Assembly: GCF_000196115.1 (NCBI RefSeq)
Contig: NC_005027.1
Span: forward strand, 868,001-932,000
Direction of reading: 5' to 3'
Origin: Rhodopirellula baltica SH 1
GTDB taxonomy: Bacteria > Planctomycetota > Planctomycetia > Pirellulales > Pirellulaceae
DNA: 64,000 nucleotides
The stretch's first letter is position 1; every line of letters begins with the position of its first letter. This document shows, piece by piece, positions 1 through 64,000 of the stretch. The notes beneath the pieces were generated by a model, which ran no database searches, was not told where the DNA came from, and saw only the letters and a program-made list of their open reading frames with translations. The position numbers and the translations under genes were made by a program.

Positions 1-3000
1 TAGATTGCTGACTTGCAATCGATCTCCGTCGCCATCGAGCGAAATCACATCGCCATGTTGCGAGTCAGTGATGACCGCTGCATCGCCAACCAGTGCGCCG
101 CTGTTTGTGCCTGTTGGCGAAGTGTCGCTGACTGCCGCGGCCGCATCAAATTCGTACAACGCGATCAAGTCAGCGTCGATGTTGAGTTGATAGACTGTTT
201 CATCGGTCGTCGAAATGGTTAACGTGTCGCTGCCGTTGACATTTGCGAGGGGGCTGTATTGCAGTCCGTCCAGTGCATCGTTGATGTCGCTGGTCGTTCC
301 GAGGATCGTCATCGTCCCGGTTCCATTGGTACCCGAGTCGAATGTCAGTCCCGTGGTTTGGCTGAGCGTCAGTGTTCCGTTGTTGACCGACAGGGTCACG
401 CGAAGTATGTCGCTCGCATCATCATTGATGAAAATCTGGTTGTTGTTTCCGCTGTTGAAAACAATCGAGACGTCCTCGTCGGTCGTCTGAGCGGCGGGAA
501 CAACATTGACCGGAGCATCCAGTGCGTCGGTCAGGTTGATTGTGATTGTTTCGCTGTAGCTGTTTCCAGTGGCATCGGTGACCTGCACACCAATGTCGTG
601 CGAGGCTGCGACTTCGATATCCAGCATTGCGCCGGCGGCGACGGTGATCTCGCCAGTGTTGCTATCAATTGCAAATCGGCCATCCGCGTCATCGGTCAGC
701 GTGAACGTGAAGTTGGACAGCACTTCGCTGGCGTCCCATTCGACGACGTAGCCGCGGTTGTCTGCACCAGAAAGGTCAAGCCACTGACCGGTCGATCCAT
801 AGATAGCAACGTAGTCTTCGTTCCCTCCGAAATCATTTGGTTCAATGGAGTTGAAGTTTGCGTAGGCCCCGGTCGGCGCTGCACCCAATTCATCACCGAC
901 CCAGAAACTGTCAGCCTCCGCCCCGTCTTCGATCCAATTCCAGTTGCCCTCGCTCGTCGCGTCAGTGCCTCCAATGTAGAACTCCGATTCCGCTCGGGAA
1001 ACGATGGCCTGAACAAGGTCGTTCTCGTAGGACGAACGGATCGTGACTAGTTGACCGCCGACTCCGTTAATCAAGTCGCTGGACGCGCTCGACATGGCCG
1101 TGGTCACGTTCACCGCGTTTGTGACAAGTTTGTAAAACTTGCCTGTCGCCGCGTCGTAGGACAATGCCGGGTCATCGTTCAAAATCGTCGTCACAGCAGC
1201 GGGAAGTTCGATGACTTGGACGTCAGCGATGTACGGACCATAGGTACTTGTCAGACTTTCGAGCGATCTGAATTGGAGCACCGAAGTCGTGTCGTCCGCT
1301 GTGAAGGTAAAGCTGCGCTGCTCAAATGCTCCGGTTTCACCCCATGACCAATTGCTCTCCTGAGTGGCTTGGAAATCAGCGCTCGTACCGCTCGCACTGA
1401 CGCGAAGATTCTTTACGGCGTCTCCGCCGCTAAAGTCGCCAGTGAGCGCAAAGACAACTTGGTACTGTCGGCCAGCGACAGTCGTCAGATTTTGCTCAAT
1501 CGCTCCCGGCGCAGAACCGTCCAGGTTGACGACACGACCACCCAGCGGAGACTCCCAGTCGTTTGTGGAAAACAGATCAACCGAACCTTGCGTGACGGTC
1601 CAACCACCGAAGGTCCCTGTCACATCATATTGCGTTGTGGATGGGGAAGACTCTTGGAACAACCCATCGTCGACGATATCGCTGCTGACATCAGGACCGC
1701 TTGGTATGACAAACCCAACGCTGGTTCCGTCGGCACTGTTTTCGACGATGTGCAAGTCATCGACGGGCGTGCTGGTGCTGAACCCGGCACCGACTGCATG
1801 TCCGATGCTGAGGTTGTTTCCACCAACGATATCAACGACTTCGCCTGAGCCGTCGAAACCGTCCATTTGCCAGTTTGCGATCAGTCCGGTTGGTAAATTT
1901 CCTTGGCTAAACTTTGATTGATGGTCCAAGGCAGTCTCACCTTGAGTACGGACATCGTCCCAAATACGGATGTCGTAGACCGTTCCTGAAAATAAATTGT
2001 CCGAGGCAAAACCGCCTTCGATGGAATCTTGTTCTTGACCGATTAGAAACACCCCGCCGCCTCGAATCGATTCACCCGTTTGGAAGCCAGTTTCGTAGTA
2101 GTACTGTTGGCCGTCGACACTAGCACTCAATAACCCCGAACTACTGTCCCAACTGATTGTCAGACGGTGTAGCGAACCATCTCGAAGTTCCCCAAAGTCC
2201 ACACCGGTCGCGGTCGTGGCGACACCGTTCAGCAGGACATTGAGATTCCCATTGGCGAGGAATGTCACGCGTAGAGCGTCCGAATTGTCGTCCGGATCCG
2301 AAGGGGAACGATAGGACAACAATGTCATCTTGTCAGGCGACGTGGTGCTGAAACTGATCTCATAGGTGAATTCGGTGCTGCCGCCGAACAACACGTCGCC
2401 ATCCGCTGCGACCAGATACGCGTCATTGCCACCGTCTGAGTTCAGTTCGATGCCGCTTGAAAGATCAGTCGGACCAACGATGGACTCGGTTATGTCGTTC
2501 AACGCAACGCTGAAGACTTCGTCGTAGGTGTTCGAGTCAACATCGGTGACGCGAATGGTTAACGAGTGAGCTGCGTTCGTTTCGAAGTCCAACAGCGAAC
2601 CATCGGCAATCGTGATCACGCCGGTGCTGGCATCGATCGCGAAGGCACCCGTGACGGTTTGGTCTTGGATTGCATAGTTCAACGCTTCGGTGGCATCTAG
2701 GACATCGTCGGCGTTCCACTCAATCAGGTACGCATGATTGAGCGTGGAATTGGTGTCCAACCATTGCCCGTCTGTATGTCTAAGTCGTCCATAGTCCTCA
2801 TCAGCTTGTCCCGCGCTGGGTTCGCCACTGATCCAATTCACATACTGATCGTTTGGACGATAGCCGGTCGAGTCTCCCGACCAAAACGACTCTTCCGGAT
2901 TGCCGTCTTCGTACCAACGCCAATCTCCTTCCGCCTGTTCGTCGGAACCACCGATCCAGACATCGGCACCACCACTTGCAGCGATGCTCCAAACCAATTC

Positions 3001-6000
3001 GTTCTCGGCCGCGGATCCGATATGAACTAAGTCGCCCGCTACGCTGCTAAGCGTGGCTGCATCGGCGGCTGACAACGCAGCATTCCAACTAACGTTTGAG
3101 TTGACGAACTTGTAGAAACTGCCCGTCTCAGCGCTGTAAGTCAGATTGGGATCGGCTGCCAGCAGTGCAGCAATCCTCGCGTTGCGTTCGGTATCCACAC
3201 CGTACAAGTTGCCAACGACGGTGCCGTTGATTGCATTTTCATCGACTGCGAGAGTCAATGTCGGATCGCTTGTAGTGAATCCGGTGCCGCTGGCGTGACC
3301 GACTGTTAGGTTGTTGCCGCTGACTGATTCGGTGACGATTCCGTCAGGCGACAAACCGTCAAATTTCCAGTTGGCGAGTAGGTTGGCTTCATCGTATGGC
3401 AATTCGCTGCGGTAGCTGGCGGCAATTTCCCCGGCAGTCCGAACGTCATCGAAAACGCGGATATCGTGAAGCGTGCCCCTGAAAATTTGGCTCGCGATAT
3501 AGCCTCCGTCGACGGAGTCTTGTTCCTGGCCGAACACCAGCGTGCCACCGGCATCAATCGAGTGCCCAATTGCAACGCTGGATATTGTAGATTTGACCAC
3601 CCCGTCGACGTACAATTCCGCCTCACCCGTCACGCTATCCCACGTCATCGCGATGCCATGCACCTCGCCATCATCGAGCGATGTGAAGTCAAATCCAGAG
3701 AAGCTATAGCTCGCTCCATCGGTATACAGCAGAAGAGTTGTTCCGCTGACGATACTCAGTAAAGCATTCGAATCGGCTTCAGTCGCGTAGGAGAATAGTG
3801 TTGTTTGGTTGGTGATCGAAGTCGATGCAAACTGCATCTCGATCGTGAATTCGGTCAAGCCACCCAGGACACTGTCGCCGTCATCGGCAATGAAATACGC
3901 ATCGTTTCCGCCATCTTCATTGATGCGAATGCCCCCTTGCGTTGTTTCCGTGATCGCCAGGTCGGCGGGAGTCTCAGAGCGGTATGCGTAAAGATCGGAC
4001 ATATCCGACTCGGTGACCGCGTAATTGTAGATCCGCACATCATCGATCAAGCCGTCAAACTCGCCGCCGACACCTCCCGAATTGTAAGCACCCAATGAGA
4101 CGGTCGTCGCACCAGTGACATCGTCGAAGAACGCCGTTGTATCCGTCGAACTTGAATACGTGATTGCGGCACCCGTCAGTTTCACTCCATCCATGTAGAT
4201 CGAGGTTCCTGAGCCATCGGTGGTAACGGCAATGTGGTGCCAATTGCCATCGTTGATCGTTGCGGTCGATGTTGTGCGAACAAGTGATGAACCCCCGACA
4301 TTAACGCTCCAGATCAATTGCCCGTTGTCAATCCACAGAGAAGCGAAGTTTGATGTTGTTCCATCGTTGGTATCCAGGATCGTATTGAAACCGGTGTCGG
4401 TAGTGTTGACCCAAGCTGAAATTGTGCCTTCGGAAAGGTCATCAAACCTTGAGATTGACGACGTCAGGTCCACGTAGTCGCCAGTTCCATCGAGTGTCAG
4501 TTTTCCGTCCCCGACTTGGTTTGTTCCACTGGTCGTGTCAACCGATGCGTCACCTTGAAAGACGCCGTCCAAGCCGTTGCCGCTGCTGTCGGTGGCTCCG
4601 GTTTGTGGATCGAATTTGTAGTGTGCCAATAGTCCGATCGGAGCAACGAACTCGTAGGCACCAATATCAACAGAGCTATCGCGAGCGACTGCGCGTTGGT
4701 CGGCAGTGGGGGCACCTATGTTGCTACCTGCATCAATGGCGGTGCTGGCTCCCAAAAGGGCGTGGGTCCACGTTGCACCACCATTGTCCGCTAAAGCCTC
4801 CAACATCGGATCGAGTGGGCTGCCGCTGGTGCCGACTTGATTCCCGTTGACGCCGTCGACTAGAACGGATTGACCGGTCCCGTCACCGATTAGGTTGTTA
4901 CCCAGATCGTTGATCGTGCCGACGGATGAAAGATCGTCGGCCCCACCGCCGCTATTTCCAGCGATGATGGTGTTGCGGATGTTTAGCGTGCCGGTGCTAG
5001 TCACTCGGACCGCCCCGCTGTCTCCATGGGTGTTGCCGGTAACCGTGACGTTCTGCAGCGTTGTCGTTCCGTTGGTTACGAATATCGCTGAACCGTGGTG
5101 ACTGGCCCCTGCGGTATTTCCGCTGAAGGTTGTGTTTGTGATTGTCAAATCCCCGGCACCGTAGATCGCACCGCCTGAATTTAGGGTGCTGGAATTGCTG
5201 ACAAAAAGAGAATCAGTGATTGTGGCCGTCCCGGTTCCAGCTTGATAAAGTGCGCCCCCAAGATCATTGCTGGACCAGTTGTCGGTAAATGTGGTTCTTT
5301 CTATCGTCAAGTCACCTGAGTTGCGAATTGCCCCGCCCTCGGCACCCGTTGCGTTGTTAGATTCAAATTCGGAATCGAGGATCGTTAGCGTGCCGGCGTT
5401 CAATATGGCTCCGCCTCCGGCATTGTTGGATTCGTTGTTGAACATTCGAACGGTGTCGAGCGTGACATCTGTTCCGACATTGACATCGATACCCGATCCA
5501 ACGACGGTCCCTTGCCCGCCCTGGATCGTCATGTCTTGGAAAACCACCGTTCCCAAAAAGACCTCAAAGACTCGGTCATTTTGGCTAGCGTCGATGATCG
5601 TGCTGCCAATTCCGTCACCAACGATGGTCATGCTATTGCGAATATCAAAATCGCCTGCCGTGTCACCCGATCCTGCAGCAAACGTGTAGGTACCCGCGCC
5701 GACGTCGATCCTCCAGTTCGTCGCGGAGTCATTGTTGACTGCGAGAATCGCTTCACGAAACGAAATGAAACCATCTGCTCCGCGGTTAGCCAACAACGCC
5801 GCAACGCTGGTGGTTGTGCCGTCGATCACATCGCTCGTTGTATCAACGCTCAGTACGCTCTCGTAGGTCGTCGTGAAACGTTGGGTAAATACACCGGCGG
5901 CATCTCCAGTCCCATTTCCACTCCATGCGATCACCGCACTAGTGCCACTGAAAGCGACGGTCGTGTTGTCTTGTTCATTCGACGTTGTTGTGTTGACCAG

Positions 6001-7803
6001 CCTTTCTCCGCTTAGCCGAGCACCTTCGCTATCGAACTGCTGAGCGTACACGCCGTTGCCGCTTCCGTCCTGCGACTCGCTGTTCCAGGTGATGATGAAT
6101 TCACCCGACTCATTCATGTCGACATGCGAGCGAGACTGATTGCCCGTGGTGTAGGTGTTGACCTGAAATTCATCACCCAGAGCCGATCCCGACGAATCAA
6201 AACGTCGAGCCCAGATGCCGTCCTGGTTTCCATCGGAACTTGTCCAGGTGACAACGAAGTTGCCAGCACTATCAGAATCCACATTCGCGTATTGCTGATC
6301 ACCTGCCACCGTTTGGTTCACCAGAAAGTTCGACCCTTGCGATACGCCTAGCGCATCGTAGCGTTGGCCGTAAATGCCATAGGTCGTACCATTGTCTTGA
6401 TTTTGGCTTTCCCAGGTGACGACGAAGCTACCATCACCCGCGACCGCTACAGTTGCGTTTTGTTGTGTATTGCTTGTCGTAGTGTTGACGAGCGTGTTGG
6501 ATCCTTGTGCAACACCACTGGCGTTGTATCGCTGAAGATAGACGTTTGGCTCTGTCAAACTTTCGAACACGACAACGAAAGAACCGTCGGCCGCAAAGTC
6601 AGCCGATGTATTGGCTTGCCCGCCAGTGAGCGTACTAACCTGGGTTTCGGCGGTTAAGGCATTGCCATTGACATCAAACAACCGCATGTACGTTTCATAG
6701 GTCCCTGATCGCTCATCGTCCCACGTAACGAGAAAGTTGCCATTTTCAGCCATAGTGACAGTGCCCCAATCCTGGGCACTCGAGCTGGCAGAGTGAACGC
6801 GAAAGTCAGAGGTAAGTACTGTGCCGTCCGCATTGAACACCTTTGCGTAAACATCTGAGTTGCCACTCTGGTAATCATCCCAGACAACGACGTATCGCCC
6901 GGAATCATCCATGTCCACATTGCCGCTTAACGGCCTCGTTTCCTGATTCGCGGTCGTTGTTGCGTTGACCAGTGTCTCGCCTCCCGTTTCCGTTAAATCA
7001 AGCGAGTGGTGCCATGATGCTTGAGCGAGATAAGCAAAGGCGACGTCGGTATCGACATCGCCGACGGAGTATTCGAGGATCCAGTCACCACCGAGGTCTG
7101 CGTGACCGGTCGCATCGTCACTGGCCGCGACGTCGCAATTGCAAACCAACGCGAGCATCTCGATCAAGTCTTGACCTTCGGTCGTGCTTGCCAAATCGCA
7201 ACCGTAGATCAACAGATCGGCCTGCGTGTCAAGCGAATGTCCCCACGACGCAATGTCGCCGGCAAACGACGGAGCGGAATCAATGCTCAATCGATCGTTG
7301 CCCAACTGAATTGCTTCACCGTCGCCGTGCGAAACCAAATGAATCGCATCGACACCTTGCAACATCGATAGCGCGCTGCTGATTTGATCGATACCGCTTT
7401 GGTCGCTCGCTAAGCGTACGACGACCCACTGTGTGTCTTCATTTTGATTGCGTAGGTTCTGGACGAGCGTATCGCTGTCTTGCACGCCTTCGTCAATGAA
7501 GATGACTTCGATCGGCCGCGCTGGATCCAACGTGATGGGACCGTCGGCCGGATCGTAGAACTCAGGATCGTCTTTCGGCCGACGCGCTTCACCATCGGGT
7601 GTGACGTCGGTGATATCAAAATCATTCAGCGCAGCGTCGATCGAGTCCAACTCGGCGTTGAGTGATTCGAGTAGCTCCGCATCAGGTGCGACGACATCAA
7701 TTGCTTCCAAACCTTCACCCGAGAGAAGGACTCGATCTTCGAGTTGAAAGAAGTGAAAGTCGCGTTTGGACATCGCTGAATCTTCAGGATCGTTATTTTG
7801 CAT
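1..7803 (-). CDS. Giant LEDR-VLL / DUF4347 multidomain surface protein (3' end outside window)
   Basis: The minus-strand frame is open from ATG 7803 to base 1 (2601 codons, no stop seen), so the C-terminus lies beyond the window. GAGG at 7813-7816 sits 9 nt before the ATG. No classical signal peptide is visible. Residues 21-28 read LEDRVLLS, the planctomycete LEPR-XLL-type N-terminal motif of secreted proteins. Approximate order by residue: DUF4347 about 95-270 (LVSHGDGEAIQLG, YGCDLAST); seven repeats of about 50 residues with FVVTWES-type cores, 280-645; parallel beta-helix with TITNTTFSGN-like turns, 650-1050; LamG 1050-1250 and 1280-1480; C-type lectin 1550-1690; cadherin-like 1690-1760; LamG 1775-1960; a DUF642-like choice-of-anchor region 1985-2195; a second C-type lectin 2205-2340; cadherin-like 2343-2420; another repeat; and the start of a further LamG. 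The role is probably a secreted adhesin or sugar-binding surface protein. It is divergent from the export operon at 8145-14947, which is its likely exporter (inference). Confidence 0.9.
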   Translation of the reverse strand, partial: MQNNDPEDSAMSKRDFHFFQLEDRVLLSGEGLEAIDVVAPDAELLESLNAELDSIDAALNDFDITDVTPDGEARRPKDDPEFYDPADGPITLDPARPIEVIFIDEGVQDSDTLVQNLRNQNEDTQWVVVRLASDQSGIDQISSALSMLQGVDAIHLVSHGDGEAIQLGNDRLSIDSAPSFAGDIASWGHSLDTQADLLIYGCDLASTTEGQDLIEMLALVCNCDVAASDDATGHADLGGDWILEYSVGDVDTDVAFAYLAQASWHHSLDLTETGGETLVNATTTANQETRPLSGNVDMDDSGRYVVVWDDYQSGNSDVYAKVFNADGTVLTSDFRVHSASSSAQDWGTVTMAENGNFLVTWDDERSGTYETYMRLFDVNGNALTAETQVSTLTGGQANTSADFAADGSFVVVFESLTEPNVYLQRYNASGVAQGSNTLVNTTTSNTQQNATVAVAGDGSFVVTWESQNQDNGTTYGIYGQRYDALGVSQGSNFLVNQTVAGDQQYANVDSDSAGNFVVTWTSSDGNQDGIWARRFDSSGSALGDEFQVNTYTTGNQSRSHVDMNESGEFIITWNSESQDGSGNGVYAQQFDSEGARLSGERLVNTTTSNEQDNTTVAFSGTSAVIAWSGNGTGDAAGVFTQRFTTTYESVLSVDTTSDVIDGTTTSVAALLANRGADGFISFREAILAVNNDSATNWRIDVGAGTYTFAAGSGDTAGDFDIRNSMTIVGDGIGSTIIDASQNDRVFEVFLGTVVFQDMTIQGGQGTVVGSGIDVNVGTDVTLDTVRMFNNESNNAGGGAILNAGTLTILDSEFESNNATGAEGGAIRNSGDLTIERTTFTDNWSSNDLGGALYQAGTGTATITDSLFVSNSSTLNSGGAIYGAGDLTITNTTFSGNTAGASHHGSAIFVTNGTTTLQNVTVTGNTHGDSGAVRVTSTGTLNIRNTIIAGNSGGGADDLSSVGTINDLGNNLIGDGTGQSVLVDGVNGNQVGTSGSPLDPMLEALADNGGATWTHALLGASTAIDAGSNIGAPTADQRAVARDSSVDIGAYEFVAPIGLLAHYKFDPQTGATDSSGNGLDGVFQGDASVDTTSGTNQVGDGKLTLDGTGDYVDLTSSISRFDDLSEGTISAWVNTTDTGFNTILDTNDGTTSNFASLWIDNGQLIWSVNVGGSSLVRTTSTATINDGNWHHIAVTTDGSGTSIYMDGVKLTGAAITYSSSTDTTAFFDDVTGATTVSLGAYNSGGVGGEFDGLIDDVRIYNYAVTESDMSDLYAYRSETPADLAITETTQGGIRINEDGGNDAYFIADDGDSVLGGLTEFTIEMQFASTSITNQTTLFSYATEADSNALLSIVSGTTLLLYTDGASYSFSGFDFTSLDDGEVHGIAMTWDSVTGEAELYVDGVVKSTISSVAIGHSIDAGGTLVFGQEQDSVDGGYIASQIFRGTLHDIRVFDDVRTAGEIAASYRSELPYDEANLLANWKFDGLSPDGIVTESVSGNNLTVGHASGTGFTTSDPTLTLAVDENAINGTVVGNLYGVDTERNARIAALLAADPNLTYSAETGSFYKFVNSNVSWNAALSAADAATLSSVAGDLVHIGSAAENELVWSIAASGGADVWIGGSDEQAEGDWRWYEDGNPEESFWSGDSTGYRPNDQYVNWISGEPSAGQADEDYGRLRHTDGQWLDTNSTLNHAYLIEWNADDVLDATEALNYAIQDQTVTGAFAIDASTGVITIADGSLLDFETNAAHSLTIRVTDVDSNTYDEVFSVALNDITESIVGPTDLSSGIELNSDGGNDAYLVAADGDVLFGGSTEFTYEISFSTTSPDKMTLLSYRSPSDPDDNSDALRVTFLANGNLNVLLNGVATTATGVDFGELRDGSLHRLTISWDSSSGLLSASVDGQQYYYETGFQTGESIRGGGVFLIGQEQDSIEGGFASDNLFSGTVYDIRIWDDVRTQGETALDHQSKFSQGNLPTGLIANWQMDGFDGSGEVVDIVGGNNLSIGHAVGAGFSTSTPVDDLHIVENSADGTSVGFVIPSGPDVSSDIVDDGLFQESSPSTTQYDVTGTFGGWTVTQGSVDLFSTNDWESPLGGRVVNLDGSAPGAIEQNLTTVAGRQYQVVFALTGDFSGGDAVKNLRVSASGTSADFQATQESNWSWGETGAFEQRSFTFTADDTTSVLQFRSLESLTSTYGPYIADVQVIELPAAVTTILNDDPALSYDAATGKFYKLVTNAVNVTTAMSSASSDLINGVGGQLVTIRSSYENDLVQAIVSRAESEFYIGGTDATSEGNWNWIEDGAEADSFWVGDELGAAPTGAYANFNSIEPNDFGGNEDYVAIYGSTGQWLDLSGADNRGYVVEWDASEVLSNFTFTLTDDADGRFAIDSNTGEITVAAGAMLDIEVAASHDIGVQVTDATGNSYSETITINLTDALDAPVNVVPAAQTTDEDVSIVFNSGNNNQIFINDDASDILRVTLSVNNGTLTLSQTTGLTFDSGTNGTGTMTILGTTSDINDALDGLQYSPLANVNGSDTLTISTTDETVYQLNIDADLIALYEFDAAAAVSDTSPTGTNSGALVGDAAVITDSQHGDVISLDGDGDRLQVSNL

Positions 7804-8144
7804 GGTGAATTGCCTCATCGTCCTAAACGACACAAATTGACGTCCGCATGAGACGTACGGGTGTCCACGTAGGATCCGCTGACTTTGCGGGTTCGGCTGA
7901 CTTGACGCGTTGTTCCGATTGATACCGGTCAAAACGTGTGTGAGGCTCAATTTGCTCACGGTCGTTGCAATCCTCGCGACCGTGTCATCCGAAGAGTTAT
8001 GTACACGTAGTGGATCAACGCACAGGATCTCACGGTTCGTGATCACCCCAGCGGTTGAGAGGGCACGCTTGCCAACCTTCGGATGAAGGAGCGGGCGACA
8101 ACCGATGGTGATTGTTTGCAGTAGCAAATCTGGTTTAGGTAGGA
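7804..8144. promoter_or_regulatory. Divergent intergenic region between giant protein and export operon
   Basis: This 341-bp gap must hold both divergent promoters, though I see no convincing -35/-10 pair. It contains a hairpin, CACGGTCG at 7957-7964 with CGACCGTG at 7977-7984 (12-nt loop). It also has a perfect 10-bp inverted repeat, TCATCCGAAG at 7985-7994 and CTTCGGATGA at 8077-8086. These could be regulator sites shared by the two units (inference). I see no gene in it. Confidence 0.5.
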
Positions 8145-10211
8145 ATGACGCCCACGTATCAGCATCACCGCAGCATTCGACGGAGCAGACCTCTGCAGGT
8201 CTCGACGTCGAAATGCGAAAATCGACGTTCGTCGGCGAAGGCATATCAGCCTTGGCGATGGTCGACGGTTGCTGCTTGGATGCTAGTAACCGGTGGTTTG
8301 ATCTTGATGGGGATGCACTCACCAGTCCTCCGAGCGGAAGAAACGCCGGGAACGTCTTTTCAGCAGTTCCTCGAGAACGCCGCACGCAACATGGCGGACG
8401 CAAATCGTCGCGATTCGTTGCAGCCCGAAACGCCGCCAGCAACCCATTCGACGCCTGTTTCGTCGTCAAACAACGACTCTTTGGCGTTGCCGCCGGAGCC
8501 TCCCGAGGTCACCACCGCGGTCCAAACGGTCGCTCCGTGGTGGGAATCCATCGCTTTTTCGGGGCTGTTGCAGACGCCCGATCAAGTCTCTTTCGATTTG
8601 CCAACCGTCCTGACCGACACACTCGAGACCAGTCCTCGGATCTCGTCAGTTTCACGGCGGACTTTGATTGCGTACGAAAAGATTGTTCAGCAGAACGCCG
8701 TGTTTGATCCGACGCTGCTGCTGGAAGGTGGCTACGGTCGTGTCAATGATCCGGTTGGAAGCACGCTGACAACAGGTGGACCCGACCGATTGATCCAGAA
8801 CTCGGTGATCGCCAGCGGCGGCTTCCGCAAGCTGACACGACGAGGTGCGGTTGTCGATCTGACACAAGAACTGGGAACGCTGGATAGCAACAGTCTGTTC
8901 TTTGAACCCAACCCGCAAGGCAACTCAAGGGTCAGCCTTAGCATCACACAACCGTTGTTGGCGACCAGCGGTGAAGTCTACAACACCCGACTCGTGACTC
9001 AGGCATCGATCGATAGTCGGATCGCCTGGCAGGAGATGCGTTCGGAGGTTGAGTCTCATCTTGTCGATACATTTCAAGCGTTTTGGCGTTTGTACGAACG
9101 ACGTTGCCACCTGGTCCAGCAACGAAGCTTGATCGAACGAGGCGAACAGATCGCTCGCATCGTTGACGGACGCGCGGATTTGGATTCCGGACCACTTCAA
9201 CGCATCAAAGTTCAACGTCGATTGGCAAACGATCGCGATCGCCAAATCGAAATCGAAGCGGAATTGCAACGACTTCAAGTGCGTCTGCGAACTTTGGTTG
9301 GAAGCCCGGAACTGACGGCGATGAATCAATCGGTCGAACTGATTCCGTTGGCCAATCCCGAGATCCCGAAGGAAGACATCGATCTGAAAGACGCGATCGT
9401 TCGCGGATTGGAATATCGGCCGGACATCCAAGCCGCAACGCAAGAATTGGCGTCCGCGGGATTGGGGATCAACGTGACGCGAAACGAATTGAAGCCGCAG
9501 TTGGATGCGGTTTTCGATGCGTATTTGTCTGGTCTTCGAGGAAACAATCGATTCTTCCAGGCTTTTGGTGACCAATTCACCGAAGGTCCCGGTTTGACGG
9601 CGACGTTGCAGTACAGCCTGCCATACGGTCGCCGCGCCGCACGCAGTCGCGTTCGCGAAGCAAGGTATCGATACCAACAACGCAGCGAAGAGTTGCGTCA
9701 AAGTTTGTTGGTCGCGCAACGCGAAATCGAGACCGCGTTGATTCAAGCGAATGCAAACTTTCGATTGCGTGAAAGCAAAGCGATCACTTTGCAGGCCGCA
9801 ATTCGAGAAGAAGAAATCGCAATGCGGCGCTGGGAGTTGTTAGCAGGCGACGGCGGTCCGACGGCACTCGTGCTGGAAGACTTGCTGGAAACTCAGAAAC
9901 GCCGTACCGAGAGCGAGCAGTTGTTCGTCACCGCACAGGTCTCGTCCATCATCTCTTTGATCGAGTTGCAAAAGGCGATGGGAACGTTGTTGATGACTGA
10001 AGGCGTTGAGCCATCGCGATGCGGCAACACAAGCCAAATTGACATCTTGAAAATGGAACCGGTTGAGATTGATCAATTGCACACTCCGACTCACGTCACC
10101 GAATGGAGCCCACAGGTGGTTGGCGAATCGTTGATTGGAGAGTTTGGACTAATTGAACTAGAGAATTCAGCGGTCGACGATGCAGCGTCCACTATGGAAC
10201 GGATGGAATAA
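8145..10211 (+). CDS. TolC-like outer-membrane efflux protein
   Basis: A 688-residue protein. The N-terminus carries a long basic n-region and a hydrophobic stretch (residues about 40-60) ending in SPVLRA before EETPG, a signal-peptidase-like site. The body has the TolC pattern: helical, with repeated segments rich in Q, R and E, for example an amphipathic helix near RCHLVQQRSLIERGEQIARI and a second half with EYRPDIQAATQELASAGLG, a hallmark of the outer membrane efflux protein family. The N-terminal extension of about 130 residues is longer than in ordinary TolC. It is the first gene of a four-gene operon with adaptor and M50 genes and presumably forms the outer-membrane duct. There is no obvious ribosome binding site; GTAGGA lies directly before the ATG. 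The family assignment is firm; the substrate is unknown. Confidence 0.88.
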   Translation: MTPTYQHHRSIRRSRPLQVSTSKCENRRSSAKAYQPWRWSTVAAWMLVTGGLILMGMHSPVLRAEETPGTSFQQFLENAARNMADANRRDSLQPETPPATHSTPVSSSNNDSLALPPEPPEVTTAVQTVAPWWESIAFSGLLQTPDQVSFDLPTVLTDTLETSPRISSVSRRTLIAYEKIVQQNAVFDPTLLLEGGYGRVNDPVGSTLTTGGPDRLIQNSVIASGGFRKLTRRGAVVDLTQELGTLDSNSLFFEPNPQGNSRVSLSITQPLLATSGEVYNTRLVTQASIDSRIAWQEMRSEVESHLVDTFQAFWRLYERRCHLVQQRSLIERGEQIARIVDGRADLDSGPLQRIKVQRRLANDRDRQIEIEAELQRLQVRLRTLVGSPELTAMNQSVELIPLANPEIPKEDIDLKDAIVRGLEYRPDIQAATQELASAGLGINVTRNELKPQLDAVFDAYLSGLRGNNRFFQAFGDQFTEGPGLTATLQYSLPYGRRAARSRVREARYRYQQRSEELRQSLLVAQREIETALIQANANFRLRESKAITLQAAIREEEIAMRRWELLAGDGGPTALVLEDLLETQKRRTESEQLFVTAQVSSIISLIELQKAMGTLLMTEGVEPSRCGNTSQIDILKMEPVEIDQLHTPTHVTEWSPQVVGESLIGEFGLIELENSAVDDAASTMERME

Positions 10212-10215
10212 GAAA

Positions 10216-11145
10216 ATGACAAAGCAAACTTCATGGACGGTTGTCGGTTTGAGCGTCTTCGTCGCGTTCCATCTAACCGCCGATCTCGCATCTGCGCAAG
10301 CCACAACGGGCACGCAGCGAGGCATCGCACTGTATGGCGATTCAGCTTACGAAGGATTTTCGCAAGCCATCGAAGACATTTATCTGAGCAGCGAAGATCT
10401 GGGGCGAATCATCGAACTCCCTGTGAAAGTCGGCCAACGGGTCAAAGCCAACGATGTCATCGCACGATTCGACGATGAAATTGAAAAAGCATCGATGGAG
10501 ATCGCTCAGGCGCAAGCTTCCATGATGGGGGAAATCAATGCGGCTCAAGCGGCGCTGGATATGCAGACGATTCGGGTCGAACACCTTCGTCGATTATTGC
10601 GTGACGAGATGGCGGGTTCCGATGAGCTCCGTCGAGCCGAGATGGAATTGAAAATTGCCGCGGCTCGGTTGTTGACCGCTACCGAACAGCGAACGCTCCG
10701 ATCGGCAGAAGCCAACCGACTCGAATTGCAATGGAAACGACGAACGATTCGTGCTCCGTTCGATGGAGTGGTTGCCGAAAAGAAGGCCGGGTTGGGAGCC
10801 ACGATCACACCGTCATCCCCTGAAATTGTTCGTTTGGTGCGGACCGACACTCTTCACGGTGTTTTCAACGTGATGGCTGACCGTGCGTTGCAGATGAAGC
10901 CGGGCATGGAAACACAGGTCTATTTCCGGGCCGCTCGAAAGACTGTGGATGGAAAGATCGACACGATTGGCCCATCGATCAACAGCGAAAGTGGCACCAT
11001 TGAGATTCGGGTTCGGATCGACAACCCAACAGGTGAGCTTCGGCCTGGTGACCGCTGCACCATGCGTGTTGTTGCACCGAATCTATCTGACGAAGGTCCC
11101 GAGTCGGTCTCCAAGCTGCGAAAGTCAGGAGTCAATCGATGGTAA
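10216..11145 (+). CDS. HlyD-like periplasmic adaptor with signal peptide
   Basis: A 309-residue membrane-fusion (periplasmic adaptor) protein. I chose ATG 10216, 4 nt after the TolC-like stop, because it opens a clean signal peptide (MTKQTSWTVVGLSVFVAFHL, cut after ADLASAQA). An in-frame upstream ATG at 10180 would overlap the TolC-like gene. The lipoyl/barrel-sandwich halves are visible at LPVKVGQRVKANDVIARFDD and RTIRAPFDGVVAEKKAGLGA, separated by an alpha-hairpin of about 80 residues rich in A, E and R. A beta-barrel follows (GMETQVYFRAARKTVDGKI). Unlike most HlyD proteins it lacks a retained N-terminal membrane anchor, so it is probably free in the periplasm and bridges the channel to the membrane components encoded next. 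Confidence 0.85.
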   Translation: MTKQTSWTVVGLSVFVAFHLTADLASAQATTGTQRGIALYGDSAYEGFSQAIEDIYLSSEDLGRIIELPVKVGQRVKANDVIARFDDEIEKASMEIAQAQASMMGEINAAQAALDMQTIRVEHLRRLLRDEMAGSDELRRAEMELKIAAARLLTATEQRTLRSAEANRLELQWKRRTIRAPFDGVVAEKKAGLGATITPSSPEIVRLVRTDTLHGVFNVMADRALQMKPGMETQVYFRAARKTVDGKIDTIGPSINSESGTIEIRVRIDNPTGELRPGDRCTMRVVAPNLSDEGPESVSKLRKSGVNRW

Positions 11146-12590
11146 GTGCTGCCGCATCGACCGATTTCGCGAACAAAGCCAAACCCGAACGCTCGGTTGC
11201 GCCGAACGCTACGAATGCGCCCGCGATGCAGTCCTCTGAGTTGTCGGATGTTTCGCGATCGAAACTGTTCCAATCGATGTGGCACACTTGGTTGACGGAG
11301 ATGGCTTCCACAAAGGACCGTGTGTCCGCCGCGGAATTGCTGGTTCAGCGGTTGGGTGCCGTGTTGCCCGATCACACGATCCGCTTGGGTTGGGGCGCTC
11401 GGACGATGCATCGATTGCATGACGGACGCCTGGGATGGCTGGGAGCTGAAAACTCCATCCGTCAACGGTATGACGCACAGTGGTTGGCATCGACATCAGA
11501 CGACAGCACACCTCCGACCGAAAGCATGTCGCGATGGGACAATGGAACTCTGGTGATCGATTTGGTACCGGATGTCGAGAATGCATCGCAATCGAGCGAT
11601 TCGACGGAAGGCGGCTCGACAACGATTCCTCGTTGCCAGCTTTGGATACGGCCTCCAGGTGCGGATGACTTTGATGCGCGAACCTTTCAACGAATGCTGA
11701 CTCCCGATGTGATGGGATTGTTTGCTGCGATCTTCTTGAGTCGACCAGCAAAAGATCATTGGGGACGTCTGGCGAACAAGCTGAGCAAGTGGTGGTCACG
11801 ACGTGGGCTGATCGGAATCGCATTCTTAGTGACTTTGATTTTAACATGTATCCCGATGTCGTATCGAACGCATGCAATTGCGACCGTCGCCCCAATGAAC
11901 GGACGGCTGATCGCATCGCCAATTGATGCAACGCTGCTGACGACGTTGGTTCGTCCGGGCGATCGCGTGACAGCCGGGCAAACACTGTTGCAGTTGGATG
12001 GACGCCCGTTGCGGATCGAATTGGAATCTCTGCTGGCGGAGATCGATGAGGCACAGAAAGACGAGGACATCGCACTGGCAAGTAATCAAATCGCTTCCGC
12101 GCAGCTGGCGGGGCTACGCCGGAAAACATTGCTTCGGAAAGCGGAGTTGTTGCAAGACAAATTGAGCAAACTTGATGTCGTGTCGCCGATTGATGGGATT
12201 ATCATCCAGGGTGACCTGACTCGTTCGCTCGGGACTCCTTTGGAAATTGGCCAAACGTTGATGGAAGTCGCCCCCGAAGGAAACGTTGAGATTGAATTGG
12301 AACTGCCCGAGTCCGAAATCGGATTTGTGGAAATGAACGCTCCCGTTGAATTGTGGTTTCCCGCTTTGGATGGGGAAGCTTTCGAAAGCAGCGTGCAGTC
12401 GGTATGGCCGGCCGCGACGATTCGCGATGATTCCAACGTCTTCGTCGCCATCGCGGAACTGCCAAACGAAAACGCGGCTTTGCGAGTGGGGATGCGTGGC
12501 GAAGCGATCGTGATGGGACCGACGTACCCATGGATTTGGAAGTGGATTCGAACCCCCGTCAGACGAATGGGGTGGATGATCGGATGGTGA
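11139..12590 (+). CDS. Membrane-anchored HlyD-like protein with N-terminal GAF-like region
   Basis: A 483-residue protein. It overlaps the previous gene by 7 bp (ATGGTAA), implying coupled translation. Residues about 40-215 form a soluble region predicted to be cytoplasmic (MWHTWLTEMASTKDRVSAAE, then strand-rich segments such as CQLWIRPPGADDFD) that resembles a GAF-type fold, though I cannot confirm it. One membrane segment follows at about 225-245 (GLIGIAFLVTLILTCIPMSY). The periplasmic part has two barrel-sandwich halves (RPGDRVTAGQTLLQLDGRPL and LDVVSPIDGIIIQGDLTRSL) around a short hairpin, then a beta-barrel. The architecture suggests an inner-membrane adaptor that senses something on the cytoplasmic side. 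The partner is probably the M50 fusion downstream. Confidence 0.8.
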   Translation: MVSAAASTDFANKAKPERSVAPNATNAPAMQSSELSDVSRSKLFQSMWHTWLTEMASTKDRVSAAELLVQRLGAVLPDHTIRLGWGARTMHRLHDGRLGWLGAENSIRQRYDAQWLASTSDDSTPPTESMSRWDNGTLVIDLVPDVENASQSSDSTEGGSTTIPRCQLWIRPPGADDFDARTFQRMLTPDVMGLFAAIFLSRPAKDHWGRLANKLSKWWSRRGLIGIAFLVTLILTCIPMSYRTHAIATVAPMNGRLIASPIDATLLTTLVRPGDRVTAGQTLLQLDGRPLRIELESLLAEIDEAQKDEDIALASNQIASAQLAGLRRKTLLRKAELLQDKLSKLDVVSPIDGIIIQGDLTRSLGTPLEIGQTLMEVAPEGNVEIELELPESEIGFVEMNAPVELWFPALDGEAFESSVQSVWPAATIRDDSNVFVAIAELPNENAALRVGMRGEAIVMGPTYPWIWKWIRTPVRRMGWMIGW

Positions 12591-14947
12591 ATCCAAACGA
12601 AGCTTCCACCAAACAACCGCAATTGGACGACAGCGTTCTAGCGGAACGGAAGGCCTTGACCGAACCGTCGCCCCAAGCCCCCAAAGTGCGGCTGGATCCG
12701 GAGCTGGAGTTCACCGTTTGCGAAGTGGCAGGTGTCACGGTCATTCGTGCTGCGCACGGTGGTACGGGTCAGCATTTCCAATTGGGAACGTCCGAGCACT
12801 ACGTCGCAACACTGCTGGATGGCCATCGCTCAACCACCGAGATCGTCCAACAAGCCGAGCGGGATGGTTTGGACTGGTCGCCAGAAGACGTCGCTGACTT
12901 CATCGCGGTATTGGTGGCTCAGAAAATCGCGATCGCCGAAGGCACGCCGGCCGTGGCGCCGCAGCTGCCAGTCGAAGTCGCTACCAATCCCCCGACCGAG
13001 TCCGACGCCGATGCGGTGAATATTGATGAGGTGTCAGTTGAAGACTCAAATGAGGACGACGCTGTTGAGTCTGCGTCTGGGCCGACGGGGAAGGCCAGTC
13101 GGACCAGCATCTTCGCAGTTGCATCGCGGATGTTTTCCGTTTGCGTTGGTCCGTTCATCAAAGCATGTTCGTGGTTGATCAGTTTGCGGTTTCCGTTGAT
13201 CAATGCAAACGGACCCGCGAACGCATTGCTTCCATTGGCGCGACCGCTTTTCACTGTGCACGGTGTGGTTGTTGCCGGAGCATTCATCGCGATCACGATG
13301 TCATTTGCTTTGTTTCAACGAAGCCAACTGACGGCGGAGCTAATGCGGATTTTTGATTCGCAGCTTTGGGTTGGAATGCTGGCCATCTGGGCGGTCATGA
13401 AGTTGATCCATGAAATGGGCCACGCCGTCGCGGCTCGTTGGCATGGGGTCCAGGTTGGCAAAGCCGGCGTGATGTTCTTTCTGATGGCACCCCTTGCCTA
13501 CGTGGATGTGACCAATGCCTGGCGTCTGCCCAACCGCCAATCTCGCGCTTCGATCGCAATGGCGGGCGTTTACTGGGAACTGTTGATCGCATCGATTGCC
13601 TTTTGGATTTGGTGCTGGCACCCAACCGATTTCGCCGCGCATTTGGCTGCACAAATCTTCTTTATCGCCGGTCCTGCGACGTTGCTGGTCAACGCCAATC
13701 CTCTGTTGCGTTTGGATGGCTACTACGTGCTATCCGACTGGACGGACATTCCCAATTTGCGAGAACAAGGTCGCAAGCTGTTCGGGGGCTGGTTGCAGTT
13801 CAAACTATTCGCGATGCGAGGTCCCAGCTGCAAGTTGTCTGGTTGGCGGCGAGGATTTGCCTCCTGCCACGCCGCCGCTTCGGTCGTCTTTCAGGTTGTC
13901 TGGATGGGCGGATTGATTGTCGTTGTTTCGATGTGGGCGGGCCCGGTCGGATTGCTGATGGCGATGGCTGCGATCCTGTTGTGGGTGATGCTTCCGGCCG
14001 TGAAATTCGCGGGCAAAGTTTGGAACTACGAAGGCGAGGCGGAATCCTTTTCGAAATGGTCGCATCGCCGGCGTGCAATATGGACGTGCGTGACGTTCTG
14101 CTTTCTCGCCCAGTTCCTGGTGACATTGCCGTCACCACTCAGCCGCCCGGTGCCGGTGGTAGTGCGGTTTGCGGATGATCAAATTCTGCGATCGCCCATT
14201 GATGGTTTTGTCGATCAGATCGTCATGCAATCCGGTGATTCGGTCATGGCGGGACAAGTCATCCTGCAGTTGATCGATCACGAACTGGTCGCTGAACGCG
14301 ATGCGACCCAGTTGGAACTGGACGCGGAAGAGATCAAATGGCAACGCCACGAAGGATTGGGCGAACTTGGATTGGCGGAAGCCGCAAAACAGAAGTCCGA
14401 AAGTTTGCGACGAAGCTTGGAAGAGTTGAACGCACAGGTGGATTCTCTGCGGGTGGTTGCGCAGCGCGACGGTGAAATCCTAACAACGGACTTGGATGCT
14501 CTTCGCGAATCTTACGTGCGTGCTGGGGAAGAGCTGGTCCACATCGGTGTTCGCCAGCGAATGGAATTGTTGGTTTCGGTTGGTGATTCCGACTTGGATG
14601 CATATCGTTCGGCGCTACAAAAGGACGAACCCATGCAAGTTCTTTTTCGCGGTGGAGAAATCATCGAAGTCCATCCCGAGAAGTTGCAACCTCGCGCCAG
14701 CCGCCAAATTCCGCATCCCGCACTCGCGGCAACCGTGGATGGGCCACTGCCGGTTGCCCCCGCAAAGAAACAGTCGCAATCGTCAGATCCATACGAATTG
14801 TTGACACCACGCTTCCAATCGATTGTCCCTTTGTCACCCGCTGTCAGCGATCGCGTTCGAGCGGGTGAGACCGGGCAAATGGCACTTCGCGATCAAAGAA
14901 GCCTGGGGCGACGGTTTTGGGATTGGTTGTCCGAAGGTGCGTCTTAG
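12584..14947 (+). CDS. PqqD-like / M50 site-2 metalloprotease / HlyD fusion protein
   Basis: 787 residues from ATG 12584, which overlaps the upstream stop by 7 bp (ATGGTGA), the same arrangement as the preceding gene pair; an in-frame ATG at 12530 is less likely. The N-terminal ~30-130 segment (QHFQLGTSEHYVATLLDGHR) looks like a PqqD-type winged helix, the fold that binds peptide leaders in RiPP systems. A low-complexity acidic linker follows, then a multi-pass membrane region with the zinc motif HEMGH at 276-280 and NANPLLRLDGYYVL with Asp378, the third ligand region of site-2 proteases. After the last membrane segment (LVTLPSPLSRPVPVV) there is a barrel-sandwich domain (IDGFVDQIVMQSGDSVMAGQ) with coiled-coil. 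All key zinc residues are present, so it should be active. It probably processes or helps translocate the exported substrate. Confidence 0.85.
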   Translation: MVNPNEASTKQPQLDDSVLAERKALTEPSPQAPKVRLDPELEFTVCEVAGVTVIRAAHGGTGQHFQLGTSEHYVATLLDGHRSTTEIVQQAERDGLDWSPEDVADFIAVLVAQKIAIAEGTPAVAPQLPVEVATNPPTESDADAVNIDEVSVEDSNEDDAVESASGPTGKASRTSIFAVASRMFSVCVGPFIKACSWLISLRFPLINANGPANALLPLARPLFTVHGVVVAGAFIAITMSFALFQRSQLTAELMRIFDSQLWVGMLAIWAVMKLIHEMGHAVAARWHGVQVGKAGVMFFLMAPLAYVDVTNAWRLPNRQSRASIAMAGVYWELLIASIAFWIWCWHPTDFAAHLAAQIFFIAGPATLLVNANPLLRLDGYYVLSDWTDIPNLREQGRKLFGGWLQFKLFAMRGPSCKLSGWRRGFASCHAAASVVFQVVWMGGLIVVVSMWAGPVGLLMAMAAILLWVMLPAVKFAGKVWNYEGEAESFSKWSHRRRAIWTCVTFCFLAQFLVTLPSPLSRPVPVVVRFADDQILRSPIDGFVDQIVMQSGDSVMAGQVILQLIDHELVAERDATQLELDAEEIKWQRHEGLGELGLAEAAKQKSESLRRSLEELNAQVDSLRVVAQRDGEILTTDLDALRESYVRAGEELVHIGVRQRMELLVSVGDSDLDAYRSALQKDEPMQVLFRGGEIIEVHPEKLQPRASRQIPHPALAATVDGPLPVAPAKKQSQSSDPYELLTPRFQSIVPLSPAVSDRVRAGETGQMALRDQRSLGRRFWDWLSEGAS

Positions 14948-15024
14948 GACTACGAGTTGTCCTAATTGCCGAACTCTTTTGCTGTTGTTTTATAGTAGCC
15001 AGCGTTCGCGAACACGAACCACCG

Positions 15025-17808
15025 CTAATTCAAAATGGATTCCACACTGGGGAGCGAGTCGTCTTTCGGAAGACTTGGTTCGAGCATTTCCTTTCGGTCG
15101 GCTTCTGCGATGCGATCAACAAATTGTTGGAACCGTTTGTCCTTTGGAAACGCTTCGCGGCCCATCCGAGAGTGCCGAAGGGCATCTTTTCGGTTCCCTG
15201 TGATCAACATTTGCTCGATCAATTGAACGCGGTATCGCGGTTCATCCGGCATCAAGCGTATGGCTTCTTCTCCCGACTTGGTTGCTTTCTCAACGTCAGT
15301 CAACGTGAAATGAATTCGGGATAGAAGTGCCTGGCACTTGGCACGTCCGGCCAAATTGGATGCGCGACTGCAATCGATTGCATTTGCAGCGTATTTGAGG
15401 AAGAGTTGGTCGGGTTCATCCCACAACATCACGTCAGCGGCGGCCAATTCAATCGCCTGCGATTCTTCTGGGATGACCTCGCTGAGCGGAAGCTTGTCTT
15501 GGTTGACTCGGAAAAGAGGCATCAATTGGGACGCCAGAGCAGGACGCAGAGCGAGCGAATCTCGGAACGTTGAAACGGCTGAGTCGTAATCGCCGATCAT
15601 GAAAGCGCGACGTCCCAATCGCATCAAACGGATGGGTTCGGTCGAGTAGAACTTCGCAAGGTGTTTGACGGCGACGCTGGTTTCAGGCTGCGGTTCCATA
15701 ACGGATTGCAATTGGACCAACGATGCCCGCGAGGCTTGTCCGAGCGGGCAAGTTACGACACCCGCCAACGATGTGTTCCAGGCGTCTTCGTAATGCAAGA
15801 TACTTTTGAGGCGATCTCGCGTCATCGCAGCCAAAGGCGGTGGATAGTCCAGTCCACGTTCATTGAGATTCGTTTTCGCGTAGATCTCACCAGCCTGTTC
15901 AATCGTGGTCGGACGCCATTCCAAAGTTTCAGCCAAGCGGCCGCGATCACGCTGAGTCGCAGCGAGCAAAGTCCGGGTCTCAGGGAACGGGTTCGATTCC
16001 AGGTTCTCGGCCAACAACGATTCGACCTGTTCCAGAACATCGGGTTGAAACTTCATTCCCGAGTATTCGCTTTGGATGCGTCGGACCAACGATTCCGATT
16101 CGGCGTCGTTTTTCAAACCGGGAATCGCGAGCACGGAAAGCAGAATGATCACCACCGCGATGGCACCGACGCTGACCGATGATGTGAGACGGCCCCATTT
16201 GGAGGTGGATTTCAGTTTGATTTTGGCTCCGCCCGATATGGACTTCGAGTTCTCAGATGCCGATTCAGCTTCGACATCTGCTGCCGCGGCCGCTTCTTCT
16301 TCCCGCTCGGCGGCAGCCATCGCCATCGCGTACTCGGGATCGGCCATTGCCATCGCGTGATAAGGATCGTCCTCTTCGTCGGGCATCGGTGCTTGCAATC
16401 CACCGCCGGCGACCTGCCGCGAAACCACCGCGGTTGCCAGTACGACAGCCACGAACAGGTTGGCGGGCATGATCAAACCAAAGTCAAAAAACTGTGAGGC
16501 GGCAACCGCGGCGATTGCATACCAAGCGGCGACGCGAACGCCTTGATCAACCGGGTCGGCTGACGTCGACAACCGACGCAGTGAACGAAGCAAAATCACA
16601 AACAGCAAAGCGGCGATCGCCACGCCGGGCAAACCGGTTTCGACCAGCATTTCCAACCACAAGTTGTCGGCGTGTTCAAACCACGGTCCCGGACTTTGTG
16701 ACTGGTATGGCAGATAGGAATATCCGTACGTGCTGATGCCGGATCCCATTGGAAGGTAAGCCATCGCGGCATTCCATCCATCTTGCCAGTGCAGCAACCG
16801 GCCGTCTTTTTGCAACGTGTCCGCGTTCGCCGAGATCATCTCGAGTCGAGTGATCGATTCTAGATTGAGCTGCATCGGAACCGTCAAAATCGCTACCGAG
16901 ATCGCGATCACCACTGCCAGAACAGGCAAACCAATCAAGCCGCGTCTGGGGCGGACGTATCCAAAAGCGAAAACCAATCCAAACAAAGCCGCGACTACAC
17001 CGCCTCGCGATCCGTTCAGGAGCAAACCAGCGACACAGGTGATGGATGAAAGCAAACCGATCAAAGATTCACGGTCGGAAATCAATGCCAGCAGATCGTT
17101 GAATTCGAAGTCTGGATCGTCCAATTCGATGCTGTGCAAAGCCATCATCCGCCAAGACAGCAGTCCGAGACTGGCGGCCAATCCGAAGTTCAACATCAAC
17201 GCCGCGTTGTTGCGATTGACGAACCCTGCAAACCCGCTGGACTTGGATTGGAAGAACCAAATGTCCGCCGTCGGGTCGAGTTTTCGGTAGAAGCCAATGA
17301 TCGCGACCGATGCACCCGTGATCGCGATCGCGCTGAGCAACATCGTCAATCGATTTCGTGCGTGAAAGACAATCGACGCCGCAAAGGAAAGCGGCAGCAA
17401 CAACGTCAACAACATCGCAACGTGATGAGTGTCAAACGGCGATACCGACATCGCATGGATCGAGGGTTGCTCCTCCGAAGGCACCAAACCGTCCAACCAA
17501 GTCGAATAGGCGTCTTGGGATCCGGGGCTGAGCAATCCGACGAGGCTGGATGGCAACGGCATGGTTTGGATCCATGCGAGCAGAACCAACAAACCAAGCG
17601 GAACCAGCAACTTGTGTTGCCGCAGACCGCTGGACGCGGTGGTGTCAGTCAAACCGACCAACGAGCACAGCATCGCGACCAAGATGCCGGTGGCCGCGAC
17701 GTATTGACTCCAATGCAAGATCCCCCCGAAATCCGCTGCCAAACACAACGGTATTAGGACCAGAATCGAGGCGGAGATCCATAGCAACGTGGTACGTAGA
17801 ACTGACAC
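15025..17808 (-). CDS. O-antigen ligase-like (Wzy_C) membrane protein with TPR tail
   Basis: A 927-residue protein starting at ATG 17808 with a membrane segment (TLLWISASILVLIPLCLA). About a dozen membrane helices fill residues 1-470. The Wzy_C signature region is present: LLLNGSRGGVVAALFGLVFA, then a periplasmic loop with GSGISTYGYSYLPYQS and HADNLWLEMLVETGLPG. This matches O-antigen ligases and polysaccharide polymerases, which join lipid-linked glycans to an acceptor. A charged Ala/Glu linker (AAEREEEAAAAADVEAESAS) leads to a further helix and a C-terminal tail of about 330 residues with TPR-like repeats (RLGRRAFMIGDYDSAVSTFR). The tail is unusual for classical WaaL. The gene converges with the export operon; no co-transcribed glycan gene is visible. 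Confidence 0.85.
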   Translation of the reverse strand: MSVLRTTLLWISASILVLIPLCLAADFGGILHWSQYVAATGILVAMLCSLVGLTDTTASSGLRQHKLLVPLGLLVLLAWIQTMPLPSSLVGLLSPGSQDAYSTWLDGLVPSEEQPSIHAMSVSPFDTHHVAMLLTLLLPLSFAASIVFHARNRLTMLLSAIAITGASVAIIGFYRKLDPTADIWFFQSKSSGFAGFVNRNNAALMLNFGLAASLGLLSWRMMALHSIELDDPDFEFNDLLALISDRESLIGLLSSITCVAGLLLNGSRGGVVAALFGLVFAFGYVRPRRGLIGLPVLAVVIAISVAILTVPMQLNLESITRLEMISANADTLQKDGRLLHWQDGWNAAMAYLPMGSGISTYGYSYLPYQSQSPGPWFEHADNLWLEMLVETGLPGVAIAALLFVILLRSLRRLSTSADPVDQGVRVAAWYAIAAVAASQFFDFGLIMPANLFVAVVLATAVVSRQVAGGGLQAPMPDEEDDPYHAMAMADPEYAMAMAAAEREEEAAAAADVEAESASENSKSISGGAKIKLKSTSKWGRLTSSVSVGAIAVVIILLSVLAIPGLKNDAESESLVRRIQSEYSGMKFQPDVLEQVESLLAENLESNPFPETRTLLAATQRDRGRLAETLEWRPTTIEQAGEIYAKTNLNERGLDYPPPLAAMTRDRLKSILHYEDAWNTSLAGVVTCPLGQASRASLVQLQSVMEPQPETSVAVKHLAKFYSTEPIRLMRLGRRAFMIGDYDSAVSTFRDSLALRPALASQLMPLFRVNQDKLPLSEVIPEESQAIELAAADVMLWDEPDQLFLKYAANAIDCSRASNLAGRAKCQALLSRIHFTLTDVEKATKSGEEAIRLMPDEPRYRVQLIEQMLITGNRKDALRHSRMGREAFPKDKRFQQFVDRIAEADRKEMLEPSLPKDDSLPSVESILN

Positions 17809-18017
17809 GCGGGCAACCGAACCAAAAGAACCAAGAAGGAAATCTCTGGTTAGGTTTTACCCGATTGCTACGAAGGACAAGACCGCATTGACGAAATGTT
17901 AAAACGTTTGGAGTGTCCGGTCGCTGTCCAACCGTGCGTGCTGCAGCGATTGAATCCGTTGCGACGACGTCAATCCGAACACAATGTCGAAATCTGGCGA
18001 AGTCGATTGATCCTGCA

Positions 18018-19502
18018 TCATTCGGAATTGGTCGGGTCGTTTGGCGATTGCGGACTGCGTGCATGCCGACTGGTCCGCTTGATTCGGTGCGAGTCCTCTT
18101 CCACGGTGAGGTGCCCCCAGTGCAACGCTTGGTCTTGTTCGTACTGTTTGCTCAGCGTCAGCGCGATGTTGGCCTTCGCCATTTCATAGCCCAAATAAAA
18201 CGCGTGTGACGCGTCGACGTTGTCCGCTTGTGATTGTCGCATCAATTCAGCAAACAACTCAAACGGGTCTTTGCCGGTAAGGTGCAAACCAGCACTGATT
18301 AAATGGATTGTGTCGTTCTGAGCGATCAAACGGTAATTGTTGTCTTTGACGCCGTCGGCGAGCGCCTCGAGAGCCGCCTCCGAATGCGGTCGCAACTTCG
18401 GATCGCGAAGAGTGACGAGTTGGTCGGACAGACGTTTGGGCGGAACGCCTCGCGAAACCGCGTGGTGGACCAATCTTCGAGCGATATCGCATTCCGCGAC
18501 CGAGGATTTCGCCCAGTTGATGACTTGCGTGGTCAAGACACTTCGGATGGACTGCTCTTGGCAGATTCCGAGCAGCAAGAAGTTGACTCCCGCCGAATCG
18601 ACATCGGTTAATTCGGTCAAGTTACCGATGCCCATCATCATTTCAATGTCGGGATACCGCCGCCGAACCTCGGCATAGCGGAGCAAACTTTCGGTGAAGC
18701 CCGATCCGATGGGTTCGAGAATCGGATCGACGCGGAAGGGAATATTGTGTTGGGTGAGAAATTCAATCGTTTCGTCGAGGCTGGACAAGTCATCTGGTAC
18801 GTCAGGAATCGCGACCACTTCGCATCCCCAATGACGTGCCGCATCGCGATTGGATGCATTGACTGACAACACCAATGTGGCACCCGCTCGAATCGCATCG
18901 CCGGCTTCCTCGCCATCGAATGTGTCGATGCTGATCGTGTGTCCTGCGTCGACGAGTGCCGAAACATAGTTCCCGATCGTTTGGCAACGACGCGAAGGAT
19001 CGCATCCGACATCGATTCGGTCTGCTCCCTGCTCACGCAATTGATTCGCAATTCGCACGACCTGATCGATCGACAATCGCGGCGCATGATTGATCTCCGC
19101 GATGATCTCAATCGAGTGAGCCGAAAGATCGACGGCTTCTTGGCGACCAGTCATCCAGGCATGCAGGTCGCGACAATCCTTGGGACCGCACAACACCTCT
19201 GCAGAAGTTTGTTGGATCAGTCCGAGCAACGGAGCGGCCAAATCACCGGCGGCGTCCAAGTTGTCTTCGAGAAATCCAGGCAGGATGACATGGGTCGCGT
19301 GATCGGGAATTTCCCAGTGACGAGAAAGCCATTTAGGAGTGATCAACGCGGCCACGGTGATCGGAACAACACCCACGCTGTGCTCGCAACCAAACTCTTT
19401 CGCAATGCGATTTGCCTCTTCGCTCACGGCAGCTTCCGCCAATCGTCCGGTCAGAAAATGAACGTGCGAGTCGGCGGTCAGCTTGGGAGGCGAGGAAGGC
19501 AT
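18018..19502 (-). CDS. DUF6513 / dihydropteroate synthase-like pterin-binding protein
   Basis: A 494-residue protein. The N-terminal ~115 residues (SHVHFLTGRLAEAAVSEEAN) match the DUF6513-type domain that precedes a DHPS-like TIM barrel. The barrel shows GADRIDVGCDPSRRCQTIGN, ISIDTFDGEEAGDAIRAGAT and LVLSVNASNRDA, corresponding to the pterin-binding motifs of DHPS, with changes from the folate enzyme. The C-terminus has GKDPFELFAELMRQSQADNV and YEMAKANIALTLSKQYEQDQ. Proteins of this kind are known from bacteria with the tetrahydromethanopterin C1 pathway, where a role in making that cofactor is suspected. No other C1 gene is in this window. It is a different protein from the folate enzyme FolP, so I give no symbol. 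Confidence 0.82.
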   Translation of the reverse strand: MPSSPPKLTADSHVHFLTGRLAEAAVSEEANRIAKEFGCEHSVGVVPITVAALITPKWLSRHWEIPDHATHVILPGFLEDNLDAAGDLAAPLLGLIQQTSAEVLCGPKDCRDLHAWMTGRQEAVDLSAHSIEIIAEINHAPRLSIDQVVRIANQLREQGADRIDVGCDPSRRCQTIGNYVSALVDAGHTISIDTFDGEEAGDAIRAGATLVLSVNASNRDAARHWGCEVVAIPDVPDDLSSLDETIEFLTQHNIPFRVDPILEPIGSGFTESLLRYAEVRRRYPDIEMMMGIGNLTELTDVDSAGVNFLLLGICQEQSIRSVLTTQVINWAKSSVAECDIARRLVHHAVSRGVPPKRLSDQLVTLRDPKLRPHSEAALEALADGVKDNNYRLIAQNDTIHLISAGLHLTGKDPFELFAELMRQSQADNVDASHAFYLGYEMAKANIALTLSKQYEQDQALHWGHLTVEEDSHRIKRTSRHARSPQSPNDPTNSE

Positions 19503-19579
19503 GCGGTAACGATGTGGGCGAAGGGCGTTCGCCCCAAATCAACAGAATCGATCCCGTCGGCGCGAGATTAGCGAGCGGG

Positions 19580-20584
19580 TTACTTTACCGTACCCGTCGC
19601 AACGCACTCAGCGGTTTTGTCGCCCGGCAAATCGGTCACGATCTCGATGCGTTGAGCAATGCGGGCAGGTTCATCACCCCCGGTGAATTTCATTTCCACG
19701 AAGTGCAGCATCTTTTTGCCTTCGGGAATATCAAACTCGAATCGATCGTCCGGGCATCGAACTTCTTTGATTTCGAAAGGTTCTTCACCACGAACCAACA
19801 ATCGTTTGCTGACTGTTTTGCCCGACTCGGTCGTTCCCAGGCTGACGGCGGCGGGTGAAACGCTGATCGTTGGACGAATCATTCCAGCGATCGACATTTC
19901 GATGGTTGGAAATTTTGTGTCGTTGCTGACCAGCGTCAACCGTTCGCGAATTTCGCCTTCGTCCATGGTGTCTTTCATGCGAACACGCATTTTGTACTGA
20001 ACCATGTTTGGCTGAATGATCGGTTGTTCCAATTTGACCGCGAAGTCGTCGCAGTGGCTGCGGACGTCGGTCAAACGCCAGCTCGAATTGCCGCGGTGTG
20101 TGATCGTGATGTCTTTTTCTTTGACTTCGCCGTTCTTGCACTGACCGAAATCGACTTCGGGCGGGTCGAAAGTGACATCAGTGCGAATGAAACCGCTGAC
20201 TTGCAGTTGAACTTCGGCGTAGTACGGTCGATCAAACACGACCGTCACGGTCGCGGCCTTTTGACCGATGAAGGTACTCGTGTTCAGTGTCGCGACGATG
20301 GAACTGGTTTCGTGCGTTTCCAGAGTGTCGTCTGAGACGGTCGGCGTGGTGCAACCGCAACTGCTTCGGACCCCTTGGACGTGGACTGTTTCTTCGTACA
20401 GATTGCGAAACTCGAATTTGTATTCCGCCTTGGTGCCGCGACCGACAACACGAAAATCGTGCTTGGTCTCAGTGAACATTTTCTCAGCCCAATTCTGAGC
20501 GTTGGCTGAAGAAGCCAGCGAGATCAAAGAGAGCAGAGCGATGCAACCGGTCAGGCTGGAACGGACGAGTGATCCAATCATCAA
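19580..20584 (-). CDS. DUF1573 domain secreted protein
   Basis: A 334-residue protein with a signal peptide (MMIGSLVRSSLTGCIALLSL, cleavage after SSANA) followed by repeated immunoglobulin-like modules. The first has the DUF1573 hallmark FRNLYEETVHVQGVRSSCGC, with the CGC pair and the preceding KHDFRVVGRGTKAEYKFEF. Two to three more beta-rich modules follow (VDFGQCKNGEVKEKDITITH; SVSPAAVSLGTTESGKTVSK). DUF1573 proteins are abundant in planctomycetes and Bacteroidetes; the molecular role is not known. The second Met (20581) is an equally possible start. The gene is 77 bp upstream of the DHPS-like gene on the same strand and might be co-transcribed with it, but I see no functional link. Confidence 0.85.
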   Translation of the reverse strand: MMIGSLVRSSLTGCIALLSLISLASSANAQNWAEKMFTETKHDFRVVGRGTKAEYKFEFRNLYEETVHVQGVRSSCGCTTPTVSDDTLETHETSSIVATLNTSTFIGQKAATVTVVFDRPYYAEVQLQVSGFIRTDVTFDPPEVDFGQCKNGEVKEKDITITHRGNSSWRLTDVRSHCDDFAVKLEQPIIQPNMVQYKMRVRMKDTMDEGEIRERLTLVSNDTKFPTIEMSIAGMIRPTISVSPAAVSLGTTESGKTVSKRLLVRGEEPFEIKEVRCPDDRFEFDIPEGKKMLHFVEMKFTGGDEPARIAQRIEIVTDLPGDKTAECVATGTVK

Positions 20585-20721
20585 ACAAATCCATCAGGCT
20601 AGGGCGAATTCTGGCACAGCAGCAACGCTGGTGCGATCGCACGAGGGTATCGGGTGGGCAATGGGACATTCAATTCGTCGACGCCATCCTTCGCCGCCTC
20701 TGCTCGCCGAGGTCGTCCGAC

Positions 20722-21426
20722 CTAGGAACAGCTTGAATCGGATGATTCAATCGAATCAATCGTCGGGGTGGTTATCTTTTCGGCGTTTTGCTCAAAGTTT
20801 TCCAGCAATTCCGCCAGTCGTTCCATCGGCAATCCGACAACGTTGCTTTCACTATCGTTCCCAATGACCTTTAACCAGTCGTTTCCGTCTTGATAGCCGA
20901 AAGCCCCTGCTTTGCCATCCCAACGCAAACTGTCCAGGTGTTCGGTCAGTTGCTGGTCCGTCAGGTCGGACATTTGCAATCGAGTTCGAACCACATCGAC
21001 AACAAACTTCTCGTCACGACGCGACCAAAGGCAGACGCCGGTGAAGACATCGTGATTGCGTCCGCTGAGTAAACGCAGCATTTCTTCGGCGTGATCGCGA
21101 TTGTGAGGTTTGCCCAAGATGTTTCCCACGCACGAGGCAACTGTGTCAGCCGCCAGCACCAAACCATCGTCGATCCGAGCGACCACGTCAGCGGCTTTTC
21201 GATACGCCAACCGCGCCACCATCTCGGGGGCGGTCTCTCGGCTACAGATCCCACACTCGGCAGAGTCCGAAGCCGGTTGAACCGAGAATTCGTATCCCGC
21301 CGCGGACAGCAATTGTGCGCGTCGCGGGGACCCGCTGGCCAGGATCAATGATTCCGGATTTGGCGATCCCGAGCCGGGCAATTCCGCTCGTGGAAGGTCG
21401 TTCATTAATGGGAGGTCATTCGTCAT
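20722..21426 (-). CDS. maf: Maf-family nucleoside triphosphate pyrophosphatase
   Basis: A 234-residue protein. Maf motifs are clear: LILASGSPRRAQLLSAAG (phosphate-binding loop, residues about 27-44), VLAADTVASCVGNILGKP (catalytic Asp), and the downstream GKAGAFGYQDGNDWLKVIGN and ESNVVGLPMERLAELL. Maf enzymes hydrolyse non-canonical or modified nucleotides such as dTTP, UTP, m7GTP or pseudo-UTP to the monophosphate and pyrophosphate, and are linked to septation arrest in Bacillus. The N-terminal ~24 residues and the Ser-rich C-terminal tail are extra. The start at 21426 is uncertain; Met8 (21405) is also possible. It is divergent from dnaA across the candidate origin region. Confidence 0.92.
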   Translation of the reverse strand: MTNDLPLMNDLPRAELPGSGSPNPESLILASGSPRRAQLLSAAGYEFSVQPASDSAECGICSRETAPEMVARLAYRKAADVVARIDDGLVLAADTVASCVGNILGKPHNRDHAEEMLRLLSGRNHDVFTGVCLWSRRDEKFVVDVVRTRLQMSDLTDQQLTEHLDSLRWDGKAGAFGYQDGNDWLKVIGNDSESNVVGLPMERLAELLENFEQNAEKITTPTIDSIESSDSSCS

Positions 21427-21901
21427 AGCATCCAGTTTATCGGATGCTGGCGGGACGTCTTCCCGGTGAGTGCCGAAACGCCGATTTCCGGACCAAAATT
21501 CTTATCAACACGGTTCGGCGTTCGTAAGTTGATTGCGTAGAGGTGTTTACGCAAATGACATTTTGGAGAAGGTTTTGTGTGGAAAAGGTTACCGACAGAT
21601 TTTCCACGAGTCACCAAACTCGCCTTGCCGACACTGAAGAGACTCCGTCATGATCTCGGACCGCGAACGAGTCGGGATTTCCCGACCCCGCCGGATGACC
21701 TCTCGCCATGTCGGCCTCCACGCTCCAAAACTTCACTCAATCTATTTGACTTGTTTGCTAGCAAACCTAGAATCTGCCCCAACGTCGTGAGGGAGCACAT
21801 CACTCGGCGACACTCATCGCTTCGAAGAATCGCAGCCACGCTGGCCGCCCGATTCGTCGCCCGTGTTAACAAAATCCATGAGGGAGGTCTGCGCAACCGG
21901 T
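21427..21901. other. Candidate replication origin / dnaA upstream region
   Basis: This 475-bp gap separates maf from dnaA. It contains sites close to the DnaA box TTATCCACA: TTATCAACA at 21502-21510 (one mismatch), TTTTCCACA on the minus strand at 21578-21586 (one mismatch) and TTTTCCACG at 21600-21608 (two mismatches). The position next to dnaA and dnaB fits oriC, but three imperfect boxes are weak evidence and I could not compute GC skew. No convincing gene is present. Confidence 0.45.
21746..21773 (+). promoter_or_regulatory. dnaA promoter with palindromic operator in the spacer
   Basis: The -35 box is TTGACT (21746-21751) and the -10 box TAGAAT (21768-21773), separated by 16 nt; each is one base from the sigma-70 consensus. 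The spacer is almost filled by the perfect 14-bp palindrome GTTTGCTAGCAAAC (21753-21766). A repressor dimer bound there would occlude RNA polymerase. Transcription would start near 21780, giving a 5' UTR of about 120 nt. Confidence 0.6.
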
Positions 21902-23638
21902 ATGTCGTCGACGCAAGGTAGCATCGAGACGCAGGAAGCCATTGAGCGGTTCGCCGAGGCTTTGCATCAACGCATCGGCGCTGACCGATACCGGTTGTGG
22001 TTCACCCATGGGGTTGGCTTCGACTTGGAGGTCGGCGAGTCACCCGATGATGGCAAGCCAACCGTTGTGGTGGTCATCCGCACCAGCGGTCCATTCGCGG
22101 CACAGCGAATGGGCAACAGCTTCGCAACCGAACTGCGCGCCGCGGCAATGATCGCTTGTGGTGAGCGTGCTCGTTATCGCATCGACGTGGAAGAAGCAGC
22201 GCAACCGGAACCCAAGAAACGAACTCGCGCCGCGAAAGTTGCTGCCGAAAAGAAAGCGACCACCAAAAGCGGCGCTCGTCGATCTAGCACCCGGCAAACC
22301 AGCACTCGTGCAACCGCGGGCCGGCAATCCGGTGGGCGACAATCGAGCGGCCGCCGCGGATCGGCAAACAGTTTGGCCAGCTTGCTCGCTCAATCGACCG
22401 CAACAGGCAGCGACCAGTCCGGTGGATCTCGCGGTGGAAAAGGTCGTTCACGCGGTCGTGTGGAACACGATCCAATCGCGGCGTCGGAATTGCCGACCGA
22501 TGAACGCTTTGATGACGAAGAGATAGAAGACGAAGAAGTCGCCGTCTCCACACCTCGATCGTCGAAGTCCAAACTTCCACCGCTTCCCGAATCACAACCG
22601 ACCGGCGGCCGAACGCTCGACAGCTTTATCACCGGTCCCTGCAACGAGTTCGCGTTCTCCGCCGCCATGATGGCGGTCGCGACACCGTCCGTTGCCACGC
22701 CACTCTTCTTGCACGGTCCAACTGGGACGGGCAAGTCTCACCTGCTGGCCGCATTGGCGAATGAGTTTCGCACTCGCCGCCGCATGCGCCGCGTCGTTTT
22801 GCTGACCGCGGAACAATTCACCAATGACTTTGTCGTCTCGGTGGGCTCGACCGGATTGCCCGCCTTCCGACGTCGTTATCGTGACGTGGATGCACTGCTG
22901 ATTGATGACGTTCACTTCTTGGCGGCCAAAACGGCGACCTTGCGAGAAGCGTTGTACACCGTCGAAACCTTGGCATCAGCCGGCAAACCGTTGGTGTTTT
23001 CAGCCAACTTGCCACCCAGCGATATTCGCGGATTGACCGGCGAAGTGGCTGGCCGCATGGCATCGGGGCTGGTTTGCCCCTTGGCGGCACTTGATCAAGA
23101 AACACGCTTCAAGCTTCTTCAGCGGATGGTGGCGACCCGCTGTGTGCTGGGGTGTGACAACACGTTGCTGGAAGAAGTTAGCGAATTGATCGGCGGCGAC
23201 GCTCGTGCCGCTGGCGGAATCGCAAACCTGATTGGCATGCTCCAGCGGATGTTCCGCCGCGAACCCACGATCGACGAAATTCGTCGTTACGGTGGCGATT
23301 TGCTGCGAAGTACCCAGGTGGCACCAACTCTTCGAAGCATCGAAAAAGCCGTTTGCGAAACATTCGGACTTGAAGGCGACGGGCTCCGCGGCAAAGCTCA
23401 AACCAGACGGGTTAGCGAACCTCGCACCCTCGCGATGTATTTGGCGAGACAACACACCGGCAGTGCGTTCACGGAAATTGCCAAGCATTTTGGTCGACGC
23501 AGCCACTCCAACGCGATCTCCGCAATCAGTAAAGTGGAGACTTGGTTGTCCAGTGGCAAACCCATCGGTGCTGGAGACGGTGCCATGTCGGCGCAAGACG
23601 CCATCGCTCGCGTGGAATCACGTTTGCGAGTTGGCTGA
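21902..23638 (+). CDS. dnaA: Chromosomal replication initiator DnaA (divergent)
   Basis: 578 residues from ATG 21902; GTG 21863 and ATG 21878 are alternative starts. Domain I (ETQEAIERFAEALHQRIGAD) is short, and a basic/Ser/Gly-rich linker of about 120 residues (SGGRQSSGRRGSANSLASLL) replaces domain II. The AAA+ domain has Walker A GPTGTGKSH (272-280), Walker B DALLIDDVHFLAAK, an arginine in GRMASGL at the usual finger position and the sensor-2-like ARAAGGIANL. Domain IV reads EPRTLAMYLARQHTGSAFTE then HFGRRSHSNAISAISK. The canonical box-reading signature GRDHTTV is therefore changed to RRSHSNA. It initiates replication by binding boxes at the origin and loading DnaB, which is encoded 103 bp downstream. 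An alternative is a DnaA paralogue, but the neighbourhood supports genuine DnaA. Confidence 0.88.
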   Translation: MSSTQGSIETQEAIERFAEALHQRIGADRYRLWFTHGVGFDLEVGESPDDGKPTVVVVIRTSGPFAAQRMGNSFATELRAAAMIACGERARYRIDVEEAAQPEPKKRTRAAKVAAEKKATTKSGARRSSTRQTSTRATAGRQSGGRQSSGRRGSANSLASLLAQSTATGSDQSGGSRGGKGRSRGRVEHDPIAASELPTDERFDDEEIEDEEVAVSTPRSSKSKLPPLPESQPTGGRTLDSFITGPCNEFAFSAAMMAVATPSVATPLFLHGPTGTGKSHLLAALANEFRTRRRMRRVVLLTAEQFTNDFVVSVGSTGLPAFRRRYRDVDALLIDDVHFLAAKTATLREALYTVETLASAGKPLVFSANLPPSDIRGLTGEVAGRMASGLVCPLAALDQETRFKLLQRMVATRCVLGCDNTLLEEVSELIGGDARAAGGIANLIGMLQRMFRREPTIDEIRRYGGDLLRSTQVAPTLRSIEKAVCETFGLEGDGLRGKAQTRRVSEPRTLAMYLARQHTGSAFTEIAKHFGRRSHSNAISAISKVETWLSSGKPIGAGDGAMSAQDAIARVESRLRVG

Positions 23639-23741
23639 GTCGCCGGATGACTCGTCGCCTTGCATTCTCATCGCCATCCATTCTGATTGAATGGAATCGT
23701 TTCTTTGAACCATCCATCCGACCCCAACGGCAGCTTCACGG

Positions 23742-25190
23742 ATGATCGCAGATAACAAATTCGACGGACCTCATCGCGGCAAAAAGAAAAAGGAAGTCTC
23801 GACCATCGAGATTCTGGCGCGGCAGCAACCGTTCGATCGCGAAGCGGAAATGGGCGTGATCGGTTCCGTGTTGCTGATGCCCGATATCTGCGACGAGATC
23901 GCGTCGTTGAAGGCGGATGACTTCTACGATGAAGCCAACCAAATCATTTATCGCCACCTTCGAGACATGTTTGACTCGGGGGAAAAGATCGACATCACGT
24001 TGCTGGTGTCGCGAATGCGTACGGCAGGCGATTTTGAAAAAGTCGGCGGTGCTGCGTATCTGGCTCAGCTCGGTGGCAGCGTTGCCAATGCGGCCCACGC
24101 GGCTTTCTATGGCGAGATCGTTCGCGAGAAGGCGATGTTCCGTCGTTTGATCGAATCCGGTACCGAGATTCTGCGCGACGCCTACGAACAAAACAGTACC
24201 GCGAAGGAACTGTGCGCCCAAGCGGAACAAAAGGTCTTCGCGATCATGGAAGGCCGGTCGGGCAACTCCGTGTGGGCGATCAGCGACGTGCTGCATCAAG
24301 CGATGGATCGCATGGAAGCGCGGATGCGAGACGACTATGTCGAGGGTGGTGCCGAAACGGGATTGACCGACTTTGACCAAATGACCGGTGGTTTGCACCA
24401 CGGTGAGCTGATCATTTTGGCGGCTCGTCCTTCGATGGGCAAAACGGCACTGGCCATGAACATCGCCGAACATTGTGCGATCGTTCAACGTGAGCCGGTC
24501 TTGTTCGTCAGTTTGGAAATGTCAGCCATCGAATTGGCTGACCGGATGCTCTGCAGTTTGGCTCGCGTGAACGGTCACCGTTTGCGAAACGGGACGATCA
24601 GTTCCGACGACCGCGACCGTTTGGTTTCCAAGGCCAACGACATCAGCCAAGCCCCGCTGTTTGTGGATGATTCGCCCAGTCGAACGGTCAGTGAAATTGC
24701 CGCAGCGGCACGTCGGATCAAGCGAAAAGAAGACGGGTTGGGTTTGATCGTGATTGACTACTTGCAGCTCATCGAACCGGACAACTCTCGCGACCCTCGA
24801 CAGGAGCAGGTTGCAAAGATCGCTCGTCGTTTGAAAGGGATGGCACGGGAATTGGAAGTGCCACTGTTGTGTTTGTCACAGCTCAACCGGCAAGCGGAAG
24901 ACGGAAAGGATCACCGACCGAAGCTGTCTCACCTTCGTGAGTCGGGTGCTATTGAGCAGGATGCCGACGTTGTGATGTTTGTTCACCGTGAGGAGTACTA
25001 TCACCGTGGTGAGGACAAGGCTCAGTTCGCAGGGCAAGCCGAAATCATCATCGCGAAACAACGGAACGGTCCGGTCGGCGATGTTGAGTTGACTTGGGAA
25101 GGTGACTTCACACGATTCAGCAACCGCGCCGCCGAACATCACAGCGAGTTCGACGACTACCGCGAATTCACCAGCCCCGGCGGATTCTGA
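23742..25190 (+). CDS. dnaB: Replicative DNA helicase DnaB
   Basis: 482 residues, the usual DnaB length. The N-terminal domain begins RQQPFDREAEMGVIGSVLLM, followed by the linker helix. The RecA-like C-terminal domain has TGLTDFDQMTGGLHHGELII, Walker A ARPSMGKTALAMNIA (from about residue 228), VLFVSLEMSAIELADRML (catalytic Glu), Walker B GLGLIVIDYLQLIEPD, LLCLSQLNRQAEDGKDHRP and SGAIEQDADVVMFVHREEYY. All helicase motifs look intact and no intein is present. A lysine-rich stretch (RGKKKKEV) lies near the N-terminus. It is the hexameric helicase that DnaA and a loader place at the opened origin. The gap to dnaA is 103 bp, so it may share the dnaA transcript. Confidence 0.96.
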   Translation: MIADNKFDGPHRGKKKKEVSTIEILARQQPFDREAEMGVIGSVLLMPDICDEIASLKADDFYDEANQIIYRHLRDMFDSGEKIDITLLVSRMRTAGDFEKVGGAAYLAQLGGSVANAAHAAFYGEIVREKAMFRRLIESGTEILRDAYEQNSTAKELCAQAEQKVFAIMEGRSGNSVWAISDVLHQAMDRMEARMRDDYVEGGAETGLTDFDQMTGGLHHGELIILAARPSMGKTALAMNIAEHCAIVQREPVLFVSLEMSAIELADRMLCSLARVNGHRLRNGTISSDDRDRLVSKANDISQAPLFVDDSPSRTVSEIAAAARRIKRKEDGLGLIVIDYLQLIEPDNSRDPRQEQVAKIARRLKGMARELEVPLLCLSQLNRQAEDGKDHRPKLSHLRESGAIEQDADVVMFVHREEYYHRGEDKAQFAGQAEIIIAKQRNGPVGDVELTWEGDFTRFSNRAAEHHSEFDDYREFTSPGGF

Positions 25191-25202
25191 GTTCCTACTC
25201 CC

Positions 25203-25600
25203 GTAGGCCAGGTTCCACCTGGCGATGGTCGCTGGCCGAGGCGTTCACAATGTCGTTGGAATGACCTGCCGCGATTCCGCCTCGCTTTGTTCCAAAGCAT
25301 CGGCTGGGTTGCCATGTGGAACATGGCCTACGAGGGGAACGACGCGGTGGAGATGTAGGCCAGGTTTTACCTGGCGGTGGTTGCTGGCCGAGGCGTTTAC
25401 CATGTCGTTGGCATGACCTGCCTCGAACACGCCTCGCTTTGTTCCAAAGCATCGGTTGGGGCGCCATGTGAAACATGGCCTACGAGTGGGATGATGCGGC
25501 GGAAGTGTAGGCCAGGTTGTACCTGGCGATGGTTGTTGGCCGGGGCGTTTATCACGCCGTTGGAATGAACCGCCGTGAGCACCTGTTTGTTCGGTGCTTT
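25203..25600. repeat. 152-bp tandem repeat array, copy 1
   Basis: Two full units (25203-25354 and 25355-25506) and a partial third unit from 25507 lie between the convergent ends of dnaB and the response-regulator gene. Each unit begins GTAGGCCAGGT and contains three short hairpins: GCCAGGT-3nt-ACCTGGC, GCTTTG-TTC-CAAAGC and GCCATGT-3nt-ACATGGC. Loops vary while stems are kept. A segment of about 40 bp in the middle of each unit varies in sequence but not in length. The rest of the gap up to 25668 shows nothing. Confidence 0.88.
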
Positions 25601-25668
25601 TGGACCACGTAGGACATGACCTGCGAAGAAGTTCGTTCATCAATCTGGATGTCTGTCGTGTTCGTGGT

Positions 25669-26844
25669 TTAACAGATGGGTTGTTCGGTGGGTATGTCCG
25701 TTTCCGATTCCATCATCGAGTCCACCGTCGACAAAACGACTGTGATGGGATCTTTGATGCTGGCGGCGCGGCACTGGAGTCGCTTCAGCATGATTTCTGT
25801 GATGACCTGTCCTCGCGGGACCAAGAGAGAGCCTCGCGTATCGATCACATCGCTGTCCAATGTCATGCCAACGCGAAGGTCCCATGCGGTGAGCTGGGCC
25901 GTTGTCTTGGTACCTAACACAACCGTTGCGAGTGCATCGACGACTTTGATGTCGAAGCGTTTGCGGTCTTGTCGCATCTCGTCAATCGCATCTTCGGCGG
26001 TGGTGTTCATTTGAACCAGACGATCGAACTCCAGACAAGCAGCAAGAATGGAAGCACTGATCAATTCGCGTTCCGAACTAGCGAGCACTCGCAATTCGTC
26101 GAACCGTTTGTGCTGCCAACCAACCAGCCGACTGATCGATTTCATTTGTGGGATTTTTTCTATCAATGACTCCCCAAATTTGGCGTGCTGGTTGAACTCC
26201 ATTTGGTCCACGGCCTTCAGCGTTTCGCCCGAATGAATGGCTTCCAAGATTCTGTCCGGAACGGAGATGCAACCAATCTGAGAAAGCATCGCACTGACTT
26301 TGATCTCCCAGGAATGTTCGATCTCGAGTTTGCGACAGACCATCGAGACCAGCTTTTTGGCTCTGCGAGAGCGTCCGAATGCGAGCGGCTTCACGTCGGC
26401 GAGCAAGTCAACCAGCAGGTTAATACTTCCGCGGAGCGTTTCTTCGAGAAGGTTCTTTTCCGATGCGACCAGGGCGTGGTGTTCGAGCCCGGATTGCAGG
26501 ACGTTCCGCAATTCCGCGGTGGAAAATGGCTTTTGTAGAAATCGAAAGACTTGTCCGTCGTTGACCGCTTTGGCCGCGATCTCTTGGTCGGAGTCAGCCG
26601 TCATGATGATCCGCGTGATGGTGGGAAAGCGATTTCTTACCGTCGTTAGAAATTGCACTCCATCGACGACTGGCATGTGCATATCAGAAATCACAACGGC
26701 AAAATCAGACGTGGAGTTCAAGAGTTGCCACGCCTTCGCAGCGCTGTCCACGAGTTCGATGTCAAAGTCATTTTCAACGCTGAGTCGAAACACTTCCAGC
26801 GTTCTGGGTTGATCATCAACCAATAGGATTTTGTTAGCAGTCAT
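25669..26844 (-). CDS. Response regulator with degenerate HD-GYP-like output domain
   Basis: 391 residues from ATG 26844 (MTANKILLVDDQPRTLEVF); an upstream in-frame start at 26961 would add 39 residues of unlikely sequence. The receiver domain is intact: acidic pocket DD10-11, phospho-acceptor Asp54 in VVISDMHMPVVDG, and Lys in FRFLQKPF. The output domain follows the HD-GYP fold, but its metal motifs are lost: SAMLSQIGCISVPDRIL stands where HD-GYP proteins read LLHDIGKIGIPDRIL, and WQHKRFDE replaces the HHERWDG region. It is unlikely to cleave cyclic-di-GMP and may act as a phospho-dependent binding or scaffold protein. The C-terminal ~90 residues hold a small beta-rich module (LRVGMTLDSDVIDTRGSLLV) typical of such regulators. 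Repeat arrays flank it on both sides. Confidence 0.85.
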   Translation of the reverse strand: MTANKILLVDDQPRTLEVFRLSVENDFDIELVDSAAKAWQLLNSTSDFAVVISDMHMPVVDGVQFLTTVRNRFPTITRIIMTADSDQEIAAKAVNDGQVFRFLQKPFSTAELRNVLQSGLEHHALVASEKNLLEETLRGSINLLVDLLADVKPLAFGRSRRAKKLVSMVCRKLEIEHSWEIKVSAMLSQIGCISVPDRILEAIHSGETLKAVDQMEFNQHAKFGESLIEKIPQMKSISRLVGWQHKRFDELRVLASSERELISASILAACLEFDRLVQMNTTAEDAIDEMRQDRKRFDIKVVDALATVVLGTKTTAQLTAWDLRVGMTLDSDVIDTRGSLLVPRGQVITEIMLKRLQCRAASIKDPITVVLSTVDSMMESETDIPTEQPIC

Positions 26845-27357
26845 CGGTACGTACTCTGTCTTGCAAACGGCATAAGCTTCCGACGCGAAGAAGTGCTGAG
26901 GAATCACGGCATCGCTTTGATTGCCCGGTTGGAAACGCGTCAGAGACGGTTTGGCAATCATTCATCGCATCAGGTCGAATGACCTGACGATGCTTCCAGG
27001 CAATCTCAATACCATTGATGAGTCTGTGGGGCTCAGGATGAGCGTTTAACCGAGCGGGTGGGTGCGGCCTTTCTGGTTATGCCGATCGCATGGCGGGATC
27101 ATTCGAAAGTGACTCCTGTTTTCCGCCAACAGGCGTCGAATTGCCGGCGTATTGACCGTCGCTCTGATGGCATTTTCACCAATTGATGGATTTGCGATCA
27201 CTGCTGGGCTAGTGATTGAGGGAGTCAAGGAAGTCTTGTGACCGGACGATTGATTCGAGGTTTTCGAAAGCCGGTTCATCTTTGGGGGAGTTCCTAAAGC
27301 AGTGTTCGTGCCTGAGGCTGGCTAGCGATACCTTTCATCGCAGGAGTTGGGGGATGT
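26845..27357. other. Intergenic region upstream of the response regulator
   Basis: I see no credible gene. A hairpin CAGGTC-GAAT-GACCTG lies at 26971-26986. It could be an operator or a remnant of the neighbouring repeats. Confidence 0.4.
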
Positions 27358-27770
27358 CTCGCTTTGTTCCAAAGCATCGGTTGGGGCGCCATGTAAAATA
27401 TGGCCTACGAGTGGAACGACGCGGCGGAGCTGTAGGCCAGGTTGTACCTGGCGGTGGTTGCTGGCCGGGGCGTTCAGCACGGCAATGGCACGCTCAAACG
27501 CGAACACGCCTCGCTTTGTTCCAAAGCATCGGTTGAGTCGCCATGTGGAACATGGCCTACGAGTGGAATGACGTGGCGGAGATGTAGGCCAGGTTGCACC
27601 TGGCGAAGGTTGCTGGCCGGATTATTCGACACAGCAATGGCATGCTAAAACGAGAGCACGCCTCGCTTTGTTTCAAAGCATCGGTTGGGGCGCCATGTGG
27701 AACATGGCCTACGAGTGGAATGACGTGGCGGAAATGTAGGCCAGGTTGTACCTGGCGGTGGTTGCTGGAT
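27358..27770. repeat. 152-bp tandem repeat array, copy 2
   Basis: It starts with the right half of a unit (27358-27431), then two full units (27432-27583 and 27584-27735) and a partial left half from 27736. It has the same period, orientation and three hairpins as the array at 25203-25600. One copy has an A-rich loop with a compensating wobble in the stem (GCCATGT-AAA-ATATGGC). The stretch from 27771 to 27875 shows nothing further. Confidence 0.88.
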
Positions 27771-27875
27771 AGACCGCCTGCCAGATCGATGGAGTGATTC
27801 TCCACGACCCAGCCACACTTTGATTAACCGCAGTGGATCGGTGTCAGTTGATCCGCAGACGCTATTCTCCAAACC

Positions 27876-29468
27876 TCAATACCACTGCATGGCGTAGGAT
27901 TTAAAACGTAGGAGAGCCGTTTGGCGTTCACCTGGATTTGCGAAATGAGTGGAAAGCTCGGGATGATCGGCCAATCGGGAGGCGAGCAATCTTGACGCTC
28001 CCTGAAGTTCGCTCCAATGAATGGTTCCCTTCGCGGACAGTTCCGCCTCGCGAATCGCCAGTCGGGCTTGGACACCGTCGCGAATGATCGGGTCTGAGTG
28101 ATTGATCAGGTGGAAGGTCGACAACAACCCTTCATCGCTGATCGGTTTGACGGCCAGCATCACCGAGGGTGCCGAGTATCCCGCATTGACTCGTGAGACG
28201 TTGTATCGATGAGCGAGATAATCGACCGGCGTGACGCTGTATGCGATCACAACGATGGTCAACGCCAGCATTTGAGATCGGAGCAGCCACCAGAAGTTCT
28301 TGGTTTTGGCGATCTTATAAACAACCAAGGCGAATCCGATGACGACGGCGGTGATTCCGAACAAGCCGACCATCCGAAGTTGTGTCATGCCGTTGTAGCC
28401 GATGTAGATCATCAACCGGTTGTAAACTGCCAACGCGAGCAACAGGTTTTCTGCAGACCAAATCCATGCCCATCTTCGGACTTGCGGCATGCGAGGGTCG
28501 GACAAGAGACTGCGTCCGAAAATGACGGACAACGAAACCGTTGCCAAACCCAAAGCGATAGTCAACCACGCCGCGCCTTGATGAGCGTAGCCGGCGTAGT
28601 AGAACCCTTCTGGGAAATCACGTCGCCACAGTGTCCAGAATTCGAAGCAAAGGTAAGCAGCGAAAAGACTGGTCACCGCAATCAGCGTGTTTCGATACGC
28701 TGAGTAGAGACCCGACTCGGCTGATGCGGCAATCAATTCGTCTTCCGTGTTGCTCCCGAATCGAAGAAACGGACGAAGGGGACGCATCAATCCCATGCCG
28801 ATGGTCAGTGCCAAAACACAAAACGGGATTTCCCAGACTGAGAAGTTGCTGAGCCAGTTGAAGGTGATCTTCCAGGCGTAGCGAACCTGAGTACCAACCC
28901 AGGAAACCAAGTCGGGATTGGCCATCACGAAGATTCCGCCAAATGCCAAGACCGCGACGAGAGGCAACAGAATCGATGCGAGGCGGTGGTGGTTGCGGAC
29001 CTGATTGATCGCCTGGTGAGTCAGGCGGTAGCGAGAGATTCGGTTGGCTCCGTCGACCAAGCTGCGTCCAAACCTGAGGAAGCCTTCTAGCACGAAAGGG
29101 ACAACTCCACTGGCGGCCATCGACATTGCTACGATCAACAAGAGGGCGGAGCCAATCGCAAGTGGAGAGCCTTGCCAAAGCAATCGCAACGCAACGAGAG
29201 CCGACAGGATGCCGCAAACCGCGAGAGACCGACCATGAGGTCGGTTGGTTGCCGCGTACCGGAACAGGATTGGGGTGAGAACCAGGAAAATCGCCACGGA
29301 GAGGTAGGTGGCGAGGCGGAAGATCAGCACGTCCGCGGCAAAAGTCCAAACCAAGGCCGCCGTGATTTCGCGGGTTGCCAGCCGAATTGGGATCCCATGG
29401 TCTTTCGTCGCAATGGGGGCGGTTGCATCGGAAGACGGATCAATCGGAGGATTCAGGTTGCCGGACAT
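27876..29468 (-). CDS. DUF4153/DUF4173-like multi-pass membrane protein
   Basis: 530 residues from ATG 29468 (MSGNLNPPIDPS), preceded by AAGGCG; a TTG at 29501 is the only longer start. About ten to twelve hydrophobic segments span residues 40-430. The motif RLMIYIGYNGMTQLRMVGLF followed by a long helix resembles the central conserved region of DUF4153/DUF4173 membrane proteins. The soluble C-terminal ~110 residues (HLINHSDPIIRDGVQARLAI) carry no recognised domain. The function is unknown. It is divergent from the DUF11 protein gene across a 492-bp gap. Confidence 0.75.
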   Translation of the reverse strand: MSGNLNPPIDPSSDATAPIATKDHGIPIRLATREITAALVWTFAADVLIFRLATYLSVAIFLVLTPILFRYAATNRPHGRSLAVCGILSALVALRLLWQGSPLAIGSALLLIVAMSMAASGVVPFVLEGFLRFGRSLVDGANRISRYRLTHQAINQVRNHHRLASILLPLVAVLAFGGIFVMANPDLVSWVGTQVRYAWKITFNWLSNFSVWEIPFCVLALTIGMGLMRPLRPFLRFGSNTEDELIAASAESGLYSAYRNTLIAVTSLFAAYLCFEFWTLWRRDFPEGFYYAGYAHQGAAWLTIALGLATVSLSVIFGRSLLSDPRMPQVRRWAWIWSAENLLLALAVYNRLMIYIGYNGMTQLRMVGLFGITAVVIGFALVVYKIAKTKNFWWLLRSQMLALTIVVIAYSVTPVDYLAHRYNVSRVNAGYSAPSVMLAVKPISDEGLLSTFHLINHSDPIIRDGVQARLAIREAELSAKGTIHWSELQGASRLLASRLADHPELSTHFANPGERQTALLRFKSYAMQWY

Positions 29469-29960
29469 AGCGATTCGCCTTTGTGAGAAAAGAACGGCCA
29501 AAGCAATCGATTCATCATGCTCGTGACCATCAGGCTGTGGGCCACGTTCAATCCGTCTTGCCGTGGACGATCTCAGTATAGACCGGAGCGATCACCCGAT
29601 GCCAACCGGAGTGGGCATGTCGCAGCAATTCAGAGCCGGCACACAAGTCTGGCGGGTAAGTGAGAGACTGTCGATCGGATTGGTCGATTGCCCACAACTG
29701 TCAGACGCGACGGAGACGGAGCAATGCAGATTCGCTTGTTCAATTCACGAACATCGTGTGTGGTGAGCGTTCAACATTTGGGCGTTGTCGAGCACCAATT
29801 GAAGGATCAACCAAACGATGCACCTAAGAAGTCGGAATCTTGGATTCTTCACACAAGAAAGCGAGCCACTGGCATAGCCCTTGCTCGAATCCGGCGCTGT
29901 CATCTTCCGGTGACAAGCGTTGTTTCCAATCCGACTTTCCAACTTAGCAAGAGGTGCGTC
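29469..29960. other. Divergent intergenic region
   Basis: A 492-bp gap between the membrane protein gene and the DUF11 gene. An in-frame extension of the DUF11 gene reaches back to 29688, but it has no signal-peptide logic and is probably leader sequence. GAGGTG at 29951-29956 precedes ATG 29961. I found no clear promoter. Confidence 0.4.
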
Positions 29961-31643
29961 ATGACTTCATTCGGAAGAAGTCTCTTCTTCGCAGCAGCCG
30001 CCGTATGTTCCGCGTCGTTGCTCTCGTCCGTCCATGCCCAATCGTCTTTGTCGACAGGCGATGGGCTATTGAAGGTTACCAGTCAGATGCCGGAGGAGGT
30101 TCGGCTCGGCGAAAGTTTTAACTACACCGTTGAGGTTTCCAATATTTCTGACCAAGTCACTTTGCATCGGGTGAAGTTGGCTCAGAAGAAGGCTGAGGGA
30201 TTGACGATCGAATCGGTTTCTCAGCAAGGCGAGAAGGCGAACGAGAAGCAATCTCAGTCTGAAGCGGAAGAGAAAAATCGTGGCAGCAAGAATCAAATGA
30301 TGATTCAGACTTTGAAGCCCGGAGAATCTCGCACGTTTGATGTGCAAGCGGTCGCTGATCAGGAAGGTGAGATTCGCAGTTGCTTGGAAGTGGTCAGCTA
30401 CAAACCGGCGATCTGCCTGACCAGCGAGGCGGTCAAACCTCAGCTGGAATTGACCAAAGTCGCGCCGAAGAAAGCCAATCGATGCGATGTCATCAAGATG
30501 GAGTACACGCTGAAAAACGGCGGGAGCGGCGACGTTGGTCCGATCACGATCAAAGACTCTCTCGGTGATGGGTTGGCCACGATTGAAGGCAACAACGAGT
30601 TGAAATTCGACATCGATGGACTCGACGCAGGAGAGACTCGCAAATTCATCGCTCGCGTGTATGCCTCGAAGAGCGGCGAATTTGGTAGCCGTGCGGAAGC
30701 CAAAGCGACCGAGAGTGATTTGAGCTCTCGTAGCAAGAAGACTCAAACAAAAGTAGTTTCTGCTGATTTGATCGCAATGGTTGAGGGCCCCAATCGTTTG
30801 TACGGCAATGACTTGGCGCATTTCACCGCGACGATCACGAACCAAGGCAACGCACCAGCCGAAGATGTTCGAGTGAATTTGATGTGGCCGGAAGCTGCGA
30901 ACTTGGCGGATGTGAGTGAGCCGCAGATGAAATCGAACCAGTCGTCTAAGCAGGGTGATTCGAAAAAACAATCCGAAGGTCAGCCCACACCGGCGAAGTC
31001 GGAACAAGACTCGGCGTCGAACCAATCTGATAGCGGCAATGGCAACGAGCAGTCAAAGCAAACCGATTCGCCCAAGATGGCGGAGAAAACCCTGACGATT
31101 GATACGTTGAAACCCGGTCAAAGTGCAACGATTGATTATGCGATTCGCACGGGCGAGTTGGATGAAATTCCAACGAAGGTAAAGGCCACTAGCGTTTGCA
31201 CGGTCGACGTCGCCGAGGATGAAGCGGATGCAACGACTCGAGCCACCGCAACGGCGATGACTCGTGCGCAAGTGGTCCGCCTTCCCGCGTTGCAATTGAC
31301 GGTCGTCGATGACGAAGATCCGGTGAACAACGGTAGCGAAGTGACCTACACCATCAAAGTTTGGAACGAAGGGGATGCGATCGACAACAATGTTCGTCTG
31401 ACCGCTGAGCTGCCAGACGGGTTGAAGTTCGTGTCTGCTGATGGACCAACGGAGTTGAAGGAAGAAGGCCAATCGATCCAGTTTGCTCCCATCAAAAAGA
31501 TGCAACCGGGTGACGAGGTGACCTACACCGTCAAAGCGGAAGGTGACGGAGAAGGCTCGGTACGATTGACCACGCAATTGGCCAGCCAATCGCTTTCTTC
31601 GAAAATCACTGCGGAAGAACCAACTCGAATCTTCAAGCGGTGA
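29961..31643 (+). CDS. Secreted DUF11-repeat protein
   Basis: 560 residues from ATG 29961, chosen because it has GAGGTG just upstream and begins a signal peptide (MTSFGRSLFFAAAAVCSASL, cut after SSVHA). Four to five immunoglobulin-like DUF11/CARDB modules follow, each with a motif such as VRLGESFNYTVEVSNISDQV, CDVIKMEYTLKNGGSGDVGP, GNDLAHFTATITNQGNAPAE and NGSEVTYTIKVWNEGDAIDN. Two highly charged low-complexity inserts rich in Q, S, K and E interrupt the modules (SQQGEKANEKQSQSEAEEKN; KQGDSKKQSEGQPTPAKSEQ). It is probably a periplasmic or surface structural protein. It is related in plan to the protein at 48336-51026. A strong hairpin follows the gene. Confidence 0.85.
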   Translation: MTSFGRSLFFAAAAVCSASLLSSVHAQSSLSTGDGLLKVTSQMPEEVRLGESFNYTVEVSNISDQVTLHRVKLAQKKAEGLTIESVSQQGEKANEKQSQSEAEEKNRGSKNQMMIQTLKPGESRTFDVQAVADQEGEIRSCLEVVSYKPAICLTSEAVKPQLELTKVAPKKANRCDVIKMEYTLKNGGSGDVGPITIKDSLGDGLATIEGNNELKFDIDGLDAGETRKFIARVYASKSGEFGSRAEAKATESDLSSRSKKTQTKVVSADLIAMVEGPNRLYGNDLAHFTATITNQGNAPAEDVRVNLMWPEAANLADVSEPQMKSNQSSKQGDSKKQSEGQPTPAKSEQDSASNQSDSGNGNEQSKQTDSPKMAEKTLTIDTLKPGQSATIDYAIRTGELDEIPTKVKATSVCTVDVAEDEADATTRATATAMTRAQVVRLPALQLTVVDDEDPVNNGSEVTYTIKVWNEGDAIDNNVRLTAELPDGLKFVSADGPTELKEEGQSIQFAPIKKMQPGDEVTYTVKAEGDGEGSVRLTTQLASQSLSSKITAEEPTRIFKR

Positions 31644-31953
31644 ACGAGCGATCGCCAGTCTGACTGGTGAATAACGGCGAAATCATAAACAGGTTCGCGG
31701 TCTCAGGGCCGCGGACCTGTTTGACATTGGCGGCAGCCGATGCAGGCGAGTATGGAGCGAAGGCCATTGCCGATGTTGATCGCCGGCGGATGGAATGATG
31801 CGACGCGAGAACGGGGTTGCGCAAATGCGACTGAAAGCAGGCTAATCGGTATGGGGTTTGCGAACCATAAAAACGATCGGTTTTACGGGACTTCGATACT
31901 GTGAGATCGATGCAGTCAAATTTCATTCGCTGAGTTCAATTGAGGCCTGATCC
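31644..31953. other. Intergenic region between the DUF11 and DUF1206 genes
   Basis: A 310-bp gap. Apart from the hairpin at 31687-31722 nothing is recognisable. I see no gene. Confidence 0.4.
31687..31722 (+). terminator. Terminator-like hairpin after the DUF11 gene
   Basis: AAACAGGTTCGCGG (31687-31700) pairs with CCGCGGACCTGTTT (31709-31722), a 14-bp stem with one T-G wobble and an 8-nt loop, 44 bp after the stop. The stem itself ends in T's; no separate U-tract follows. Confidence 0.7.
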
Positions 31954-32811
31954 ATGTCCGCTGACGCCACTTCCCGTTTTTCTTGGCACGGTTTTCAAGA
32001 GGCACGTTTGCCGCAAGTTCCTTCTTGGGTGGAAACGCTTGGTCGTGCCGGGCACATTGCAAAGGGAGTGGTGTATTTCATCGTCGGGTTCCTCGCGTTT
32101 CGTGTCACCATTGGGGCCGGTGGTGAGGTCGGTGGGTCTCGCAATGCGATTCGCGAAATTGGCGAGCAACCCTACGGAAAATTCTTGTTGGGTTTGGTAG
32201 CGATTGGTTTGCTTGGCTACACCGCTTGGCGTTGGGTGCAAGCAATCAAAGACACCGAAGGTGCGGGGACGGAAGCGAAAGGTTTAGTGAAGCGAACCGG
32301 TTATGCAATCAGCGGCATCGCCTATCTGATACTGGGTTGCTATGCGGGATCGTTGTCGCTCGGGTTTGTCGGTGGGGCTTCAAACGGCGACTCATCCAAA
32401 GCATCTTTCCTGCTCGACAGCACGCCGGGACGGATTGTCCTGGGTGTTGCGGGCGCGGTCACGATCGGCGTCGGGATCTACTTCGTGGTGAAGGGCTACT
32501 ACGCCAAGTTCATGACGAAGTATCAATTGGCCGAAATGGGAGACACGTTTCGGACGACGGCACTGCACGCAGGGCGAATAGGTCTTATCACTCGTGGAAT
32601 CGCGTTCGCGATCATCGGATTCTTCCTGGCACAATCAGCTTGGCAGGGAACCGCAAACGGTGAAATCGCAGGCATGGGCGACGCTCTTTCCGCTATCGCG
32701 GGCCAGATGTACGGACGGATTCTATTGGGAATTGTGGGCTTTGGTTTGATGGCCTATGCGGTGCATATGTTTTTGCTGGGATGCTACCGAAGGTTCAACG
32801 TTGCCAACTGA
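31954..32811 (+). CDS. DUF1206 membrane protein
   Basis: A 285-residue protein with six membrane segments arranged as three repeated pairs, each with a short GRxGHxAKGVVY-like start: WVETLGRAGHIAKGVVYFIV, GLVKRTGYAISGIAYLILGC and ALHAGRIGLITRGIAFAIIG. This triple-repeat layout is the signature of DUF1206. The family is widespread, and its function is not established. The N-terminal ~25 residues are soluble (HGFQEARLPQVPSW). It stands alone between intergenic gaps of more than 300 bp, so it is probably transcribed on its own. Confidence 0.88.
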   Translation: MSADATSRFSWHGFQEARLPQVPSWVETLGRAGHIAKGVVYFIVGFLAFRVTIGAGGEVGGSRNAIREIGEQPYGKFLLGLVAIGLLGYTAWRWVQAIKDTEGAGTEAKGLVKRTGYAISGIAYLILGCYAGSLSLGFVGGASNGDSSKASFLLDSTPGRIVLGVAGAVTIGVGIYFVVKGYYAKFMTKYQLAEMGDTFRTTALHAGRIGLITRGIAFAIIGFFLAQSAWQGTANGEIAGMGDALSAIAGQMYGRILLGIVGFGLMAYAVHMFLLGCYRRFNVAN

Positions 32812-33161
32812 ACGTGAAGTCCTGATCGAGCATGATACGGATGAGTCCCGAGGTCGCCGGGACGAAAGAGCGACGACTTAAGCTCGAAACTTATGGGGCC
32901 AGCGTTCGCTGTACGCTTGTCCGGCGGGGCGGATTCCGCTGTAGTGGACCATTGCGGGGTCCATCTGGGGTATGCTAAGGCGTTCCAAGCAACTTCGCCC
33001 TGGCACTGATCGATGCCAACTTTGCGAACCGCGCGGTGTGTTGGTGAGAGAGCTTCGAGGCTTGGACAGGTTTCCACGTTGGCGATCGGATTGTCCGTCA
33101 ATTCGCCTCCGTGCGTTGTCGTGTGCAAGTTTCTTTCGATCAGCAAGGTTGGGGTTGAACA
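32812..33161. other. Intergenic region before the DUF2314 gene
   Basis: A 350-bp gap with no recognised gene. A 120-codon minus-strand frame (32784-33146) crosses the end of the DUF1206 gene, but its composition is not protein-like. Confidence 0.35.
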
Positions 33162-34025
33162 ATGTCATCACAAGCATCTCCTGTTTTCCAAACACCTGGA
33201 AATGATTCCGAGATGAAGGAAGCGGCGGCCAAGGCTCGCAAGACTTTTCGCTATTTTTGGCGTGAGATGTCCTGGGAGCATCGTCGGATCGTGCCTGCTT
33301 TGGAATTGGCGGCGGTGAAGGCGACCTTTACCGATCCACCGGAATTGCGGTCGAAGGATCCTGATGCACTGGAATGCGAACACATGTGGTTGATGGACGT
33401 CGATTTTGATGGCCGCAAGATTGAAGGCACATTGATCAATTCACCGACCTCGTTGCAATCGGTCCACGAAGGCGATCGCGTCAGGATTCCCGGTCGCCAA
33501 CTGTGCGACTGGATGTATGTGATGTTGGGCGAGGTGTATGGCGGATTCACCGTCGATCTGATGCGTTCACGAATGGGCAACGCTGAACGCAAGCAACATG
33601 ATCAAGCGTGGGGATTTGAATTTGGTGACGTCGGGATAGTGAATTTGGTTCCACCTGACTTCATTGGTGATACCACGACCAAAAAGAAAGGGTTGTTTGC
33701 TCGTTTCAGTCATCCTGAAGTGAAGCCTCAAGACTACGCGAAGGTTGCTGAGAACGAGCATCCCATGTCAGTCAATATGCGTGAGTCGCTCGATGAGACG
33801 TTGACTGAAAACGCGGAACTCGTGAATGAGGCCGATGACAAAGGCTATACCTTCCTTCATCAGCTCGCATTGGCAGGATCGTTGGATGGAGTGGATATTT
33901 GTTTGAAGCATGGTGCGGATCCGAACGGCGTCGCTGCGAACGGAATGACGCCGTATACTTTGGCGAAGTGCCTGGGTTGGAAACGCGTGATGGCACGGTT
34001 GCAAGAGGTGGGTGCAACGGGCTGA
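33162..34025 (+). CDS. DUF2314 protein with C-terminal ankyrin repeats
   Basis: A 287-residue cytoplasmic protein. Residues about 17-190 match DUF2314: KARKTFRYFWREMSWEHRRI, EHMWLMDVDFDGRKIEGTLI and GDRVRIPGRQLCDWMYVMLG, with YGGFTVDLMRS. The last ~75 residues contain about two ankyrin repeats (DKGYTFLHQLALAGSLDGVD; ICLKHGADPNGVAANGMTPY). DUF2314 proteins are often found near immunity or toxin loci, but their activity is unknown, and no toxin gene is adjacent here. The fusion probably uses the ankyrin part for protein contact (inference). Confidence 0.8.
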   Translation: MSSQASPVFQTPGNDSEMKEAAAKARKTFRYFWREMSWEHRRIVPALELAAVKATFTDPPELRSKDPDALECEHMWLMDVDFDGRKIEGTLINSPTSLQSVHEGDRVRIPGRQLCDWMYVMLGEVYGGFTVDLMRSRMGNAERKQHDQAWGFEFGDVGIVNLVPPDFIGDTTTKKKGLFARFSHPEVKPQDYAKVAENEHPMSVNMRESLDETLTENAELVNEADDKGYTFLHQLALAGSLDGVDICLKHGADPNGVAANGMTPYTLAKCLGWKRVMARLQEVGATG

Positions 34026-34164
34026 TCCTCGTGTGGGATACTCGTGTGGTCTCTGTTATCACGCGATGTTCTCGATCCAACAAAATGCGGTCGGATAGTC
34101 TGGTATCGTGTGGGCAGACTCCCGGCCGCTTTCATCTTATCTCACTCGGATGGATTGTCCCGTT

Positions 34165-35019
34165 ATGAACTCAGCTCGGCATTCAGTACTCGCGATCATT
34201 TTCTTGCTGTCTTGCATTGGGATGAGCTCGGTGGCTCATGCAGTCGACGCGGCAAAAGACAAAAAGGTATGCCGAGTGGCGATGGCTCAGATCTACTGCA
34301 TTGATGGCGATCGCGAAGGCAACTTGCGGCGAATTGAGAATGCCGTCGAGGAAGCTTCGGCGAAAGGAGCCGAGATCGTCTGTTTGCCGGAAACTTGCTT
34401 GTATGGATGGGTCAATGCGAAGGCGCATGAGCTGGCTCACCCGATTCCAGGGAAAGACACAGACGCATTGTCTGAGATTGCGAAGAAGAATCGCGTTTTT
34501 CTGTCGGTGGGATTGTCCGAAAAGGAAGGCGATCAACTGTATGACTCAGTGGTATTGATCGACGATGAAGGGGAGTTGATTCTCAAGCACCGCAAGATGA
34601 ACGTGCTGACTCACTTGATGAGTCCTCCGTACACTCGTGGTGACAGCGTCGAAATCGTCGAGACCAAGTTTGGTCGAGTCGGCATGCTGATTTGCGCCGA
34701 CACGTTCCATGACGAGACGGTGCAGCGGATGGCTGGCGAGCAACCTGATCTATTGCTGGTTCCGTACGGTTGGGCAGCGAACGCGGGTGATTGGCCACAG
34801 CATGGTACCTCTCTTCGCGACACCATTGCCCGCGCGGCCAAAACGATTGGCTGTCCGATTGTTGGGACGAATGTGGTCGGCAGTATCAGCGGCGGACCAT
34901 GGCAGGGAATGATCTACGGTGGTCAGAGCTACGCCGTCACTCCGGAAGCCAGAGTTTTAGCGCGGGGAGCTGACCGGGATCGGGAAATTTGTGTGGTGGA
35001 TATACCGGTGAGAGAGTGA
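34165..35019 (+). CDS. Exported carbon-nitrogen hydrolase (nitrilase superfamily)
   Basis: 284 residues from ATG 34165; ATG 34150 is also possible. A signal peptide is clear (MNSARHSVLAIIFLLSCIGM, cut after SSVAHA). The catalytic triad of the superfamily is present: Glu in EIVCLPETCLYGW, Lys in LKHRKMNVLTHL and Cys in VGMLICADTFHDE. It also has the later region LLVPYGWAANAGDWPQHGTS. Members hydrolyse amides, nitriles or carbamoyl groups; the substrate cannot be read from the sequence. Export of a nitrilase homologue is less common than cytoplasmic location. The closest fit is the general CN-hydrolase group rather than a named amidase. Confidence 0.85.
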   Translation: MNSARHSVLAIIFLLSCIGMSSVAHAVDAAKDKKVCRVAMAQIYCIDGDREGNLRRIENAVEEASAKGAEIVCLPETCLYGWVNAKAHELAHPIPGKDTDALSEIAKKNRVFLSVGLSEKEGDQLYDSVVLIDDEGELILKHRKMNVLTHLMSPPYTRGDSVEIVETKFGRVGMLICADTFHDETVQRMAGEQPDLLLVPYGWAANAGDWPQHGTSLRDTIARAAKTIGCPIVGTNVVGSISGGPWQGMIYGGQSYAVTPEARVLARGADRDREICVVDIPVRE

Positions 35020-35120
35020 AAGGAAAGTGGCTCAGGGCCACAGGCCACAGACAGCGTTGTGGTAGTTTGGTAATCGATGAGTTTTTAGCCAACGTCTACA
35101 TTTGCCTGCTGAATCGATTG

Positions 35121-35450
35121 ATGTCGCCCCAACCCAATCCCTATTCAGTCGCTCCGGACGCTGGCGAGATCGTCGTCACGGAAGAGCCGCGAAGGTTCTG
35201 GGGCGGCCTTCTGCTTTTCGTTCGAGTGGGGGGATTGTCGGTCATTTGGATGGTAGTGCTCTTCTTTGCATCAGCTATCGCGATTGGTTCTTTGAGCGGC
35301 ATTTACTTTTTCTTTCGCGCTTTTTTGGGCGACACTCCTGCAGAAATGAGTTCATCGATTGGGGGCGCATGGGTGGTCATACCCGAGGCAGTGGCACTTC
35401 TAGGGTTAGCCCTTGGGCTGCTAGGGAAATTGCCAGGGACCCGGCGGTGA
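35121..35450 (+). CDS. Small membrane protein with NPYSVAP N-terminus
   Basis: 109 residues from ATG 35121; a longer frame from 34989 overlaps the nitrilase gene and is unlikely. It begins MSPQPNPYSVAPDAGEIVVT, the Asn-Pro-Tyr-x-x-Pro type N-terminus seen on many small planctomycete membrane proteins. Two hydrophobic segments follow (VGGLSVIWMVVLFFASAIAI, about residues 42-62, and VVIPEAVALLGLALGLLGKL near the end). The function is unknown. Its stop is 2 bp from the stop of the convergent sulfatase gene. Confidence 0.6.
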   Translation: MSPQPNPYSVAPDAGEIVVTEEPRRFWGGLLLFVRVGGLSVIWMVVLFFASAIAIGSLSGIYFFFRAFLGDTPAEMSSSIGGAWVVIPEAVALLGLALGLLGKLPGTRR

Positions 35451-35452
35451 CG

Positions 35453-37321
35453 TCAATCTTCGACGCGTTGAACGTCGACGTAGTAAGCACCACAGATGGA
35501 ATCTTGGTTGCCGTCGAGCATCCAGGTTTGCATCTCGATCGGGCCGGCGCTGAGTTGCGTTCGGAACGTGATCGCTTCGCCGGATGAATCCGTCGGGCTG
35601 GTTTGATCGAAGTCGCCGATCTTGAGTCGGCCAGACTTGATTGGCAGAGAGGCACCAGCGGGAAATGTTCCGTCCGTGACTTGCTTCATCGGAATGGCTT
35701 GGTCGAGTTTCAAGCCGGATTCTTTCGGCCAACGACGCAATGCAAATTCGTACGTTCCAGGTTGATCGACGATCAGATGCCACACGCCGTTCTTGCGAAC
35801 ACCTCGCCGAATTTGGACTTGTTGATCAACGAAAATATCCAGCCATTCGCAAGCTGTCAGCAGACTGGGGTTTTCTTGTTCGCTGCCGATCACAACGCGT
35901 TCCGGAGTCATCACATCGTCTTTGACGCCGTCCCACCAGGTCGCCAAATGGGCTCGCATTTTCGCGACAATTTCGGGGTGGTCTTGCGCGACGTTGTGGT
36001 CTTGGTGAGGATCCTGTTCAACGTTGTACAAACGCTTGTTCTCAAGCAGTCGCCATTTGTTCCACATCACCGCGGCCCCATTGCGTCTCGGGATGGCAGG
36101 GTTGCCTTTGGTGTAGGTGACTTTGAACTGTGGCATTCGGCTGTAGTTGATCACGAGCATGCGATCGGCAAGTGAATCCGTTTCGCCCAGAAGCCTTGGC
36201 GCGAGGCTGGTTCCATCCAGTGGACCGGGCAGGTGTTCATCACAATCCGCTAGGGCCGCGAGCGTTGGCAGGAGGTCTTGCACATGCGTCAGGTCATCGA
36301 TCTTTTGAGCGGTGATTTGTTCGGGCCAGCGGATCAGGCAGGGAACGCGATGGCCACCTTCCCAGAGTTGTGTTTTCTTGCCACGCATTCCCGCATTGAA
36401 ATAATGATCACCAAACGTGCTGCCGTTGTCGGTCAGGAAAACAACGATCGTGTTTTCTGAAAGCCCCGATTCATCCAGGTATTGAGTGAGCGTTCCAACG
36501 TTGTCATCGATGTTCAATCCCATCGCGAGGAAGCTGATCAGGTCTTCCAGATTGCTGGGAGTTGTGTCGAGTTGCCGTTTCAGTTCGGTCGTATCGCCGA
36601 GCATCGTGCGAACTCGGGCGCGATACTGATCCGGTACGAACCATGGCCAATGGGCTGAGTTCAACGGGATGAAAGCAAAGAAAGGTGAATCCGTTGGGCT
36701 GGTTTGCTTCGCCCACTCGATCGCTTCATCAAAGAAAACGTCGGTGCAGTAACCAGAATGAGCGACTCGCTTTCCATTGCGAATGTAGGTGTCATCGAAA
36801 TAGTCGTTGTCCCAGAAATCAGGGACGCTATTGATGTGTGATGACGGGAACCAAAGTGTTTCGTCAAAACCACGGTCCTCCGGACGGAACGGATAGTTGT
36901 CTCCCAGGTGCCATTTTCCAAAGATGCCGGTTCGATAGCCTGCGTCTTGAAAAACATCCGCCATGGTCTTCAAGTCGTGTCGCAACAGCGTTCTGCCGCT
37001 GCTGACGTTGATCGCGGAGTTGCGAAATGCGTCCAGGCCAGACATCAATTGCCCGCGCGTTGGCGTGCACATCGGAGCAACATGGAAATCCGTGAGTTGA
37101 ACACTCTCCGACGCCAGTCGATCCAGCGCCGGAGTTTGTATGTATGGGTTGCCATTGAACGAGAAGTCGCCGTATCCCTGGTCGTCAGTCATGACCAAGA
37201 TCACGTTGGGCGAAGCAGCGCCGCTCGGGCGCGGTGTCGCGATGAACAAGGTGGTGATTGCAAACGCGATCGAGATCGTGCAAAGGAGAGTGTCGCGGCG
37301 GTTGGAATGGATCCAAGGCAT
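35453..37321 (-). CDS. Secreted arylsulfatase-type sulfatase
   Basis: A 622-residue protein. A signal segment (LLCTISIAFAITTLFIATPR, cut near SGAAS) precedes the alkaline-phosphatase-like fold: PNVILVMTDDQGYGDFSFNG (metal-binding Asp pair), then the sulfatase signature CTPTRGQLMSG, in which the CxPxR cysteine is converted to formylglycine by a maturation enzyme. GYRTGIFGKWHLGDN and VVFLTDNGSTFGDH (Asp-Asn metal ligands) follow. The ~160-residue C-terminal extension is beta-rich and includes IVDQPGTYEFALRRWPKESG. Planctomycetes carry many sulfatases for sulfated algal polysaccharides; the substrate here is unknown. No sulfatase-modifying enzyme is in the window. Confidence 0.93.
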   Translation of the reverse strand: MPWIHSNRRDTLLCTISIAFAITTLFIATPRPSGAASPNVILVMTDDQGYGDFSFNGNPYIQTPALDRLASESVQLTDFHVAPMCTPTRGQLMSGLDAFRNSAINVSSGRTLLRHDLKTMADVFQDAGYRTGIFGKWHLGDNYPFRPEDRGFDETLWFPSSHINSVPDFWDNDYFDDTYIRNGKRVAHSGYCTDVFFDEAIEWAKQTSPTDSPFFAFIPLNSAHWPWFVPDQYRARVRTMLGDTTELKRQLDTTPSNLEDLISFLAMGLNIDDNVGTLTQYLDESGLSENTIVVFLTDNGSTFGDHYFNAGMRGKKTQLWEGGHRVPCLIRWPEQITAQKIDDLTHVQDLLPTLAALADCDEHLPGPLDGTSLAPRLLGETDSLADRMLVINYSRMPQFKVTYTKGNPAIPRRNGAAVMWNKWRLLENKRLYNVEQDPHQDHNVAQDHPEIVAKMRAHLATWWDGVKDDVMTPERVVIGSEQENPSLLTACEWLDIFVDQQVQIRRGVRKNGVWHLIVDQPGTYEFALRRWPKESGLKLDQAIPMKQVTDGTFPAGASLPIKSGRLKIGDFDQTSPTDSSGEAITFRTQLSAGPIEMQTWMLDGNQDSICGAYYVDVQRVED

Positions 37322-37534
37322 GGTGCGGTGTGGGCTGAGGTAGGTGGGGATGGATCGCCAAGACGGCGGTGGGGCAAACAGTTTAGCAGGATGGCCGAAC
37401 GAAGTTGTTCTCTGGTACGGCTGTGACGATCGTGCGGACCTGTAGCTAACCCGGGTGGGCGGTTGGTGAATTTGGGCGTCGCGACATGGTGGAAAACCTT
37501 TGGGATCAAGACGCGCGGGAGGTAGAATGTTGGC

Positions 37535-38599
37535 ATGACTGAATCAAAGAAACAAATGACTCGTCGAACGTGTTTACGATCTCTCGTTGGCTCGGGAACC
37601 GGCGCGATCGTTACCGGATCGGTTCTGCCAGTTGGCCGCTTGTTTGGCCAAGAAGGTTTGTCCAGCCCGGATAGTGAAAACGCAGCTCAGGCTCCGTTGG
37701 ATGGATCGTCCGTTGCAGCGACGCAACTCGATTTGACGGTGCCGCAGACGACACGCTGGCTTTTGGGGGTGAACATCGACACGCCGGTGACCATCACGTC
37801 GGGGCTGGCAACGTTCCCGGTGTTCATGGATTGGCCGGAGCAAACCGTGTCGATCACCGACCGGACGGTGGATGGTCGTATTGGCAACGTCGCCGTTCGC
37901 GAACTGGATGGAGCACGGCAGGTTGTCGTTACGATTCCGCGGTTGACGTCTGGAGGTTCGGTTCAAGTCGAATTGGAAATGGAGGTCGTTCGGAAGCCGA
38001 TTGTGGCTCCCACCGAAACGAACGATCTGATCGTTCCGGCGCGTTTGCCTCGCGAGATGCGATCGTACATGGGGAACAGCCCGATGATCGATTCATCGCA
38101 TCCTTCCATCCGGGCTTTGTCTCGTGAGTTGGCTGGCGATGCGCCGGAGAGTGATTGGAAAAAGGTGCGTCAGATTTACGATGTGGTCCGTGACAAAGTG
38201 CGATATCAAGAAGGCCCGATTCGAGACGCGTCGGATGCGCTCAAAACCGGCGTGGGCGATTGCGAAGACATGACCAGTTTATTTGTGGCGTTGTGTCGCA
38301 ACGCTGGCATTCCAGCGCGGATGGTTTGGATTCCGGGGCACTGTTATCCGGAGTTCTATTTGGAGCCGAAGGATGCCAAGCCCGAACGCGGCGAATTGGC
38401 GGGGACTTGGTACCCATGTCAGGCCGCTGGGACCGAGCAATTCGGCGGGATGCTAGAGGCGCGTCCGGTTCTGCAGAAGGGGGATCGATTCCGCGTGCCA
38501 GAGCAGCGGACCCCGGTTCGATACGTCGCGGAGTTTTTTCGGTGCGATCGTCAAGGATCCAAGGCGCCGCGGGTGGAGTTTATTCGCAAGCCGGCATGA
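37535..38599 (+). CDS. Tat-exported transglutaminase-like protein
   Basis: A 354-residue protein. The N-terminus MTRRTCLRSLVGSGTGAIVT has a twin-arginine pattern, suggesting folded export. Residues about 60-165 form a beta-rich domain. The transglutaminase-like core is near 200-280: VRDKVRYQEGPIRDASDALK, the nucleophile region GVGDCEDMTSLFVALCR and WIPGHCYPEFYL with the His. The third catalytic residue (Asp) is not obvious in the usual place. The family includes cysteine proteases and cross-linking enzymes, so the activity is uncertain. It is divergent from the sulfatase and 81 bp upstream of pyrK, with no evident functional link to either. Confidence 0.85.
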   Translation: MTESKKQMTRRTCLRSLVGSGTGAIVTGSVLPVGRLFGQEGLSSPDSENAAQAPLDGSSVAATQLDLTVPQTTRWLLGVNIDTPVTITSGLATFPVFMDWPEQTVSITDRTVDGRIGNVAVRELDGARQVVVTIPRLTSGGSVQVELEMEVVRKPIVAPTETNDLIVPARLPREMRSYMGNSPMIDSSHPSIRALSRELAGDAPESDWKKVRQIYDVVRDKVRYQEGPIRDASDALKTGVGDCEDMTSLFVALCRNAGIPARMVWIPGHCYPEFYLEPKDAKPERGELAGTWYPCQAAGTEQFGGMLEARPVLQKGDRFRVPEQRTPVRYVAEFFRCDRQGSKAPRVEFIRKPA

Positions 38600-38680
38600 G
38601 GGCGTCCTAGAGGATCCAACGAACTGGCGGTACACTTCTCGAGCCGAATGAATCGTTTCGAGTCTTGACCCCTTGAGCAC

Positions 38681-39538
38681 ATGTCTAATTTGCACGCTGC
38701 CCATTACGCCGACGCGATGGTGCGTGTCGATGCACCGCTGATTCGCAATGAAGCCATCGCGGAGAACACTCATTTGCTTCGAGTGGCGGCACCGGAAATC
38801 GCACGGTCTTTCCGCCCCGGGCAGTTTGTCATGATCCGAATGACGGGCGTTAACGCACCGTTGATTGGGCGAGCTTTCGCGATCTATGACGTGCATGCGG
38901 GCGCCGATGGCCAGCCCGAATCGATCGATTTGATCTATCTCCGCAAAGGTGCGCTCACGGTTCCGTTGTCGGAGGCTCCCGTCGGGACGATGGTGACCGT
39001 TTGGGGGCCGCTCGGGAACGGGTTCGACGATCGACCTTGCGACCGATTGATCATGGCGGTTGGCGGAATCGGCCAAACCCCAATGCTCGCCGCGGGGCGC
39101 GATGCGACGCAGCGTGGTTGGGCAAAGAAAGTGGAGCTGATCTACGGAGCTCGCCGTGCGTCTTTGTTGGCGGGCGTCGACGATTTTCGATCGGCTGGAT
39201 TTGAAGTGACGACCTGCACGGATGATGGATCCGAAGGTCGCGCCGCACGTGTGCCCGATGTGCTGGCTGATCGTTTGCAATCGCTTCAGAACGAAAGCCC
39301 CGGGACTCGCATTCGTGTGATCACTTGCGGACCAGAGATCATGATGGAAAAGTCGTCTGAGGTTTGCGAGCGTCTGGGGGTCGATTGCCAAGTGTCGATG
39401 GAGACACCGATGGCGTGCGGCATCGGGATCTGTTTCTCATGCGTTGCCAAGGTCAAGCAAGACGATGGCGAGTGGGATTACAAACGCACTTGCGTGGAAG
39501 GCCCGATCTTCGACGCCTGCAAGATCGTTTGGGACTGA
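38681..39538 (+). CDS. pyrK: Dihydroorotate dehydrogenase electron-transfer subunit PyrK-like
   Basis: A 285-residue protein. An FAD-binding barrel comes first (FRPGQFVMIRMTGVNAPLIG, then RAFAIYDVH with the RxFS/A-type flavin loop). An NAD-binding domain follows (RLIMAVGGIGQTPMLAAGRD; YGARRASLL), and a C-terminal 2Fe-2S loop is present with cysteines in METPMACGIGICFSCVAKVK and RTCVEGPIFDACKIVW. These match PyrK, which passes electrons from the dihydroorotate dehydrogenase flavin to NAD in pyrimidine synthesis. No pyrD is adjacent, so the partner is elsewhere. Alternatives within the family include sulfhydrogenase gamma subunits, but the ending and the cluster spacing fit PyrK best. Confidence 0.86.
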   Translation: MSNLHAAHYADAMVRVDAPLIRNEAIAENTHLLRVAAPEIARSFRPGQFVMIRMTGVNAPLIGRAFAIYDVHAGADGQPESIDLIYLRKGALTVPLSEAPVGTMVTVWGPLGNGFDDRPCDRLIMAVGGIGQTPMLAAGRDATQRGWAKKVELIYGARRASLLAGVDDFRSAGFEVTTCTDDGSEGRAARVPDVLADRLQSLQNESPGTRIRVITCGPEIMMEKSSEVCERLGVDCQVSMETPMACGIGICFSCVAKVKQDDGEWDYKRTCVEGPIFDACKIVWD

Positions 39539-39628
39539 CTCGTTGGCCCGACGGACTTGGAAGTCCATCGTACGGTCGTTTCATCCAGGAAATTTGCTTG
39601 CCGCGTCTGCTCGGGTGAGCTTATGTGA

Positions 39629-40654
39629 CTAGCCTTTGTAGGTTTGCGCGAGCTTTTGGATGACGTCGGCAACGGCCTCTCTGTATTCAGCCGGTTCCAG
39701 GACTTCCGCGTCGCTGCCCAGGGCAAGCACCTTCGGTAGCAATTCGCGAGGATGCGATGCGGGGACGGTCAGGATTGTATCGGAGGCTGGGTCGTCGACA
39801 TCGATTGGTTCCAGTTTTTGTTCCGGGTGCCAAGGGTCTTCGCGAAGGTACGACGCGGATCGGTTGCCCAGTCGGATTTTGACCGGAGTGCTGCTGTCGC
39901 CCGAGAAGATGCCGATGCTCTTTCCCAGAAACTCATTCAGGTTAATCTTTGGGTCGGGTTTGAAGTAGTCGTCCAGGACGGTGGCCTGCGTGAATCGATC
40001 GAGCTTCCAATTGCGGAGTCGTTCGGATTCGTCGGTGACTTCGGGGGCCGCGGCGACCACGTAGATGCTGTTTTGGTGAACGGCTAAGCCATAGGGTTCG
40101 ATCTGCCGCACGGATGCTTCGCGACCGATCGGTTTGTATTTGATCTCGACAACGCGATGTTCCAAGATGGCGCGGTTGATCGTCTTCAGCATTCCCGATT
40201 GTGCTTCGTACGTTTTACTGGGGGTGCCAGAAACGTAGAGAACTTTCCGGTATCGCTGGTAGTGTTCGTAGACGCCTTCGGGGATCGCTTCTTGGACCTT
40301 GTTCCAGAACGTCTCGATACCCTGCCAGTACTGGGTTCCCATCAACGGGTAAAGAAGTTCGCGACCGATTGAGAGCGCGATCAGTTCGGTTGCCGAGAAC
40401 GCGATTTCGTGGACCGCGGTGTGGTTGCGACCGAGGCGATAGATGCGGCCGCGTTCCAGGACCTCGTTTTGAATGTCGTAGCCCGCCCCTTGCAGTGCCT
40501 CAACGTCGCGGCGGACCGTGCGGGTGTGCAGCGTCGACAGCCCCAGGTCCAGGATCAGGTCACCACGCAGTTCGTCCAGGGTTCGACCAAAGCGAGAGTC
40601 TTCGAGGAGTTGCAGGAGTTTGTGTTGGCGAATCAGTTGTTCGTTGCGTGCCAC
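39629..40654 (-). CDS. WYL-domain transcriptional regulator
   Basis: A 341-residue protein. The N-terminal winged helix-turn-helix reads LIRQHKLLQLLEDSRFGRTL and TLHTRTVRRDVEALQGAGYD. The WYL domain spans about 160-235, with VEIKYKPIGREASVRQIEPY and YVVAAAPE; the usual W-Y-L triad is partly changed. A C-terminal WCX-type extension (VKIRLGNRSASYLREDPWHP) is present. Such regulators bind nucleic acid or nucleotide ligands and control DNA-damage, phage-defence or metabolic genes. The ribbon-helix-helix gene lies 102 bp upstream on the same strand. The target is not evident. Confidence 0.88.
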   Translation of the reverse strand: MARNEQLIRQHKLLQLLEDSRFGRTLDELRGDLILDLGLSTLHTRTVRRDVEALQGAGYDIQNEVLERGRIYRLGRNHTAVHEIAFSATELIALSIGRELLYPLMGTQYWQGIETFWNKVQEAIPEGVYEHYQRYRKVLYVSGTPSKTYEAQSGMLKTINRAILEHRVVEIKYKPIGREASVRQIEPYGLAVHQNSIYVVAAAPEVTDESERLRNWKLDRFTQATVLDDYFKPDPKINLNEFLGKSIGIFSGDSSTPVKIRLGNRSASYLREDPWHPEQKLEPIDVDDPASDTILTVPASHPRELLPKVLALGSDAEVLEPAEYREAVADVIQKLAQTYKG

Positions 40655-40756
40655 GTCGAAGATGCCTGGGGTCAGGTGGTCGGGAGCAAGGTGCGATTGC
40701 GCGAGGCGGATCGGTTGTGTTCCGGAATGACGTCGTGATCCGGATCAGGTTCGCGA

Positions 40757-41512
40757 CTACTTCTGAGATTTCCGGCCAGGCTTGGGAGTCGATTTGGTCG
40801 GCTTCGATGGCACGCGAATTCGCTGCATGGAGATCTCGCCGGTGGCGGTTTTCTCAACTTGGATTTGAGGTCCGGGGCGACGTCCGCGGCGAGGGCCAGC
40901 TTCCAGCGGGGTGAAGCGTTTGTTGATCGGCTGCAGCAGTTTGGTCAGGCAGTAGCTGTTGATGCTCAGGCCCAGTTCGGCGGCTTCTTTGACCGCGGTC
41001 GAGTGCATCGAGCGGGGCAGGCGAACGGTGATCATTCGTTCGGGTTCGTGCAGGCTAGTCTTCGAGCTGTCTTGGCTGCGAAGCGAAGTCATGATCTCGA
41101 GCAGTTCAGCGAACTCGGGACTGGATTCGAAGTGTCGGCGTTGGGGAGCTTCGGGGAACAGTTTCCAAACGACTCCGTCACAGCCCATGATCTCACGGTA
41201 GAAGACGACCCAGCTTCCGGTTTGAGCGAAGACCTCGGCGGCCAGTTTGAGGACCATTTCTGGACGGTCTTCGTAGGGCATGTCCGGATCGAACGGCGAC
41301 AATTTAATGGGGCTGGTCGAAGCGGGGGCCGATGGGGCTTTGGTATTGCTCGATGAGTCCTTCGAACCGGAGGGCCGAGCCAAGTCGCTGGCGTAAACGG
41401 CTGGGGGAGCATCGCTCGCGTCGGTTTGCTCCACTGAGTTTTCGTTCATCCGTGACGAAGAGACTTGTCGGGAGTCAGTGGAATCGGTTCGGTGCGAAGG
41501 CGATGACGTCAT
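40757..41512 (-). CDS. Ribbon-helix-helix DNA-binding protein
   Basis: 251 residues from ATG 41512; TTG 41608 or ATG 41449 are alternative starts. A disordered Ser/Thr-rich N-terminus leads to a conserved region about 80-160 (YEDRPEMVLKLAAEVFAQTG, SWVVFYREIMGCDGVVWKLF). A ribbon-helix-helix segment follows (ERMITVRLPRSMHSTAVKEA, ELGLSINSYCLTKLLQPINK), of the HicB/Arc type. The basic tail (GPRRGRRPGPQIQVEK, SKPTKSTPKPGRKSQK) may add DNA affinity. It is probably a transcription regulator or an antitoxin-like protein without a toxin next to it. A 10-bp palindrome, TTGCTAGCAA, lies 87 bp upstream at 41599-41608, also found in the dnaA promoter. Confidence 0.7.
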   Translation of the reverse strand: MTSSPSHRTDSTDSRQVSSSRMNENSVEQTDASDAPPAVYASDLARPSGSKDSSSNTKAPSAPASTSPIKLSPFDPDMPYEDRPEMVLKLAAEVFAQTGSWVVFYREIMGCDGVVWKLFPEAPQRRHFESSPEFAELLEIMTSLRSQDSSKTSLHEPERMITVRLPRSMHSTAVKEAAELGLSINSYCLTKLLQPINKRFTPLEAGPRRGRRPGPQIQVEKTATGEISMQRIRVPSKPTKSTPKPGRKSQK

Positions 41513-42004
41513 GTCGTGAGTGAGTTGGGCTGAGGGTGCACGGGTCGTTTGGGACGTGGTGCTATCCTCGAGGCCGATCAAACGTGCCTTTGGAACCTTT
41601 GCTAGCAATGGGACTTACGTCGCTGCCCAGGGGCTGCGTGTTTTTTGAGCAAGCCCTGATGTGGCGGGGGTCGGCGAGGCTGCCTGTTTTTTGTGCGTGC
41701 TGAAAGTGGCTGAATTGGAAGTGTCCATCTCGATCGCTCTCCCAGAATTTGCCAAACAATTTTGTTTGCGATCGAATGGCAGCGTTCTGTTTTGGGCAAG
41801 TCGGCGGACGATCCCGCGAGTCATCCGGCTGTGTTAAGTGGTGGTGGTAGAGCGGTAGCTGGGTGAGGAATTCGGAGAGTGTTTGAGGTCAGCAGGGCGT
41901 CTCGGGGTGTGCGGTGTGAAAGAATTTTGGGAAGCTTTGGTTGAGATACCGAATCGGATTTTTCGGTCCAACCAATCCCACACCGATCACCCAAAGGAAA
42001 TGCG
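41513..42004. other. Divergent intergenic region with T-rich direct repeats
   Basis: This 492-bp gap has no credible gene. It holds the palindrome TTGCTAGCAA (41599-41608) and two near-identical direct repeats, GGCTGCGTGTTTTTTG (41632-41647) and GGCTGCCTGTTTTTTG (41678-41693). A small hairpin, ACCGAA at 41948-41953 with TTCGGT at 41962-41967, lies in the ferritin leader. AAAGGAA precedes ATG 42005. Confidence 0.5.
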
Positions 42005-42466
42005 ATGGCCAGCGAAGCACTGATCAATCAGCTCAATGAAATTCTCAAGCACGAATGGACTGGGGTCGCTCAGTACTCCCAGGCTTCGTTCATCATCGAA
42101 GGCGTTTGGCGAGAAGTTTACGCCGACAAGTTTTTGGGCGACGCGAAGGAATCCTTCGGCCACGCTCAACTGGTCGGTGAGAAGATCTCGGCCCTCGGCG
42201 GGGTTCCTGTTGCCACTCGCAACGAGATCAAACAGAGCAAGAACCTGGTCGAAGTTCTCGAATTCAGCCGTGACTTCGAAGCCAAGGCCGTCGAGATGTA
42301 CACCCAAGCGATCGAATTGGCCGAGCCGCAACGCAGCTTGGTCGTCTTCCTGGAAGATATCCTGAAGGAAGAGCAGGAAGGCGTCGACGAGTACACAAAG
42401 TTGCTGCGTGACACGCCTGCGTCGCACGCGTCGATGAGCGGTGAACCCGTTCGCAAATCGGGCTGA
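42005..42466 (+). CDS. Ferritin-like (bacterioferritin-type) protein
   Basis: 153 residues, the typical length for bacterioferritin subunits. A four-helix layout is clear: NQLNEILKHEWTGVAQYSQA (Glu17), DAKESFGHAQLVGEKISALG (His53), FEAKAVEMYTQAIELAEPQR and LEDILKEEQEGVDEYTKLL. Compared with standard ferritins, the helix-B ExxH motif has Ser50 three residues before His53 (Glu49 is one position off). The last-helix His is Glu instead. The diiron site may therefore use altered ligands. It has a good ribosome site (AAAGGAA) and is followed by a strong terminator, so it is monocistronic. The role is probably iron storage or detoxification (family knowledge). Confidence 0.82.
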   Translation: MASEALINQLNEILKHEWTGVAQYSQASFIIEGVWREVYADKFLGDAKESFGHAQLVGEKISALGGVPVATRNEIKQSKNLVEVLEFSRDFEAKAVEMYTQAIELAEPQRSLVVFLEDILKEEQEGVDEYTKLLRDTPASHASMSGEPVRKSG

Positions 42467-42521
42467 GTTCTCTCCGCTCTGGACGGCCGAAACTGAACTT
42501 GGCCGCAATCGAAATCGAGCC

Positions 42522-42552
42522 ACGGCAATCCAATTTTGGGTTGCCGTTTTTT
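42522..42552 (+). terminator. Rho-independent terminator of the ferritin-like gene
   Basis: ACGGCAATCC (42522-42531) pairs with GGGTTGCCGT (42538-42547) around a 6-nt loop with one wobble. Six T's follow (42547-42552). It lies 56 bp after the stop. Confidence 0.9.
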
Positions 42553-42613
42553 CTGCGCTTTCAGTGCTGGATGACTGCCATCGCTCCAGTGGCGGTTCAT
42601 CGTCGCTTCGTCG

Positions 42614-43624
42614 TCAATGTTCGTGGCTGGAGTCGGCTGGGGCGAGCCGTCCGCCATCGCTGCGAAGGTACACGACCAGCTCCGCCACTTGGGTTGGCGT
42701 CAATGAATTCAGCAGACCGACCGGCATCGGCGAGATGGGCGACGGTTGTCGTTGTTCGATGTCTTTGAGCTCGATGGAAAGAACCGCGTCAGGATTGGAG
42801 AGGTCCGTCTGAATTTGGACGCTCGAACGATCTGTCGATGCGAGGTTGTTGGCAATCACTCGTCCGGTGATGACTCGGCCATCGGTCAGCAGGAATTTTT
42901 CGAACCGTCCGGTGTCGTGAAGATCGAGCGAAGGTTGGAGAATGTGGCGAATGAGTTCGGTATTGGAGTAGCACATTCCAATGCCTCGAAGATCGGGGCC
43001 GGAGGCTCGACCGTACCCGGCAACTTGATGGCACGCGTCGCATCGCGCGATCATGAATGCTTCTCGACCGGATGCGATCACGGTGGAGGATGGCGTAGGG
43101 ATTTTGATCTTTGCCAACGAAGCCACCGAGTGCTGTCGCGTCGCCTTTTGTTGGAGGCTCTTGGCAGCGTCTGCGACGCGGAACGGATCGGACGATTTCC
43201 AGAATGGTCGAAGCGACGGAACATCAATCGCGTCCAGTATTCTTCCAGCTTCCGATGGCGTGTGATCGCCCCGCAACACTTCGGCAACCGCACCGAATGA
43301 TTCGAGGTCGCCGATCGTTGCTGCAGCTTCGATCGATGCGATCACAACATCGAAGGCTGAGTCATTGGCGCTGCGTCGAAGCAACTGCATCGCACCGGGG
43401 ACCAAGTTCGGATGTTTCGCGTGGCATTGACTAAGGTCGAGTACAGCTTGTCGCCGCACCGATACGTCGGGAGACTCGAGCGATTGAAGAATCAGGTCCG
43501 GACGAAGAAGCTTTGGGCGATTGGATTTTGTCGTTGAGGTTCGTCGCGGTTCATCGCACCACGATTGATGGATGCCGCCGAGAAGGACGAAAAGCATCGC
43601 GGCGGTGAATTGAATCAGCGGCAT
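42614..43624 (-). CDS. Exported c-type cytochrome-like protein with HEAT-type repeats
   Basis: 336 residues from ATG 43624, which overlaps the upstream RNase HII-like gene by 10 bp and opens a signal peptide (MPLIQFTAAMLFVLLGGIHQ, cut near SWC). Residues about 40-170 are helical HEAT-like repeats (LILQSLESPDVSVRRQAVLD). The heme motif CDACH (FMIARCDACHQVAGYG) is followed by GRASGPDLRGIG, as in the planctomycete putative heme-binding domain family. The C-terminal strand-rich part reads FLLTDGRVITGRVIANNL and LTPTQVAELVVYLRS. It probably carries one covalent heme in the periplasm; the electron partner is unknown. Confidence 0.85.
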   Translation of the reverse strand: MPLIQFTAAMLFVLLGGIHQSWCDEPRRTSTTKSNRPKLLRPDLILQSLESPDVSVRRQAVLDLSQCHAKHPNLVPGAMQLLRRSANDSAFDVVIASIEAAATIGDLESFGAVAEVLRGDHTPSEAGRILDAIDVPSLRPFWKSSDPFRVADAAKSLQQKATRQHSVASLAKIKIPTPSSTVIASGREAFMIARCDACHQVAGYGRASGPDLRGIGMCYSNTELIRHILQPSLDLHDTGRFEKFLLTDGRVITGRVIANNLASTDRSSVQIQTDLSNPDAVLSIELKDIEQRQPSPISPMPVGLLNSLTPTQVAELVVYLRSDGGRLAPADSSHEH

Positions 43625-44637
43625 CGAATCAAATCGGACGTCGCAATGGATTGCGAGTTCAGTGTCGCGGTGGCCGCAGCGAGAAACCGGTCGGCGTCGA
43701 CGGGGTAGCCCGCGGTGGGTTGGTAGGGTTCTGGGCCGAGCCATCGGTCTTCGAAGTGATGATTGAAAAACGCCATTGCAATCTCGCGAAGGCATTTGGC
43801 GTGAAGCGATGACATGGCGACGGGAACGAACGAATCACCTTTGATAGTGAAATGCATTCTCAGTTGGTGGGTCGCCGTCTCAACATCGTAAACGCTGCAG
43901 CGGCTCGTTTCATCCACCACGCGAACAATCGCGTCCGGGAAGATCGCCGCGATGACTCCGGCGTAGTAACGTCGGCCGCCGTGCCGGTCGAAAAAGATCT
44001 GCCCGTGGTTGTGGGATTCTAGCGTTTGAGAATTCAGCATCGACGCGACTAACCCGAGGCTGGTTTCACCGAGCAGGTCGCTCTTGTTGGCAGAAGTTCC
44101 CGAAGCATTTGGTTCGCAGAACGCATTGAAAGCTTTCGCCGTGACCATGCGGGCCCGAGCGTCGGTGACTTGCCAGTCGGGGACCGCCCACGCCTGAGTG
44201 GCGCGTGCGATGGATTCTTCTGGTAACCACTCGTCGGGGAGTTCGCTCAGCCATCGTCCCGGCTTCAGCATATCGGCTAGCCATGGAATTGATTCCACGC
44301 AATGAAGATCGTCTGGGATCAATGTCGGCAAGCGTTTTTGCCAGTTTGATTCCGGTCGGCCCATCGAATGGTGGGCAAACGAGATTGCTCGATGCAGATT
44401 GCCCAGCGGGGAGGTGTCGCCGCGCCGCTGAGTGCGACTTTGAAAGACGCGTTTGGAGTCATCGACTCGGATGCGTTGGCCGTCGATGGAGACGGGCGTC
44501 TTCATCACATCCCACATCTCGGCGATCGTGTCATTCCATTGAGACGATTTAGCTGGGCCTTCCCAAAGCGTTGCGGCGATCACCAGCGGTCCGAGTTTCG
44601 GGCCATAGCCGGCTTCATCAACCGCGATCAAGAACAT
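43615..44637 (-). CDS. Divergent RNase HII-like protein
   Basis: A 340-residue protein, longer than the usual ~200-residue RNase HII. It begins MFLIAVDEAGYGPKLGPLVI, which aligns with the RNase HII start DEAGRGPLAGPVV: the catalytic Asp-Glu pair is kept, but the GRG element that senses the RNA-DNA junction is GYG. DSKR (VDDSKRVFQ) matches the DSKK motif, and FFDRHGGRRYY supplies the next Asp. SSLHAKCLREIAMAFF replaces the AKVTRD motif, with Glu for the last Asp. A ~60-residue insert (LADMLKPGRWLSELPDEWLP) follows DSKR. It may act on a nucleic acid substrate other than rNMP-DNA. It lies 2 bp downstream of the HD-GYP gene, in one operon. Confidence 0.72.
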   Translation of the reverse strand: MFLIAVDEAGYGPKLGPLVIAATLWEGPAKSSQWNDTIAEMWDVMKTPVSIDGQRIRVDDSKRVFQSRTQRRGDTSPLGNLHRAISFAHHSMGRPESNWQKRLPTLIPDDLHCVESIPWLADMLKPGRWLSELPDEWLPEESIARATQAWAVPDWQVTDARARMVTAKAFNAFCEPNASGTSANKSDLLGETSLGLVASMLNSQTLESHNHGQIFFDRHGGRRYYAGVIAAIFPDAIVRVVDETSRCSVYDVETATHQLRMHFTIKGDSFVPVAMSSLHAKCLREIAMAFFNHHFEDRWLGPEPYQPTAGYPVDADRFLAAATATLNSQSIATSDLIRCR

Positions 44638-44639
44638 AC

Positions 44640-45923
44640 TTAGGGATCAGTTTCCGGCGGAGCTTGGTAGTTTTCAGCGAAGCGAATCATCAACTCTTCG
44701 TTGCTAAGCAGGGCGTCGACAACATCGGATGCCCATTGCTTCCCGCGACCTTCGCGGAAAATCTTGCGGACTTTATCAAGTGGCATGCCGCGGCGATACG
44801 GGCGGTCACTGACCATGGCGTCGAACGAGTCCGCGACGGCAAGGATTTGTGCGGCACGTGGGATGTTGTCGCCCGACAATCCATCCGGGTACCCACGGCC
44901 ATCCCACGATTCGTGGTGATGGCGAACGGCAGGCAAGATGTGTCGGAAGGGGCGGATGCCTTTGAGAATTTCGTATCCCAGCACCGGGTGTCGTTTGATT
45001 TGGTCAAACTCTTCGTCCGTCAATGCACCCGGTTTCTTCAGCACTGAATCATCGATGCCAATCTTGCCGATGTCGTGAAGAATGCCAGCCAGTTGCAATG
45101 AGTCGGAGTCTTGTTGCGTCATTCCAAGTCGGCGCGAAAGTGCGACGGCCAGATCCGCAACACGAGAGCTGTGACCGCACGTATAGGCGTCTTTTGCATC
45201 CAGCGCCGAGGCGAGGGATCGCACCATGCCTTCCAACATCGATTGCATTTCGATGTACTGACGTTGGTTGACCAAGTGCATGGACAACATCATCAGAACG
45301 GATCGCACCAAGTCGATGTCGACGGTGGTGAATTCTGGCTGATCGAGCGTGCGGATCGATATCATCCGGCCCAAATGAGTTCCGCCACGGTGGATTGGCA
45401 GAATCATCAAGCGATGATTGTTAAGTCTCGGTTCGTCGCTCTGGTTGACGATTGTGATGTCGCGAACGATGCCATCCGTTTTCGCGGCGTGTCGCCAAGA
45501 GGCGGCGATCATCGAATCCAATTCTTGTGAGCTGATCGGTTGACCGACGATCAAGCGATCGGGTTCATCGGCGACGCATTCCGCATCGGCAGGGCATAGT
45601 TCAACGATGGCCGTTTTCCAAGGAACGCAGACCGAAAGCTGATTGAGCATGTCGATGCAAATGTCATCCGCATCGCTTTCCAGTTCCAGGTTGGCCGTCA
45701 GATCGTGAATCAGTCGGATCTCTTCGAACTTGTCCGACAGAGAAATCGAAAGCTGTTCGATATCGTTGACAAGGGTTTTATTGACGCGTTCCATCGCATC
45801 TTCCGTCGCGGTGCCAACGCGAGCCGCTTCGGCTGCGGCACGTTCGGCGACACACACGCCAGCCAATACACTGGCGTGCAGCGGATCGATGTCGGTGTTC
45901 GATGTGGTTGATGTAACGGTCAT
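44640..45923 (-). CDS. HD-GYP domain protein (probable c-di-GMP phosphodiesterase)
   Basis: 427 residues from ATG 45923; a GTG at 45938 is an alternative. Residues about 80-235 look like a GAF-type sensor (DLTANLELESDADDICIDML). The HD-GYP core is complete: GHSSRVADLAVALSRRLG, LAGILHDIGKIGIDDSVLKK, FDQIKRHPVLGYEILKGI, AVRHHHESWDGRGYPDGLSG, and ILAVADSFDAMVSDRPYRRG. All metal ligands and the GYP element (GRGYPDG) are present, so it should hydrolyse cyclic-di-GMP. Contrast this with the degenerate copy at 25669-26844. No receiver domain is present. It sits in a row of minus-strand genes with a receiver/ATPase protein. Confidence 0.92.
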   Translation of the reverse strand: MTVTSTTSNTDIDPLHASVLAGVCVAERAAAEAARVGTATEDAMERVNKTLVNDIEQLSISLSDKFEEIRLIHDLTANLELESDADDICIDMLNQLSVCVPWKTAIVELCPADAECVADEPDRLIVGQPISSQELDSMIAASWRHAAKTDGIVRDITIVNQSDEPRLNNHRLMILPIHRGGTHLGRMISIRTLDQPEFTTVDIDLVRSVLMMLSMHLVNQRQYIEMQSMLEGMVRSLASALDAKDAYTCGHSSRVADLAVALSRRLGMTQQDSDSLQLAGILHDIGKIGIDDSVLKKPGALTDEEFDQIKRHPVLGYEILKGIRPFRHILPAVRHHHESWDGRGYPDGLSGDNIPRAAQILAVADSFDAMVSDRPYRRGMPLDKVRKIFREGRGKQWASDVVDALLSNEELMIRFAENYQAPPETDP

Positions 45924-46022
45924 GCAAAACCGTACCACTTCGATGACACTTGGTCGTCAATCAATCGAAATACGATGCGGTGGATGTCTGTTCCCCCCGT
46001 TCAATTGCTCCGCCTGTAGCAA

Positions 46023-47210
46023 TTAGTCGCTCGAGTCGATGTCTCTTGCGATGTTCTGACGCTCATTCTTAAGCGCTTCGCTGACTCTTTGCAGCAGTTC
46101 TCGCTCATCTTGCGATAGGGACTCGACTCCGTCCTGATGCAACCGCTGCAATATTTCATCGACGCGTGACGCATCATCGGCTTCGCGATGTTCGCGTTCC
46201 ATCGTTTCACGCAGCCTCTGTTGCTTGGCGACATCTTCCCGGCGGGCTTGGTATCGACGCCACGTGGCAACCGGGCCGAACCGTCCACGAAATCGGCCGA
46301 TTGGATTCTGCTCGCCGACTTCGATGTATTCCGCACGGCGAACAATTGATTCGTAGATCGCGGTTAAATCGGGTGATCCAGCCGAGGTGAACAACCAAAG
46401 CGACAAAGCCACGACGCCGGCGACGGCCGGCCAAGCCAATCCGCCCGCTTGCGATGTCACTCCACTGGTGCTGAGCAGCAAGTTGCCGGTGACCAAAGTC
46501 AGCAAAGCCATCGCGATGATCCACGCCCGCAGTGATCGCAGACAAACGCGGGGATCGTGGTTTGGCCCGCCACCAAACAATGCGAAAACCAGTGCCCAGC
46601 CGACTCGGCCAAGCGATTGGGGCAAAGGCAGCAAATTCCAAATGCCTTGCAGACACCACAACCAAGCGACCGCCGCCCATGGATCATCCAGCCAAACGAT
46701 CGGGCCTCCTCGGATCGGTGCATCAATCGTGATCAAGGAAACGCCAATCAGGGCGAGTGATCCAAGTCCAAGTGCGAGCATGCAGAGCGACCAGATCATC
46801 AGGACGCCGGCAACCGAGATTCCGTGGGGTCGCTGAGTCGGAGCGGTCCAGACGCCTCCGATTGAAACGATACAACCGCCGCGATGCACACCCGCGTTTC
46901 GTTGATGCCAAACCGCGATGGTTGTTTGAATCAGCAAACCCAACAACCAGAAGCCGATCAACCATGCCATCCAGTGGGCGTGTGATTGCCAATCGGCCGA
47001 TGCGGTGGTGTCGGTCAAATGAGCCGAGACACCAAATGCGATGGCGGCAAACAAACCGAGCGGCAATGACATCGCCACGGAGATTTCGACGCCGGCGATT
47101 CGAAGAACGGGCCACCGGATGGACCGACCAAAGCACATCGATTGCTCGATGGCTTCTTGCTTGCGCAGCATTGCCGCGGAAGATCGATCGCCGGGGTGGA
47201 CCGGAGTCAT
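46023..47210 (-). CDS. Catalytically degenerate M50 (site-2 protease-like) membrane protein
   Basis: A 395-residue protein with about six membrane segments. The first part follows the site-2 protease fold (IRWPVLRIAGVEISVAMSLP), but where HELGH belongs the sequence reads LLGLLIQTTIAVWHQRNAGV. NLLPLPQSLGRVGWALVF stands where the family has NLLPIPPLDGG, so all zinc ligands are lost. The GG that follows the active site is still visible (GGCIVSIGGVW). The C-terminus (EILQRLHQDGVESLSQDERE) matches the short DUF6576-like tail often fused to rhomboid and M50 proteins. It cannot be a zinc protease; it may regulate a paralogue or bind membrane proteins (inference). The ATPase gene is 40 bp upstream. 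Confidence 0.78.
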   Translation of the reverse strand: MTPVHPGDRSSAAMLRKQEAIEQSMCFGRSIRWPVLRIAGVEISVAMSLPLGLFAAIAFGVSAHLTDTTASADWQSHAHWMAWLIGFWLLGLLIQTTIAVWHQRNAGVHRGGCIVSIGGVWTAPTQRPHGISVAGVLMIWSLCMLALGLGSLALIGVSLITIDAPIRGGPIVWLDDPWAAVAWLWCLQGIWNLLPLPQSLGRVGWALVFALFGGGPNHDPRVCLRSLRAWIIAMALLTLVTGNLLLSTSGVTSQAGGLAWPAVAGVVALSLWLFTSAGSPDLTAIYESIVRRAEYIEVGEQNPIGRFRGRFGPVATWRRYQARREDVAKQQRLRETMEREHREADDASRVDEILQRLHQDGVESLSQDERELLQRVSEALKNERQNIARDIDSSD

Positions 47211-47250
47211 GGCAGATACAAAGCGAACTGGGATGTGGAACGATGGACGA

Positions 47251-48207
47251 TCACGACGCGGAACTGTCGGATCGCTTGCGTTTGATCATCGTCAGTTCGT
47301 TGCCAATCTCATTGTGATGGATTTCGTCCATGAACGCACTGATCAACAGAAGTCCTCGTCCACCGATCGATTCCAAATTGGCGGGATCAGTTGGATCAGG
47401 CAGCGCCGAGACATCGTAGCCGGGACCTTGGTCACGAATGACAAAAACAGCTTGGCTGCGGGTGGCGGTCAGCGTCACGTAAGTACGACGTTCGGCGTAA
47501 GGTGACAGTTCGCGATGTCGGCGAATCTTTTCTAGATAGGCTTCGCCGTCATCGACCTCACGCAGAGCCGATTCGACTTCCAGGTTCCCGTGGATCATCG
47601 CGTTCAGGATGGCTTCGTCGAGCGCCATCGCGATTTGAGTCCACGTCATTTCGTCGAACAGATGCAGCTGTTCCAGTTCTTGTTCCAATCTGGCGATCAC
47701 CGCGGGAACGAGTTGCTCGTGACTGGGCAGAACCAGTTCCAGCTTGATTCGCGAAACGCACTGATCGATGTCGGTCGCTTGGGACGCTGAGCGGCTGACT
47801 TTGAGGACTTGCTCAACGGTATCGACCAAACCTTCTTCGGCTAAATGCAGCGGGATATAGGTCGCGGCTCCTCGCATCAGTGCTTCACCAGCGACTGGTT
47901 CGGCACCCTCTCGTGTGATCAAGATGATTGGAACTCGCGGGGCCGCTGCTCGCAATTTTTCGACCCAACGAATCGCGGCGGTGCCTGCGTCGCTGGACGG
48001 GGAACTGGCATCGCTCGAACCGGAGGAAAGTGTTTTGCACTTTGGCAGCTCGGTGATGATCAAGTCGAAGGACGCGACTTCCAGTTCCTTCAAAGACTGA
48101 TCACAGCTCTTCACCGCGATGACTTCGCGAGAATCGTCATCCAGAATGCGCACTAATTTATCGCGTGCATCAGCATCGGATTCGACAATCAGGACGCGAT
48201 CACTCAC
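47251..48207 (-). CDS. Receiver-like protein with C-terminal anti-sigma-type ATPase
   Basis: A 318-residue protein. The N-terminal ~125 residues have a receiver fold (MSDRVLIVESDADARDKLVR), but the phospho-acceptor position in FDLIITELPK is Glu instead of Asp. A Ser-rich insert (SSGSSDASSPSSDAG) follows. Residues ~180-315 form a GHKL ATPase of the RsbW/HATPase_c type: N-box MALDEAILNAMIHGN, G1 box VFVIRDQGPGYDVSAL and G2 box SIGGRGLLLISAFMDE. Such ATPases phosphorylate anti-anti-sigma factors in partner-switching. The receiver may be locked in one state. It is the first gene of a probable five-gene minus-strand operon. Confidence 0.85.
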   Translation of the reverse strand: MSDRVLIVESDADARDKLVRILDDDSREVIAVKSCDQSLKELEVASFDLIITELPKCKTLSSGSSDASSPSSDAGTAAIRWVEKLRAAAPRVPIILITREGAEPVAGEALMRGAATYIPLHLAEEGLVDTVEQVLKVSRSASQATDIDQCVSRIKLELVLPSHEQLVPAVIARLEQELEQLHLFDEMTWTQIAMALDEAILNAMIHGNLEVESALREVDDGEAYLEKIRRHRELSPYAERRTYVTLTATRSQAVFVIRDQGPGYDVSALPDPTDPANLESIGGRGLLLISAFMDEIHHNEIGNELTMIKRKRSDSSAS

Positions 48208-48282
48208 GGGCGATCCTCCGCGGCAAACAAACAGTCAGTGGACGGATGCCAATCACCCGTCGATAGATACTGTAGGTCGCCG

Positions 48283-48307
48283 TCTCGGGTGATGAAACCA
48301 CCCGAGA
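48283..48307 (-). terminator. Hairpin after the Met-rich DUF11 gene
   Basis: TCTCGGGTG (48283-48291) pairs with CACCCGAGA (48299-48307), a 9-bp perfect stem with a 7-nt loop, 28 bp beyond the stop of the minus-strand gene. No T-tract follows on that strand, so this is a weak terminator call. Confidence 0.5.
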
Positions 48308-48335
48308 TAGGAGGCATGTGGTTGACCCGTGGTTC

Positions 48336-51026
48336 TTAGCGGTCCGCGTAAACCATGGTTGACTCTTCTTTGGTCACCGGTTTGGGCGACTGATCGCTGG
48401 TCACGATGGCTTTCACCAGGTGCGTGTCGGCGGCGTCTCCGCGAACACGAATGCGATAGGTCAGTTCCGATCCGGCGGGAAGTTCTTTTTCAGGTGCGAA
48501 GACCATTCCGCCTTGGCCGTCCGGGCGGACTTCCGCGTCGGCTCCCAAAACTTCCATGCCTCGCGGCACGATCAGGCGAACTTGGACGTTGGAGTCGTTT
48601 CGCGAACCGGTGTTTTGGACACGGATCTCGTAGGTCGTTTCGGCACCTTGTTCGATTGGATCGGCCAAGTCCGAAATGCTGAAGCTGAGTTCCGCTTGTG
48701 ATTCCACTCGGACCGTGCTTTCGCTGGTTGCGCGAGTGTTGAGATCGGCGGCGGCTTCCAACTGGATCGCTTGCTCGCCTTCTTCAACCGGCAGCAACGT
48801 CAACGGCACCTTGGCGGGTTTGCCCGGTGGCAAGGACGCGACCGACCAAAGAACGGCGTGACGGTTGGGATCGTAGTAACCAGCGTTCTCGGTCCCGACG
48901 AATGTGAATCCGCGGTCGAGGCGAGCGATGATTTCAACGTTGGTCGCTGGTGCGGTGCCGCGGTTGATCAATTCAACTTCGTAAGTGGCTTGTCGTTCTA
49001 AGAAACGCAATCCAGGTCCAGTCAAGCGAATGTCGATCGCCGGAGCGACAACTTCGACCTCGACGGTGTGGCTGGTTGGTTCGGCGTCGTCGGAGACCAA
49101 TTCAACGGTGTTACGAATGACGCCCGGTTCAACGGCTCGCATTCGCAACACTTCGCGACGGACTTCACCGGGGCGAAGCGTGTTCAAGAACGAATCCAGT
49201 TCGCGGCCACCGGGGTGGTCCATGCCTTCAGGAACATCTTCCCGAAGGACGACGTTTGTTGCGGCACCCGAACCGACGTTGGACACTTCGAGTTCAATTT
49301 CGAGTTGTTGACCGATCAGAACCTTTGCAGGTGCGTGCTGGGTGACTTTCAGTTCGGGGCGTGTGCTGCGAGTTCGCACTGAGGCGGCTGCTTCAAACGT
49401 TACGCGAGCGATGCTGCCGAGTTCGCCTTCTTCGACGGGTGTCAGGTTCATCGTGATGATGCGTTGTTCGCCAGCGGGCAAGGCACCCAGTTCCCACATC
49501 AAGGCGTCGCCTTGCATGACAGGGTTGCCCGATGCATCGTTGAAACGCATCCCAGCAGGAATGGTGTCGTGCACACGGACGCCCAAGGCTTCGGCGGTTC
49601 CGACATTCTGAACGTTGAGCTTGAACGTGGCGGGTTGGCCGACTTTGACTTCCGGTGGTGCTTCTTTGTGAATGACGATGCTTGGTGTTTGCATGCCTTC
49701 CAAACGACGTTCACCCGGCATCGCATAAGCGGCTGCTTGCGCCGCGGTCGGTGCGTTGCTGGCGTAATTGTTGCCGGCGGCAGGAGCACCGTAGCCTGGC
49801 GCGGGAAGTCCACGTTGGCTGGCGAAACGAGTCGAAGCAGCGGGAGCTGGTTCTTCGTAACCAGGGTTGCTGTTGGCGAAGTTGTCGTTGGACGCGTTGC
49901 CGCCATAGGCTGATGGTTCAGGCGAACCAAATTGGTTGCCGCCGCCAAATTGGTCGGGGGTGGCAAACTGGTCGGAATTGGCAAACTGGTTAGGAGCACC
50001 ATAGGGAGCAGCGGCCGGTGCGGAACGCAGGTCGTTGTTGAAGCTTGCATCGCCGCCGGAACGCATGCTGTTCGCATTCGCTGGTTCGGGTTGGCCGTAG
50101 GGTGACGATTGACTGTTTTGGCTTGGTTTCTCGTAAGCCATGTCGTTTGGTATCGCGCCGAACGATGCGTCGGCAGGTTGTGCGAACGAAGCGCCCGGTT
50201 GCTGTGGAGCCGGCAGGTTTGGCAGCGAGTCGTTCGCCATTTGTACAGGTTCAGGCATCCGCATGGGTTGACCCATGTCGCTCATGGCGGGACCGTCGTT
50301 CATTCGCATGTCGTTGACTGGAATGTCAGAGGGGCCTTCGTTGCCCATGGCTGGATCGGCTGCGGGCATGCCACCGAACGACATCGCTGACATGTCCATG
50401 GCTGGGCCAGCATCTTGTTGGGGATTCGATGTCGTGGCGACCTCGGGTTGAGGCGGCATTGTCATCGACATGTTCATGTCGGGCATATCAAATCCGCCGG
50501 GCATCGACAGATCGGCTTCCGGCATGGAGTTGGCTGGTGCATCGGCAGGAGGCATGTCCATCGCGGGCATCTCCATCGCCATCACGGGCAATGCCATGTT
50601 TGGACCGGAGTTGGTTGGTCCAGCATCTTGTGCGGTTGTTTGTGGTGCCGGTTGAGTAGCGGGTTCCGGAATCGTCATTGGCGTAGGGCCGTCGAACGAT
50701 TCATTGTGGCTCGCCATTTCGACTGGCTGAGACACGTAGGTTTCGTCTGAGTAGGCCGCTTGTTGAATCGCACCTGGATCAGACGAATCGTCAAAGGCCG
50801 CGAGGAAGTTTTGAGGGCCGGTCTCTTCGGTGCCTGGCATCGAGATCGGTGCTGGCATTTCGGATTGCCAACGAGGAGCGTCCAGGGCTGGCACGTTTTG
50901 ATCGGCCAGGTCTGTGTCGCTGGGAAGCTCGCTGCGTTGAGCTTGCGCGGCAGCAAAAGCTCCGAGAAGAATCGTCGCGACTCCGCCGGTTAGCCGGTAG
51001 CCAATTCGTTTGCCAAAAATTTCCAT
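48336..51026 (-). CDS. Large secreted DUF11 protein with Met/Pro/Asp-rich region
   Basis: 896 residues from ATG 51026, chosen because AAGGA lies 9 nt upstream and the signal peptide follows directly (MEIFGKRIGYRLTGGVATIL, cut after AAAQA). ATG 51035 and 51059 are alternatives. Residues about 90-270 are unusually rich in Met, Pro and Asp (ALPVMAMEMPAMDMPPADAP, GGFDMPDMNMSMTMPPQPEV). An Asn/Gln/Gly/Tyr-rich stretch follows (QFATPDQFGGGNQFGSPEPS) to about 440. The C-terminal half has four DUF11/CARDB modules (VKVGQPATFKLNVQNVGTAE, VLIGQQLEIELEVSNVGSGA, LERQATYEVELINRGTAPAT, IEQGAETTYEIRVQNTGSRN). It is probably a cell-surface or periplasmic structural protein. The Met-rich part could bind copper(I) or be simple low-complexity sequence; both remain open. 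Confidence 0.87.
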   Translation of the reverse strand: MEIFGKRIGYRLTGGVATILLGAFAAAQAQRSELPSDTDLADQNVPALDAPRWQSEMPAPISMPGTEETGPQNFLAAFDDSSDPGAIQQAAYSDETYVSQPVEMASHNESFDGPTPMTIPEPATQPAPQTTAQDAGPTNSGPNMALPVMAMEMPAMDMPPADAPANSMPEADLSMPGGFDMPDMNMSMTMPPQPEVATTSNPQQDAGPAMDMSAMSFGGMPAADPAMGNEGPSDIPVNDMRMNDGPAMSDMGQPMRMPEPVQMANDSLPNLPAPQQPGASFAQPADASFGAIPNDMAYEKPSQNSQSSPYGQPEPANANSMRSGGDASFNNDLRSAPAAAPYGAPNQFANSDQFATPDQFGGGNQFGSPEPSAYGGNASNDNFANSNPGYEEPAPAASTRFASQRGLPAPGYGAPAAGNNYASNAPTAAQAAAYAMPGERRLEGMQTPSIVIHKEAPPEVKVGQPATFKLNVQNVGTAEALGVRVHDTIPAGMRFNDASGNPVMQGDALMWELGALPAGEQRIITMNLTPVEEGELGSIARVTFEAAASVRTRSTRPELKVTQHAPAKVLIGQQLEIELEVSNVGSGAATNVVLREDVPEGMDHPGGRELDSFLNTLRPGEVRREVLRMRAVEPGVIRNTVELVSDDAEPTSHTVEVEVVAPAIDIRLTGPGLRFLERQATYEVELINRGTAPATNVEIIARLDRGFTFVGTENAGYYDPNRHAVLWSVASLPPGKPAKVPLTLLPVEEGEQAIQLEAAADLNTRATSESTVRVESQAELSFSISDLADPIEQGAETTYEIRVQNTGSRNDSNVQVRLIVPRGMEVLGADAEVRPDGQGGMVFAPEKELPAGSELTYRIRVRGDAADTHLVKAIVTSDQSPKPVTKEESTMVYADR

Positions 51027-51646
51027 CGTTCGCATTCCTTTGCGTGTCTTTCGCTTCATCCTGGCGAAAGTCTGGTTCCAGGCATGTCGGGGTATCAAAT
51101 CACGCTGTCATGAAACAAGCCCAGAAAACGAGCTGGTCACCGGATTCCTCAACTCGTCATCTCTGGACTTCGCATCACTGGTCGTTTGGAGCCCACATCT
51201 TTGGATCATCTGCCATCGAAATCTGCTCCGGGGCGGACCCCGGGCGAGCGTCACACGCCACTTGTTATCTGATCATTTCAAGTCGCCGTGCGACATCCGA
51301 GCGGTCGGTCGACTCTCTTCTAAATCGGCGAGCAAGTGTTCAGTTGAGGGCAAACAGGCAGTCTTAAGAGATGTTGCCAAGGTGGGGTGCCGGTGTTCTT
51401 CCCTGCGGGGGCACGCAAGCTCGTTTGTCGCATTTCGTTGCGTCGAGTGATCGGTTTGCGTCGCGACGTCTAAATATTTCAGCGTGAAAATTGAAATGAA
51501 TGTTGTCAAAAGCCGATTTGACATCAGATTACGGGCAATTCTTGTTGTCGACTTCCCGTCCATAGATTTAGTTTGACGGGGGTTGGTGGATCCTTATGAG
51601 GTTCCAGGTTCGCAATTTTCCCGTTTTTGGTTTGAGGAGTTTTTAG
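51027..51646. other. Divergent intergenic region before the small lipoprotein gene
   Basis: This 620-bp gap holds no credible gene. A perfect 7-bp inverted repeat, TGTCAAA (51504-51510) and TTTGACA (51517-51523), lies 124 bp before the lipoprotein start and could be an operator. An isolated TTGACA occurs within it, without a matching -10 box. Confidence 0.4.
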
Positions 51647-51820
51647 ATGTCGAAGAAATTTGTGGCTGTTGGTGCTTTGATATTTTGTCTCGGTGGATTC
51701 GTCGGTTGTGGACCCAACAACGACGTCACTGTCTCGGAAGTCGACGACAGCGTTGTTCACACGGAAGAACAGATGGCGGAAATGGAAGCCTCCAACGCCG
51801 CTGACATGATGAGCAAGTGA
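51647..51820 (+). CDS. Small lipoprotein
   Basis: A 57-residue protein. ATG 51647 has GAGGAG 8 nt upstream. The sequence begins MSKKFVAVGALIFCLGGFVG and then CGPNND, giving a basic n-region, a hydrophobic core and the lipobox GFVGC with the lipidated Cys at residue 21. The mature part is only about 37 residues, acidic and Met-rich (VSEVDDSVVHTEEQMAEMEA). It lies 121 bp upstream of the DUF1559 gene on the same strand, so the two may be co-expressed. Similar short lipoproteins are often seen beside DUF1559 genes in planctomycetes (general knowledge). The function is unknown. Confidence 0.85.
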   Translation: MSKKFVAVGALIFCLGGFVGCGPNNDVTVSEVDDSVVHTEEQMAEMEASNAADMMSK

Positions 51821-51941
51821 CTCATCGCGATTGGCCGCGGATTGGCCGATCGCATAATTCGTCTCCAGTTCTGGAGCATTTCTTTTGGGCGCTCGCGTTG
51901 AGTGCTCGTGTCGTTCCCTTCTTTATGAAAGGGCGTTTTCA

Positions 51942-53096
51942 ATGAAACGCAGAACCTCTCAAGGCTTCACGCTCGTCGAGCTATTGGTCGTAATCGCGAT
52001 CATCGGCGTGCTGGTGGGCCTGTTGTTGCCTGCCGTTCAGGCAGCACGCGAAGCAGCGCGGCGTATGCAGTGCAGCAATAATTTCAAGCAAATTGGCTTG
52101 GGCCTACACAACTACCATTCCGCTTACAATCGCTTGCCGACGCAGAGTGGTGGGACATTCGAGAACCCAGGTAATCGTCATCTTTTGAGCTTTTTGGTTG
52201 GTCTGACCCCATTCATTGAGCAACAAGGTTTGTGGGAGCAGATCGCCAATCCCCGTGCGACGAATCACAACGGATCGACCCGCGCGACTCCGTTTCCACC
52301 AATGGGACCGGTGCCGTGGGATCGAAACTACACGCCTTGGTTGACTCAAGTGGGCACTTTCCGATGCCCGAGTGACCCGAATGTTCCTCCGGGAAACTTC
52401 GAAGCGTTCACGAACTATGCGGCGTGTATCGGCGACGGCATCGCCAGCAACAACCACACGTGTGTGAACCAGGATGGATCCGAAGCGACATGGTGTACGC
52501 CACGGCGTGGTGGGATGGATCGCGGGTTCTTCGTCACACGACGTGAGACACGTTTCCGAGATGTGTTGGATGGGTTGAGCAACACGATCGCGTGCGGTGA
52601 AATTGTCACGGACAACAACACCCTCGAAATCAACACGGTTGTGATCAACCGCGGCAGCAATGCGGCGTTCTTCAGCAACCCTGCGGTTTGTGAAGACACC
52701 ATTGATCCTAACCGACCTCAATTCCACGTCGCGGGAACCAGTGCCAACAACTGGGCCACTTCTCAGCGGCATGGGATGCGATGGGCGGATGGACGTCCGG
52801 TCATGTCGAGTGTGACAACGATCATGCCTCCCAATGGCGTCAGTTGTGCTTACTCCGGGGATGGTTCGGACTGCATGGTAACGATGGGTAGCCGTCACCA
52901 AGGCGGGGCGCACGTTTTAATGGGTGACGGAGCGGTTCGCTTCATCACTGACTCGATCGAAGCGGGCAACAAAAACGCGAATGCACCGAACTGGCCTGTC
53001 GGGTCGTCGACGACCTTGCCTGGCCAGCAAAGCCCTTACGGTTTGTGGGGAGCTCTCGGCACGAAGGCCATGAAGGAAACGGCTGGGCTCGAGTAG
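51942..53096 (+). CDS. DUF1559 protein with type IV pilin-like N-terminus
   Basis: 384 residues from ATG 51942, chosen because AAGGGCG precedes it and it starts the prepilin-like leader MKRRTSQGFTLVELLVVIAI; a longer frame from 51885 is not needed. The prepilin cleavage motif G-FTLVE and the following hydrophobic helix (IGVLVGLLLPAVQAAREAAR) are typical, then QCSNNFKQIGLGLHNYHSAY, the DUF1559 signature. The C-terminus has the conserved GGAHVLMGDGAVRFITDSI. Eight or more cysteines lie between (DGSEATWCTP, AVCEDTIDP). DUF1559 proteins occur in large numbers in planctomycetes and are thought to form pseudopilin-like surface structures. A strong terminator follows. Confidence 0.93.
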   Translation: MKRRTSQGFTLVELLVVIAIIGVLVGLLLPAVQAAREAARRMQCSNNFKQIGLGLHNYHSAYNRLPTQSGGTFENPGNRHLLSFLVGLTPFIEQQGLWEQIANPRATNHNGSTRATPFPPMGPVPWDRNYTPWLTQVGTFRCPSDPNVPPGNFEAFTNYAACIGDGIASNNHTCVNQDGSEATWCTPRRGGMDRGFFVTRRETRFRDVLDGLSNTIACGEIVTDNNTLEINTVVINRGSNAAFFSNPAVCEDTIDPNRPQFHVAGTSANNWATSQRHGMRWADGRPVMSSVTTIMPPNGVSCAYSGDGSDCMVTMGSRHQGGAHVLMGDGAVRFITDSIEAGNKNANAPNWPVGSSTTLPGQQSPYGLWGALGTKAMKETAGLE

Positions 53097-53125
53097 TCTT
53101 CGCTCAGACTTCGACAACCGCACGC

Positions 53126-53169
53126 AAAACGCTCGTGGCGATTCAGTATCGCTGCGAGCGTTTTCTTTT
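53126..53169 (+). terminator. Rho-independent terminator of the DUF1559 gene
   Basis: AAAACGCTCG (53126-53135) pairs with CGAGCGTTTT (53155-53164), with an inner GCGAT/ATCGC stem and a 5-nt loop. TTTTCTTTT lies at 53161-53169. Confidence 0.92.
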
Positions 53170-53305
53170 GCGCTCGCGGATCGGCGGTATCGGCGGGTGT
53201 CATGAATTGAGCTGATCGGACCATCTGGGTTTGTAGAGCACGCAAGCGACCTAGCTTGCCATGTTCGCGTTGACACGGTTTGAAGGGGTTTCCTAGTGTC
53301 CGCCC

Positions 53306-55501
53306 ATGGTCTGTTCCAATCGTTCGTCTGCACGACCGATTCTTCGTTCACAATCGCCTCCTTGGGCGAGCGTTCGTTGCTGCGCGATTTGGATTGTTTT
53401 GCTGTGCTGCACCTCGTCGGGCTGCATCACTTCTCGGTATCTCGAAAACCGATCGATTCGCGAAAATGCGCTGACCAATTCGCTTCACTTGTTGCGATGG
53501 CGTGGTCCCGAGATCAGCGTTCGCACGCAGAGCACGTTGCGTCGTTACGGGTTGATTGAAACGTATCAAGATGACAGCCAGATCTGTCTTCACCGCCTGC
53601 AAACACTCAACGCCCAAAATCCAGATACCGAGCTCGCCTACGCTCTGTCGGAGTTGTCCTACGTCGAAGGGAAAATCGCGGATCGAGACGGACGGTCCAG
53701 CGATGCGATGAATCACTACGGCGTGGCTCTCACAACGAGTTACCGCTATTTGTTTGGTGATCAACTTGGCGAAGTTCGCAACCAATACGATCCCCAGTTC
53801 CGTGCCGTTTGTGATTTGTACAACGAGTCGCTGGAGGATTTGCTGCGTTTGTTGTGCGCCGAGAATCGGTTGCGACCCGGTCAGACCTACACGATTCAAA
53901 CCGCGAATCAGAAGTTCGTGATTCGGGCGGAGATGCGTGGGGCGTGGAAAGAGGACGAATTCGATCACTACGAATTTGTGAGCGACTACGACATCAAAAC
54001 GCTGAACAATCGACACACAACTTATGGGCTCGGCGTGCCTTTGATCGCAGTTCGCAAACCACGTGGCGAAGGGCATCCCGAGGAAGAGTACTATCCCGAA
54101 GGTTTGAGCTATGCGGTGACGGCGTTGCTGCGTTGTTCAACGGAACCATCACGAGGTGGTCGCGGAACGGGGATTCACAGTGGAACGGCGCGATCAGGCA
54201 ACTCGCATTCGATCCAGCAGGTTTCGCATACCAACGAGTTTGGTGCGGCGGATGAGACCGCCGTCTGCGTGCTGGAGTTCTTCGACCCGTTGCGAGCCAA
54301 CCAAATTCAATTGGCCAACGACTGGGTGCCTTTGGAAACCGACCTGACAACCCCTCTGGCATACTTTCTGGACAGCGACGAATACCGCAAGCGTGACCGA
54401 GCAACCGAAGGTTTGCTGGATCCCGATGACGCGCAGCAGAAACGTGGGCTGTATATGTTGGAGCCCTACGACCCGAATCGAATTCCGGTGTTGATGGTGC
54501 ATGGATTGTGGTCCAGCCCGTTGACGTGGATGGACATGTTCAACGACTTGCGTAGCTTCCCCGAAATTCGGGAACGCTACCAATTCTGGTTTTATCTGTA
54601 CCCATCCGGACAACCATTCTGGATCAGCGCGACACAGTTGCGAGGTGACTTGTTCGCCATGCGACAGACGTTTGATCCTGCCGGGCAAGATCGCGCGGTG
54701 GACCACACCGTCCTGGTCGGGCACAGCATGGGTGGGTTGGTCAGTCGGATGCAGACCATCGATAGTGGCGATGATTTTTGGAACTTGGTCAGCGACAAGC
54801 CTAAAGAGAAACTGCGTGGCCCGCCGCAAGACATCAACAAACTGGTCAGTGCACTCGAATTTCGTCCGAATCAATCCGTCGGCCGTGTGATCACGATCGG
54901 CACGCCTCACCGTGGCAGCAATCTCGCCAACACAACTACACGATGGTTGGCGGGCAAAGTGATCAAGTTGCCTCGAATGGCCGTGTCGACCAGCACTCGT
55001 TTGACCCGCGCAAACCCCGGCTTCTTTCGTGACACGCGTTTGTTGACGGAAGCCAATGCGGTGGATTCGCTCGCGCCAGACTCACCGATCTTTCCAGTGA
55101 TGTTGCGTGCACAGCGTTCGCCGAATGTGAAGTACCACAACATCGTTGGCGTCTTGGAAGACCCGCCGATTTTGGCCGGACGTCATCACCGCGGCGACGG
55201 CGTGGTGGAATACAACAGTGCGACGATGGAAGACACCGAAAGTGAATTGGTAGTCGATGCGACGCACACCAAGTTGCACATGACCGGTAAGGCGATCTTT
55301 GAAGTTCGACGCATTTTGCTGGAACACTTGGAGGAAGTCGACTCGGAGGATCGATTGGCTTGGGCACCTCATTCCGCCACGCCTTTGATGAGCGACGGAG
55401 CATCCGGAATGATCACCGATGTGGCGCCCAACATGTCAGGGGGCCGCCCGTCGGTGTACCAACTGATGAGCAGTCCGCCGGGTGGTGCGAGCCGGCGATG
55501 A
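53306..55501 (+). CDS. Lipoprotein alpha/beta hydrolase (lipase/PGAP1-like)
   Basis: A 731-residue protein. The N-terminus has a lipobox-like CTSSGC after a hydrophobic stretch (AIWIVLLCCTSSGC), so it is probably membrane-attached by lipid at Cys40. Residues about 45-200 are helical (TELAYALSELSYVEGKIADR). The hydrolase domain covers about 390-680: RIPVLMVHGLWSSPLTWMDM gives the oxyanion region, HTVLVGHSMGGLVSRMQ contains the nucleophile Ser474, and VGRVITIGTPHRGSNLANTT follows. The likely acid is in HHRGDGVVEYNSA, and the likely His is in DATHTKLHMTG. The family includes lipases and GPI-inositol deacylase-like enzymes, so the substrate is probably a lipid ester. The final 40 residues are low-complexity. 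Confidence 0.85.
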   Translation: MVCSNRSSARPILRSQSPPWASVRCCAIWIVLLCCTSSGCITSRYLENRSIRENALTNSLHLLRWRGPEISVRTQSTLRRYGLIETYQDDSQICLHRLQTLNAQNPDTELAYALSELSYVEGKIADRDGRSSDAMNHYGVALTTSYRYLFGDQLGEVRNQYDPQFRAVCDLYNESLEDLLRLLCAENRLRPGQTYTIQTANQKFVIRAEMRGAWKEDEFDHYEFVSDYDIKTLNNRHTTYGLGVPLIAVRKPRGEGHPEEEYYPEGLSYAVTALLRCSTEPSRGGRGTGIHSGTARSGNSHSIQQVSHTNEFGAADETAVCVLEFFDPLRANQIQLANDWVPLETDLTTPLAYFLDSDEYRKRDRATEGLLDPDDAQQKRGLYMLEPYDPNRIPVLMVHGLWSSPLTWMDMFNDLRSFPEIRERYQFWFYLYPSGQPFWISATQLRGDLFAMRQTFDPAGQDRAVDHTVLVGHSMGGLVSRMQTIDSGDDFWNLVSDKPKEKLRGPPQDINKLVSALEFRPNQSVGRVITIGTPHRGSNLANTTTRWLAGKVIKLPRMAVSTSTRLTRANPGFFRDTRLLTEANAVDSLAPDSPIFPVMLRAQRSPNVKYHNIVGVLEDPPILAGRHHRGDGVVEYNSATMEDTESELVVDATHTKLHMTGKAIFEVRRILLEHLEEVDSEDRLAWAPHSATPLMSDGASGMITDVAPNMSGGRPSVYQLMSSPPGGASRR

Positions 55502-56069
55502 CGCCGTGTTTTGCGTTTCGGGACTTGGTGAGGGGAATGTTCTCCGGGCGACTTTTGCGGGATTTTCTTTGACGCAATGGGTGTCGTCGAAGGCGTGATT
55601 CGCCTGCGTCCTTGTCATGAGGTCGTGCCGTTTTACTTCACCCTCCCTTTGGGAGGGTCGGACCGTTTCGGGCCGGGGAGGGTTACGCGCTGGATTCAAC
55701 GCCGAGCCCTCCCCTCGCTTCGCTCGACCCTCCCAAGGGGAGGGTGATGATAACGCGTGGCAATACGACAACTTGGAATCAGCGACCTCTGTCGCGGGAG
55801 GGGCGGAAAGAGATCGCGCGGCGAGAATCCCGGGGAGGACAATGCACTCCGTTTCCCATATTCGGCCCTCACTCTCGCGTACGCCTGAACGGCGTCGCGC
55901 GACCTCTCCGTAGGGGCGTCCTATTACCATCGCAAACCTCACAGTCTGCATTCTCGGCCATCGAAGAAATCCGCAGGTGGAGGTTTCCAGAAGACGAAAA
56001 TCGTTGGTCGGATTAAAGTGCCGTTCTCCATCTTCGTTTCTAACCTCAGTTCACTGTTGATTTGCCTCC
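55502..56069. other. Intergenic region with inverted-repeat element
   Basis: A 568-bp gap between the hydrolase and UDP-glucose dehydrogenase genes. The notable content is the palindromic element at 55636-55750. The remainder (55751-56069) has no credible gene. Confidence 0.5.
55636..55750. repeat. REP/MITE-like palindromic element
   Basis: The two ends are inverted copies: TTCACCCTCCC-TTT-GGGAGGG at the left (from 55637) and CGACCCTCCC-AAGG-GGAGGG at the right (to about 55745). Each end also folds on itself. The interior includes a second inverted pair (CCGGGGAGGG/CCCTCCCC). There is no coding capacity. Elements like this usually occur in many copies, which would need the rest of the genome to check. 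Confidence 0.75.
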
Positions 56070-57503
56070 ATGACTGCCACCGCATCGGAGCGTCCCGCGA
56101 TCGGACCTGTCAAGAAAATTTGTTGCATCGGTGCCGGCTACGTCGGTGGTCCGACGATGGCCATGATCGCTCATCAATGTCATGGCATCGAAGTCAAAGT
56201 CGTGGACATCAATGCGGAGAGAATCGCACAGTGGAACAGTGACGAGCTGCCGATCTACGAACCCGGTTTGGATGACATCGTCAAAGGCCGGCGGGGCCAA
56301 AACTTGATCTTCACGACCGAAGTCGATGAAGCGATTCGTGAAGCCGACATGGTATTCATCTCGGTGAATACGCCGACCAAAACGTTTGGTGTGGGTGCTG
56401 GTCGAGCTGCCAACTTGGAGTTCATCGAGAAGTGCGCTCGCAAGATCGCGGAGGTCTCGGTTGGACACAAAATAGTCGTTGAGAAGTCGACTCTGCCTGT
56501 CCGTACGGCTGAAGCGGTCAAGGCAATCCTGGCGGAAGCAACCAGTGGTGCGACTTTCGACGTGTTGTCGAATCCAGAGTTTTTGGCCGAGGGGACGGCC
56601 ATCGACGACTTGTTGGCACCCGACCGAGTTTTGATCGGCGGCGAAAGCGAAGCGGCCATCCAAGCACTCGTTGATGTCTATGCCCAGTGGGTTCCAGCCG
56701 AGCGACTGCTGACGACGAACTTGTGGAGCAGCGAGCTTTCGAAACTAACAGCAAATGCCTTTTTGGCTCAGCGGGTATCGTCGATCAACTCGATCTCTGC
56801 ACTTTGCGAAGCCACCGAAGCAGACGTCGATGAAGTCGCGATGGCGATCGGGATGGATTCGCGAATCGGGCCGAAATTCTTGAAGTCATCGGTCGGGTTC
56901 GGAGGTTCCTGTTTCCAAAAGGATATTCTGAACCTGGTCTATCTCTGTGAGTACTTTGGATTGCCCGAAGTCGCCGACTATTGGCAGCAAGTCGTCACGA
57001 TGAACGACTACCAAAAGCGACGTTTTGTGCACCGTATGGTCAGGACGATGTTCAATACGGTGTCAGACAAGAAGATCGCAATTTGGGGATTTGCGTTTAA
57101 GAAGGATACGAACGACACCCGCGAATCTGCTGCGATCTACGTTTGTCGGGACCTATTGCTCGAAAAGGCCCGGTTGTCGATCTACGATCCGCAGGTCACT
57201 AAGGCGCAGATTGTCGCCAATCTTGAGGCGGTCTTTCAGAATGGTGATCAAGAGCTCAGTGCTATGTCGCGGCAATTGATCGAAAACAACGTGGAAGTGG
57301 TTTCGGATGCGGAAGCGGCGGCCGATTCCGCTCATGCAATCGCCGTTTTGACGGAATGGGACGAATTTGCGAATGCAAATTTCGCGAAAATTCTGGAGCG
57401 AATGAAGAAGCCAGCCTTCGTATTTGACGGGCGCAACACCCTGAAAGGCCTAAATCTCGAAGAGCTTGGGTTCGACTACCAAGGCATCGGATTCAGTCGC
57501 TGA
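56070..57503 (+). CDS. ugd: UDP-glucose 6-dehydrogenase
   Basis: A 477-residue protein. The N-terminal Rossmann fold is [20 protein letters not shown], then [20 protein letters not shown]. The middle has [39 protein letters not shown] and [11 protein letters not shown]. The catalytic cysteine is C281 in [20 protein letters not shown]. The C-terminal domain has [20 protein letters not shown] and [10 protein letters not shown]. It oxidises UDP-glucose to UDP-glucuronate with two NAD, supplying uronic acids for exopolysaccharide or glycans. The length and residues match the animal/plant-like long UGDH type (about 460-490 residues). Confidence 0.95.
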
Positions 57504-57860
57504 TCCTAAGCTGCGTCCGCGAGCCTGCCCTTCCGCCCATCTGAGCCTTCGCAGGTGGGGGTGCACTTGCCAAGTCGAGATGCTATTTTTGAGGGGGCGG
57601 TACTCTGCCCTAGAGGGGTAGTGGTGGGTAATCTCACGATATCGCCATTGAAAGGTTGATTAATACTCTCCCGCTATTCGGCGAATTACAATAAGATCAG
57701 CGGCAAACATGGTTGCAAGGTTGCTTGCAATTCGCTTTTCGCGAAGCAGGAAGGCCGAGGTTGGCCCTTCTTTTGCATCGGCAGGAACCAGGTTTGACCA
57801 TCTAAGTTACGCACGACCGACGTTGAATCGTGCGTTTGGTTTTCGCAACGAAGGGTACCG
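57504..57860. other. Intergenic region with a hairpin before the FHA gene
   Basis: A 357-bp gap with no credible gene. ACGCACGA (57809-57816) pairs with TCGTGCGT (57828-57835), followed by TTGGTTTT; this may be a terminator or attenuator 26 bp before the FHA start. I see no convincing promoter. Confidence 0.45.
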
Positions 57861-58592
57861 ATGCAAGTTAGACTGCGAGTCCAATCGGGCAGCCATGAAG
57901 GCAAAGAGATCGAGGTCTCGGACAAGAGATTCTTGATTGGACGTAGCGAATCCTGCCAGCTTCGTCCGAAGAGCGAGTCGGTCAGCCGCCGACATTGCAT
58001 TCTGGCGATCAAAGACGGCCGGGTCTTGGTCCAGGACCTGAAGAGTCGCAACGGCACCTTCGTCAACGACAAGCGTTTGCCAGCTGACAAAGCCAAAGTT
58101 CTTAAGGACGGCGATCTTCTGCGTGTTGGAAAATTGATGTTCTCGCTCGTCATCGAGCATGGTCTGCAGGCACCTAAGAAACCAGAAGTCAAAGACATCG
58201 CCGACGCTGCGGCTCGAACCAAGAAAACCGCTGGCGAAGACAGTCGCTTTGAAGAAGTCGATGTGGATTCGTGGTTGGATGAGGCTGACGCGATTGATCG
58301 TGTTCGCAAGCAGACCGACCCGGACACGCGTCAGTTCCGCTTGGACGCAAAAGAAGGCGAAAACAGCGACGATCTTTCGGTCGATGGCACCGTGATGATC
58401 GAAGACGTGCCCGCGAAGAAGCAAAACAACGACACAAAGATGTCGTCTGATGATGACACCAGCACCGGATCACGGGTCATTCCGCCGAAGAGCAAGCCGG
58501 GGAAACTTCCCGAGGGTGCCAAGAAGGCGTTGAAAGAGAATTCTCGAGATGCGGCTGATGATGCACTGAAGCGTTTCTTCAGCGGCCGATAG
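57861..58592 (+). CDS. FHA domain protein
   Basis: A 243-residue protein. The FHA domain fills residues 1-100: RFLIGRSESCQLRPKSESVS, RRHCILAIKDGRVLVQDLKS and RNGTFVNDKRLPADKAKVLK, carrying the conserved Gly-Arg, Ser-x-x-His and Asn-Gly-Thr residues that bind phosphothreonine. The remaining ~140 residues are charged, rich in Lys and Asp (ARTKKTAGEDSRFEEVDVDS; MSSDDDTSTGSRVIPPKSKP) and probably disordered. It is cytoplasmic with no membrane segment. It leads directly into a sigma factor gene (no gap), so it may link a Ser/Thr kinase signal to that sigma factor; this is inference from the order. Confidence 0.92.
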   Translation: MQVRLRVQSGSHEGKEIEVSDKRFLIGRSESCQLRPKSESVSRRHCILAIKDGRVLVQDLKSRNGTFVNDKRLPADKAKVLKDGDLLRVGKLMFSLVIEHGLQAPKKPEVKDIADAAARTKKTAGEDSRFEEVDVDSWLDEADAIDRVRKQTDPDTRQFRLDAKEGENSDDLSVDGTVMIEDVPAKKQNNDTKMSSDDDTSTGSRVIPPKSKPGKLPEGAKKALKENSRDAADDALKRFFSGR

Positions 58593-58595
58593 GTG

Positions 58596-59168
58596 ATGAA
58601 AACCATCTCGCTCGCGATGCTGTCCAATGAGGCATTGGCGGACGCCTATTTAGGGCGTGACGCTCGCATGGACTCCGCGTTCACGGAACTCTTTCGTCGA
58701 CATCGCGATTTGGTTTATCGAGTTTGTGTCCGCTGGTTGGGGCACCATCAAGACGCGGAAGACCTGACCCAGGAAACCTTTCGCCGGGTCGCGGCATCCA
58801 TTCAGTCTTGGGACCGTTCGCGGCCGATTGAGCCTTGGCTGACGACCATCGCCGGCAACCGTTGCCGGTCATTCTTGGCCAAGCAGCGTTCCAAGCCCAG
58901 GTTGGCTGGGATCGATGAAACCCACGCGATTATCGCTGGCGTCGACTCACCGGCGGGCGGAGTGCAGGCAGATCAAACGTTGCGTGAGGCGATGGCTTCG
59001 TTGCCCGCGTCTTCTCGGCGAGCGTTTGAATTAGTTCATTTTGATGGGATGTCATACGACCAGGCATCGATTTTGATGGGGCATCCTGCTGGCACGATCA
59101 AAACTTGGGTGCATCGGGCGCGACTGCAAGTGATCCGACGGGTTCGAGAAACCGGAGGTGCCGCGTGA
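58596..59168 (+). CDS. ECF-type RNA polymerase sigma factor
   Basis: 190 residues from ATG 58596; GTG 58593 directly before it is an alternative. Region 2 reads AFTELFRRHRDLVYRVCVRW and DAEDLTQETFRRVAASIQSW. Region 4 includes SLPASSRRAFELVHFDGMSY and HPAGTIKTWVHRARLQVIRR. The length and two-domain layout are typical of extracytoplasmic-function sigma factors. The anti-sigma-like gene overlaps it by 4 bp (GTGA), so the two are translationally coupled. The regulon is unknown. Confidence 0.92.
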   Translation: MKTISLAMLSNEALADAYLGRDARMDSAFTELFRRHRDLVYRVCVRWLGHHQDAEDLTQETFRRVAASIQSWDRSRPIEPWLTTIAGNRCRSFLAKQRSKPRLAGIDETHAIIAGVDSPAGGVQADQTLREAMASLPASSRRAFELVHFDGMSYDQASILMGHPAGTIKTWVHRARLQVIRRVRETGGAA

Positions 59169-59827
59169 GCCACGACTTAATTATTACCACCGCGAAAAAG
59201 ATTGCTGCTTGCGATGCGTTTGAAGCTCGTATGAACGAGTGGATCGATTCGGGGTCGAAAATGCCGATCGATGAGGATCGACATTTGGCCGATTGCCATC
59301 ACTGTCAACAGACCTTGGCGATCTGGCGTCAGCTAGAAGCCGGAATGCGGGCTCCCGTTGGTGCCGGCGAAACTTCGCAAGGAAAATTGTCGTTTGTTCG
59401 CATTGCCGCCAGTTTTTCTGTCGCGATCGCAGCTTGTGTGATTGCGATGATCTTTTTGCGGGTTCCGACTGGCGAATTGTCCGTCGCAGAGGCGGATTCT
59501 CCGGCGAACGCGTCAGGCGGTGAGGTAGAATTGGGAGAGCTCGTTTCCTCGCCGAAGCAGCTTGATTCGATGGACGAATTGGCGACGAAGACGGTTCCGA
59601 TCTCGAACGATTCCTTTCGCGTATCCATGCTGGCCGAATCGAAGAAACCGCTTGCGGATGTTTCGGACGGGATGGTGACGCAAAGCGATGTCGCCGAACC
59701 GGCCTCCGGTCAGAACATGTTGTTGGCTCAGTTCATCGCTCAGTCTCGTCCAACGGTCGCACAGTTGAGCGTTGGAGTGGCGCCGCTCGGTCGGACACTG
59801 CAACGCACGGCATATCTTTTCTACTGA
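59165..59827 (+). CDS. Membrane zinc-finger anti-sigma factor
   Basis: 220 residues from GTG 59165, which overlaps the sigma factor stop by 4 bp. The N-terminal ~50 residues carry H40-x3-C44-x2-C47 (HLADCHHC), the zinc-binding anti-sigma (ZAS) signature. One membrane segment follows at about residues 78-100 (VRIAASFSVAIAACVIAMIF). The periplasmic part is about 120 residues, Ser/Ala-rich, with no recognised sensor. It would hold the adjacent ECF sigma factor inactive until a signal releases it (family knowledge). The first ZAS residues are the strongest evidence. Confidence 0.87.
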   Translation: MSHDLIITTAKKIAACDAFEARMNEWIDSGSKMPIDEDRHLADCHHCQQTLAIWRQLEAGMRAPVGAGETSQGKLSFVRIAASFSVAIAACVIAMIFLRVPTGELSVAEADSPANASGGEVELGELVSSPKQLDSMDELATKTVPISNDSFRVSMLAESKKPLADVSDGMVTQSDVAEPASGQNMLLAQFIAQSRPTVAQLSVGVAPLGRTLQRTAYLFY

Positions 59828-59848
59828 TTGCATCTACATCGAGTCCCC

Positions 59849-62413
59849 ATGAGATTCACCTTTCGCAACTCCGATGGCAAGCGAATGTCCAATCGGGTGA
59901 GGAAGGTAAGGACGGCGGTCTTAGCAGTCGTTTTCGCGACATGGATCATCGGCCAATCCGGCCTGGTTTGGGCTGAACAATTGATTTCGCTGCGTAACGG
60001 GATGGTGCTACGAGGCATCTACTTAGAAGTTGCCAGCATGAACCAAAACGCGTTTTCTGCCGGCAACGAGGGCGGCATTCAGAACCGACCGATTTGGGTG
60101 GTCGATGATGGTCTGCGGCGAACTTATGTGCACCGTCGAGGGATGGTCGCAGCAGAGCCTCGCGATGTTCCTGATTTGCACGAGCGGATCGAATTCTTTC
60201 AACCGGTGCCTGATGGTGGCGAACAAGTTGCGTCCATTGGGCAAACGCTCGGCGTGACCCCGTTCAATCAATTTGGTCGTCGGCGATTGACCGTTCGTGG
60301 TCCAACCGGTTCGCCGTTTCCGATCCTGCAAGGGATCACCGAGCTGACCGCGAAATACGCGAAGGTCGAGGCCCTTAAAACGGATGACTCGATCAATCTG
60401 GACATGAGAATCGCGACATCCAGTATCAGTAGTGATCAGTTGCGGGACATCTTTCGTCGCAACACGGATCCGGACGATGTTGATGCTCGGTTGAACGTCG
60501 TGAGGTTCTTTGCCGAATCGGAACGTTACGCCGACGCGCGTCGTGAATTGGTTCGCGTGCTTGATCAGTTTCCGGAGAGTGCGGATCTCAAACCGATCGT
60601 CGGCCAGTATGTCGAGAACGAAGCAAGTCAATTGCTCGAACAAGCGGAACTGCGGCGCGAATCAGGACAACCGAAGCTGGCACGAGCGATCTTGGATCAA
60701 TTTCCAACGCAAGTCGTCAGCCGAGTCACGCAGGTCAAAGTCGCTGACATGATCGGCTCGATGGATGAGACGCAAAAGCAAATCGATACCGTCCATCAAC
60801 GACTGACTGAGTTGGTCGGTGAGCTTCAGGAGCCCGTCCAGAATTCATTGGGCGGATTGGTCGCTGAGATCAAGTCGGAGTTGGCTCCGGCGACGCTTCC
60901 GCGAATGAGTGACTTCATTCGGATGGGCGGCAACTCCACCATGGATTCCGAAACACGTGTGTCGCTCGCAATCGCCGGCTGGTTGCTCGGCAATGGCTCG
61001 GGTGAAACCAACCTGAAGATTGTGTTGTCATTGATCGACGTCCGAGCTCTGGTTCGCGAATATTTGGCTGAGCAAGATCCAGGCAAGCGACAAGAAATCC
61101 TGGAGCGTCTGTCCTCACTTGAAGGTGCGCGGGCGGACTACATCGCAAAAATGTTGCCTTTGATGAAGCCAGCTTTGATCGATGCGATCGAAGTGGACGA
61201 GTCGATTGTGGAAGATCCGTCAGTGGCGGGAATGTTGCAGGTGGGATTGGACCAAGCCGGGTTCCATGCCGCGCAAGCCGAAGACCCTCGTTCGCTTCCG
61301 CCGGTGTCTTACGTGGTGCAATTGCCGCCGGAGTACGACCCGAATCGAACTTATCCGTGCGTTGTAGCGATGCATGCGGCGGGTGCGATCGCGGAGACAC
61401 AGCTCAATTGGTGGTCGGGTGTTCCGCAGAAAGCGTTCTTGCAGCAAAACTCAAGCGATCAGCCATCGTCCAGCGAAGCGATGTCTGAGGAAGGTTCGAG
61501 TGACGACGCCGCAGAAGTCGCTGCCCAAGTGAATTCTCCTACGATGCGACTGGGGCATTCGATCAGGCATGGATTCATCGTGGTTGCACCACGTTGGACT
61601 CGCGGCGGCCAGAACGATTACGAGTACACCATGCGAGAGCACGATGCCGTGCTGAGTTCATTGCGTCACGCGATGCGGCATTTTGCGATCGATGCCGACC
61701 GAGTGTTTATCGCGGGTCACGGATCCGGAGGAACGGCGGCGTGGGATATCGCGGTTTCGCATCCCGACTTATGGTCGGGCATGATCAGCATCAGCAGTCG
61801 CCCTGGCAAAACGTTGTTGCATTACAACGAGAACTCAAAGTACATGCCGGTTTACATCGTCAAAGGGGACAAGGACGGAGTGCCGCTGCGTGATTTCGGA
61901 GCCATCTATGATCGCTATGTGACCTATGATCACGACGCCATGATTGTGTTGTATCGTGGCCGTGGTTTGGATTTCTTCTACGAAGAAGCGGACCGGATTT
62001 TCGAATGGATGAAGACGCCAGGCCACCGACGTGCCGCACCGCCGGATGACTTGGAGGTGGTCTCGATGCGAGATGGCGATCGTTTCTTTTGGTGGATGGA
62101 ATGGGACGAGATGCTTCCAGGCTTGTCCGTCAATCCATTTCTTTGGGATGAGGTGGAGCGTTTAAAAGCAGCTCCCGTGAAGGCTCGGGTGATGGCCAAT
62201 AACGAAGTCATCATCACGCAGGCTCCTTCCAATGCTTTCAAGATTTGGTTGTATCCACAGATGCCATTGGATTTCAACGAACCTATCTCGGTCCGCTACC
62301 GTTCCCGTCGCAAGGATTTCACGTTCGATCAGTCTGTCGGCGTGATGCTGGAGGACGTTCGAGTTCGAGCGGATCGTGAACGCCCGTTTTGGGGAGTGGT
62401 TCAGATTCCCTGA
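59849..62413 (+). CDS. Large secreted protein with C-terminal alpha/beta hydrolase domain
   Basis: 854 residues from ATG 59849; ATG 59885 would also give a good signal peptide (MSNRVRKVRTAVLAVVFATW, cut after SGLVWA). Residues about 50-480 have no clear domain but include helical repeats (FAESERYADARRELVRVLDQ), then coiled segments. The last third is an alpha/beta hydrolase of the PHB-depolymerase/esterase type: YVVQLPPEYDPNRTYPCVVA, GFIVVAPRWTRGGQNDY and FIAGHGSGGTAAWDIAVSHP with nucleophile Ser626. PVYIVKGDKDGVPLRDFGAI follows. A Ser-rich insert interrupts the domain. The role may be a surface esterase or peptidase. It is 21 bp downstream of the anti-sigma gene, so probably a target or sensor of that system (inference). 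Confidence 0.8.
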   Translation: MRFTFRNSDGKRMSNRVRKVRTAVLAVVFATWIIGQSGLVWAEQLISLRNGMVLRGIYLEVASMNQNAFSAGNEGGIQNRPIWVVDDGLRRTYVHRRGMVAAEPRDVPDLHERIEFFQPVPDGGEQVASIGQTLGVTPFNQFGRRRLTVRGPTGSPFPILQGITELTAKYAKVEALKTDDSINLDMRIATSSISSDQLRDIFRRNTDPDDVDARLNVVRFFAESERYADARRELVRVLDQFPESADLKPIVGQYVENEASQLLEQAELRRESGQPKLARAILDQFPTQVVSRVTQVKVADMIGSMDETQKQIDTVHQRLTELVGELQEPVQNSLGGLVAEIKSELAPATLPRMSDFIRMGGNSTMDSETRVSLAIAGWLLGNGSGETNLKIVLSLIDVRALVREYLAEQDPGKRQEILERLSSLEGARADYIAKMLPLMKPALIDAIEVDESIVEDPSVAGMLQVGLDQAGFHAAQAEDPRSLPPVSYVVQLPPEYDPNRTYPCVVAMHAAGAIAETQLNWWSGVPQKAFLQQNSSDQPSSSEAMSEEGSSDDAAEVAAQVNSPTMRLGHSIRHGFIVVAPRWTRGGQNDYEYTMREHDAVLSSLRHAMRHFAIDADRVFIAGHGSGGTAAWDIAVSHPDLWSGMISISSRPGKTLLHYNENSKYMPVYIVKGDKDGVPLRDFGAIYDRYVTYDHDAMIVLYRGRGLDFFYEEADRIFEWMKTPGHRRAAPPDDLEVVSMRDGDRFFWWMEWDEMLPGLSVNPFLWDEVERLKAAPVKARVMANNEVIITQAPSNAFKIWLYPQMPLDFNEPISVRYRSRRKDFTFDQSVGVMLEDVRVRADRERPFWGVVQIP

Positions 62414-62435
62414 GGACACTTTTCTCAAGGTGTCC
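62414..62435 (+). terminator. Terminator-like hairpin after the hydrolase gene
   Basis: GGACAC (62414-62419) pairs with GTGTCC (62430-62435), with inner TT/AA pairing and a one-base bulge, starting immediately after the stop. No long T-tract follows. The rest of the gap to 62705 holds nothing recognisable. Confidence 0.5.
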
Positions 62436-62705
62436 GGTGCGAACGAGCGATGCGGCAGCACAATGGCGGGCGGTCCGCCAAAGCTTCGCTCATGGGGGAG
62501 TCGCTGGGCCATCCGCCCGCAATCAGTCGTCTAAAACAGATGACACCCCGCGATCATCTCTCGTAACAAGCGATTCAGGCACGATTGACCGGTCTACTCT
62601 GGCACTGTCCAGTGGGCTACCTTGGTAGGACGTACTGGTGCGATTGGCCGCATGATCGTTGCCGCGTGATCTTTGGACAAAGAGAACTTGACTGAGACAT
62701 CCTGG

Positions 62706-63767
62706 ATGAATGCACCTGAATCGAATTCCGCTGCCATTGGCGAAGCGGACCTCAACCTGCTTCATGACGCTCGCCGGCGAGTGATAGAAGAGTTGGGCAA
62801 GATCATTGTCGGCCAAGAAGAAGTCATCGACGAGATTCTGATTTGTTTGTTCAGCCGTGGCCACGTTTTGTTGGAAGGCGTGCCTGGTTTGGCAAAGACG
62901 CTGATGATCAGCACGCTGGCGAAGACGCTGGATCTTTCGTTCAGTCGAATCCAATTCACACCTGACTTGATGCCTGCCGACGTGACCGGCACCGAGATCA
63001 TGGAAGAGGATCGTGCGACCGGGCATCGCGAATTGCGATTCATGCCTGGGCCATTGTTTGCCAATGTGGTGTTGGCCGATGAGATCAACCGGACGCCGCC
63101 TAAGACGCAAGCATCTCTGCTCGAAGCGATGCAAGAACGACAAGTCACGGCGGGGCGCGAGCGGCACCAACTCGATGACCCGTTCTTTGTGTTGGCAACC
63201 CAGAACCCGATTGAGCAAGAAGGCACTTACCCGCTGCCCGAAGCTCAGCAAGACCGGTTCATGTTCAAGATCTACGTCGATTACCCTTCGTTTGACGAAG
63301 AGTTCGAAGTGGCTCGGCGAACCACCGGAACCGCAACCGCCGAAGCGGAACCCGTTCTTCGCGGCGAAGAGATTTTGCGATTGCAGCAGCTCGTCCGACA
63401 GGTTCCCGTCAGCGACCACATCGTTCGATACGCGTTGTCGCTGGTCCGCCAAACCCGCGTTGGTGGTGAAGGTGTGCCGGACTTCGTGGAAGATCTGGTT
63501 GGCTGGGGTGCTGGGCCTCGAGCGGTTCAGTTTCTGATCCTTGGTGGCAAGGCTCGCGCGTTGTTGCAAGGTCGCCACCATGTGCAAGTCGAAGACATTC
63601 AAGCTCTCGCACCGCCCGTTCTGCGTCACCGGATGGTGGTGAACTTTGCCGCTGAAAGCGAAGGCATTACCAGCGACGAAGTGGTCGCCCGAATCATTGA
63701 TGCCACCCCGACGACCGAGGACGAATTGTCTCGCGATGCCCGATTCCAAAAGATATTTGCGTCCTGA
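62706..63767 (+). CDS. MoxR-family AAA+ ATPase
   Basis: 353 residues from ATG 62706; the TTG at 62673 is less likely. Walker A is [19 protein letters not shown], and Walker B is [20 protein letters not shown] (DEINR is diagnostic for MoxR). The sensor-1 region is [20 protein letters not shown], followed by [10 protein letters not shown] (arginine finger region), and [20 protein letters not shown] lies in the lid. MoxR proteins act as chaperone-like ATPases, usually with a DUF58 protein and VWA proteins encoded just after them. That arrangement is present here: the DUF58 gene starts inside this gene's 3' end. The substrate complex is unknown. Confidence 0.94.
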
Positions 63768-64000
63768 GGTCACCGCTCGCATTCGCCGATTGGAATTGAC
63801 TGCTCGGCGAGTGGTGGAGGGTTTTCTTTCAGGGATGCACCGAAGTCCTTACTTCGGTCAATCGATCGAATTTCTGCAACACCGCCAGTATGTCGCTGGC
63901 GATGAGTTGCGGCACATCGATTGGAAGGTGTACGCGCGTCAAGATCGGCTGCACATCAAACAGTACGAAGAAGAAACCAACTTGCGATTGCAGTTGTTGG
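63736..64000 (+). CDS. DUF58 protein (5' part only)
   Basis: The frame from ATG 63736 is open to the window edge (88 codons seen). It overlaps the MoxR gene by 32 bp. The readable part has the family's N-terminal start [20 protein letters not shown], then [20 protein letters not shown] and [20 protein letters not shown] with [20 protein letters not shown] is the DUF58 hallmark (usually GDExRxIDWxxxAR). DUF58 proteins belong to the VWA-like group and partner with MoxR ATPases. Their function is poorly understood. Confidence 0.9.

Follow-up and report, generated by a model that had tools for sequence, protein, structure and literature searches.

How a giant surface protein leaves a Gram-negative cell, when the operon facing its gene encodes a TolC-like channel and HlyD-like adaptors and no ABC transporter, is the question raised by a locus of Rhodopirellula baltica SH 1. 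The window analysed here is the whole stretch of 64,000 nucleotides at C1:868001-932000 of the genome, a single contig of 7,145,576 bases. An initial annotation had described a giant gene divergent from genes for a TolC-like protein, two HlyD-like adaptors and an M50-HlyD fusion, and all five genes were found in place and supported by Pfam, as follows.

1-7773, minus strand: giant surface-type protein, N-terminal 2,591 of about 7,490 aa, counted from MSKRDF
7000-7506, minus strand: DUF4347, modelled as a cysteine-protease-like domain (Pfam, 7.8e-49; His in SHG, Cys in YGCD)
7723-7743, minus strand: LEDRVLL motif of the LEPR-XLL type, residues 11-17 from MSKRDF, putative export leader (NCBIfam LEPR-8K)
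7819-8144: divergent intergenic region between giant and operon
8145-10211, plus strand: TolC/OEP-family outer-membrane channel, 688 aa (Pfam OEP, 2.6e-19)
10180-11145, plus strand: HlyD/RND-type periplasmic adaptor, 321 aa (Pfam HlyD_D23, 2.2e-19)
11139-12590, plus strand: second adaptor, 483 aa (Pfam HlyD_D23, 1.7e-14; clade alignment)
12530-14947, plus strand: fusion of a putative RRE/PqqD-like region, an M50 intramembrane metalloprotease and HlyD, 805 aa (Pfam Peptidase_M50, 2.7e-8; RRE from relatives)
13409-13423, plus strand: HEMGH zinc motif of the M50 domain, with the third ligand in NPLLRLDG at 13697-13720

The gene for the giant starts near 7773 on the minus strand (MSKRDFHFFQLEDRVLLSGEGL), with alternative starts at 7803 or 7818, and leaves the window to end at C1:853319, giving a full length of about 7,490 aa. 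A TTG at 8469 was rejected as its start, the real one lying at about 7773-7818. The protein matches the NCBIfam family LEPR-8K (NF012209) at 3.4e-4 and 20.1 bits against a cut-off of 17, and besides DUF4347 its Pfam domains are Laminin_G_3, Pentaxin, Lectin_C, DUF642 and Cadherin; Rhodopirellula europaea carries an orthologue (L027). The four operon genes (OEP/TolC, RND/HlyD adaptor, extended adaptor and M50-HlyD fusion) overlap, contain no ABC, SecA or other motor gene among them, and are preceded by an intergenic region (7819-8144) in which no sigma-70-like promoter was found. The first adaptor matches TIGR01730 at 127.9 bits, above the cut-off, and the second consists of an N-terminal region of about 220 aa, one transmembrane segment and a HlyD domain.

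The M50 fusion and the module described earlier

The fusion carries the M50 metalloprotease motifs, HExxH and a distal NxxPxxxxDG, and also a weak Pfam match to HlyD. Of the PqqD-M50-HlyD architecture first proposed for it, the PqqD-like part escapes Pfam in the window protein and is seen in relatives, an RRE/PqqD-like region being found in 10 of 40 by Pfam (best 3.4e-7) and in 9 of 40 by NCBIfam. Searched against the PDB, the family profile matched TfuB1 at E 0.009, while an AlphaFold2 model of the fusion built from three sequences was not interpretable (mean pLDDT 36). Conservation of HExxH in all 101 M50 fusions compared argues that the fusion cuts something. The window fusion matches the NCBIfam model daptide_HExxH at 2.2e-42, below the family cut-off, and a LiaK-type model as well. 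With the M50 peptidases of daptide and YydH/LiaK RiPP systems the fusion shares an intramembrane protease and, in many relatives, an RRE/PqqD-like domain; it differs from them in scoring below the family cut-offs, in its giant-protein cargo and in its fused HlyD domain. On these matches and on the RRE/PqqD-like N-terminus one might suppose that the sets make or export small peptides, as daptide or epipeptide systems do, and that their neighbourhood with giants is incidental, but we consider this extremely improbable, as no small precursor gene recurs at the set loci and the association with giants, set out below, is far above chance and repeated across phyla.

As a module, the set was already known. 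A conserved locus of a secondary SecA_DEAD protein, HlyD, GAF-HlyD, M50 and sometimes OEP was described by Kamneva, Poudel & Ward (2015; PMC4452313), who proposed that SecA is the ATPase and M50 the pore, and who called the biological role 'completely unknown'. The second adaptor in the window corresponds to their GAF-HlyD protein; the GAF assignment is theirs, and no GAF domain was detected by Pfam in the window's protein (Kamneva et al., 2015; PMC4452313). Their module and the window set have in common an M50-HlyD fusion with GAF-HlyD and HlyD neighbours, but the module has a secondary SecA-like ATPase in the locus, which the window set lacks and a sister set in the same genome (C1:64.7-73.2 kb) possesses. 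That paper makes no mention of giants, cadherins, DUF4347, LEPR or R. baltica, and names neither cargo nor signal (PMC4452313). In the open literature, to which our search was confined, we found no later paper building on the module for export of giants and no export route for LEPR-XLL proteins, and LEPR-XLL and DUF4347 are barely discussed. What the present analysis adds to the module is a likely cargo, the LEPR-XLL giants, and a likely signal, LExRxLL, together with a membrane tag that most giants carry at the C-terminus and a variant of the set without SecA.

The R. baltica genome contains six M50-HlyD fusions, not one, and alignment of the six paralogues showed HExxH in all. The sister set has a window-like layout and is likewise divergent from a DUF4347 giant, but its TolC and adaptor genes are separated by an additional one, which encodes a SecA-like ATPase of 683 aa (Pfam SecA_DEAD, 3e-76; P-loop_SecA, 8.8e-43; SecA_PP_bind, 3.5e-22). 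No set lies near the third DUF4347 gene of R. baltica (1,279 aa, C1:1272271). The M50 fusion of the second set is broken into two frames in the draft genome of R. europaea 6C (L029:10747-13001).

Giants beside sets within and beyond the Pirellulaceae

A sample of 14 complete Pirellulaceae genomes contained 89 M50 sets and 65 DUF4347 genes. No more than 12 kb separated 24 of these 65 genes from a set, nearly all such pairs being divergent, against a random expectation of 1.3 and a maximum of 6 in 2,000 placements. By frame size, 22 of 37 frames of at least 2,000 aa lay this close and 2 of 28 shorter ones, with about a third of the large and nearly all of the small DUF4347 genes lacking a set in the vicinity. 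Across 149 genomes of the family, a module-type TolC gene lay within 8 kb of 56 of the 150 best DUF4347 matches, in 51 cases divergently; 77 genomes had both genes, 14 TolC only, 8 DUF4347 only and 50 neither (Fisher p 3e-18, a value that overstates independence because the genomes are related). The co-occurrence of sets with LEPR-XLL/DUF4347 giants that was to be looked for in planctomycete genomes is borne out in both samples of Pirellulaceae.

In a tree of the M50 proteins, 33 sets form a clade with support of 0.98 (clade A), and in 29 of the 33 a TolC gene is co-directional. A DUF4347 gene lies in the 20-kb region of 21 of these sets; at two more (L199 and L211) the giant intervenes and the DUF4347 start is 24-28 kb distant, so that 23 of 33 adjoin a DUF4347 giant. 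Another clade-A set (L206) adjoins a LEPR protein without DUF4347, and no giant is nearby at L187, L190, L193, L194, L196, L200, L204, L221 and L228. Sets of a different M50 clade adjoin LEPR giants without DUF4347 (L015, L169, L174, L179 and L218). Further M50 sets with neither TolC nor giant occur in all 14 genomes, and since one orthologous TolC-less type is giant-free in nearly every genome, service to a neighbouring giant is not general among M50 sets. M50-HlyD sets of this kind include L012-L014 and L153-L165 with their orthologues, one type being present in nearly every Pirellulaceae genome, and the R. baltica set L013, which has no TolC and no giant, adjoins flagellar hook genes. Directly downstream of the window's giant is a TM-PAS-GGDEF-HD gene (C1:850438-853065, minus strand; L011:1438-4065), and similar genes adjoin two giant-less clade-A sets (L200:1418-3844 and L204:17508-19964); these GGDEF-type neighbours of giant and sets hint at c-di-GMP control.

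The pairing recurs outside the planctomycetes. Seven proteobacterial cases in which a giant gene adjoins a set, usually immediately upstream and in the same orientation, were found on plasmids of Alpha-, Beta- and Gammaproteobacteria, the hosts being Methylosinus, Mesorhizobium, Pseudosulfitobacter, Alisedimentitalea, Escherichia coli, Burkholderia anthina and Variovorax. The gene order in Methylosinus is giant, DUF3467, HlyD, PqqD-M50, SecA, HlyD and TolC, and in E. coli, B. anthina and Variovorax it is giant, TolC, HlyD, HlyD and M50, without SecA. A small DUF3467 gene stands between giant and set in both Methylosinus and Mesorhizobium (L290:10247-10567 and L291:36598-36903), and its product is a possible helper. 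The Pseudosulfitobacter giant is encoded by a 38.7-kb gene annotated LEPR-XLL and that of Variovorax by a 48.7-kb gene. In E. coli, the M50 gene was present in 24 of 5,426 genomes, as was the 5' part of the cargo gene, and one chromosomal copy has the giant and set in the same order as the plasmid. The complete E. coli LEPR/DUF4347 giant (L289:4830-24581) and its set occur on plasmids and a few chromosomes in nearly identical copies. That a cargo giant and its set form one unit we take to be near certain.

The putative signal and other features of the giants

The 24-position LEPR-8K profile misses many true motifs, and motif counts were therefore taken from sequences that were read. An LExR- or LExM-type motif was present in 42 of 42 DUF4347 proteins read, usually 40-110 residues ahead of the domain. 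All six proteobacterial cargos whose N-terminus was read have LExR, at about residues 17-53 (LESRQLF, LEPRVLL, LEPRLLL, LEPRFLL, LEPRVVY and LEARYMF), and LEPRFMF occurs in an Azospirillum giant whose gene is 10 kb away from a solitary M50 fusion. The Phaeobacter and Dolichospermum proteins with DUF4347 have no LExR in the part read and neither a set nor a type I secretion system (T1SS) nearby, one side only being covered in Dolichospermum. Because LExR cargos come with a set and DUF4347 proteins lacking LExR come without one, the comparison suggests that it is LExR, and not DUF4347, that marks a cargo. The premise of the initial annotation that DUF4347 giants elsewhere use ABC-type systems was not supported: the LExR giants of plasmids accompany the M50 set and the two DUF4347 proteins without LExR have no T1SS nearby. 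Its pairing of the M50 set with giants bearing LEDR-VLL as a possible signal finds good support in genome context, in that clade-A sets lie by LEPR/DUF4347 giants and LExR extends to the proteobacterial cargos. LExR is rather likely to serve as an export signal. Simple hydropathy revealed no strongly hydrophobic, Sec-like stretch around the LEPR motif, although TolC and HlyD controls scored only slightly higher, which makes this weak evidence.

DUF4347 itself models as a cysteine-protease-like fold, possibly of clan CD type. Of the solved structures, the one closest to the model, an alpha/beta domain (pLDDT 62 overall, with the core confident in part), is Tce1 (Z 13.4 across 150 residues); scores against caspases and legumain (Z 7-8) fall in a range tied with unrelated folds, and a PDB sequence search with the DUF4347 profile gave no match. 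A His/Cys pair is kept in 41 of 42 profile-detected domains (37 by pattern match, and 4 of the other 5, with HG and GC, by eye), L205 being the single domain of the 42 without both residues. Tce1 is PA0256 of Pseudomonas aeruginosa, a putative cysteine protease (PMC13323088, PMC8262886), and PA0256 is said to carry DUF4347. If so, both Tce1 and the giant have the domain, but Tce1 is delivered by a type VI secretion system, whereas the giant has the domain in its N-terminal part.

Large giants also share a C-terminal tag, consisting of a membrane segment GYVxWxLRGG followed by PAWRxxDP, and the giant of this locus has GYVxWALRGG...PxWRxxDP in its terminal membrane segment. With the ends of most giants judged by profile only, 30 of the 37 DUF4347 frames of at least 2,000 aa had the tag, as did 1 of the 28 shorter frames; it is absent from the proteobacterial cargos. 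The same tag ends proteins of about 960-1,060 aa without DUF4347 (matches in G143, G123, G180, G206 and G128). Small LEPR/DUF4347 proteins of about 1,280 aa that have no set nearby (L237:4212-8045, L238:8228-12082 and L239:4994-8767) end in VDLDDGLVGRWEIV and share a conserved neighbour of about 1,050 aa.

The probable motor and the proposed route of export

The absence of an ABC ATPase from the locus, claimed at the outset, was confirmed, each of the six M50 sets lying tens of kb from the nearest ABC_tran match in the genome. ABC genes occurred in 13 of 89 set regions of 20 kb, no more often than the approximately 0.19 per region predicted by 67 matches in a genome of 7.15 Mb, and the idea of ABC genes hidden near the sets was rejected on this background frequency. 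The TolC channel, the HlyD adaptors and the giant repeat adhesin are common to the window set and to T1SSs (HlyB-HlyD-TolC, or LapBCE for giant adhesins), but the latter have an ABC transporter and a C-terminal signal where these sets have an M50 fusion, SecA and a likely N-terminal signal. A T1SS whose ABC component is encoded elsewhere, the M50 protein only trimming the leader as in some peptide exporters, would account for the TolC and HlyD parts, and ABC exporters do exist elsewhere in the genome; an ABC exporter of about 690 aa follows three orthologous sets (L225, L226 and L230) at a distance of about 3 kb and in the same orientation. Given the background frequency of ABC genes, their absence from the proteobacterial operons and the SecA-like nature of the accompanying ATPase, where there is one, we regard such an arrangement as improbable.

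The sets are not motor-free as a class. A SecA-like ATPase is encoded in 19 of 33 clade-A sets, although in none of the window subclade of nine, and of the 41 non-SecA1 genes in the 14 genomes, 23 were no more than 12 kb away from an M50 set (0.9 expected; maximum 7 of 5,000). Walker A and B were intact in the six set SecAs inspected, and in a SecA tree the set proteins stand apart from SecA1 and from the core second SecA, a few grouping near the latter. R. baltica has three SecA genes (C1:69887, 1061671 and 6305466), none of them in the window set, and every genome of the 14 encodes a single long SecA and, at a separate site, a shorter second SecA. The second SecA, of about 740 aa (C1:1061671-1062894 in R. 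baltica), occurs once in each of the 14 genomes, away from the M50 sets, and is a possible motor in trans. That SecA is the motor, provision in trans included, we hold only slightly more probable than its opposite.

Taken together, the gene content and distribution make it fairly probable that the set exports LEPR-XLL giants, with the M50 fusion reading and perhaps cutting the leader, HlyD and TolC parts forming the conduit, and a SecA-type protein supplying the power. In the sequence of events that we envisage, the RRE/PqqD-like domain of the fusion would bind the LEPR-XLL leader in the cytoplasm, and a SecA-type ATPase would feed the unfolded chain in from N- to C-terminus; the sister set would draw this ATPase from its own operon, and the window set would be served in trans by either the second SecA (C1:1061671) or the housekeeping SecA. 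The transmembrane part of M50 would form or guard an inner-membrane gate and clip the leader. Passage to the surface would lead through the HlyD parts and TolC, and the C-terminal membrane tag would stop transfer and tether the giant. Once outside, DUF4347 may process the N-terminus.

Alternatively, the giant might cross the inner membrane by ordinary Sec, with the set acting later as a processing, retention or release complex in which M50 cuts a membrane segment and TolC/HlyD release the chain or recycle fragments. Site-2 proteases of the M50 family normally cut membrane segments, a hydrophobic segment ends most large cargos while HExxH is kept in 101 of 101 fusions, and the sets of the window, E. 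coli, Burkholderia and Variovorax have no motor gene of their own, all of which would suit such a role. The lack of a strongly hydrophobic, Sec-like stretch around the LEPR motif speaks against it, as does the absence of the C-terminal segment from proteobacterial cargos, and the presence of a SecA-like ATPase in about half of the clade-A sets is hard to fit with a purely post-translocation complex. We therefore judge this alternative unlikely, and export by the set, rather than processing after Sec, appears to us the likelier function.

Accessory Sec (SecA2/SecY2) exports serine-rich adhesins in Gram-positive bacteria, and in both systems a dedicated SecA paralogue is tied to giant surface adhesins; here, however, no SecY2 was found, and the TolC, HlyD and M50 parts belong to a Gram-negative envelope. 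Whether the sets amount to a distinct ABC-free class of Gram-negative secretion, in which an RRE-guided intramembrane protease and a SecA-type motor, own or borrowed, would be dedicated to N-terminal LEPR-XLL giants, often C-terminally tagged, in Planctomycetota and in Proteobacteria including E. coli plasmids, we put at an even chance. Some LEPR-XLL proteins rank among the largest in bacteria, reaching about 16,000 aa beside such sets, and their link with the sets would provide a cargo for an orphan machine and a machine for an orphan signal. If true, it would mean an additional way out of Gram-negative cells that needs no ABC transporter, and would put SecA and intramembrane proteases to a new use.
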